This document shows positions 1 through 34,682 of a DNA stretch of 34,682 bases, one piece after another. Position 1 is the first letter of the stretch. Each line of letters begins with the position of its first letter. Position numbers and translations under genes: made by a program. The notes below the pieces were generated by a model. The model saw only the letters and a program-made list of their open reading frames with translations, did not search any database and was not told where the DNA came from. Source of the stretch: Nocardioidaceae bacterium. GTDB lineage: Bacteria; Actinomycetota; Actinomycetes; Propionibacteriales; Nocardioidaceae. The DNA lies in NCBI GenBank assembly GCA_013697905.1, contig JACCVZ010000203.1, forward strand, positions 1-34,682, read 5' to 3'.

Positions 1-1
1 T

Positions 2-1045
2 GTCCGTGCCGAGGACGCGTTCGACGTCGAGGCAGTCGCGGCGTGGCTTCGGCGGCAGTGCCCGGCGCTCACCGGCGTACCGGCGGTGCGCCAGTTCGTC
101 GGCGGAGCTTCGAACCTCACCTACGAGCTCGTCTATCCCGAGACCCGGCTGATCTTGCGACGTCCTCCCGCCGGCACCCGGGCCAAGAGCGCCCACGACA
201 TGGGGCGGGAGTTCACCGTCCAGAGCAAGCTCGCGGCGGCCTATCCGTATGTGCCGACGATGGTGGCTCGCTGCGAGGACGGGGCTGTCATCGGCACCGA
301 CTTCTACGTGATGGAATGGCTCGACGGCCTGATCCTCCGCAAGGACCCACCCGCGGACTTCGATCTCGACGCGGCCGCGACCCGGCGCCTCTGCCTCGCG
401 GTCGTGGACCGGCTCGTCCAGCTGCACCAGGTGGACGTCGAGGCCGTCGGACTGCAAAGTCTCAGCCGCGGCGAAGGGTATGTCGCTCGTCAAGTCGGCG
501 GCTGGTCCGACCGCTTCCGCAAGGCGCGGACCCCCAACGTGGCATCGTTCGACGCGACCATGACGTGGCTCGACGAGCACCAGCCGGCAGACACGGCCAG
601 GGTGCTGATCCACAACGACTTCCGCTTCGACAATCTGGTACTCGACCGCTTCGACCCGGGCATCGTGGTCGGGGTGCTCGACTGGGAGATGGCCACCGTC
701 GGCGACCCGCTGCTGGACGTCGGCGCGGCGCTCGCCTACTGGGTCCAGGCCGACGACGACGCGGACATGCGCCGCCTGCGCCGCCAGCCAACTCATCTGC
801 CCGGAATGCTGACCCGGCGCGAGGTGTGGGAACAGTACGCCGACCGCACCGGCGCCGACACCGACCCCGCGCAGCGGCGCTTCTATGAGGTCTTCGGTCT
901 GTTCCGCCTGGCCGTCATCGCACAGCAGATCTACCTCCGCTACCACGAAGGGCAGACGACCAACCCGGCGTACCGCTCGTTCCACGGCCTGGTCACCTAT
1001 CTGGACTGGCGCTGCAGCCAAGTAGTCGCCGGCAAGATCGCTTGA
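2..1045 (+). CDS. Phosphotransferase family protein (APH/ACAD10-like), 5' partial
   Basis: The reading frame is open from the left edge to the TGA at 1043-1045, and its first residues (AFDVEAVAAWLRRQCP...) already look coding, so the true start lies left of the window. An internal GTG at 86 is not the start because it would cut into the conserved N-terminal lobe (QFVGGASNLTY, a nucleotide-binding loop). The kinase-fold catalytic loop HNDFRFDN is at about 612-635 and the metal-binding DWE at about 681-690. This is the aminoglycoside phosphotransferase fold; actinobacterial members with this motif set resemble the N-terminal domain of human ACAD10 and often lie beside acyl-CoA dehydrogenases. 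The substrate is unknown, and antibiotic resistance should not be assumed. Confidence 0.85.
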   Translation, partial: VRAEDAFDVEAVAAWLRRQCPALTGVPAVRQFVGGASNLTYELVYPETRLILRRPPAGTRAKSAHDMGREFTVQSKLAAAYPYVPTMVARCEDGAVIGTDFYVMEWLDGLILRKDPPADFDLDAAATRRLCLAVVDRLVQLHQVDVEAVGLQSLSRGEGYVARQVGGWSDRFRKARTPNVASFDATMTWLDEHQPADTARVLIHNDFRFDNLVLDRFDPGIVVGVLDWEMATVGDPLLDVGAALAYWVQADDDADMRRLRRQPTHLPGMLTRREVWEQYADRTGADTDPAQRRFYEVFGLFRLAVIAQQIYLRYHEGQTTNPAYRSFHGLVTYLDWRCSQVVAGKIA

Positions 1046-1209
1046 GCGCCGCCCGATCCTGACGCGCTGCGCAAGGCGATCTTTGCGGTGCTGCGGCCGG
1101 GGAGCCAAGCGCGGGCGACGATTCGATCTCGGTTGGCCCGGGACGACAGTGCCGGGGTGGTTCGGCGTTAGGCTGGGCCGTTCCACACACGTCCCCGGGG
1201 GTTCCCAGA
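1046..1209 (+). promoter_or_regulatory. Intergenic region with likely -10 box TAGGCT (1169-1174)
   Basis: This 164-bp spacer holds TAGGCT at 1169-1174, matching the actinobacterial TANNNT -10 pattern. It would start a transcript near 1181 and leave about 29 bases before the TTG start at 1210. A G-rich stretch at about 1197-1202 could act as ribosome binding site. No clear -35 element is visible. Confidence 0.45.
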
Positions 1210-3132
1210 TTGCGCGTCCAGGCTGACCGAGGGCGGTTGCTCTTCGGCTCCGCGACGGTGTGCGCGCTGGTGCTGACCGCGTGCACAGGGGGCGACGCTA
1301 CGCCGACACCTGACAGCCGCACGGCTGCCGACGTGGGCGGCGGCACGGTGATCAACGCGTTTGCGGCAGCGTGGTCGGAGTCCGATCGACCCGACTTCCG
1401 CTCGATCGTCAACGAACCCGGGATCGCTTCTGCAGACATCGCGGCGCACGTTGCCGAGCTCGGCATCTCCGCTACCGACGTGCGCCCGCTCGGCGACATC
1501 GAGTGCGATGGCGATTCCTGCCAGGAGTACGCCGAGGTGACGCACGAGCTCTCGGGGGCGGGTGAGTGGACCTACAAAACCCTCATTAGGGCCCAGCTGG
1601 AGCAGGGCCAGTGGTTGGTCAGCTGGAGCGCCGGCACGTTTCAGCCCGACCTCAGCGAGGCGAACACGCTGGTGCGCACCCGCAAGCTCCCGACCCGCGC
1701 GCCGATCGTCGACCGCAACGGCAACGCGCTCACCCCCGAGCGCGCGATCGTCCGGATCGGGGTCAAGGCGGGCCAGGTCACCCCCGACACCTACGACCTG
1801 CTCGGGTCCCTACTCGACATCGACACCATCCCTCTGCAGGAGGAGGTCGCGGCGTCCAACCCCGAGTTTTTCGTCCCGGTGATCGACCTCCGACGGGGGG
1901 CTTACGAGCCGCTGCGCACCGGCCTGCTTCAGATCCCTGGCATCTCGATCGACACCGCCCAGCGGGCGCTGGCGCCGACGTCGGAATGGGGCCGAGCGAT
2001 CTTGGGTACCGTCGGACCGGCCACGGAGGAGGCTCTCGCGAACGCCGGCGAGGAAACGCTTCCGAGCGACGAGGTCGGCCTGTCAGGTCTTCAGCTCGCC
2101 TTTCAGGAACGGCTCGCCGGAACGCCCGGCGTCGCCATCGACCTGGTCGAGAAGAACTCTCCCGACAACGTCCTCAACCAGGTGCTGTTCCGGCGTCCGG
2201 AACCTGGGCAGGCACTGGAGACAACGCTCGACATCGATGCGCAGATGGCCGCGGAGGAGGCGGTGTCCAACGCCGCTGACACCACCTCGCTGGTCGTCGT
2301 CAAGGCCAGCACCGGGGAGGTCCTCGCCGCTGCGAACGCGCCGGGCCCGACGTCGTTCAACACCGCCTTCATCGGCCGCTACGCGCCTGGCTCGACGTTC
2401 AAGGTGGTCAGCGCCGCCGACCTGCTGCGCCAGGGTGTGGTGACTCCGCGGACAACGGTGACATGCCCGGACACGACCGTGGTGGACGGCAGGCGGTTCA
2501 AGAACTACGACGTCGGCATCGTGTCCGGCGCCGCTGACTTCTCCGACGCGTTCGCAGCCTCCTGCAACACGACCTTCGTGTCGTACGCCGACCGCACGTC
2601 CGGCAAGCAGCTGGCCGACACTGCGGCGCAGTTCGGCTTCGGTGCGGAGTGGGACCTTGGCATCGATGCTTACAGCGGCTCGGTGCCGGCGGACGACGAC
2701 CTGGTTACCCGAGCGGCCGACATGATCGGCCAGGGGACGGTGCTCGCCAGCCCGCTGATGATGGCGATGGTGGCCGCAGCAGTCGACTCCGGTGTCTCCA
2801 GGACCCCGACCCTGCTGCCAGGGCAGCAGCCTGGAGTGCGCCTCCACGAGCTCGACCCTAAGCTCATCGAGGCGCTGCAGGGCATGATGCGTAAAGTGGT
2901 CACCGAGGGCACTGGGGCGACGATCGACCTGCAGGGGTTGCCCGTCTACGCGAAAACCGGGACGGCGGAGTACCAGCAGGGCAAGCGGACGCGGACGAAC
3001 GCCTGGATGATCGGCTACCGCGGTGACCTCGCGTTCGCGGTCCTGGTGGAGAACGGCGCGTCCGGTGCCGACGATGCCGCACCGGTTCTCGCCTCGTTGC
3101 TGGGCAACCTGCCGCAGCGGTTGTATCAGTAG
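1210..3132 (+). CDS. Penicillin-binding lipoprotein (D,D-transpeptidase, Rv2864c-like)
   Basis: This 640-residue protein cross-links peptidoglycan on the outer face of the membrane. The N-terminus is a lipoprotein signal with lipobox LTAC and lipidated Cys25. An NTF2-like MecA_N domain follows (about residues 40-150), then a PBP dimerisation domain (about 155-320) and the transpeptidase (about 340-635). The three active-site motifs are intact: SxxK as S395-TF-K398, SxN as SCN 451-453, and KTG at 582-584. Domain order and length match the mycobacterial lipoprotein PBP Rv2864c and staphylococcal PBP2a-type class B enzymes. The start is TTG at 1210, chosen because it gives a complete signal peptide. 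Its last 7 bases overlap the convergent end of bioD. Drug resistance cannot be inferred from the fold alone. Confidence 0.93.
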   Translation: MRVQADRGRLLFGSATVCALVLTACTGGDATPTPDSRTAADVGGGTVINAFAAAWSESDRPDFRSIVNEPGIASADIAAHVAELGISATDVRPLGDIECDGDSCQEYAEVTHELSGAGEWTYKTLIRAQLEQGQWLVSWSAGTFQPDLSEANTLVRTRKLPTRAPIVDRNGNALTPERAIVRIGVKAGQVTPDTYDLLGSLLDIDTIPLQEEVAASNPEFFVPVIDLRRGAYEPLRTGLLQIPGISIDTAQRALAPTSEWGRAILGTVGPATEEALANAGEETLPSDEVGLSGLQLAFQERLAGTPGVAIDLVEKNSPDNVLNQVLFRRPEPGQALETTLDIDAQMAAEEAVSNAADTTSLVVVKASTGEVLAAANAPGPTSFNTAFIGRYAPGSTFKVVSAADLLRQGVVTPRTTVTCPDTTVVDGRRFKNYDVGIVSGAADFSDAFAASCNTTFVSYADRTSGKQLADTAAQFGFGAEWDLGIDAYSGSVPADDDLVTRAADMIGQGTVLASPLMMAMVAAAVDSGVSRTPTLLPGQQPGVRLHELDPKLIEALQGMMRKVVTEGTGATIDLQGLPVYAKTGTAEYQQGKRTRTNAWMIGYRGDLAFAVLVENGASGADDAAPVLASLLGNLPQRLYQ

Positions 3133-3839
3133 CCTGGAACAGGTTGCCCGAGCACGGCACCGAGGTGCAGCCAGCGCGCGCACTCGCCACGGAACCGCGC
3201 TGCCTCGAAGCCGCCTGCCCCAGCGGGGAGGTGACCCAGCACGGGCAGTCCGGTGAGTCGAGGCAGCTCGTCGATGTTGCACCGCTCGGCGAGGCCGAGC
3301 CGGTCAGGGACCGACCCCACGATGAGGCCTGCTGGCTCCACATCGGCTGCCCGGACCGCTCCGACCGTCAGCTCGGTGTGGTTGAGCGTCCCGAGCGCGA
3401 GCGTCGTCACGACCAGCATCCGAGGTGACTGGCCGGCGACTGCGAGGTGGCGCGCCAGGGCAAGGATGGTGCCGCCGGCGGTGTCGAGCCGGACCGCGAC
3501 GCCGCCGGCGCCTTCGACGAACGTGACGTCGTGGCCGTGAGCGATCTCGATCACGCGGGCGGCAAGGCTTGCCACCTTCGGAAGCGACAGCTTGCGGAGG
3601 CGCGCGGCGGTGTCAGGGGCCAGCGGGTCATCGAGTCGCACCAGCTCGTGCAGTGAAGTGCATCCGCTGAGCTGCCCCACGGTGGCGAGGTCGCCCGGCT
3701 CCGCGGCGGAGACGCCGGTTTGGGTCGGCTTCACGACCGCAACTCGATGACCTGCCGACATGGCAAGCGAGGTGAGGGCCGCGGTCACCACGGTCTTGCC
3801 GACACCGGTGCTGGTGCCGGTGACGACCACGATGGTCAT
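3126..3839 (-). CDS. bioD: Dethiobiotin synthetase
   Basis: BioD makes dethiobiotin from 7,8-diaminopelargonate, CO2 and ATP, the penultimate step of biotin synthesis. The 237-residue protein starts [16 protein letters not shown], which is the P-loop (GTSTGVGKT, Lys15) of the SIMIBI-class fold. The EGAGG motif, around residue 110, is the second family signature. It is the third gene of a minus-strand bioA-bioF-bioD operon, and its ATG overlaps the bioF stop by 4 bases (3836-3839), implying translational coupling. Its 3' end overlaps the convergent penicillin-binding protein gene by 7 bases. Confidence 0.95.
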   Translation of the reverse strand: MTIVVVTGTSTGVGKTVVTAALTSLAMSAGHRVAVVKPTQTGVSAAEPGDLATVGQLSGCTSLHELVRLDDPLAPDTAARLRKLSLPKVASLAARVIEIAHGHDVTFVEGAGGVAVRLDTAGGTILALARHLAVAGQSPRMLVVTTLALGTLNHTELTVGAVRAADVEPAGLIVGSVPDRLGLAERCNIDELPRLTGLPVLGHLPAGAGGFEAARFRGECARWLHLGAVLGQPVPGY

Positions 3840-4963
3840 CGACGCCGCCGGATCTCGGTCAGCCTTGCCAGCACCCGCAGGGCATCGTTGTCGGTCAGGG
3901 CCGCCGACGCCGTCAGGCGCAGCCGACTCACCCCGTCGGGCACTGACGGCGGTCGGAAACAGCCCACCCAGAGGCTGTTGGCGGCAAGGGCGGCCTGCGC
4001 CTCGAGAGCCTCGGCCGGACCTGGCATCGGGACCGAGAGCACGGCACCGGCGGGGGGCGGAAGGCCCAGTCTGTCTGCCATGGCTATGGCGAGCGCCCGT
4101 GCGCGCTGCGGGAGCTGGGGCTCGGCCTCCAGCACCGCCAGAGCCTCGTAGGCCGCGCCGGTAGCTGCCGGCGCCAGGCCGGTGGCGAAGATGAACGGGC
4201 GCGCCACGTTGACCAGATGCTCGACGACGAGGCTAGAGCCGAGCACCGCACCTCCCTGCGCCCCGAGCGCCTTCGACAACGTGACGGTGGAGACGACGTC
4301 AGGGCGTTGGGTGAGGCCGTGCGCGCTCAGCAGCCCCCGGCCACCGACTCCGGCGACGCCGAGGGCGTGCGCTTCGTCCACGACGAGCACACCGCCATAC
4401 CGGTCGACCGCCTCAACCAGGCGCTCGAGTGGCGACTCGTCGCCGAGCACGGAGTAGACCGACTCCACGATCACGAGAGCGCGCGCCAGCGCGCGGTCAC
4501 GCAAGGCGGAGGCGACAGCGTCGGGGTCGTTGTGCGGGACCACCACCAGTCCGCCCGGTCGGGCCAGCCGGCAGGCGTCGATGAGCGAGGCGTGCACATG
4601 GGCGTCGCTCACGATGAGGGTGTCGCGGTCGGTGAGGGCGGTGACGACAGCGAGGTTGGCCTGGTAGCCGGTCGGGAGGACGAGCGCGGCCGATTGGCCG
4701 GTGAACGTGGCGAGTCGTTCCTCGAGGTCGGAGTGCAGCTGGAGCGTGCCGGTGACGAGCCGCGACGCTCCTGCTCCTGCCCCCCAACGCAGGGCTGCGT
4801 CGGCGGCCGCCCGGGTGATCCGGGGGTCGTGGCCCAAGCCAAGGTAGTCGTTGCCGGCGAGATCGATGTGGTCGCCCGACGGTTGTCGCGGTTTCAACGT
4901 GCGCTCGAGCCCCGCCGCGGCTCGGGCCGAGCGGTGGTCGACGAGCCAGTCCTCGAACGTCAT
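3836..4963 (-). CDS. bioF: 8-amino-7-oxononanoate synthase
   Basis: BioF is a PLP enzyme that condenses pimeloyl-ACP or pimeloyl-CoA with L-alanine to give 8-amino-7-oxononanoate. The 375-residue protein shows the alpha-oxoamine synthase hallmarks: NDYLGL near residue 38, the DEAHALGV motif (Asp196, His199) and the PLP lysine in TLSKALG (Lys231). The glycine-rich phosphate-binding stretch [11 protein letters not shown] is at about 63-73. Length is normal for the family. It overlaps both neighbours by 4 bases (ATGA type), so bioA, bioF and bioD are almost certainly one transcript. Confidence 0.95.
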
Positions 4964-6243
4964 GCGTCAGCCGCCGCGACCATCGCGGCACAGACCTGGG
5001 CGAGGTCGATGTCGTCCATGACGTAGGCGGGCATGGTGTAGACAAGGTCGCGGAAGGGTCGGATCCACACCCCGTTGTCGGCGGCGATGTCGCTCGCCCG
5101 CACGACATCGACGCGTCTGTCGAGCTGGATCACGCCGACCGCACCAAGCACGCGCACGTCGGCGACGCCAGGGAGGGCGCGGGCCGGCTCCAGTCCCGCG
5201 CGGAGGCCGGCCTCGAGTCGGCGCACCTCGTGCTGCCAGCGTTGCCGCAGCAGCATCTGGATGCTGGCGACGGCGGCGGCGCAGGCGAGCGGGTTGGCCA
5301 TGAAGGTCGGGCCGTGCACGAGCACACCGATCTCGCTGCGGCCGATCCCGCGGGCGACCTCACTGGTGCAGAGCGCGGCCGCCAGGGTGAGGTAACCGCC
5401 GGTCAGTGCCTTGCCGACGCAGATGATGTCGGGGTCCACGTCGGCCTGCTCGGCCGCGAAGAACGTCCCCGTGCGGCCGAACCCGGTGGCGATCTCGTCG
5501 AAGATCAACACCAGGCCGTGCTCGTCGGCCACCTCCCGCAGCACCCGTAGGCAGTGCGGGTTGTAGATGTGCATCCCGCCGGCACCTTGGAGGACGGGCT
5601 CGCAGATGATCGCGGCGAGCTCGTCTGCGCGGGCCGAGGCAAGAGCCCGGGTCTCGGCCTCCCAGTCGGCGGTGTCGGCCTCGTAGCCGGCGGGCGGCTG
5701 CGGCGCGAACACTTGCAGAGGCAGCGAGTCGGCGAACATGGCGTGCATGCCGCCGATCGGGTCGCAGACGCTCATGGCGCCGAGGGTGTCGCCGTGATAG
5801 CCGCCGCGCAAAGCCAGTGTCCTGGTGCGCCCCGGCCGGCCCTGTCCGCGCTGGTACTGCGCCGCCATCTTCAGCGCTACCTCGACGGCCACGGACCCTG
5901 AGTCGGCCAAGAAGACGTGCCGGAGCGGATCGGGTGAGAGCTCGACGAGCAGCCGGGCGAGGGTGACGGCCGGCTGATGGGTGAGCCCGCCGAACATCAC
6001 GTGGCTCATGGTGGCAATTTGATGGCGCATCGCCTCGTCGAGGACCGGGTGGCGGTAGCCGTGGATCGCGGACCACCACGAGGACATCGCGTCGATGAGC
6101 TCGGTGTCGTCGTGAAGCGTGATCCGGACGCCGGCGGCCCCGCTGACGAGGCGCACGGGGGTCGGGTGCGTCATCGATGCGTAGGGATGCCATAGGTGCT
6201 CTCGGTCGAGAGTGAGCAGCTCGGAAGGCAGAGGGGGAGGCAT
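4960..6243 (-). CDS. bioA: Adenosylmethionine-8-amino-7-oxononanoate aminotransferase
   Basis: BioA transfers the amino group of S-adenosylmethionine to 8-amino-7-oxononanoate, giving 7,8-diaminopelargonate. The 427-residue class III aminotransferase has [10 protein letters not shown] near residues 54-63, a BioA-specific substrate-pocket signature. It also has the cofactor motif [12 protein letters not shown] (Asp249) and the PLP lysine in GKALTGG (Lys278). It is the first gene of the minus-strand biotin operon, divergent from bioB across 102 bases. The start ATG at 6243 lies 9 bases after a TAGCCT -10 box, so the leader must be very short or absent. Confidence 0.95.
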
Positions 6244-6345
6244 CGTACGCCGAGGCTATCGCCGTCGACTGCCGCAGACGGGTGCGGTCACCTGGCGGTG
6301 GAGCGTCGACGGTAGGAGCCGGGTCGCCCCCGCTAGATTGCCGGA
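6244..6345. promoter_or_regulatory. Divergent bioA/bioB promoter region
   Basis: Two back-to-back -10 boxes are visible. TAGCCT on the minus strand (6253-6258) lies 9 bases before the bioA ATG. TAGATT on the plus strand (6334-6339) lies 6 bases before the bioB GTG, the spacing of a leaderless transcript. The 75 bases between them could hold an operator. I see GTCGAC twice (inside GCCGTCGACTG and GCGTCGACGG) but no palindrome I can tie to BioQ, BirA or BioR. Confidence 0.5.
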
Positions 6346-7350
6346 GTGACCGACAGAGCCGATTTCCTCGCCGTTGCCCGCCAGCAGGTGCTCGAGGAGG
6401 GCCGCGGACTCTCCGAGGAGCAGCTGGTCGAGGTGCTGCGGCTGCCGGGGGACGACCTGCCGGCGCTGCTCGAGCTCGCCCATGACGTGCGGTTGCGCTG
6501 GTGCGGTCGTGATGTCGAGGTCGAGGGGATCGTGTCCTTGAAGACGGGCGGGTGCCCAGAGGACTGTCATTTCTGCTCACAATCTGGCCAGTTCTCGTCG
6601 CCGGTCCGCGCGGTGTGGCTGAACATCCCAGAGCTGGTCGAGGCAGCGAGACAGACGGCGGCGACGGGGGCGTCGGAGTTCTGCATCGTGGCGGCTGTCC
6701 GTGGCCCCGACGACCGATTGCTTCACCAGGTCGAGGTCGGCATCGAGGCGATCCGGGCTGAGGTCGACATTCAGATCGCCTGCTCGCTCGGCATGCTCAC
6801 CCAGCCTCAGGTCGACCAGCTCGTCGGGATGGGCGTGCACCGCTACAACCACAACCTGGAGGCGGCCAGGAGCTACTTCGCCAAGGTCGTCACGACGCAC
6901 TCGTACGACGAGCGCTGGCAGACCTGCGAAATGGTGCGCGAGTCCGGGATGGAGCTGTGCTGCGGCGGCCTCGTCGGCATGGGGGAGTCGCTCGAGCAAC
7001 GCGCCGAGCTCGCCGCCGAGCTCGCCGCCCTCCAGCCGGACGAGGTTCCCCTCAACTTCTTGAACCCGCGCCCCGGCACGCCTTTCGGCGATCTGCCCGT
7101 GATGGAGTCCGGCGACGCGCTGCGCACGGTGGCGGCGTTCCGGTTGGCGATGCCGCACACGATCCTGCGCTACGCCGGCGGACGCGAGATCACGCTCGGC
7201 GAGCTCGGCACCCGCGACGGCCTGCTCGGCGGCATCAACGCTGTCATCGTCGGCAACTACCTGACCACCCTCGGCCGCAACCCGGATGAGGACCTCGCGC
7301 TGCTCGGCGAACTGCAGATGCCGATCAAGGAGCTCTCCAAGACGCTATGA
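6346..7350 (+). CDS. bioB: Biotin synthase
   Basis: BioB is a radical-SAM enzyme that inserts sulfur into dethiobiotin to form biotin. The 334-residue protein has the radical-SAM cluster motif CPEDCHFC (Cys70, Cys74, Cys77), the BioB signature FCSQSGQF right after it, and YNHNLEAA further on. GTG at 6346 is the start: TAGATT ends 6 bases upstream, leaving no room for a separate ribosome binding site, which fits leaderless translation. It is divergent from bioAFD and overlaps the downstream bsaP gene by 4 bases, so both should be made together. Confidence 0.96.
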
Positions 7351-7592
7351 CCGCAGCCCCACCTCCCGCCGAGAAAGGCGCACCGACGAGGAAAGGCCTG
7401 ACAGCCGAGCCGGACGTCGGTGACTACTGCGACCACTGTGGCGAACCAGTGAACGCAGCCGACCATGCACCCTGCCGCGGGAATCGTCGGCTCGAGCCGC
7501 CGCGCTACTGCCCGCTGTGTGGGAGACGGATGGTCGTTCAGGTCGTGCCGCGCGGATGGACCGCCCACTGCTCGGTCCACGGTCGGTTCTAG
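7347..7592 (+). CDS. bsaP: Biotin synthase auxiliary protein, small Cys-rich protein
   Basis: This 81-residue protein has a disordered N-terminus and then paired metal-ligand motifs: CDHC (Cys28, Cys31), Cys43, CPLC (Cys55, Cys58) and a C-terminal CSVHGRF (Cys74, His77). It starts inside the bioB stop codon (ATGA overlap), so the two are translationally coupled. From memory, mycobacteria encode a protein of this size and pattern next to bioB (Rv1590, named BsaP) that actinobacterial BioB needs for activity, probably in supplying or protecting its iron-sulfur cluster. The match here is by size, cysteine layout and position. Whether it binds zinc or an iron-sulfur cluster cannot be told from sequence. 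Confidence 0.82.
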
Positions 7593-7841
7593 GTCGTGCT
7601 CGTCGTGGCACCCGGGCGAGAGGCTGATCGTTGATCGAACCGGCACTACGCCACCACCAGCCGTTTTTCTTGACTGGCAGATCTGGCGATATGCGGAGCC
7701 TTCGGACTAATTGCCCGATACATCTGCGGCCGCCTGCTCGTCACGGCTCCAACCAGACTCGATCCGTGCAAGAATCGGCGCTGAGTCAACCACCATGATC
7801 ATCGTGGCTGTAGCCCGCTCGGCGCAGCTCTTGGAGGACCG
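7593..7841 (+). other. Intergenic region upstream of the GNDW-repeat peptide
   Basis: This 249-bp stretch is less GC-rich than its surroundings. A weak hairpin, CGGC paired with GCCG followed by TTTTT at about 7664-7668, could end the bioB-bsaP transcript. TTGACT at 7670-7675 resembles a -35 element but has no good -10 partner at 16-18 bases. Near 7794-7801 there is a small palindrome, ATGATCAT. No convincing promoter for the peptide gene is visible, so it may depend on an alternative sigma factor. No ORF with coding character was found. Confidence 0.4.
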
Positions 7842-8021
7842 ATGAAGAAGCGCCTGATCGCCGTCGCGGCGGCATCTCTGCTCGCGGCAATCGCCTTGAT
7901 CGGCAGTGGTCCTTCGACGACCCTCGCCGCCGACGCCAGCGAGCTCGCTCCCGGGACCAGCCTGCGCGGCAACGACTGGGAGTTCCCCAGCACCAGCTTG
8001 CGCGGCAACGACTGGGAGTGA
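7842..8021 (+). CDS. Small secreted peptide with two TSLRGNDWE repeats
   Basis: This 59-residue ORF has a strong ribosome binding site (GGAGG at 7833-7837, 4 bases before the ATG). A classic signal peptide follows: MKKR, then a hydrophobic stretch from Leu5 to about Leu19, with likely cleavage after Ala30 (TLAA|DA). The predicted mature product is about 29 residues and is mostly two 12-residue-spaced copies of P-x-TSLRGNDWE, at residues 39-47 and 51-59. The second copy ends exactly at the stop codon. There is no cysteine, so it is not a disulfide peptide or typical lanthipeptide. Only 14 bases separate it from the next gene, a membrane-bound sensor phosphatase, which suggests a secreted signal and its receptor. 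I do not recognise the family; a structural or antimicrobial role is also possible. Confidence 0.82.
   Translation: MKKRLIAVAAASLLAAIALIGSGPSTTLAADASELAPGTSLRGNDWEFPSTSLRGNDWE
7956..8019 (+). repeat. Direct repeat, 2 x 28 bp, 36-bp period
   Basis: Copy 1 spans 7956-7983 and copy 2 spans 7992-8019. They differ at one base (C7962 versus T7998), a synonymous leucine change. The period is exactly 12 codons, so this is an in-frame duplication within the peptide gene. Confidence 0.95.
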
Positions 8022-8035
8022 CCGAGCACTAGCGT

Positions 8036-10768
8036 TTGTCCACCGCTGTGGCCAGGCGAGTTAACGCCTATGTGGCACTCCTGCTGGCGGCCGCGGCAGC
8101 TACGGTCATAGCGGCGAACCTCCTCGACCTCGAGCCCCCGGCCGCTACCCCTGTCTGGCCGACACTTCCGTTCCTCGTGCTCGGCCTGGTTGCGGCGGGG
8201 CAGCTGCGGGTGCGCTTTCGCCGCGGTGACGATGTCGACTCCTTGACCCTGTTCGAGGCGGCGCTCGCGCCTCTCATCTTCGCGTTTTCCCCCACGGTCG
8301 TGGTGGTCACGGTAGCGATGGTGCAGGCATTCACGGCGGTGCTGCGGCGAACATCTCCGGTCAAGGCGGTGTTCAACATCGCTCAGTGGTGCCTTGCGGC
8401 GGGCGTGGGGAGTGTCGTGCTGGCAGCCCTGCTGGACGAGCCGGGGGTCTCCCTGGAGGCGCTCGGCGTGTTGGTCGTTTCACTCGCCTGCGTCGGGCTG
8501 GTCAACAACACGGCGTTCACCCTGGTCCTCGCGATCTCAGGACGCCAGTCGGTGGCGACTGTCCTTCAGGAACTGCGTCCAGTCCTGGTCCCGGGTTGGC
8601 TTGGTGGGTGGGGCGTCAACGTGCTCATCGGGCTGTTGTTCGTGATGGCGGTTGACAGCAACCCCGTGGCGGTCGTGCTCATTCCGGTCCCGCTCCTCGT
8701 CCTGCACCTGGCCTACCGGGGGTATGCAGCAGCCCAGTCGGATCGCTTTCGGCTTACAGGTCTGCGCAAGGCGACCCAGACCTTGTCTGCGCCGCTGCAC
8801 CCCCGCGACGCCATCGACGACTTCACCCGCGACGTGACCCGGTGCTTCGAAGCCCGCGGCGCCGGCCTGATGCTGTTCAGCGAGACGGGGGACCTGGAGG
8901 TCCACCAGGTTGATGCCACGGGCGCGCTGCTCACGCACACCCAGCCCGGCGGCTCTGACTCCTTGGAGTCCGTCCTTGCTGCCCAGCCCGAGCCCATTCG
9001 CGTCACCGTCACCGACTCCGGTGCTCTGTCAGCTCTGCTGGCTGCTGCCAGCTGGCGGGACTGCATCTGCGCGCCACTGGTTGCCGAGCAGCGACGGCTC
9101 GGCGCGCTCGCCGTGTTCGACCGAACGGGGCTCGAGAGTGACACCAAGGCCGACCTGGTGGTGCTGGAGACACTTGCGCGGGAGACTGCGCACACGATCG
9201 CCCGGGGCCGGCTGTTCGAGAGCGTGGTCGAGGAAAGACGCAAGCTCGACCGGATCGTCAGCACGACCTCGGACGGCATCTTCACCCTCGCCGAGGACGG
9301 CTCTGTGCTGACCTGGAACGCGGGGTGCGAGAACATCACCGGCCTCGCTGAGGTCGACGCACTCGGGCGTCGCGACGCCCTCGAGCGGCTGCAGGCGCGC
9401 ACCGCGGTCGGCGTTGCGATCGACTTCGTCGGCTGGGCAGGCGAGTCGGCTCTGCCGGCAGAGGTGGTCATCACCAGGGTCGACGGATCCCACCGCCGAC
9501 TGTCGTGCTCTGCCAGCACGGCAACCGATCTCGACCGGCTGTCGCAGACACTCGTCGTGGTGGCCCGCGACATCACCTCGGCCGAGGAGTTCGAGGAGCT
9601 GCGCGAACAGTTCGGCCGGCTGGTGGAGGCCCAGGCCGCGCAGCGTCTGGTGGTCGAACATCTGCAGCAGGCGGTCGCCCCGGAGCCACCTGGCATCGAC
9701 GGAGCTGACATCGCCGTCGCATACGTTGCCTCGGACCCCTCGTCTCCTACCGGCGGTGACCTGTTCGACTGGCACCTGCTGCCGACAGGCGAGCTGCATG
9801 TCGCCGTCGTCGACGTGCTCGGACACGGGGTTGCCGCGACAAAGGACGCCCTCGTCGTCGTGCACGCGCTACGGTTCGCTGCCGTCGACGGCACTCCGCT
9901 AGCCGAGCTGGTCCGCCGGACCGATGAGCTGCTGTCGGCCGATGCCGCCGACCTCGTCGCCACCGTGGTGATCGCCCGGTACCAAGCCGAGACCGGTCAG
10001 CTGATGGTGGCGTCGGGAGGCCATCCGCCGGCCCTGGTGGTCGGCTCCGATGGCAACGTGACCGAGCTGGCCGCCACCGGTGGCGCCATCGGATGGCCCG
10101 GCGTGGGGAGTGACAACGTGGTGACCACGAGGCTCAGAATCGGTGAGTCGCTCTTGTTGTACACAGACGGACTCATCGAGGCCCGCAAGGACGTGATCAG
10201 CGGAATGAGCTCCCTGATGCATCACGCCAGCGATGTGGCGCACCTGCCGGCTGCGCAGTTCGCCGACGAGCTGGTCAAGCGATCTCTGCTCGGCGCGAAA
10301 CGACGAGACGACAGCCTGGCCCTGGTGCTACGGCGGACGCGGAGCCGCGTCGTGCCCGAAGCGATGCGCTGGGAGGTGACGCCTGGAAGCGAGGTGGCGA
10401 TCGGACACGCCCGGCGGGGGCTCGGAGAGTGGCTGGGCAACCAGCGACGAGATGCTGACGACGCCGTGCTCGTGGCGTCAGAGCTGATGGCGAACGCCGT
10501 GATGGCGGCGTCCACCTCGGTCGTGCTCACCGCGGTGATGAAGGATGACCAGCTCGTGCTCGAGGTGACCGACGACGGGAGTGGGCACGATCATCTCGAT
10601 CAGCTTGGGCTGACGCTCCCCGCTACCGATTGCGAACGGGGGCGTGGCCTGTTCCTGGTGAGGGCGCTCAGCGACGATGTCTCGATCCTGAGCAGCCCAA
10701 CGGGTACGGTGGCGCGTTGCGTCGTACCCGCTCGCCAATCAGCCCCCGACAGCGACAGCGGCCGATAG
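8036..10768 (+). CDS. Membrane sensor with GAF, PAS, PP2C phosphatase and HATPase domains
   Basis: This 910-residue protein starts with about 230 residues of hydrophobic helices (roughly six or seven membrane spans). A GAF-like domain follows (about 250-395), then a PAS domain (about 402-515) and a SpoIIE/RsbU-type PP2C phosphatase (about 550-760). The phosphatase shows its metal-binding motifs GGDLFDW (about 572), DVLGHG (about 591), YTDGLIEAR (about 708) and DDSLALV (about 757). The C-terminus is an RsbW/SpoIIAB-type ATPase with the N-box SELMANAV (about 815), DDGSG (about 846) and GRGLFLV (about 868). Such proteins control sigma factors by dephosphorylating an anti-sigma antagonist and by acting as anti-sigma kinase. 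TTG at 8036 or GTG at 8048 could be the start; neither has a clear ribosome binding site, so coupling to the upstream peptide gene is likely. No sigma factor or antagonist gene is adjacent. Confidence 0.9.
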   Translation: MSTAVARRVNAYVALLLAAAAATVIAANLLDLEPPAATPVWPTLPFLVLGLVAAGQLRVRFRRGDDVDSLTLFEAALAPLIFAFSPTVVVVTVAMVQAFTAVLRRTSPVKAVFNIAQWCLAAGVGSVVLAALLDEPGVSLEALGVLVVSLACVGLVNNTAFTLVLAISGRQSVATVLQELRPVLVPGWLGGWGVNVLIGLLFVMAVDSNPVAVVLIPVPLLVLHLAYRGYAAAQSDRFRLTGLRKATQTLSAPLHPRDAIDDFTRDVTRCFEARGAGLMLFSETGDLEVHQVDATGALLTHTQPGGSDSLESVLAAQPEPIRVTVTDSGALSALLAAASWRDCICAPLVAEQRRLGALAVFDRTGLESDTKADLVVLETLARETAHTIARGRLFESVVEERRKLDRIVSTTSDGIFTLAEDGSVLTWNAGCENITGLAEVDALGRRDALERLQARTAVGVAIDFVGWAGESALPAEVVITRVDGSHRRLSCSASTATDLDRLSQTLVVVARDITSAEEFEELREQFGRLVEAQAAQRLVVEHLQQAVAPEPPGIDGADIAVAYVASDPSSPTGGDLFDWHLLPTGELHVAVVDVLGHGVAATKDALVVVHALRFAAVDGTPLAELVRRTDELLSADAADLVATVVIARYQAETGQLMVASGGHPPALVVGSDGNVTELAATGGAIGWPGVGSDNVVTTRLRIGESLLLYTDGLIEARKDVISGMSSLMHHASDVAHLPAAQFADELVKRSLLGAKRRDDSLALVLRRTRSRVVPEAMRWEVTPGSEVAIGHARRGLGEWLGNQRRDADDAVLVASELMANAVMAASTSVVLTAVMKDDQLVLEVTDDGSGHDHLDQLGLTLPATDCERGRGLFLVRALSDDVSILSSPTGTVARCVVPARQSAPDSDSGR

Positions 10769-10786
10769 CCACCGAGCAAGCGATGA

Positions 10787-11260
10787 TCAGGACTGCGCGG
10801 CGGCTCGCTGCAACTCTTCGATGTCGATCTTGTGCATCGACAGCATCGCCGCCATGGCGCGCTGTGACTTCTCGGGGTCGGGGTCGCTGAGAAGCTCGGG
10901 AAGGATGGTGGGGATGATCTGCCAGGACAGGCCGTACTTGTCCTTGAGCCAGCCGCACGGCCCTTCCTCCCCGCCTTCGGACAGGGCCCGCCAGAACCGG
11001 TCGACCTCGTCTTGCGACTCGCAGCTGACCTGGAACGACACAGCTTCGCTGAACGTGAACTCGGGGCCACCGTTGAGCGCGACGAACTCCTGGCCGCGTA
11101 GCTCGAAGCTGACGGTCAGGACGGTCCCTGCCTGGCCGGGTCCTGCCTCGCCGTACCGACTGATGTCCAGGATCTTCGCGTCCTCGAACACTGACGTGTA
11201 GAAGTTCGCGGCGTCCTCGGCCTCGGTGTTGAACCACAGGCACGGGGTGATCGTCTTCAT
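10787..11260 (-). CDS. VOC family protein (PhnB/3-demethylubiquinone methyltransferase-like)
   Basis: This protein of about 157 residues starts MKTITPCLWFNTEAEDAANFYTSVF, the usual opening of the PhnB-like vicinal-oxygen-chelate family. The centre has FVALNGGPEF, and the C-terminal part has GWLKDKYGLSWQIIP. Members are small beta-alpha-beta-beta-beta proteins whose actual reactions are mostly unknown. The start at 11260 is preferred over ATG 11284 because GAAGGGA lies about 6 bases upstream of it and homologues usually begin with this methionine. It ends 19 bases from the convergent sensor gene and lies 77 bases after the MFS transporter gene on the same strand. Confidence 0.85.
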   Translation of the reverse strand: MKTITPCLWFNTEAEDAANFYTSVFEDAKILDISRYGEAGPGQAGTVLTVSFELRGQEFVALNGGPEFTFSEAVSFQVSCESQDEVDRFWRALSEGGEEGPCGWLKDKYGLSWQIIPTILPELLSDPDPEKSQRAMAAMLSMHKIDIEELQRAAAQS

Positions 11261-11336
11261 GGTCGTTCCCTTCGTGAGTGTCATCGCCGAGGTCCGACGA
11301 TGGTGTTGTCTGGATGACTCGCGCCCGGACCGAAAC

Positions 11337-12764
11337 TCATCGCTCGCTCAGGCCGCCTGGGGAAGCGGCAGCCGCCGGCACCTTCGGGTTGCGGATGAGA
11401 AGCCACGACACCACCCCACCTGACACCAGCATCCCCACGCCGAGCCACACCGCGCGCTGATAGCCGGCGGTGAAGGCGTCCGGGCGCTCGTAGTCGGCGC
11501 CACTCAGGCCGACGACCGTGGGCAGCGCCGCGACTGCCAGCAGCGACCCCATTCGAGCAACCGCGTTGTTGATGCCGCTGGCGACGCCGGCGTTGTGATC
11601 CGGCGCGGCGGCCAGCACCGTCGACGTGAGCGGGGCGACCAAGAGGGCGAGGCCGAGGGCAAAGATGGTGAGGCCGGGGCCGACATCGGTCCAGTACGTC
11701 GTGTCGGCGTCGACCCGGCTGAGCCACCCCAGGCCGAGCGCGCACACGAGCGGACCGACGGTCATCGGGACGCGCGGCCCGATCCGGCTGGCAAGCTGAC
11801 CACCCCGGGCCGCCAACAGCAACATCACGCCCGTGATGGGCAGGGTTGACAGGCCCGCTTCGAGGGGACCGTAACCGGCGACGGTCTGGAGTTGGAGCAC
11901 CAGGAAGAAAAGGACACTGCCGAGAGCTGCGTACACGAGCAGTGTCATCGCGTTGGCTGCGCTGAACTGCCGGCTGGCGAACAGCTGCGTCGGCATCATC
12001 GGATGCGGGCACACCCGCTCGACTGCGATGAACGCGGCGACCGAGCCGAGGCCGACCACCGCACTTGCCACCACCACCGGCGTACTCGAGCTCGCCGTCT
12101 GGATCAACGCGAAGGTAAGGCCCGCCAGGCCGACGGCGGCCAGCACCGCGCCCGTGACGTCGAATCCGGGCACTGCCTCGGCATCTCGTGTCTCCGGAAC
12201 GTGGCGTTGGGCGATGAAGATGGTCGCTAGGGCCAGCGGAAGATTGAGCAAGAACACCCATCGCCAGCTTGCGTACTCCACCAACCAGCCGCCGACGAGC
12301 GGGCCGATGGCAGCCGCGATACCGCCAAGTCCCGCCCAGGCGCCGATGGCCCGGGCACGGTCCGCCGGATGGAACGAGCCCTGGATCATGGCGAGGCTGC
12401 CCGGAGTGAGCAACGCGGCCCCGACGCCCTTCAGCACCCGCGCGACGATCAGCTGCGCAGGGTCCTGGGCGGCACCGCAGGCGAGCGACGCAACAGCGAA
12501 CCAGATCGTGCCGACCACGAAGACGCGACGACGCCCGAACTTGTCGCCGAGCGAGCCACCGAGCAGAATCAGTGACGCCAAAGCAAGCAGATAGCCGTTG
12601 GTGATCCACTGGAGCTGCGCCAGGCTGGCGTCGAGGTCTCGACCTATGCTGCGGAGCGCGACGTTGACCACCGTCCCGTCCAGCAGCGCCATCCCCTGCC
12701 CGAGCACCGCGGCGGTCAGCACCCAGCGTCCGGTGGTGGAGTGATACCGCAACCCCTCGCTCAC
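11337..12764 (-). CDS. MFS drug exporter, DHA2 (EmrB/QacA) family
   Basis: This 475-residue integral membrane protein has a hydrophobicity pattern consistent with 14 helices. Near the N-terminus is LDGTVVNVALRSI (residues 28-40), the helix-1 motif of the 14-TMS DHA2 proton antiporters. The loop 2-3 motif A, GGSLGDKFGRRR, is at 69-80. A motif C-like stretch, GAWAGLGGIAAAIGPLVGGWL, lies near residue 140-162. It probably exports a hydrophobic or cationic compound by proton exchange; the substrate is not predictable. The start is GTG at 12764. It is divergent from an acetyltransferase gene, and no adjacent TetR or MarR regulator is present. Confidence 0.92.
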   Translation of the reverse strand: MSEGLRYHSTTGRWVLTAAVLGQGMALLDGTVVNVALRSIGRDLDASLAQLQWITNGYLLALASLILLGGSLGDKFGRRRVFVVGTIWFAVASLACGAAQDPAQLIVARVLKGVGAALLTPGSLAMIQGSFHPADRARAIGAWAGLGGIAAAIGPLVGGWLVEYASWRWVFLLNLPLALATIFIAQRHVPETRDAEAVPGFDVTGAVLAAVGLAGLTFALIQTASSSTPVVVASAVVGLGSVAAFIAVERVCPHPMMPTQLFASRQFSAANAMTLLVYAALGSVLFFLVLQLQTVAGYGPLEAGLSTLPITGVMLLLAARGGQLASRIGPRVPMTVGPLVCALGLGWLSRVDADTTYWTDVGPGLTIFALGLALLVAPLTSTVLAAAPDHNAGVASGINNAVARMGSLLAVAALPTVVGLSGADYERPDAFTAGYQRAVWLGVGMLVSGGVVSWLLIRNPKVPAAAASPGGLSER

Positions 12765-12872
12765 ACGAGAAGCGTCTCATCTGCTCATTCCCCGGACTGC
12801 TGGTTGGCTCTCGGAGCGCACAGGCACGGGCCACGCAGGTGGCGCCCAGTGGCAGACATTAGAGTTGGCCGC
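12765..12872. promoter_or_regulatory. Divergent promoter region, MFS exporter / acetyltransferase
   Basis: On the plus strand TAGAGT (12860-12865) ends 7 bases before the GTG at 12873, a leaderless arrangement. Just upstream of the MFS start there is GAGA-N4-TCTC at about 12767-12778, a short inverted repeat that could be an operator but is too short to assign. Confidence 0.45.
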
Positions 12873-13364
12873 GTGATTCGGCGGGGAGGCCAAAGCGACG
12901 TGCACACCCTGTACGGCATGGAGAAGGCCGCTTCCAGCACCAGCCTCGCGCACGTCTTCGGCGACACTGCGTTCCCCGACGACGATGTGCTGGCCCGGTG
13001 GCGGCTCGTGCTCGACGACCCGTCCGCCAGTGTGCTCGTCGATGAGCTAGACGGGGAGCCGGTTGGTTACGCGGCGTACGGCGACGGCTGGCTGCGTCAC
13101 TTCGGGGTGGTCCCGGCTCACTGGGGCTCGGGCCGGGCGCAGGCGCTGCACGCCGCCGTCCTCACCACCTCGGCTGAGGCCTCGACCCCGACGTCGTACC
13201 TGTGGGTGCTCGTGGACAACTATCGCGCTCGCGCGTTCTACCGCCGGCTCGGCTGGCACGACACCGACGTGCGCGAGCAGGAGACGTTCGCGCCCTACCC
13301 GGTCAAGACGCAGATGACCAGGCCGCCCGAAGACGGACTGTGGGGCCCGCGCGCGTGGACCTGA
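12873..13364 (+). CDS. GNAT family N-acetyltransferase
   Basis: This 163-residue protein has the GNAT core: an acceptor-side strand VLVDELDGEPVGYAAYG, then LRHFGVVPAHWGSGRAQALH. The latter matches the acetyl-CoA pyrophosphate loop pattern (V-x-P-x-x-x-G-x-G/A). The C-terminal strand-helix LWVLVDNYRARAFYRRLGW is also typical of the fold. The start is GTG at 12873 because a TAGAGT -10 box ends 7 bases upstream. A longer frame exists upstream, but it runs through the divergent promoter and start of the MFS gene. The stop overlaps the acyl-CoA dehydrogenase start by 10 bases. The substrate is unknown. Confidence 0.87.
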   Translation: MIRRGGQSDVHTLYGMEKAASSTSLAHVFGDTAFPDDDVLARWRLVLDDPSASVLVDELDGEPVGYAAYGDGWLRHFGVVPAHWGSGRAQALHAAVLTTSAEASTPTSYLWVLVDNYRARAFYRRLGWHDTDVREQETFAPYPVKTQMTRPPEDGLWGPRAWT

Positions 13365-14521
13365 CGCTGACCGAGGAGGAGCAGGCGATCCGGGCATGGG
13401 TCCGGACCTTCGTCGAGCGGGAGATCATCCCGCTTGAGCCCGAACTGCTGCGCCGCGAGCGCGCCGGCGAGCCGGGCCTACCGACCGATGAGCTCCGGGC
13501 GCTGCAGCACAAGGCCCGCGAGTCGGGCTTCTGGGGCGTGCTCACACCCGAGGAGTACGGCGGCATGGGGCTCGGCGCGGTGATGGCCGCGCTGGTGGAG
13601 TGTGAGCTGGGACGGTCGTTCGTGCCCTTCAAGTTCGGTGGCTACGCCGACAACATCTTGTACGACGCCAACGAGGAGCAGCGCGCGAAGTACCTCGTGC
13701 CCACGATCGAGGGGGAGCGGCTGAGCTGCTTCGCGATCACCGAGCCGGACGCGGGGTCGGATGCCAAGGCGATCCGCACGTCGGCGTACCGCGACGGTGA
13801 CGAGTGGGTCATCAACGGCGAGAAGACGTTCATCACCGGCGGCGACGCCGCCGACTTCTGCATGGTCTTCGCCGTCACCGACAAGTCCAGGGCCGCCAAC
13901 CGTGGTGTGACCTGCTTCCTCGTCGACCGGGACCGGGGCTGGACATCGGCATACATCGACACCATGGGCGAGTGGGGGCCGGCATCGCTGACGTTCGACG
14001 ACGTGCGGGTCCCGCAGTCGGCCGTCCTCGGTGAGGTCGGGCACGGGTTCGACCTGGCGATGCGCTGGATCGGGCAAGGCCGTTACCTGCTGCCGGCACG
14101 CGCGCTTGGGGCGTGCGAGCGGATGGTGGAGATGGCGATGCAGCACGCCCGCACCCGCACCACCTTCGGCGAGCCGATCGCCGCCCGACAGGCGATCCAG
14201 TGGATGATCGCCGACTCGGCCGTCGAGATCGAGGCCTTGCGATGGCTGGTGCTGAGCGCCGCGTGGCAGGTCGACCAGGGCAGGGACTCGCGGCACGCTC
14301 AATCGATCGCGAAGCTGTACGGCGGCATCAAGGCCAACGAGATCGTCGACCGGATGCTGCAGGTGCACGGCGGGATGGGGTATACCCGCGAGCTGCCGCT
14401 CGAACGCTGGTACCGCGAACTTCGGCTGCTGCGGATCTACGAGGGCACCGACGAGATGCAGCGCCGGACAATCAGCCGCAACCTGCTCAAGGGCCATGCG
14501 TCGGTCCGCGGCGTCCTGTAA
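13355..14521 (+). CDS. Acyl-CoA dehydrogenase family protein
   Basis: This 388-residue FAD-dependent enzyme introduces a 2,3-double bond into an acyl-CoA. The FAD/substrate motif FAITEPDAGSDA lies near residue 128. The catalytic base is the glutamate in RIYEGTDEMQ (Glu363), the position of Glu376 in medium-chain acyl-CoA dehydrogenase. QVHGGMGYTRELPLERWYR matches the family's C-terminal signature. The start is GTG at 13355 (VDLTLTEEEQAIRAW); the open frame continues upstream, but that part is out-of-frame acetyltransferase sequence. It overlaps the acetyltransferase by 10 bases. Chain-length preference cannot be read from the sequence. Confidence 0.92.
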   Translation: MDLTLTEEEQAIRAWVRTFVEREIIPLEPELLRRERAGEPGLPTDELRALQHKARESGFWGVLTPEEYGGMGLGAVMAALVECELGRSFVPFKFGGYADNILYDANEEQRAKYLVPTIEGERLSCFAITEPDAGSDAKAIRTSAYRDGDEWVINGEKTFITGGDAADFCMVFAVTDKSRAANRGVTCFLVDRDRGWTSAYIDTMGEWGPASLTFDDVRVPQSAVLGEVGHGFDLAMRWIGQGRYLLPARALGACERMVEMAMQHARTRTTFGEPIAARQAIQWMIADSAVEIEALRWLVLSAAWQVDQGRDSRHAQSIAKLYGGIKANEIVDRMLQVHGGMGYTRELPLERWYRELRLLRIYEGTDEMQRRTISRNLLKGHASVRGVL

Positions 14522-14540
14522 CGCCCGTCGTGGCGGGCGT
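14521..14540 (+). terminator. Hairpin at the end of the acyl-CoA dehydrogenase gene
   Basis: ACGCCCG (14521-14527) and CGGGCGT (14534-14540) form a perfect 7-bp stem with a 6-base loop, starting on the last base of the TAA stop. There is no U-tract, as is common for terminators in GC-rich actinobacteria. Confidence 0.5.
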
Positions 14541-14609
14541 CACTACGAAGACGTCACCGTCGCAGCTGGGGATCTGGGCTCGTCGGCGTCGCCGTCGGCG
14601 CGGGTGGCT

Positions 14610-14615
14610 TAGAAT
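14610..14615 (+). promoter_or_regulatory. helD -10 box TAGAAT
   Basis: TAGAAT fits the actinobacterial -10 consensus well. Transcription would begin near 14622. The GGGGGAGG ribosome binding site at about 14635-14642 precedes the GTG start at 14653. I looked upstream for a rifamycin-associated-element-type inverted repeat and saw none. Confidence 0.5.
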
Positions 14616-14652
14616 TATGGGCTCACCACAGCCGGGGGAGGAACGAGCACCA

Positions 14653-16800
14653 GTGTCTGATCGTCGTCATCCGCACGTGTCCGACCATGTAGTCGAGCAG
14701 GAGATCAAGCACGAGCAAGCCGTCGTCGACCGTATCTATGCGCGTCTGGATGCAGCTATCGAGTCCGCGCGTGCCCTGCAGACCGAGGGGTATGCGCGCG
14801 CTCGACTCGGCAACGAAGGCGGCCTCGTCGAACGCGACGCCATCGTCTTCCAGGCAGGCAAGCGGCTCGCCAGCCTCAACGCCGCCCACGAGGGCCTCGT
14901 CTTCGGGCGTCTCGACCACCGCGACGCCGCCATCCGCTACATCGGCCGGCTGGGGCTTCGCGACGAGGATCGCGACGTGCTGCTCGTCGACTGGCGTGCC
15001 CCGGCCGCCGCCGTGTTCTACCAGGCGACCGGACAAGATCCGGCCGGCGTCGTACGCCGCCGGGTGCTGCAGTCGGTGTCCGACCAGGTGATCGGCGTCG
15101 AGGACGATCTGCTCGACGCCGAGAACGCCCCCGACGACATGGTGGTGGTCGGTGAGGGGGCGTTGTTCGCCGCTCTTGCCAAGTCACGCGACCGCTCCAT
15201 GCACTCGGTGGTCGCCACCATCCAACGCGAGCAGGACGACGCCATCCGCTCGCCGCACCGGGGTGTCACGCTCATCCACGGCGGCCCCGGCACCGGCAAG
15301 ACCGTCGTCGCACTGCACCGGGCGGCGTACCTGCTCTACACCGACCGCCGGCGCTACGAGGGCGGCGGGGTCCTCGTCGTCGGCCCGAACGCAGTGTTCA
15401 TGGCCTACATCGAGCGGGTGCTGCCGTCCCTGGGCGAGACAAGCGTCTCGCTGCGGGCGCTGGGAGAGGTCGTCGAAGGGGTCGACGCGACACGCCACGA
15501 CGTGCCGAGGGTGGCGGTGATCAAGGGTTCGGCGCGGATGCGGCGTGTGCTGGCGCGCACCGCGCGCGGTCCACGTCCCGACGCGCCCACGAGCTTTCGC
15601 ATCTTCTACCGCGACGACGTGCTCAGGCTCGACGCGCACGAGCTTCGCCGCCTGCGCCGAGACCTGCTGGACCGGTGGCACCGGCGCAACCGGGTCGCCC
15701 CGCACGTCGACGAGGAGCTCATCGACCTGCTGTGGGGAAAGGTGGCAGGCGATCGTGCGCTCGGGCGCGGCAAGGACGAGTTCGCGCGCACGCTGCACGG
15801 CGACCGATCGTTCGTCGACTTCGTCCGGGGCTGGTGGCCCGTGGTCGACGCGGTCGACGTACTGGGCTGGCTCAGCGATCGCGACCGGCTGGCAGCCGAC
15901 GCCGGCGACATCCTGTCCCCCGCTGAGATCGACGATCTCGTCGAGTCGCTGAGTGCCGACGGCTTCAGCGTCGAAGACGTCCCGCTGCTCGACGAGCTTC
16001 GCTACCTCGTGGGGGAGGCTCCCGAGCCCGAGGCCGACGAGGATCCGCTGGCTGACCTCTACGACGAGACGGTCCCCGAGCTGTCGACCGTGGACGACCG
16101 TTGGGGCGCCGTCCCCGACCGTTCCGGTGCGCGGCCGACCGCGTCGATCGAGGATGACGGTTATGCACACGTGCTGGTCGACGAGGCCCAGGACCTGACG
16201 CCGATGCAGTGGCGGATGATCGGACGCCGCGGCCGGCATGCCAGCTGGACCGTCGTCGGCGACGCCGCGCAGAGCTCGTGGCCGCTGACACAGGAGGCGG
16301 TCAGCGCCCGAGACGAGGCGCTGAGCGGACTGGAGCAGCGCGCTTTCCGGCTGTCGACGAACTATCGGAACTCTCGAGAGATCTACGAGCTCGCCGCCAA
16401 CCTCGCCCGCACGCATATCCCTGCTGCCGACCTGCCCAACGCCGTGCGCGAGACCGGCGTCGAGCCCGTCGTTCGGGAGGTCGCCGCGCCTGACCTGGCT
16501 GATGACGTCGCCGCAGCGGTTACCCGCGCGGCCGGTCAGGTCGACGGCACGGTGGGTGTCGTCGTGCCAGTCGGGCACCGGCACGAGGTCGAGGCGTGGC
16601 TCGGCGAGCGCGATGCGCGCCGCATCCCGGTGCTGGAGGCGCTCGACACCAAGGGGCTCGAGTTTGATGCGCTGGTCGTGGTCCAGCCCGACAAGATCGT
16701 CGACGAGGCCGATGTCGGCGTGCGCACGTTGTATGTCGTGCTGACACGGGCGACCTTGCGACTGGAGATCGTCGGCACCACTCACCGCTGGCAGTCCTGA
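14653..16800 (+). CDS. helD: HelD-like RNA polymerase recycling ATPase
   Basis: This 715-residue superfamily 1 ATPase has the actinobacterial class II HelD layout. An N-terminal antiparallel coiled coil (about residues 8-95, the arm that enters the RNA polymerase secondary channel) is followed by the split motor domain. Walker A is GGPGTGKT (Lys216), Walker B is VLVDEAQD (Asp510, Glu511), motif III is GDAAQSSWP and motif V-VI includes LDTKGLEFD and LTRA. HelD proteins release stalled RNA polymerase from nucleic acid, and in mycobacteria and Streptomyces they contribute to rifampicin tolerance. GTG at 14653 follows a strong GGGGGAGG site; an open frame further upstream is non-coding extension into the dehydrogenase gene. 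It is transcribed alone. Confidence 0.9.
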   Translation: MSDRRHPHVSDHVVEQEIKHEQAVVDRIYARLDAAIESARALQTEGYARARLGNEGGLVERDAIVFQAGKRLASLNAAHEGLVFGRLDHRDAAIRYIGRLGLRDEDRDVLLVDWRAPAAAVFYQATGQDPAGVVRRRVLQSVSDQVIGVEDDLLDAENAPDDMVVVGEGALFAALAKSRDRSMHSVVATIQREQDDAIRSPHRGVTLIHGGPGTGKTVVALHRAAYLLYTDRRRYEGGGVLVVGPNAVFMAYIERVLPSLGETSVSLRALGEVVEGVDATRHDVPRVAVIKGSARMRRVLARTARGPRPDAPTSFRIFYRDDVLRLDAHELRRLRRDLLDRWHRRNRVAPHVDEELIDLLWGKVAGDRALGRGKDEFARTLHGDRSFVDFVRGWWPVVDAVDVLGWLSDRDRLAADAGDILSPAEIDDLVESLSADGFSVEDVPLLDELRYLVGEAPEPEADEDPLADLYDETVPELSTVDDRWGAVPDRSGARPTASIEDDGYAHVLVDEAQDLTPMQWRMIGRRGRHASWTVVGDAAQSSWPLTQEAVSARDEALSGLEQRAFRLSTNYRNSREIYELAANLARTHIPAADLPNAVRETGVEPVVREVAAPDLADDVAAAVTRAAGQVDGTVGVVVPVGHRHEVEAWLGERDARRIPVLEALDTKGLEFDALVVVQPDKIVDEADVGVRTLYVVLTRATLRLEIVGTTHRWQS

Positions 16801-16850
16801 CCCAGCGAGGGGTAGAGCCGCTGGCAGTCCTGACCCAGCGAGGGGTAGAG
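16785..16850 (+). repeat. Perfect 33-bp tandem duplication across the helD stop codon
   Basis: Positions 16785-16817 and 16818-16850 are identical. Copy 1 contains the last codons and TGA stop of helD. Copy 2 repeats that sequence, including a second in-phase TGA, in the intergenic region. Each copy contains CGCTGG-N10-CCAGCG, so the region can form two tandem hairpins (16786-16807 and 16819-16840). Confidence 0.95.
16786..16840 (+). terminator. Tandem hairpins after helD
   Basis: Two 6-bp stems (CGCTGG with CCAGCG) with 10-base loops are created by the tandem duplication. The first spans the stop codon. Stems are short and lack U-tracts, so termination is plausible but unproven. Confidence 0.3.
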
Positions 16851-16875
16851 GGCCGTCACCAGGCGGCCGCGGTTG

Positions 16876-16881
16876 TAGGCT
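16876..16881 (+). promoter_or_regulatory. -10 box TAGGCT of the chorismate gene group
   Basis: TAGGCT ends 7 bases before the TTG at 16889, the same spacing seen before several other starts in this window. It supports a leaderless TTG start for the PhzE-like gene. Confidence 0.5.
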
Positions 16882-16888
16882 TCCACCC

Positions 16889-18793
16889 TTGTCCTCGCCT
16901 GATCGGCCGCTGTCCATGACCTTGTTCGACGACCTCGCGGGGTCGTCCGCGTTCGCCTTGGTCAGGTTCGAGGGAGCGCAGACCGTCACCGTGCTCCGCG
17001 GCGCGATGGAGCAGCACGGCGCGCTGCTCGACGTACCGCTGGAGTCCGGATCACCAGTTCCCGGCCGTCGGTTCGACCGGCTCGTCTGTGTGCCCTATCG
17101 GCAGATCCGCGAGCGTGGCTTCGAGGCTCACGACGACGGCACGCCCCTGACCACCTTGGTGGTCGAGCGGGAGGACGACATCCTCCTGGCCGACGTGGTC
17201 GACGCCTTGCCGCACCACACGATCGAGACCATCGGTGAACGTGGGTTCGACATCGACGACGAGGCGTACGCCGGCATCGTCGAGGCAATCATCCGGGACG
17301 AGATCGGCCGCGGCGAGGGCGCCAACCTGGTCATCGCCCGCAACTATGGCGCCACCATCGCCGACTGGGGCCTCGAACAGGCGTTGAGCGTCTACCGCCG
17401 CCTGCTCACCGAAGAGCGCGGTGCGTATTGGACCTTTGTCGTCTTCACCGGCGACCGGTACATCATCGGCGCCAGCCCGGAGCGCCACATCAGTGTGCGC
17501 GACGGCCTCGTCCAGATGAACCCCATCAGCGGCACGTTCCGGTTCGGCGCCAGGGCCGACCCTGGGAATCTCAAGACCGAGCTGCTGGCCTTTTTGCGCA
17601 ATGAGAAGGAGATCTACGAGCTCTTCATGGTTGTCGACGAGGAGCTGAAGATGATGTGCAATATCTGCAACGAGGGCGGCCGCATCCTAGGCCCCTACCT
17701 CAAGGCGATGACTCACCTCATCCACACCGAGTATGTCCTCGAAGGCCGTACTCACAAGGACGTTCGGGAGGTGCTGCGATCGTCGATGTTCGCTGCGACG
17801 GTCACGGGGAGCCCGGTCGAGAACGCGTGCCGGTTGATTCGACGGTACGAGCAGAAAGGCCGTGGGTACTACGGCGCGGCGATGGCGCTGTTGGGACGTG
17901 ACAGCAGCGGCGGGCAGACCCTCGACGCGCCCATCCTGCTCAGGTCGGCCGACGTGTCCTCCGGTGGGCGGCTCCGGGTGACCGCCGGCGCCACGCTCGT
18001 CCGCGACTCCTGTCCGAGCGACGAGGTGGCGGAGACACACGTCAAGGCCGCCGGGATCCTGTGCGCGTTCGGCCTCGTCCCGGCCCCGTCAACGCCGGCC
18101 GCGGAGGTTCAGCAGCTGGCCCGCGATCCCGAAGTGGTCGCCGAGCTCGGCCGGCGCAACCGGCGGCTGAGCAGATTCTGGTTCAACGACCAGTCCGACG
18201 CCGCGCGGTCGTCCGAGCTAACCGGCAAGCATGTCGTCGTCCTCGACGGGGAGGACGATTTCGTCATGATGCTGCGGCACATCCTTGCCGTCCTGGGGAT
18301 GACCAGCGAGACCGTACGTCATCAGGACTACAAACCGGGTGTCTTCGACGGGGCCGACGTGGTGATCGTCGGTCCAGGGCCCGGTGACCCGCGTGATCTC
18401 GACGATCCCAAGATCATCGCGGTGCGGGCGGCGGTGGACGACCTGCTGGACGCCCAGACCCCCTTCCTGGCGGTGTGTCTGGGCCATCAGGTGCTGTGCG
18501 GGGCGCTGGGGCTTGACCTCGGCTACAAGGACATCGTCTTCCAGGGCACCCAGACCGAGGTCTCCATCTTCGGTCGCGACGAGCGCGTTGGCTTCTACAA
18601 CACGTTCGTGGCGCGGTCTTCGGCCGGGAAAGGGGTGCGAACCCCAGACGTCGAACGCGATCCACACTCCGGCGACGTCCATCTCCTGTCGGGACCGCAC
18701 TATCGAGGGATCCAGTTCCATGCAGAGTCGATCCTGACCGAGCACGGCTTCGACCTGATCCGCGACCTGATGACCGGACTGCTGGGCCGGTAG
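16889..18793 (+). CDS. PhzE-like chorismate-amidating synthase (synthase plus amidotransferase fusion)
   Basis: This 634-residue fusion has a chorismate-utilising TrpE-like domain (about 1-400) followed by a class I glutamine amidotransferase domain (about 445-632). The synthase part carries NPISGTFR (211-218), the stretch DEELKMMCNIC (250-260) and TVTGSPVENACRLI (304-317). TGSP replaces the TGAPK of PabB. The amidotransferase has the nucleophile Cys530 (AVCLGHQ) and the HAE pair His611/Glu613. Order and length match PhzE (2-amino-2-desoxyisochorismate synthase) better than TrpE, which usually lacks the fused domain and has an N-terminal LLES feedback site not seen here. It may make ADIC or anthranilate. 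TTG 16889 is favoured; ATG 16916 is an alternative. PabA and PabB follow at once. Confidence 0.85.
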   Translation: MSSPDRPLSMTLFDDLAGSSAFALVRFEGAQTVTVLRGAMEQHGALLDVPLESGSPVPGRRFDRLVCVPYRQIRERGFEAHDDGTPLTTLVVEREDDILLADVVDALPHHTIETIGERGFDIDDEAYAGIVEAIIRDEIGRGEGANLVIARNYGATIADWGLEQALSVYRRLLTEERGAYWTFVVFTGDRYIIGASPERHISVRDGLVQMNPISGTFRFGARADPGNLKTELLAFLRNEKEIYELFMVVDEELKMMCNICNEGGRILGPYLKAMTHLIHTEYVLEGRTHKDVREVLRSSMFAATVTGSPVENACRLIRRYEQKGRGYYGAAMALLGRDSSGGQTLDAPILLRSADVSSGGRLRVTAGATLVRDSCPSDEVAETHVKAAGILCAFGLVPAPSTPAAEVQQLARDPEVVAELGRRNRRLSRFWFNDQSDAARSSELTGKHVVVLDGEDDFVMMLRHILAVLGMTSETVRHQDYKPGVFDGADVVIVGPGPGDPRDLDDPKIIAVRAAVDDLLDAQTPFLAVCLGHQVLCGALGLDLGYKDIVFQGTQTEVSIFGRDERVGFYNTFVARSSAGKGVRTPDVERDPHSGDVHLLSGPHYRGIQFHAESILTEHGFDLIRDLMTGLLGR

Positions 18794-18800
18794 AGCCACG

Positions 18801-19376
18801 ATGCGTCGCATCCTGGTCATCGACCACCACGACTCCTACACCTGGAACCTTGTTCATCTCGTTGCTGCTGTCACCGGCTCGCTGCCCGACGTGATCCAGC
18901 ACGACGACGCCGATGCCGACGCCCGCTGGCGATCTGGCTACACCCACCTGGTGCTGTCTCCGGGGCCTGGAAGCGTCGAGGACGACGCTGACTTCGCGAT
19001 TGGGCGCACGGTCTTCGCGCAGGCACAGGTGCCGGTCCTGGGAGTCTGTCTCGGGTTGCAGGGCCTCGTCGTGGCCTGTGGAGGCACCGTGGATCTCGTC
19101 GAGCCGGCCCACGGCGAGGTCGCCCAGGTCCAACATGTCGGCAAGGGCGTGTTCCGTTCGCTGCCGCAAGGGTTCGCCGCCGTCCGCTACCACTCGCTCG
19201 CGGCGATCGAGATCCCCGCCTGCTTGCAGGTCACCGCCTGGTGCGACGGCTCTGCGGGGCGCTTCGTGATGGGAGTTCAGCATCGCCACAAGCCCTTGCA
19301 CGGCGTGCAGTTCCACCCCGAGTCGGTGCTCACCGAGGGTGGCAAGGTCCTGGTCGAGAACTTTCTCGCGCTGTGA
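18801..19376 (+). CDS. pabA: Glutamine amidotransferase, aminodeoxychorismate synthase component II
   Basis: This 191-residue class I amidotransferase releases ammonia from glutamine for a chorismate synthase partner. It has the oxyanion strand SPGPGS (53-58), the nucleophile Cys83 in GVCLGLQ and the catalytic His172/Glu174 in FHPES. The usual histidine of CLGHQ is leucine here (Leu85), a variant that does not touch the triad. It starts 7 bases after the PhzE-like gene and overlaps pabB by 4 bases. PabA and TrpG are the same fold, and PabB is the obvious partner, so pabA is the preferred name. It could also serve a distant TrpE. Confidence 0.85.
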   Translation: MRRILVIDHHDSYTWNLVHLVAAVTGSLPDVIQHDDADADARWRSGYTHLVLSPGPGSVEDDADFAIGRTVFAQAQVPVLGVCLGLQGLVVACGGTVDLVEPAHGEVAQVQHVGKGVFRSLPQGFAAVRYHSLAAIEIPACLQVTAWCDGSAGRFVMGVQHRHKPLHGVQFHPESVLTEGGKVLVENFLAL

Positions 19377-20701
19377 ACCCGTTGCCGTGGGTCCGGCCGG
19401 AAGACTTCTTCGTTGCCCATCTGGGGAGCCGACCACGAGCGTTCTGGCTCGACAGCGGTGGAGCCCGGCCCTGGTCGGGCAGCACGTCGTACGTCGGTTG
19501 GCTGGCCGACACTGACGTGAGCCTGACGTGGTCCGCGGCCGAGGCAACGGTGTGGGAGCAGCGTGCGGGCGAGCGGCGCGCACTGGGTCGCGACATCTTC
19601 GCGGAGCTGCGTCGTCGGCAGCCAGCAGGTGGAGGTGGCGCCTGGGTCGGCTGGTTCGGCTACTCCTGCCGGCTGGACCTGCCGGCGCGCGTTGCCAAAT
19701 CGGCCATACCCGACGCCTGCTGGATGCGGATGGCCCGGTGGGTCGCGTTCGACCACGCCACTCGGCGGGTCACCGCGGTCTCGGCCCGGGGTGTCGACGC
19801 TGCCGCCTGGCGTGACGAGGTGGCCGCGCTCCTCGCGTGCACTCCACCGGCGCCCGGCTTGGTCGCGCCGCCGTTGCCGGGACCACAGCGGGTAGAAAGC
19901 TTCGACGAGTACGCAACCGCGTTCGCAGTCGTGCAGGACAACCTGCGGCACGGCAACTCCTACGAGACCAACCTGACGCACCGGCTGTCGCTCTGGTCGC
20001 CCGCCCTACCGCTCGACACGTACCGTCGGCTGCGACGGCTCAACCCCGCGCCGTACGCCGCCTATCTGACGCATGACGCGGCGAGCGTGCTGAGCAGCTC
20101 TCCGGAGCGGTACGCAACCGTCGATTCCGGCCGCCGGATCGAGACGCGGCCGATCAAGGGCACCACCGCACGGCACGGCGATCAGACGAAGGACAGGCAG
20201 GCTGCTGTCCGTCTCAGGTCCGAACCGAAATTCCGGGGCGAGAACCTGATGATCGTCGACTTGCTCCGCAATGATCTGTCCCGGGTCTGTCAGGTCGGCA
20301 CCGTCGACGTCACCAACCTCATGCATGTCGAAAGCTATCCCACCGTGCACCAGCTGGTGAGCACGATCGAAGGCCGGCTCCGCGACGACGTCGGCACAGT
20401 CGACGCACTCGAGGCGCTCTTTCCCGGCGGCTCGATGACGGGCGCGCCGAAGCTTCGCACCATGCGTCTGATCGCCGACGTCGAGACGACTCCGCGGGGC
20501 GTCTACTCCGGCGCGCTGGGATGGATCCGCGACGACGGCACAGCCGACCTCGGCATCGTGATCCGCACTCTGGTCCACCACGGCGAGCGCTACGAGCTCG
20601 GTACCGGCGGTGGAGTCACCGTGCGGTCCCGGGTCGAGGACGAGTACGCCGAAGCCGGCTGGAAGGCGGCGAACCTGCTGCGTGCACTCGGGAGTGCCTA
20701 G
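19373..20701 (+). CDS. pabB: Aminodeoxychorismate synthase component I
   Basis: This 442-residue enzyme converts chorismate and ammonia to 4-amino-4-deoxychorismate, precursor of p-aminobenzoate for folate. The key lysine is in TRPIKGTTAR. PIKGT rather than PIAGT distinguishes PabB from anthranilate synthase, because this lysine forms the covalent intermediate. The substrate-binding motifs GENLMIVDLLRNDL and FPGGSMTGAPK are intact. The start is GTG at 19373, overlapping the pabA stop (GTGA), so the pair is coupled. No pabC lyase gene follows; it must lie elsewhere, or the product is diverted. Confidence 0.92.
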   Translation: MNPLPWVRPEDFFVAHLGSRPRAFWLDSGGARPWSGSTSYVGWLADTDVSLTWSAAEATVWEQRAGERRALGRDIFAELRRRQPAGGGGAWVGWFGYSCRLDLPARVAKSAIPDACWMRMARWVAFDHATRRVTAVSARGVDAAAWRDEVAALLACTPPAPGLVAPPLPGPQRVESFDEYATAFAVVQDNLRHGNSYETNLTHRLSLWSPALPLDTYRRLRRLNPAPYAAYLTHDAASVLSSSPERYATVDSGRRIETRPIKGTTARHGDQTKDRQAAVRLRSEPKFRGENLMIVDLLRNDLSRVCQVGTVDVTNLMHVESYPTVHQLVSTIEGRLRDDVGTVDALEALFPGGSMTGAPKLRTMRLIADVETTPRGVYSGALGWIRDDGTADLGIVIRTLVHHGERYELGTGGGVTVRSRVEDEYAEAGWKAANLLRALGSA

Positions 20702-20756
20702 CCGGGGTGGCCTTGCCGGGTTGGCCTTGCCCGGGTGGCCTTGCCGGGGTGCCTGG
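20702..20756 (+). repeat. Short tandem repeat, about four 14-bp units
   Basis: Directly after the pabB stop there are four near-copies of CCGGGGTGGCCTTG (20702-20715, 20716-20729, 20730-20743, 20744-20756). The units differ by one or two bases, and the last is a base short. Such arrays change length by slippage. Confidence 0.85.
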
Positions 20757-21038
20757 CCGGGCGACGCCGATGCGGCTTCGAGTCGGTGGATGCCCGAGCG
20801 GCAAGGATTGGTGACACGCGCCGTACGCCGACGCGCCCTCGCCGCTGTCGCGCCGTCTCCCGCATCGTGCAGAGGCAGGTGACGTCCATCACGGTATGCA
20901 CTCCGCGCAGCCTGACCAGGGGGACGCGTCGCCTCGATCGGCGCGGGCGGCGGCGGGCATCAATGGCATCGACGGTCTGGACCTGGACCTGGGGCCCGGT
21001 CCGCGGCGAGCCTGGTGAACCAGGTCCCCCGGCATGTG
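20757..21038. other. Non-coding spacer between convergent pabB and pepD
   Basis: Both flanking genes end here. Open frames cross the stretch on both strands, but their predicted proteins are arginine- and proline-rich low-complexity sequence with no ribosome binding site or recognisable motif. No tRNA fold was found. The right end contains inverted repeats that may end both transcripts. Confidence 0.6.
20979..21027. terminator. Possible bidirectional terminator, pabB/pepD
   Basis: GGACCTGG (20979-20986, and again at 20985-20992) can pair with CCAGGTCC (21020-21027). A smaller hairpin, CCTGG-TGAA-CCAGG, sits at 21011-21024. It lies just beyond the stop codons of two convergent genes. No U-tract is present. 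Confidence 0.4.
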
Positions 21039-22241
21039 TCAGTCGGTGTCGGAGCCGAGGGTAAGCGGCACTGTCTTCGCGGGTCCGGTAGACGTACCGT
21101 CAGCTGTCGAGGACGTCACCGTGAGCCGGACGGTGTCGCCGGGGCGGTAGGAACGCACGGTCGCCACCAGCGAGTCGCCGTTGTCGATGACGTGGTCATC
21201 CACCTTCGTGATCACCTGCCCCTTGCGAAGACCGGCCTGGTCGGCCGCCGATCCGGTGTCGACCTGCCCGACCAGCGCACCGTCAGGCAGCCCCACTTCG
21301 TCGGTCGCGTCGCCGACGGTGACGCCGATCCGGGCGTGCGTCGGAGTCTCGCCGTTGCGGAGCTCCTCGACGATGGGCAGCGCGTCGCTGATGGGAATGG
21401 CGAAGCCGAGCCCGATCGACCCGCTCTGGGAGCCATCGCCGCTGGAGGTGGTCTTGATGGCGGAGTCGATGCCGATGACCTGACCGGAGAGGTTGATCAA
21501 CGGGCCGCCTGAGTTGCCAGGGTTGATCGCGGCATCGGTTTGAACTGCCGGGAAGATGGTGGCAGGGTCGCCGGCCGCTTCGCCTTGGGTGGTCACCGGC
21601 CGGTTGAGCGCGCTCACGATTCCCGTCGTCACGGTGCTCTCCAACCCGTACGGCGCCCCCAGCGCAATCAGCTGCTGACCGACCGCGAGGGAGTCGGAGT
21701 CTCCGATCGCGGCGGGTGTGAGGCCGCTGACCCCGTCCGCCTTGATGACGGCCAGGTCAGTGAGAGGGTCACGGCCAAGGATCGTTGCCTTGGCGGTCGT
21801 CCCGTCGTTGAAGCTCACCGCCAGCTTGCCCCCGCCCGCGGTGAGCTCGACGACGTGGTTGTTGGTGAGGATCTCTCCGCCGGACGTGAGGATGATCCCC
21901 GAGCCGGACCCGCTTCCCTGGGCACCGGAGGCGTAGATCTTCACCACGGACGGGAGCGCGGCAGCCGCGGCCGACTCCGTCGAGCCGTCGGTGGCAGGGG
22001 CGGCGACCGGCTGGGTGTTCAGCCTCGCGCCGTTGTCTGACGGGGAGGGTGCTCCTTGCGCGATGGTCTGAGCATGGTCGTCGTTCAGGAGGGCCGCGCC
22101 ACCTACACCGGTGACTGCGCCGGCGAGAGCGCCCACCAGCAGGGCTGCGCCCACGACCCGCCCCCCTCGTCGAGGTCCCGCCGCCGGTGGTGACGGCGGA
22201 TATGCGGGTGGGTAGGACGAGGGCTGCGGGTCGTTGGTCAT
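21039..22241 (-). CDS. pepD: HtrA/DegP-type serine protease, PepD homologue
   Basis: This 400-residue S1C protease degrades misfolded proteins outside the membrane. A proline-rich cytoplasmic tail (1-28) precedes one transmembrane helix (29-52), a trypsin-like domain (about 90-290) and a PDZ domain (about 305-385). The catalytic triad is complete: His129 in TNNHVV, Asp162 in DPLTDLAV and Ser244 in INPGNSGGP. Start ATG 22241 is chosen because it gives the normal tail plus helix; the upstream extension is not conserved-looking. Order and content match mycobacterial mprA-mprB-pepD. A CAGGCT box (minus strand, 22249-22254) lies 7 bases before the start and phased CTGAGA repeats lie upstream, so it probably has its own regulated promoter. 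Confidence 0.92.
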   Translation of the reverse strand: MTNDPQPSSYPPAYPPSPPAAGPRRGGRVVGAALLVGALAGAVTGVGGAALLNDDHAQTIAQGAPSPSDNGARLNTQPVAAPATDGSTESAAAAALPSVVKIYASGAQGSGSGSGIILTSGGEILTNNHVVELTAGGGKLAVSFNDGTTAKATILGRDPLTDLAVIKADGVSGLTPAAIGDSDSLAVGQQLIALGAPYGLESTVTTGIVSALNRPVTTQGEAAGDPATIFPAVQTDAAINPGNSGGPLINLSGQVIGIDSAIKTTSSGDGSQSGSIGLGFAIPISDALPIVEELRNGETPTHARIGVTVGDATDEVGLPDGALVGQVDTGSAADQAGLRKGQVITKVDDHVIDNGDSLVATVRSYRPGDTVRLTVTSSTADGTSTGPAKTVPLTLGSDTD

Positions 22242-22248
22242 GACATCC

Positions 22249-22292
22249 AGCCTGCGCCTCTTGGCCAAGAGAGCGCTGAGATCTTGCCGAGA
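22249..22292 (-). promoter_or_regulatory. pepD promoter with 11-bp-phased CTGAGA repeats
   Basis: On the plus strand the repeats read CCAAGA (22265-22270), CTGAGA (22276-22281) and CCGAGA (22287-22292), each 11 bases apart, with a degenerate CTATGA at 22298-22303. The candidate -10 (CAGGCT on the minus strand) is at 22249-22254. The first repeat begins 11 bases beyond it, the same register as upstream of the mprA homologue. One helical turn spacing is typical of OmpR-family regulator sites. Confidence 0.6.
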
Positions 22293-22335
22293 GCTCTCTA
22301 TGAGTTGGCGAGGGGGTGGGTTGGCGAGGCCTGAC

Positions 22336-23745
22336 TCAGCGAGACGCTGGCGGCCGCTGCGCCAGCACCGCGGCGCGCGCGTCCTGCACCGGTGCGGCGC
22401 GGTCTTCACCGCGGCCGGGAACCCTCATCGAGAACACGACACCATGCGGCTTGCTGTTGCGCACCGAGACGCTGCCACCGTGGCGCTCGGCGGCCTGCCG
22501 CACGATCGACAAGCCCAGTCCGGAGCCTGGCATGGTGCGGGCGCTGTCGGCCCGATAGAAGCGCTCGAAGATCATTGGCAGATCGCGGTCGGTGATGCCC
22601 TCGCCCTGGTCGGCGACGTCCAGCTGCCCCTTGTCGAGCTCCACCGTAACCGTACCGCCAGGCGGTCCATACTTCGCCGCGTTGTCAAGCAGGTTGGTGA
22701 CCGCGCGTTCGAGGATCTGTGCCTCCCCGACCACCCACCACGCATTGGTGTGGACGTCGAACGTGACGCCGGGGGCGCGCCGGCGTACGCGATCAGTGGC
22801 CCGCGCCACAATGTCGGCCAGGTCGAGCGGCTCCGGTGTGCGCTCGAGCGGCTCGTCTCGGGCCAGCTCGACCAGGTCCCCCACGAGCGTAGAGAGCTCC
22901 TCGACCTGCCCGGTGACGTCGGTGAGCAGCTCGTCGCGCTGATGTGGCGCCAGTCCACCGCGGCGGTCGGCCTGGGCGAGCAGCTCCAGATTGGTGCGGA
23001 GGCTGGTCAGCGGGGTTCGTAGCTCGTGGCCGGCGTCGGCGACCAGGCGCCGCTGCCGGTCCCGTGATGCCTGCAACGCGACCAGCATCTTGTTGAACGA
23101 CGTCGCCAGGCTGGCCAGCTCGTCGTCGCCGGTGACCTGGATGGGCTTGAGTTGTTCGGTGCGGGCGATGTGCTCCGCGGCGGCACTGAGGCGGCGTACC
23201 GGCATCAGCGCAGAACGCCCGACGGCGAGGCCGATGAGCGCGGCTGCGACAATCCCGCCCGCCCCCACGAGCAGCAGCACGAACCCCAGCCGGTCCAGGG
23301 TGCGTTCGATCGGCTCAGCGGACTGCACGAACATCAAGGCCGTGCCCGATTGGGCCTGCACCGTGGCGACGCGGTACTCGTGGCCGTCGCGGTAGATCGT
23401 GCGAAGGTTCTGGGTGATCGAACCGTCGGCCACGGCGCGCTCGTTGGCGGAGAGAGGACTGATCCAGTCGGCTCGATCTGCGGGGATGACCTCACCTGAG
23501 GAAATCAAGAAGATACGCAGGTCTGCCGCGCCCAGGAAGTCCGACGGGATGTTCAGCAGGGTTGCCTTGGAGACGAAGTCGGTGCGGCTTGCCTGGCTGG
23601 CTCGCTGCAGCAACGAGGAGTCGAGGCGGTCGTGCAGCTGTGCGCGGAGGGTCACGTACGCCGCCACGCTTGACAATGCGACGGCGAGCCCGACGGCACA
23701 GGCGGCGAGCAGGGAGATCCGCGCCGCCATCGACATCCTGGTCAC
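22336..23745 (-). CDS. mprB: Sensor histidine kinase, MprB homologue
   Basis: This 469-residue membrane kinase has helices at about 8-31 and 153-176 flanking an extracytoplasmic sensor region of about 120 residues. A HAMP linker (about 176-228), a HisKA domain with phospho-acceptor His240 ([10 protein letters not shown]) and a HATPase domain follow. The ATPase shows the N-box [16 protein letters not shown] (379-384), FERFYR (393-398) and GSGLGLSIV. It overlaps the response regulator gene by 4 bases (GTG start at 23745), so the pair is coupled. In mycobacteria MprB senses envelope stress and its regulon includes pepD. Its identity here rests on the shared locus order as well as the domains. 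Confidence 0.9.
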
Positions 23746-24434
23746 GGAGGCGTCTCGCGCAAGACGTAGCCGACACCGCGCACCGTGTGAAGCAACCTGC
23801 CCTCGCCGCCGGCCTCGGTCTTGCGCCGCACGTAGCCGACGTAGACCTCGAGCGAGTTCGCGGTGGTGGGGAAGTCATAGCCCCACACCTCCTCGAGGAT
23901 GAAGGCCCGCTCGAGCACGCGTTTCGGCCGCCGCATGAAAAGCTCAAGCAGGTCCCATTCGGTGCGGGTCAAGGTGATGGAACGATCGGCGCGCGCGACC
24001 TCGCGGGTGACCGGGTTCATCGTGAGGTCGGCGAAGGTGAGCGGACCGTCGTCGGTCTCGCCGTCCGTGCCCAGTGACCGGCGGCGCAGCATGGCGCGGA
24101 CGCGGGCCAGCAGCTCCTCCAGGGCGAACGGCTTCGCGAGGTAGTCGTCGGCGCCGGCATCGAGCCCGTCGACCCGATCGTTGACCAGGTCACGGGCGGT
24201 GAGGACGAGGATGGGAAGGTCGTTGCCCGCGGCCCGCAGGGCCTTGGTGGTCTCGATGCCGTCGAGGCGCGGCATCATCACGTCGACGATCAGAGCGTCG
24301 GGCGAGAGACCGTTGATCCTGGCCAGCGCTTCGACCCCGTCGTTGGCCAGGGCGACCTCGTAACCGTTGAACTCAAGCGAGCGCCGTAGCGAGTCACGCA
24401 CGGCGCGATCGTCGTCCACGACAAGGATGCGCAT
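23742..24434 (-). CDS. mprA: OmpR-family response regulator, MprA homologue
   Basis: This 230-residue regulator has a receiver domain (1-120) with the acidic pocket Asp7-Asp8, phospho-acceptor Asp51 (VDVMMP), Thr79 and Lys101 (AKPF). A winged-helix DNA-binding domain (about 130-226) contains [11 protein letters not shown] and TVRGVGYVL. It is the first gene of the pair with the kinase and lies upstream of pepD. ATG 24434 lies 6 bases after a CAATCT box, and tandem CTGAGA repeats cover the expected -35 position, which suggests autoregulation. Confidence 0.93.
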
Positions 24435-24440
24435 ATCACC

Positions 24441-24473
24441 AGATTGCCACGGACGACTGAGACATGGCTGAGA
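24441..24473 (-). promoter_or_regulatory. mprA promoter with tandem CTGAGA-N5-CTGAGA
   Basis: Plus-strand CTGAGA occurs at 24457-24462 and 24468-24473, with a weaker CTGGAT at 24479-24484. The candidate -10 is CAATCT on the minus strand (24441-24446), 6 bases before the ATG. The repeats begin 11 bases beyond the -10 and overlap the -35 position. This would suit an activator or autoregulator such as MprA. Confidence 0.6.
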
Positions 24474-24483
24474 GTTGGCTGGA

Positions 24484-25362
24484 TCAGGGGTCGAGCGGAC
24501 CCTCGAGCAGCTCCCGCGCGGCTGAGCCGGCGCGGCCGCCGTACGTGCCCCCGAAGATCGCGGCGTGCACGAGCAACGGGTGAAGCTGGTGCAGTGGTAT
24601 GCGGTGCCGCCAGTCGGAAGACAGCGAGGCAGCCTCCTCGTAGGCGTCCAGGAGCCTCGAGAGGTGCGGTGCCCCGAACAGGCTCAGCATGGCCAGGTCG
24701 GTCTCTGGATGACCGCCGTGCGCGGCAGGGTCGATGACGTGCGCGGGTCCGCCAGCGGCCCACACCAAGTTGCCGGACCACAGGTCGCCGTGGATGCGGG
24801 CCGGTGGTGGGGCGGGATCGCAGAACTCCTCGATCCGATGCATCACGGTCTCGATGTCTCGTGCCGCGAGGTCGCTGAGGGCGTGCCGGTCCCGAGCGAG
24901 CCTCAGGTAGGGAAGCAGTCGCCGGTTGACGTAGAAGGCGGCCCACGTCGACTCCGGTTTGTTAGGCAGCGGCAGCGTCGCGATATAGCCATTCCGTGCC
25001 GCCCCGAATCCCCCGGGGTCGCTGGCATGCGTCCGCGCCATCGCCTGGGCGAAGTCTTCTGCTGCGTCCACCGTCGGCCGGCCCGGCTCAACCCACGAGA
25101 CGATGATGCAGTCTTCGCTGACACCGAGGACGTCCGGGACGGCGACACCTCCGGGCACCCGCAGCCACCGCAGACCCCACGCCTCCGCTTCGAACAACCC
25201 CGGCGGCGCATGCGGCCGCGTCTTGATCAGGGCGTTGCTGCCGTCGCTCAGCCGCAGTCGGGTCGCGTTCGACACGTCGCCCCCGGCGATCGGTGTGGTG
25301 GCCACGACCGCCGTGCCCAGAAGCACCTGGGCTCGCTCCGCGATCGTGCGCATGCGGGCCAT
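24484..25362 (-). CDS. Fructosamine kinase family protein
   Basis: This 292-residue protein belongs to the fructosamine-3-kinase family, which phosphorylates sugar adducts on proteins (bacterial members prefer ribulosamines and erythrulosamines). The ATP-site lysine is in ALIKTR, the catalytic loop is [13 protein letters not shown] and the metal-binding Asp is in [17 protein letters not shown]. The C-terminal [21 protein letters not shown] is a family signature. ATG 25362 is preferred to start codons 9 bases on either side because a TAGAGT -10 box ends 7 bases upstream. It lies just downstream of a low-molecular-weight phosphatase gene, a pairing known for deglycation enzymes. Confidence 0.92.
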
Positions 25363-25369
25363 GTTTCGC

Positions 25370-25375
25370 ACTCTA
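25370..25375 (-). promoter_or_regulatory. -10 box TAGAGT of the fructosamine kinase gene
   Basis: The minus strand reads TAGAGT here and the ATG at 25362 follows after 7 bases, the leaderless spacing. It gives this gene its own promoter despite the phosphatase gene being upstream on the same strand. Confidence 0.5.
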
Positions 25376-25425
25376 GCCCGCGGCTGCCTCCGGCCCCGGT
25401 CACGTCTGTGGCGGCCAGGCGCCGG

Positions 25426-25944
25426 TCAGATCAGCGTGCGGAACTCGTCCACGAGCGCCCCGGTGGTGCGTTCGACGATGGTGAGGACGTGCTCGAAGTC
25501 GGCACGCCCGCCGTACCAGGGGTCGGGGACGTCGAGGGAGCCTGTGGCGGCGGGGTCGAAGGAGCGGAACATCGAGATCTTGTGGAGGTCGTCGGCATCG
25601 CGGCTGATGCGCTCGAGCTCGCTGAGGTTGGTGCGGTCCATGGCGAGGACCAGGTCGTGGGCGTCGAACCAGGAGGGGGAGAACTGGCGCGCTCGGTGCC
25701 GCCTCGGGTCGTAGCCGTGCGCGTCGAGCATGCTGGCAGCCCGCGGATCGATCGGCTCGCCGACGTGCCAACCTCCGGTGCCGGCGCTGTCCACGGAGAT
25801 GACGCGCAGCCCGGCGTCGGCGAGTTTGGCCGACAGCACGACTTCGGCGATCGGTGAGCGGCAGATGTTGCCCAAGCACACCATGGCGATGGCGTAAGTC
25901 GTGTCTTGCTTACCGTTCGCTGCCAGCGCCGGGGGAAGCGTCAT
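25426..25944 (-). CDS. Low-molecular-weight protein tyrosine phosphatase family
   Basis: This 172-residue phosphatase has the P-loop MVCLGNICRSP near the N-terminus (C-x5-R: Cys23 and Arg29). The general-acid aspartate is in DVPDPWYGG (about Asp141). SVDSAGTGGWHVGEPIDPRA is also typical of the family. It could act on phosphotyrosine. In bacteria, homologues next to fructosamine-kinase family genes can also remove phosphate from phosphorylated sugar-protein adducts. Start ATG 25944 overlaps the holin-like gene stop by 4 bases; a longer frame upstream is only read-through of that gene. Confidence 0.92.
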   Translation of the reverse strand: MTLPPALAANGKQDTTYAIAMVCLGNICRSPIAEVVLSAKLADAGLRVISVDSAGTGGWHVGEPIDPRAASMLDAHGYDPRRHRARQFSPSWFDAHDLVLAMDRTNLSELERISRDADDLHKISMFRSFDPAATGSLDVPDPWYGGRADFEHVLTIVERTTGALVDEFRTLI

Positions 25945-26327
25945 CGGCGGTCGCGATCTATGGGCAAGGCGAGACCGACGAGCCAGCTCACAAGCGAGAT
26001 GACCAGCGCTCCTCCGACCGCCGTCCAGAAGCCGTCGACGTGGAAACCGACATCGAGGATGCCGGCCACCCAGCTCGTCAGCATCAGCATCAGCGCGTTG
26101 ACGACGAAGTACATCAAGCCCAACGTCAGCAGATATAGCGGGAAAGCAAGGAACGCGACGACCGGCCGCACGAGCACGGTGACGATGCCGAACAGCAACC
26201 CGACGAAGATGAGGGTCAGGATGCGGGCTCCGTTGGAGGAGCCGGAGACGGCGATGTCGTCGAACATCCAGGCGGCCGCGCCCACAGCGAGCGCGTTGGT
26301 CACAATCGTGACGAGCCAACCCCTCAT
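25941..26327 (-). CDS. Phage holin family IV-like membrane protein
   Basis: This 128-residue protein has four hydrophobic segments: about 4-20, 30-55, 58-80 and 95-120. It opens MRGWLVTIVTNALAVGAAAWMFDDI, a pattern of the chromosomal mycobacterial-type four-helix holin family (PF04020). No lysis function is established for these proteins, and no phage genes are nearby. It is coupled to the phosphatase gene downstream and to a 33-codon ORF upstream, each through a 4-base overlap. The start at 26327 has GGCGAGGG upstream as ribosome binding site. Confidence 0.85.
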   Translation of the reverse strand: MRGWLVTIVTNALAVGAAAWMFDDIAVSGSSNGARILTLIFVGLLFGIVTVLVRPVVAFLAFPLYLLTLGLMYFVVNALMLMLTSWVAGILDVGFHVDGFWTAVGGALVISLVSWLVGLALPIDRDRR

Positions 26328-26425
26328 CCGGTGCCCTCGCCGTGGCCGGTGAAGACGGCGCGCCTGAGGGCGTCCACCGCACGGTCCACGGTCGACGAGT
26401 GCCCGAGCTGAAGATCGTCGTACAT
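26324..26425 (-). CDS. 33-codon ORF upstream of the holin-like gene
   Basis: ATG 26425 lies 8 bases after a TAGGGT -10 box (minus strand, 26434-26439), and the TGA at 26324-26326 overlaps the next ATG. The product starts MYDDLQLGHSSTVDRAVDAL and continues RRAVFTGHGEGTG. The segment VDRAVDALRRAVFTG resembles the first helix of GntR-family regulators. It may be a truncated remnant kept as a leader, or a true micro-protein coupled to the membrane protein. No function can be assigned. Confidence 0.5.
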   Translation of the reverse strand: MYDDLQLGHSSTVDRAVDALRRAVFTGHGEGTG

Positions 26426-26501
26426 CAGCGAACACCCTAGGGGTTGGCGTCGGGGGCTTTGTCTCCCTGTCCGTCCACCGGTAGGGGGCGGCGACCGCGA
26501 C

Positions 26502-27461
26502 CTACGTCGTCAGGGGCGGAGACGACGTGACTCGCGCCCGGGTGCGCGCCGTCTGAGCCAGCGCGATGCCGAGCAGGACGAGGGCGACGCCGACCAGCTG
26601 CGCCGCTACCAGATCCTCGCGGAACCAGAGCCAGCCGAGCACGGTTGCACCGACCGGTTCGACCATGCCGACCAGCGTCACCTCGGTCGCGGTGAGGTGG
26701 CGCAGCGCGCTCAACTCAGCCAGGAAGGGCACCACCGTGCCCAGTAGGATCATCCACCCCAGCAGTGACCACAACGGGAACCGGTAGCCCGCGAGTGTTC
26801 CTCCGAGTGATCGCAACGCGGTCAGGTCTGAGTCAAAGAGTCCCGTGACGGGCTGCATCAGGTTCCAGAAGACCGCAGCGACGATGAATGCCTCGGTGAG
26901 CACCAGGATCGGCGGCTGCTCGCTGACGCTTCGCTCGCCGAGCAGGAAGTACGCCGCGAGCGACACGGCAGCGGCCAAGCCTGCGACCACGCCGATCGCG
27001 TCCAGAGTCAGGCCGTCCCACACCTGCGCGACCAGCCCGAGGCCCCCGAGTGACAGGCCGAGGCCGAGCCACAGGCGTCGACGTACCCGCTCGTGGTAGA
27101 CCATCCGTGCGAACAAAGCGACGAGCACCGGTGCCGTGAACTCGAGCAGCAGCGCGATGCCCACCGGGAGACGGTCGATGGCGACGAAGTAGAACCACTG
27201 GACGAGGGCGACCCCGCTGATGCCGAACCCGAGGACGAGACCGAGCTCGCGCCAGTCCCGCGGCAGCCGGAGCCGGAGCCCACGGAGGGCGGTGACCAGC
27301 AGCAGCGCCAGGGCGGTGCCGGTGCAGCGCACCGTTGTCAGCGTCATCGAGTCGATGCCGGCGGCCTGGATGACGCGGGACACGCCTGCGTTGAGGACGA
27401 AGAAGGCCGCTCCCACGCTGACCAGGCCGTAGCCAGTCAGGGGTGTCCTCACGGTTTGCAC
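26502..27461 (-). CDS. EamA/DMT family exporter
   Basis: This membrane protein of about 319 residues has ten predicted helices in two repeated halves, as in the drug/metabolite transporter family. The second half contains LTATEVTLVGMVEPVGATVLGWLWFREDL, the usual EamA signature (E-P-V near helix 9). The family exports amino acids or other metabolites; the substrate is unknown. GTG 27461 is preferred because AAGG lies 8 bases upstream; ATG 27479 is an alternative. It is divergent from hisC with only about 46 bases between the starts, so the promoters overlap. Confidence 0.88.
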   Translation of the reverse strand: MQTVRTPLTGYGLVSVGAAFFVLNAGVSRVIQAAGIDSMTLTTVRCTGTALALLLVTALRGLRLRLPRDWRELGLVLGFGISGVALVQWFYFVAIDRLPVGIALLLEFTAPVLVALFARMVYHERVRRRLWLGLGLSLGGLGLVAQVWDGLTLDAIGVVAGLAAAVSLAAYFLLGERSVSEQPPILVLTEAFIVAAVFWNLMQPVTGLFDSDLTALRSLGGTLAGYRFPLWSLLGWMILLGTVVPFLAELSALRHLTATEVTLVGMVEPVGATVLGWLWFREDLVAAQLVGVALVLLGIALAQTARTRARVTSSPPLTT

Positions 27462-27495
27462 GTGACCGACCTTACGCATTCGACAGACCCGTCGA

Positions 27496-27501
27496 TAGGC
27501 T
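27496..27501 (+). promoter_or_regulatory. hisC -10 box TAGGCT
   Basis: TAGGCT ends 6 bases before the GTG at 27508, again a leaderless arrangement. The site lies within the narrow gap shared with the divergent exporter gene. Confidence 0.5.
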
Positions 27502-27507
27502 TGTCGG

Positions 27508-28584
27508 GTGACGACACCGCGGTTTCGAGATGCGCTCGACTCGGTCCCGGCGTACAAGGCCGGCAAGCCTCCGGCCGCGGGAGAGGGCCGGTCTTACAAG
27601 CTGTCCAGCAACGAGAACCCCTACCCCCCGCTGCCGGGGGTGCTGGTGAGGGCCGTGGCGGCTGCGGGCCAGATGAACCGCTACCCCGACATGGGGGTGA
27701 GTGCGCTCCACACCGCCCTGGCGAAGCGTCTGGGGGTGTCGATCAACGAGCTCGCGTCCGGAACCGGCTCGGTCGCCGTCCTCTACCACCTGCTCCAGGC
27801 GATGTGTTCCGAGGGCGACGAGGTCGTCTACGCATGGCGGTCCTTCGAGGCTTATCCCATCGCCGTAGGCATCACCGGGGCGAGGAGCGTGCAGGTGCCG
27901 CTCGACGGCGATGCCCGGCACGACCTTCCGGCGATGCTCGCTGCAGTCACCGACAAGACGAAGGTCGTCGTCGTCTGCACACCCAACAATCCGACCGGTC
28001 CGGCGGTCCGGCGGGCCGAGCTCGTCGAGTTCGTCGACTCCGTCCCGACAGATGTGCTCGTGGTGCTCGACGAGGCATACCGCGAGTTCGTCACCGACCC
28101 CGACACCGTCGACGGCCTCGAGCTCGTCCGTGGACGCGCCAACGTCGTCGTCCTCCGCACCTTCTCGAAGGCCTACGGCCTCGCCGGCCTTCGCGTCGGG
28201 TACGCAGTCGGGCCGGCCGCCGTGACGGAGGCGATCCGCAAGTGTGCCCTGCCGTTCGGTGTCTCAGAGGTCGCCCAGGAAGCCGCCATCGCCTCGTTGG
28301 ACGCCGAGGTGGAGCTGCTGCAACGGGTCAAGGAGCTCGTCGCGGAGCGGGATCGCGTCTGGGCCTCGCTGACCGAGCAGGGCTGGCCGATCCCCGGCGC
28401 GGAAGGGAACTTCGTGTGGTTCGAGCTCGGCGACGCCACCGTCGACTTCGCCGCCGGTTGCGACCGTGCTGGTCTCAGCGTGCGTCCGTTCCCAGGCGAA
28501 GGTGCCCGGGTGACGATCGGGGAGCCGCCGGCAAACGACCGCCTGCTCGAGGTGGCCGGCCAGTGGCGGGCGCAACAGCGCTGA
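27508..28584 (+). CDS. Histidinol-phosphate / aromatic aminotransferase (HisC2/Pat-like)
   Basis: This 358-residue class I/II PLP aminotransferase has [12 protein letters not shown] (32-43), TPNNPTG (158-164), VLDEAY (Asp188, Tyr191) and the PLP lysine in [15 protein letters not shown] (Lys221). The motifs are those of HisC. It stands outside any histidine operon, which in actinobacteria is typical of the second copy (HisC2 or Pat, for example Rv3772), thought to transaminate phenylpyruvate. Either histidinol phosphate or an aromatic amino acid is possible as substrate. The GTG start at 27508 is set by the -10 box. Confidence 0.88.
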
Positions 28585-28634
28585 TCGGCGTACCTGGTAA
28601 GCCGGACTCAGACATTGATCGGTTCGCGGCCCGT

Positions 28635-28653
28635 TAGAGGCATGCTTTAGAAT
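28635..28653 (+). promoter_or_regulatory. Candidate promoters of the ABC exporter operon
   Basis: Two -10-like boxes occur: TAGAGG (28635-28640) and TAGAAT (28648-28653). The second is the better match and would start transcripts near 28660. The first would start near 28647 and include the leader ORF start at 28652. Either leaves roughly 90-100 bases before the exporter ATG, unusually long for this window. Confidence 0.45.
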
Positions 28654-28750
28654 GGTGCTTACACGGTCCGACGACCCTGGATACCCACCACCTCGCTCGC
28701 CCGCTAACCCCGGGTCGCGAAGCACGAGCCGCAAGGGGGGCCTCACCTGA
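28652..28750 (+). CDS. Possible 32-codon leader peptide of the ABC exporter
   Basis: ATG 28652 opens a 32-codon frame whose TGA (28748-28750) overlaps the exporter ATG by one base (TGATG). The peptide begins MVLTRSDDPGYPPP; a run of three prolines slows ribosomes. Within it, CCCC (28708-28711) can pair with GGGG at 28735-28738 in the exporter's Shine-Dalgarno sequence, with an inner imperfect stem. Ribosome passage would free that site. Against it: the better -10 box overlaps the leader ATG, and no ribosome binding site precedes it. Confidence 0.35.
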   Translation: MVLTRSDDPGYPPPRSPANPGSRSTSRKGGLT

Positions 28751-30555
28751 TGAGCGCGCAGACCGCCGGAACAGCCTCCGCAACACCGCCCCGCCAGGGC
28801 GGTGTTCGTTCGCTGTGGCGGCTGCGGTCGTACATGCGCCCCTACGGCAGCTCACTCGTGATCATGGCGACGACAGCGGTGACCGGCGTGTTCGTCAGCA
28901 TCTCCATCCCGCTCGTGACCAAGGCGATGATCGACGGGCCGATCGCCGACAAGGAAGCCGGGCCCATTCTCCCGCTGGGTCTGCTCGCCCTCGCGCTCGG
29001 CGTCGTCGAGGCGGCGTTGATCTTGATCCGGCGGTGGGTGCAAGCGCGAGCCGTGCTCGGCTTCGAGACGGCCGTCCGCGACGACCTCTACCGACATATG
29101 CAAGACCTGCCGATGGCGTTTCACGGTCATTGGCAGAGCGGACAGCTGCTGTCGCGCATCACCGTGGACCTCAGCGCCCTGCGGCGCTTCATGGGCTTTG
29201 GCATGCTCTTCCTCGTCATCAACATCATCCAGCTGACGGTCGTGACGGCTCTGCTGCTGAAGATGTACTGGCCGCTCGGGTTAGTCGTCGCGGTGTCCGC
29301 CATCCCGATCATCTTGCTGAGCAGACGGTTCGAGCAGAAGTACGTCGTGGTGTCACGACAGGTGCAGGACCAGCAGGGCGACGTGGCCACGGCGGTGGAG
29401 GAGGCCGCGGTCGGCTTCCGCTCCATCAAGTCGTTCGGCCGTCGGCCCCACATGGAGGAGAAGTTCGGCCGTCACACCAAGACGCTTTACGACACCTCGC
29501 TCGAGAAGGTCCGCCTGTCGAGTCGCTTCTGGACGTTCCTCGAGGTAATCCCGAACATCAGCCTCGTCATCGTGCTGCTGCTGGGTGCCCTGGCCGTGGG
29601 GCGCGAGGACATTTCACCCGGCACCTTGGTCGCCTTCATCATCTTGATGCTGCAGCTGATCTGGCCGATCGAGGCCCTCGGCTTCATCCTTGCGATGGCG
29701 CAGGAGGCGATGACCGCGTCAGACCGCGTGCTCGACATCTTCGACACCGAGTCGACGGTTCAAGGTGGCGACCGGGAGCTCGAACGACCCCGGGGGCATC
29801 TGATGTTCGAGCATGTGGACTTCCATTTTCCCGACTCCGACTGCCTCGTCCTGCGCGACGTCAACCTGGATGTGGCTCCTGGTGAGACGATCGCGATCGT
29901 CGGCGCCACCGGTTCGGGCAAGACCGTGCTCACGTCGTTGGTTCCACGGCTCTACGACGTGACAGCCGGGCGCGTGACCATCGACGACGTCGACGTCCGC
30001 GAGCTCACTTTGCCGTCGCTGCGTACGGTCGTGGCGACGGCGTTCGAGGAGCCGACGTTGTTCTCCATGAGTGCGCGGGAGAACATCACCTTCGGCCGCC
30101 CCGACGCCAGCGACAGCGACATCGCCGCTGCGATCGAGACCGCCCAGGCAGGGTTCGTCCACGAGCTGCCCTGGGGGCTCGACACCCGGATCGGCGAGCA
30201 GGGGATGTCGCTGTCCGGCGGGCAGCGCCAGCGGCTCGCGCTTGCTCGCGCGGTGCTGGCGAGGCCACGCATCCTGGTTCTCGACGACACCTTGTCAGCC
30301 CTCGACGTCCACACCGAGGCGCTGGTGGAGACCGCCTTGCGCCGGGTGCTCGCAGACGCGACCGGCATCGTGGTCGCGCATCGCGCCTCCACTGTGCTGC
30401 TCGCAGATAAGGTGGCGCTGCTCCAGGACGGCACCATCACCCACGTGGGTGACCATCACGAGCTGCTCGCCACTGTTGCGACGTACCGCGACCTGCTTGC
30501 CGGAGACGCTGACGAAGAGAGTCTCGCGGCCGAGGGGCGGGGGGCACTGCGATGA
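28750..30555 (+). CDS. Heterodimeric ABC exporter, subunit with degenerate Walker B
   Basis: This 601-residue half-transporter has six membrane helices (about 35-320) fused to a nucleotide-binding domain (about 350-585). Walker A is GATGSGKT (385-392) and the signature is a canonical LSGGQ (488-492). Walker B ends LDD: Asp513 replaces the catalytic glutamate. The Q-loop glutamine is also replaced (AFEEP, near residue 433). These losses mark the non-catalytic partner of a heterodimeric multidrug-type exporter such as BmrCD or TM287/288. A GGGGGG ribosome binding site (28735-28740) lies 9 bases before the ATG. The next gene overlaps by 4 bases and supplies the complementary subunit. Substrate unknown. 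Confidence 0.92.
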   Translation: MSAQTAGTASATPPRQGGVRSLWRLRSYMRPYGSSLVIMATTAVTGVFVSISIPLVTKAMIDGPIADKEAGPILPLGLLALALGVVEAALILIRRWVQARAVLGFETAVRDDLYRHMQDLPMAFHGHWQSGQLLSRITVDLSALRRFMGFGMLFLVINIIQLTVVTALLLKMYWPLGLVVAVSAIPIILLSRRFEQKYVVVSRQVQDQQGDVATAVEEAAVGFRSIKSFGRRPHMEEKFGRHTKTLYDTSLEKVRLSSRFWTFLEVIPNISLVIVLLLGALAVGREDISPGTLVAFIILMLQLIWPIEALGFILAMAQEAMTASDRVLDIFDTESTVQGGDRELERPRGHLMFEHVDFHFPDSDCLVLRDVNLDVAPGETIAIVGATGSGKTVLTSLVPRLYDVTAGRVTIDDVDVRELTLPSLRTVVATAFEEPTLFSMSARENITFGRPDASDSDIAAAIETAQAGFVHELPWGLDTRIGEQGMSLSGGQRQRLALARAVLARPRILVLDDTLSALDVHTEALVETALRRVLADATGIVVAHRASTVLLADKVALLQDGTITHVGDHHELLATVATYRDLLAGDADEESLAAEGRGALR

Positions 30556-32378
30556 CGACGACGAACGACTGGCGTGGCGTCGCCGCCGAGAACCGCGACG
30601 ACGAGATGCCCGACAAGGTCTCGCTCGTGCTCAAGGAGCGTTCGCGTCGGCTCCTGGGCGACCTGCTGCGGCCGCACAAGACAATCCTCATCTGGCTGAT
30701 GGTGGCGGTGCTGATCGAGAACGCTGCCCGGCTGTCGGTGCCCTACCTGGTCAAGGAGGGCATCGACAACGGGATTCCGCCGATCCTGGCGGGAGACGGC
30801 AGCAAGACGCTGATGACCATCGTGGCCATCTTGCTGGTGGCGGTGCTCGTGCAGGCCGTCACCCGTCAGTTCTTCCTCATGCTCGCCGGCCGCATCGGTC
30901 AAGGCGTCTTGCTGTCGCTTCGTCGGCGAGTGTTCTCGCACTTCCAGAAGCTGTCACCGGCCTTTCATGACGGCTACACGTCGGGTCGGGTCATCTCGCG
31001 GCAGACATCGGACGTCGACGCGATCTACGAGCTGCTCGAGACGGGGTTCGACGGGCTCATCACGGCGGTGCTGACGATGTTCGGGACAGCGGTCCTGTTG
31101 CTGGTGCTCGACCTCAAGCTCGGACTTGTGGCCCTGCTGTGCTTCCCCTTGCTCTACCTGCTGACGCGTTGGTTCCGTACCGAGTCGGCCAAGGCGTACC
31201 GGCGTACCCGCGAGACGGTGGCGGTGGTGATCGTGCACTTCGTCGAGACGATGACCGGTATGCGCGCGGTGCAGGCGTTTCGCCGCGAGCGGCGCAACCA
31301 GGACATCTTCGAGTCCGTCGACGACGACTACCGCCGCGCCAACGAGCGGGCGTTCCGGCTGGTCGGGCTCTTCATGCCCGGTATCAAGCTGATCGGCAAC
31401 ATCACCATCGGTGTGGTGCTGATCTACGGTGCACATCTCGCGTTCAACAACGAGGTGACGGTCGGCGTACTGGCCGCATTCCTGCTCTATCTGCGGCAGT
31501 TCTTCGACCCGATGCAGGAGATCTCGCAGTTCTACAACACGTTCCAGTCAGCGTCGGCCGCGTTGGAGAAGCTCTCCGGCGTGCTGGAGGAAGACCCGTC
31601 GGTTCCGGAGCCGCAGACACCGATCGCTCTGCCGGAGGCGCACGGTGCGCTGCACCTCGACCACGTTTCGTTCTCGTATGTCGAGGACCGGGTGGTGCTG
31701 CCCGACCTCGAGCTCGAGGTGCCGGCCGGGATGACCCTGGCGTTGGTCGGAACCACTGGCGCAGGCAAGACGACTCTCGCCAAGCTGGTCGCTCGCTTCT
31801 ACGACCCGACCGACGGAAGGATCACGCTGGACGGTATCGATCTGCGCGAGATCTCCGAGCAGGACCTCCGCACAGCTGTCGTCATGGTCACCCAGGAGAA
31901 CTTCCTCTTCAACGGGACCGTGGCCGACAACATCCGCTTCGGCAAGCCCGACGCGACCGTGGAGCAGGTGGTCGGGGCGGCCAAGGCCATCGGCGCCCAC
32001 GACTTCATCGTCGCGCTCCCCGAGGGCTACGAGACCGATGTCGCCAACCGCGGCGGGCGGTTGTCGGCGGGTCAACGGCAGCTGGTCGCGTTCGCGCGGG
32101 CGTTCCTCGCCGACCCCGCCGTGCTGATCCTCGACGAGGCGACCTCGAGCCTGGACGTGCCCTCCGAGCGGCTGGTGCAGCGAGCCCTGCGCACGATTCT
32201 CACCGACCGGACCGCGATCATCATCGCCCACCGCCTGTCCACGGTGGAGATCGCCGACCGGATCCTCGTCATGGAGCACGGTCTGATCGTCGAAGACGGG
32301 TCACCCGCCGACCTCGTCTCGGCCGGCGACGGGCGCTTCTCCGACCTGCACGACGCCTGGGTCGCCTCGCTTGCCTGA
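30552..32378 (+). CDS. Heterodimeric ABC exporter, catalytic subunit
   Basis: This 608-residue half-transporter has six membrane helices (about 45-330) and a nucleotide-binding domain (about 365-605). Walker A is GTTGAGKT (400-407), the Q-loop glutamine is Gln448, Walker B is LILDE with the catalytic Glu529, and the switch histidine is His560. Its signature is LSAGQ (504-508), with alanine instead of the usual glycine. In the heterodimer that altered signature faces the degenerate Walker site of the partner, so one site is inactive and the other intact. Coupled to the first subunit through an ATGA overlap. Confidence 0.92.
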   Translation: MTTTNDWRGVAAENRDDEMPDKVSLVLKERSRRLLGDLLRPHKTILIWLMVAVLIENAARLSVPYLVKEGIDNGIPPILAGDGSKTLMTIVAILLVAVLVQAVTRQFFLMLAGRIGQGVLLSLRRRVFSHFQKLSPAFHDGYTSGRVISRQTSDVDAIYELLETGFDGLITAVLTMFGTAVLLLVLDLKLGLVALLCFPLLYLLTRWFRTESAKAYRRTRETVAVVIVHFVETMTGMRAVQAFRRERRNQDIFESVDDDYRRANERAFRLVGLFMPGIKLIGNITIGVVLIYGAHLAFNNEVTVGVLAAFLLYLRQFFDPMQEISQFYNTFQSASAALEKLSGVLEEDPSVPEPQTPIALPEAHGALHLDHVSFSYVEDRVVLPDLELEVPAGMTLALVGTTGAGKTTLAKLVARFYDPTDGRITLDGIDLREISEQDLRTAVVMVTQENFLFNGTVADNIRFGKPDATVEQVVGAAKAIGAHDFIVALPEGYETDVANRGGRLSAGQRQLVAFARAFLADPAVLILDEATSSLDVPSERLVQRALRTILTDRTAIIIAHRLSTVEIADRILVMEHGLIVEDGSPADLVSAGDGRFSDLHDAWVASLA

Positions 32379-32391
32379 CGCCGCCAACTCC

Positions 32392-32520
32392 CCGATTCGT
32401 CCGGTTGGGCTTCGCTGCGGTTGTCGGCTCTGGGCAGGACGAATCGGTGGGTCCCGGGTATGTCCGAGCGAGCTCGGCTGCGGCTGTCCGCGCAGGGCAG
32501 GACGAATCGGTGAGGCCCGG
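32392..32520. repeat. Repeat-bearing spacer: GGACGAATCGG element, three copies
   Basis: CCGATTCGTCC (32392-32402) is the inverse of GGACGAATCGG, which occurs at 32437-32447 and 32500-32510. The two direct copies lie in a roughly 49-bp imperfect duplication (32409-32457 and 32472-32520, 63 bases apart). The inverted copy can pair with either, giving an 11-bp stem that could end the ABC operon transcript. It resembles a dispersed intergenic repeat. Confidence 0.8.
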
Positions 32521-32581
32521 TCTCGTGCCCGACCGTCGCCGGCGGTGGACCGGGTCGTGAGCCTAGGCATTCGGCCCTGGC

Positions 32582-32587
32582 TAGCCT
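32582..32587 (+). promoter_or_regulatory. -10 box TAGCCT of the class V aminotransferase gene
   Basis: TAGCCT ends 7 bases before the ATG at 32595, the leaderless spacing. No ribosome binding site is visible between them. Confidence 0.5.
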
Positions 32588-32594
32588 GAGCCGC

Positions 32595-33644
32595 ATGCCG
32601 ACACTGACCCTGACCGAGGCGCAAGCTCAGTTCGAACCGGAGCCGGGCTGGCTCAACACGGCCAGCTATGGTCTGCCGCCGCGTGCGGCGTGGGACGAGA
32701 TGCAGGCGATGCTCCGCGATTGGCGGCACGGTCGGACCTCGTGGGAGGCCTGGGACACGTCGACCGACCGGGCTCGAGCGAGCTTCGCCCGGCTGGTTGG
32801 CGTACCGGTCGAGCAGGTGGCGACTGGCTCCGTGGTGTCGCCCTTCGTGGGGCTGCTCGCGTCGTCACTGTCGGCTGGCACGCGTGTGCTGGTGCCGGCG
32901 GGCGAGTTCACGTCCAACTTGTTCCCCTACCTGGTGCAGCAGCACGCTCGCGGTCTGGAGGTCGAGACGGTGCCGCTCGAGACCTTGGCCGAACGGGTCG
33001 TGCCCGGGGTGCGCCTCGTCGCAGTCAGTGCGGTGCAGTCCTCGGACGGCACCGTGACCGACCTGACCTCGCTGGCCAAGCGTGCGCACGACGTGGGTGC
33101 GCTGCTGGCGGTCGACGCCACCCAGGCCGTCGGGTGGCTGCCGGTCGATGCCAGCCAGGTCGACCTGCTCGTGTGTGGCGGCTACAAGTGGCTGTGCTCC
33201 CCGCGGGGTTCGTGCTTCTGCGTCGTCAGCCCGGCACTCGGCGACACCTTGGTGCCGCAGGCCGCAGGCTGGTACGCCGGGGAGGACGTGCACGCGTCGT
33301 ACTACGGCCCCTCGATGACCCTCGCCGGCGACGCCCGGCGGTTCGACACGTCACCGGCCTGGCCGGTCTGGGTCGGAACCGCTCCCGCCGTCGAACTGCT
33401 CGAGCAGGTGGGCGTGGAGCAGGTCCGCGAGCATAACGTCGGCCTGGCGAACCGGTTCCGCGCCGGACTCGGCCTTGAACCGTCAAACAGTGCGATCGTG
33501 TCCGCCCAGGTCGCCGACGCCGGACCCAAGCTCGAGGCAGCCGGCGTACGGGCCGCGTCTCGGGCCGGCAGCCTTCGGGTGTCGTTTCACTTGTACTCGA
33601 CCGTGGCCGACGTCGACCTCGCCCTGGACGCGCTCGTCGGTTGA
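32595..33644 (+). CDS. Class V-fold PLP-dependent aminotransferase
   Basis: This 349-residue PLP enzyme has the class V fold: LAVDATQAVGWLPVD (PLP-contacting Asp174 and Gln177) and the Schiff-base lysine in CGGYKWLCSPRG (Lys198). The family covers cysteine desulfurases, isopenicillin epimerase-like and many unassigned enzymes. The short length, the lack of a reactive-cysteine loop I could identify, and the gene's isolation do not point to a particular reaction. It is monocistronic, with its own leaderless-type promoter and a convergent exporter gene downstream. Confidence 0.85.
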   Translation: MPTLTLTEAQAQFEPEPGWLNTASYGLPPRAAWDEMQAMLRDWRHGRTSWEAWDTSTDRARASFARLVGVPVEQVATGSVVSPFVGLLASSLSAGTRVLVPAGEFTSNLFPYLVQQHARGLEVETVPLETLAERVVPGVRLVAVSAVQSSDGTVTDLTSLAKRAHDVGALLAVDATQAVGWLPVDASQVDLLVCGGYKWLCSPRGSCFCVVSPALGDTLVPQAAGWYAGEDVHASYYGPSMTLAGDARRFDTSPAWPVWVGTAPAVELLEQVGVEQVREHNVGLANRFRAGLGLEPSNSAIVSAQVADAGPKLEAAGVRAASRAGSLRVSFHLYSTVADVDLALDALVG

Positions 33645-33675
33645 CTAGCTGGTCAGGACCGGGCCGCAATCCCCC

Positions 33676-33695
33676 CGGACGTCCGAGTCCCGGAC
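33676..33695. terminator. Hairpins between convergent genes
   Basis: The palindrome CGGACGTCCG (33676-33685) and GTCCG-N5-CGGAC (33681-33695) lie in the 66-bp gap between the convergent aminotransferase and exporter genes. They overlap and are alternative folds. A role in bidirectional termination is plausible. Confidence 0.35.
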
Positions 33696-33710
33696 ATCAT
33701 GCCTAGGCGA

Positions 33711-34679
33711 TCAGGGGGTCTCCACCGGCCCGGACCGAGACGCGGCCACGCGTGGCGGCTGCCCGGCGGGCCTCGGGTCGGATCCGCGCCGCTCGGCCGA
33801 GACCACGATCGCGACCGCGGCCACGACGACCGTGCCAGTCAAGAGAATGCTGGCGGTGACGGGTTCCTCGAGAACGAACCAGCCAAGGAAGACCGCGACG
33901 ACGGGGTTGACATAGGCATAGGTCGCGACCAGCGAGATCGGGGCAGCCTGGAGCACCCAGACGTACGCCGTGTAGGCGACCATCGAGCCGACCACGACGA
34001 GGTAACCCCAAGCCATCCAGGAGTCGGCCGGGGCCGCCCGGGGGACGACGTCCTCATGGGCGATCAGCGCCATCACGAACAGGCTGAGCGAGCCGGCGAG
34101 CATCTCGTAGACCGTGGTGACGAAGGGATCCTTCGGCAGCCGCAGCCGACTGGCCGACCAGGAGCCGAACGACCAGCAGATCGAGGCCACCACGATGATG
34201 AGGCAGGCTGCCCACCGGACGTCGCCGCCGAGTCCGGTCGCGGTCACCAGTCCGACCAGGCCGGCGAAGCCGAGCAGCACTCCTGCGATGGTGCGCCCGC
34301 GGGGGCGGTCTCCGGTCACGCTGCGGTAGACGATCACCCAGAGGGGGACCGCGGCAATCAGGAGCGCCGCAATGCCTGACGGCGCGCCCTGGTGCTCACC
34401 CACGGACACGAGTCCGTTGCCGAGGGCGGGCAGCAGCAAACCGAGCAGCGCGCACCCGGCGAGCTCGCTCCGCGTCACTCGCAGCCGCCGGGGTCCGCTT
34501 CGCACGGCCAGGACCGTTGCCAGCAGCACACCTGCCACCCCGAACCGCCAGGAAGCCGACGAGAGCGGAGGCAGGTCCTCCACCATGATCCGGATCGCCA
34601 GGTACGTCGAGCCCCACACGACGTAGACGATGCCCAGTGCCAGCGCCACGAGCAGGGCTGACGCGGGCGCGTTGACCAC
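33711..34679 (-). CDS. EamA/DMT family exporter, start near window edge
   Basis: This protein of about 322 residues has ten helices in two EamA repeats. It starts near VYVVWGSTYLAIRIMVEDLPP, the signature of the YedA/RhaT-like subgroup. The second repeat contains YAYVNPVVAVFLGWFVLEEPVT, the matching C-terminal signature, and the tail is hydrophilic. It probably exports small metabolites; the substrate is unknown. GTG 34679 is a reasonable start, but the frame remains open to the right edge, so the true start could lie outside. Confidence 0.87.
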   Translation of the reverse strand: MVNAPASALLVALALGIVYVVWGSTYLAIRIMVEDLPPLSSASWRFGVAGVLLATVLAVRSGPRRLRVTRSELAGCALLGLLLPALGNGLVSVGEHQGAPSGIAALLIAAVPLWVIVYRSVTGDRPRGRTIAGVLLGFAGLVGLVTATGLGGDVRWAACLIIVVASICWSFGSWSASRLRLPKDPFVTTVYEMLAGSLSLFVMALIAHEDVVPRAAPADSWMAWGYLVVVGSMVAYTAYVWVLQAAPISLVATYAYVNPVVAVFLGWFVLEEPVTASILLTGTVVVAAVAIVVSAERRGSDPRPAGQPPRVAASRSGPVETP

Positions 34680-34682
34680 AGC

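Follow-up and report, generated by a model that had tools for sequence, protein, structure and literature searches.

A short gene for a repetitive peptide lies directly upstream of a gene for a large membrane sensor in a 34,682-nucleotide stretch of Nocardioidaceae DNA, here called the window, and raises the question of whether the two products form a signalling pair. Small exported peptides encoded beside signalling proteins are well known from the peptide signalling operons of Gram-positive bacteria – for example AgrD/AgrC, ComC/ComD and Phr/Rap – and the window has the same layout, with a small peptide gene (export judged by eye) next to a membrane receptor gene. Cell-cell signalling in the Actinobacteria is thinly documented; one review reports quorum sensing in 25 of 342 actinobacterial genera, nine of them with experimental evidence (PMC4748050).

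A sequence-only reading of the window had paired an exported Trp-motif peptide with the membrane sensor. That pairing stands, with synteny in six genera and a protease-tailed form across the phylum, and two features had been overlooked: a relationship to the C-terminal tails of subtilases and the predicted S-component fold of the sensing domain.

Results

The peptide gene and the sensor gene

The peptide gene starts with ATG and its translation, read from the window, is MKKRLIAVAAASLLAAIALIGSGPSTTLAADASELAPGTSLRGNDWEFPSTSLRGNDWE (Table 1). A gene of 59 codons with a ribosome binding site had been claimed, and both are borne out, the gene being kept in relatives. The signal peptide has a KKR n-region, a hydrophobic core and small residues at its end; as for all carriers described here it was assigned by eye, and export is a prediction. 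The earlier call of a signal peptide agrees with this Sec-like reading, and the signal sequence recurs in eight other genomes. The two TSLRGNDWE copies, previously described as exact, are identical in protein and a single synonymous base apart, and the translation confirms that the peptide contains no cysteine. The window peptide matches no family in Pfam (above cut-off), NCBIfam or PHROGs and is thus not a member of a known unrelated family in these libraries; a plasmid search with it as the query gave no match, and searches for an Rfam family, a sigma-70 promoter and a terminator found none.

The sensor gene begins 14 nt past the peptide stop codon, and translation could also start from a GTG at 8051. 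Its length of 910 residues, its spacing and its co-directional arrangement are as previously described, as are the GAF (residues 257-387), PAS (403-513), SpoIIE/PP2C (584-767) and anti-sigma-type kinase (HATPase_c_2, 790-894) domains, all found by Pfam; the AF2 model has about seven membrane helices, in line with the six to seven spans proposed. The membrane region scores 24.4 bits against MASE9 (PF20972), with a cut-off of 24.3. MASE9 proteins in general are not supported as partners of Trp peptides, because L065-L067, the three loci with strong MASE9 matches in the class, showed no upstream Trp-repeat ORF.

Table 1. Features of the peptide-sensor locus in the window
Feature	Position	Strand	Basis
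Shine-Dalgarno GGAGG	7833..7837	+	4 nt 5' of ATG; direct reading
Exported (predicted) Trp-motif peptide gene, 59 codons	7842..8021	+	orthologs in L035-L042
Sec-type signal peptide, cleavage likely after ..STTLA	7842..7928	+	by eye
Repeat copy 1, TSLRGNDWE (core GNDWE)	7956..7982	+	direct reading
Repeat copy 2, TSLRGNDWE, last residue abuts stop codon	7992..8018	+	direct reading
Sensor, membrane domain-GAF-PAS-SpoIIE-HATPase, 910 aa, TTG start	8036..10768	+	ORF and Pfam
Membrane sensing domain, predicted ECF S-component-like fold	8036..8800	+	AF2, Foldseek
SpoIIE/PP2C phosphatase domain	9785..10336	+	Pfam E 8.7e-33
RsbW-like HATPase_c_2 domain	10403..10717	+	Pfam E 7.1e-15

Biotin genes lie directly upstream of the pair (3126-7350), and comprise an AAA_26 dethiobiotin-synthetase-like gene, two aminotransferases and BioB. 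On the reverse strand, a 517-codon ORF (11281-12834) without a Pfam match may or may not be a gene. Assignment of the locus to a RiPP cluster was rejected, because there is no adjacent modifying enzyme and the radical SAM neighbour, BioB, belongs to the biotin genes.

Conservation in the Nocardioidaceae

An ortholog of the sensor is present in 15 of 150 genomes of the family, and in nine of the 15, including the window, a small Trp-motif ORF with a Sec signal lies directly upstream; the repeat is therefore conserved beside such sensors, with synteny in nine genomes of six genera. These peptide ORFs carry between one and five Trp motifs, for the most part G-x-x-W-[E/D]: GNDWE twice in the window and, in the others, GNDWE x3, GVDWE/GTDWE, GTSWE x3, GNSWE x5, GNSWE x3, GVGWD x2, GVSWE x1 and ANGWNWD (G005). 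All nine end in W-[E/D]-stop, and eight have a GGAGG-type site in front of the gene. Between G000 and G027 the signal sequence has a pS of 0.38 and a pN of 0.13, which points to purifying selection on it. The peptide gene is a real gene.

Many of the genomes are MAGs and several contigs end near the locus. The neighbourhood varies, with the biotin genes upstream of the pair in the window and a polyprenyl-synthase-like gene (by eye) in G026, where a biotin neighbourhood was not seen beside the pair. For six Nocardioidaceae sensors of genus g21 no Trp peptide partner was found, and five of the six follow a polyprenyl-synthase-like gene (by eye). Because these six and several distant sensors have no Trp partner, the sensor domain can work without one.

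Trp-tailed subtilases elsewhere in the Actinomycetota

A profile of the membrane domain, together with contigs of named genomes, extended the comparison to the Frankiales, Acidimicrobiia and other Actinomycetota. There, the gene directly 5' of the sensor encodes a secreted subtilase of the S8 type, and [G/A/S]-x-x-W-x motifs form a long array at its C-terminus, among them GSRWY, GSSWL, GGSWF x9, GSSWY x12, NASAW, SNAWD and ARSWA; the arrays often end in YGAW[D/E]. These carriers belong to the S8 subtilases (PF00082), and all tested carriers without a simple S8 signature proved to be S8 by Pfam. The nearest NCBIfam model is the T7SS mycosin TIGR03921, against which a carrier scores 148.6, under the 278.75-bit cut-off. 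The carriers differ from S8 subtilases as described in having a Trp-repeat tail that no library model matches, and the window form differs further in lacking the protease. The motif sequence varies between systems, even inside one genome, and when the commonest Trp-centred five-mer was extracted by script from 59 systems, 58 had G, A or S at position -3, a figure that is a description and not a statistic because a few entries (L041, L072, L243, L245) were mis-picked.

A homologous subtilase was not found in G000 (a 94% complete genome), and the window has the stand-alone form. The Nocardioidaceae peptide appears to be a reduced form of a larger module in which the repeats are the C-terminal tail of a subtilase. 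This module of Trp tail and sensor is apparently undescribed so far: no description of the repeats was found in full-text searches of open-access papers, a scope in which absence is not proof of novelty. A defence system was rejected as an identity for the module, with no PADLOC match for the sensor and only generic subtilase/IetS matches for the protease.

Specificity of the pairing

By one fixed criterion a Trp-motif ORF lies upstream at 32 of 38 sensor loci, and two further loci have single-copy peptides. At the class level a Trp-repeat-tailed S8 protease is the upstream gene at 25 of 29 loci, and in a phylum sample 20 of 28 loci are paired (19 with Trp-tailed S8 proteases and one with a stand-alone repeat protein). 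As a control, 20 other SpoIIE genes of the same genomes were searched, and none has an upstream Trp-motif ORF. A reciprocal search with a blind DNA pattern (Trp codons at a period of 15) recovered eight Trp-tailed secreted ORFs. Downstream DNA is available for seven of the eight, and in every case the next ORF is multi-TM or sensor-like; only ORF-verified matches were used, because the TGG-period pattern is noisy in high-GC genomes. The genes for the Trp-motif carrier and the sensor are paired, and the window is of this kind, with [G/A/S]-x-x-W motifs in a predicted secreted product encoded directly 5' of a sensor that is predicted to be S-component-like.

Stand-alone forms and selection on the repeats

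The Trp-motif part occurs without a protease in three lineages: the Nocardioidaceae, G193 and G553. The G193 form is a secreted ORF with its own Shine-Dalgarno sequence and four SHTWE copies (L129, 3463-3837 on the reverse complement), located before a GGDEF-EAL sensor, and in G553 a membrane sensor is preceded by an exported, protease-free protein rich in GISWVG copies (L262, 885-1367). Spacing is irregular in all three stand-alone forms, which suggests that conservation acts on a short linear motif rather than on a regular fold; a solenoid of period 5 is an unlikely requirement on the same grounds. In a tree of 85 membrane domains, the window clade is nested in tail-associated sensors (100/99). 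The stand-alone state needs three changes on this tree, which does not separate gains from losses and does not include the G193 sensor.

Repeat copies within a gene are constant in protein and differ at synonymous sites. Twelve GSSWY copies have nine DNA variants, the five GNSWE copies of G039 have four, and 11 GASWY copies give a pS of 0.48 and a pN of 0. The motif is under selection at the protein level, and these synonymous differences led us to reject a DNA-level repeat such as a binding site.

Predicted fold and outputs of the sensor

The AF2 models of the membrane domains of the window sensor and L058 have pLDDT values of 86.2 and 87.7, and are not fully independent because they were built on the same alignment rows. 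The nine best Foldseek matches of the window model are all ECF S-components, and for the two models together the best PDB matches include RibU, FolT and BioY. Every one of the top nine and top ten PDB matches is an S-component or an ECF complex, with probabilities of 0.94-1.00, TM (target) values reaching 0.72 and modest E-values (best 0.011 and 0.0018). A sequence search for a solved structure of the sensing domain found none. The membrane domain is thus predicted to have an ECF S-component-like fold, known from vitamin-binding proteins.

Partipilo and Slotboom (PMC11109136) showed that transporters and 5TMR receptors, SpoIIE fusions among them, are connected by this fold. By analogy with the topology described there, residues 58-71, an Arg-rich hairpin, may form a lid on the extracellular side. 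Residues E74, K110, F113, N114 and N157 are better kept in partnered than in unpartnered sensors, although this may reflect closer relatedness, the unpartnered sensors being more distant, and some of these residues may be on the cytoplasmic side. Outputs assigned by Pfam include SpoIIE (L098), GGDEF-EAL (L101, L113, L129) and histidine kinase (L102, L106, L111, L114, L115).

Discussion

A proposed extracellular sensing module and its rivals

The explanation that we favour as a whole, at slightly better than an even chance, is a two-gene extracellular sensing module in which an exported Trp motif is recognised by the sensor, of which it is probably the extracellular partner and ligand. The first gene would export short [G/A/S]-x-x-W motifs, either as a free peptide of ~30 residues with two GNDWE motifs, as in the window, or as the repeat tail of a secreted subtilase. 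The product of the second would be a membrane receptor that recognises the Trp motif through its S-component-like domain, the Trp side chain most likely entering the pocket that binds vitamins in ECF transporters. Occupancy of the pocket would alter the cytoplasmic GAF-PAS relay and through it the output – c-di-GMP enzymes or a histidine kinase in other systems and, in the window, a SpoIIE phosphatase and RsbW-like kinase. We infer binding, Trp as its key contact and an outside-to-inside direction; the SpoIIE and HATPase domains suggest control of a sigma factor through partner switching.

Docking, inhibition or anchoring to the envelope would be expected to leave the same genomic trace as a ligand role. 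The main rival gives the Trp motif a role in docking or regulation and not in signalling: it would hold the protease on the sensor, which would itself sense another ligand or be released once the motif is removed. The carriers elsewhere are indeed proteases, multiple identical copies would suit avidity, and an S-component-like pocket could take a small molecule; the Nocardioidaceae forms, however, carry no enzyme that could be docked and go down to a single motif, so that the motif alone must act. We consider docking unlikely, and equally so its stand-alone version, in which the peptide is a small inhibitor or co-receptor.

Weaker still is envelope binding, in which the repeats would attach to the wall or the membrane and the sensor would report the state of the envelope, the two products sharing a process without contact. 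Wall- and membrane-binding modules do contain Trp-rich repeats, and an S8 protease with a sensor would suit envelope stress, yet the pairing is specific to one sensor-domain family while output type varies freely, and a wall target common to all systems would sit oddly with motifs that differ between them, even inside a single genome; we regard envelope binding as improbable. The tree fits a series from protease-plus-tail to stand-alone, single-copy and lost, as expected were the Nocardioidaceae peptide a decaying relic of a protease gene with its catalytic part deleted, but conservation of the Shine-Dalgarno sequence, signal sequence and terminal W[E/D] across genera, pN below pS and the variant DNA of the five G039 copies make decay very improbable. 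A chance ORF with a random repeat, for all that high-GC DNA is rich in small ORFs, has a negligible likelihood and was rejected, given conserved synteny in nine genomes, the recurrence of the pair in eight others than the window with signal sequence and C-terminal motif, and the empty control.

A broader version of the sensing module is tentative, at a little less than an even chance: phylum-wide peptide sensing in the Actinomycetota, with a small-x-x-Trp motif particular to each system, on a protease tail or free repeat peptide, and a dedicated S-component-like receptor, its vitamin-type pocket repurposed and wired to SpoIIE, c-di-GMP or histidine kinase outputs. The data point to an undescribed form of extracellular sensing in bacteria, and such a module might supply an input to orphan membrane proteins of the SpoIIE, GGDEF-EAL and kinase types.

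Relationship to known systems

The predicted fold of the sensing domain is shared with ECF S-components (RibU, FolT, BioY) and with S-component-fold receptors (5TMR_LYT, PF07694; BtsS, YpdA), whose outputs include kinase, GGDEF/EAL and SpoIIE as in the present family (PMC11109136). No PF07694 match is among the Pfam results for the window and related sensors, and the accessible text of that source pairs no exported Trp-motif protein with 5TMR_LYT receptors; BtsS, for example, is a pyruvate sensor, unlike the proposed Trp-peptide receptor. RsbU/SpoIIE partner-switching phosphatases have SpoIIE and RsbW-like HATPase domains in common with the window sensor, which is set apart by its predicted S-component-like membrane input and by its Trp partner, absent from the 20 control SpoIIE genes. 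In contrast to the Gram-positive peptide operons, the window pair has a repeat precursor with relatives fused to a protease, a predicted S-component-like receptor fold, a SpoIIE output and no dedicated processing gene seen next door.

The module is widespread and offers a short, testable motif with a receptor of predicted known fold, and its many motif/receptor pairs, some within one genome as in G159 and G182, which have several systems each, can be used for specificity tests. Two Nocardioidaceae that also carry the stand-alone peptide, G015 and G005, have a second, protease-tailed Trp-repeat gene beside a different multi-TM ORF (L180 and L181). The module has a divergent branch at L169 and L170, where the gene after the Trp-tailed S8 gene encodes a protein of ~485 aa with about four membrane helices (no Pfam match at L169) and the ORF after that has a kinase-like end.
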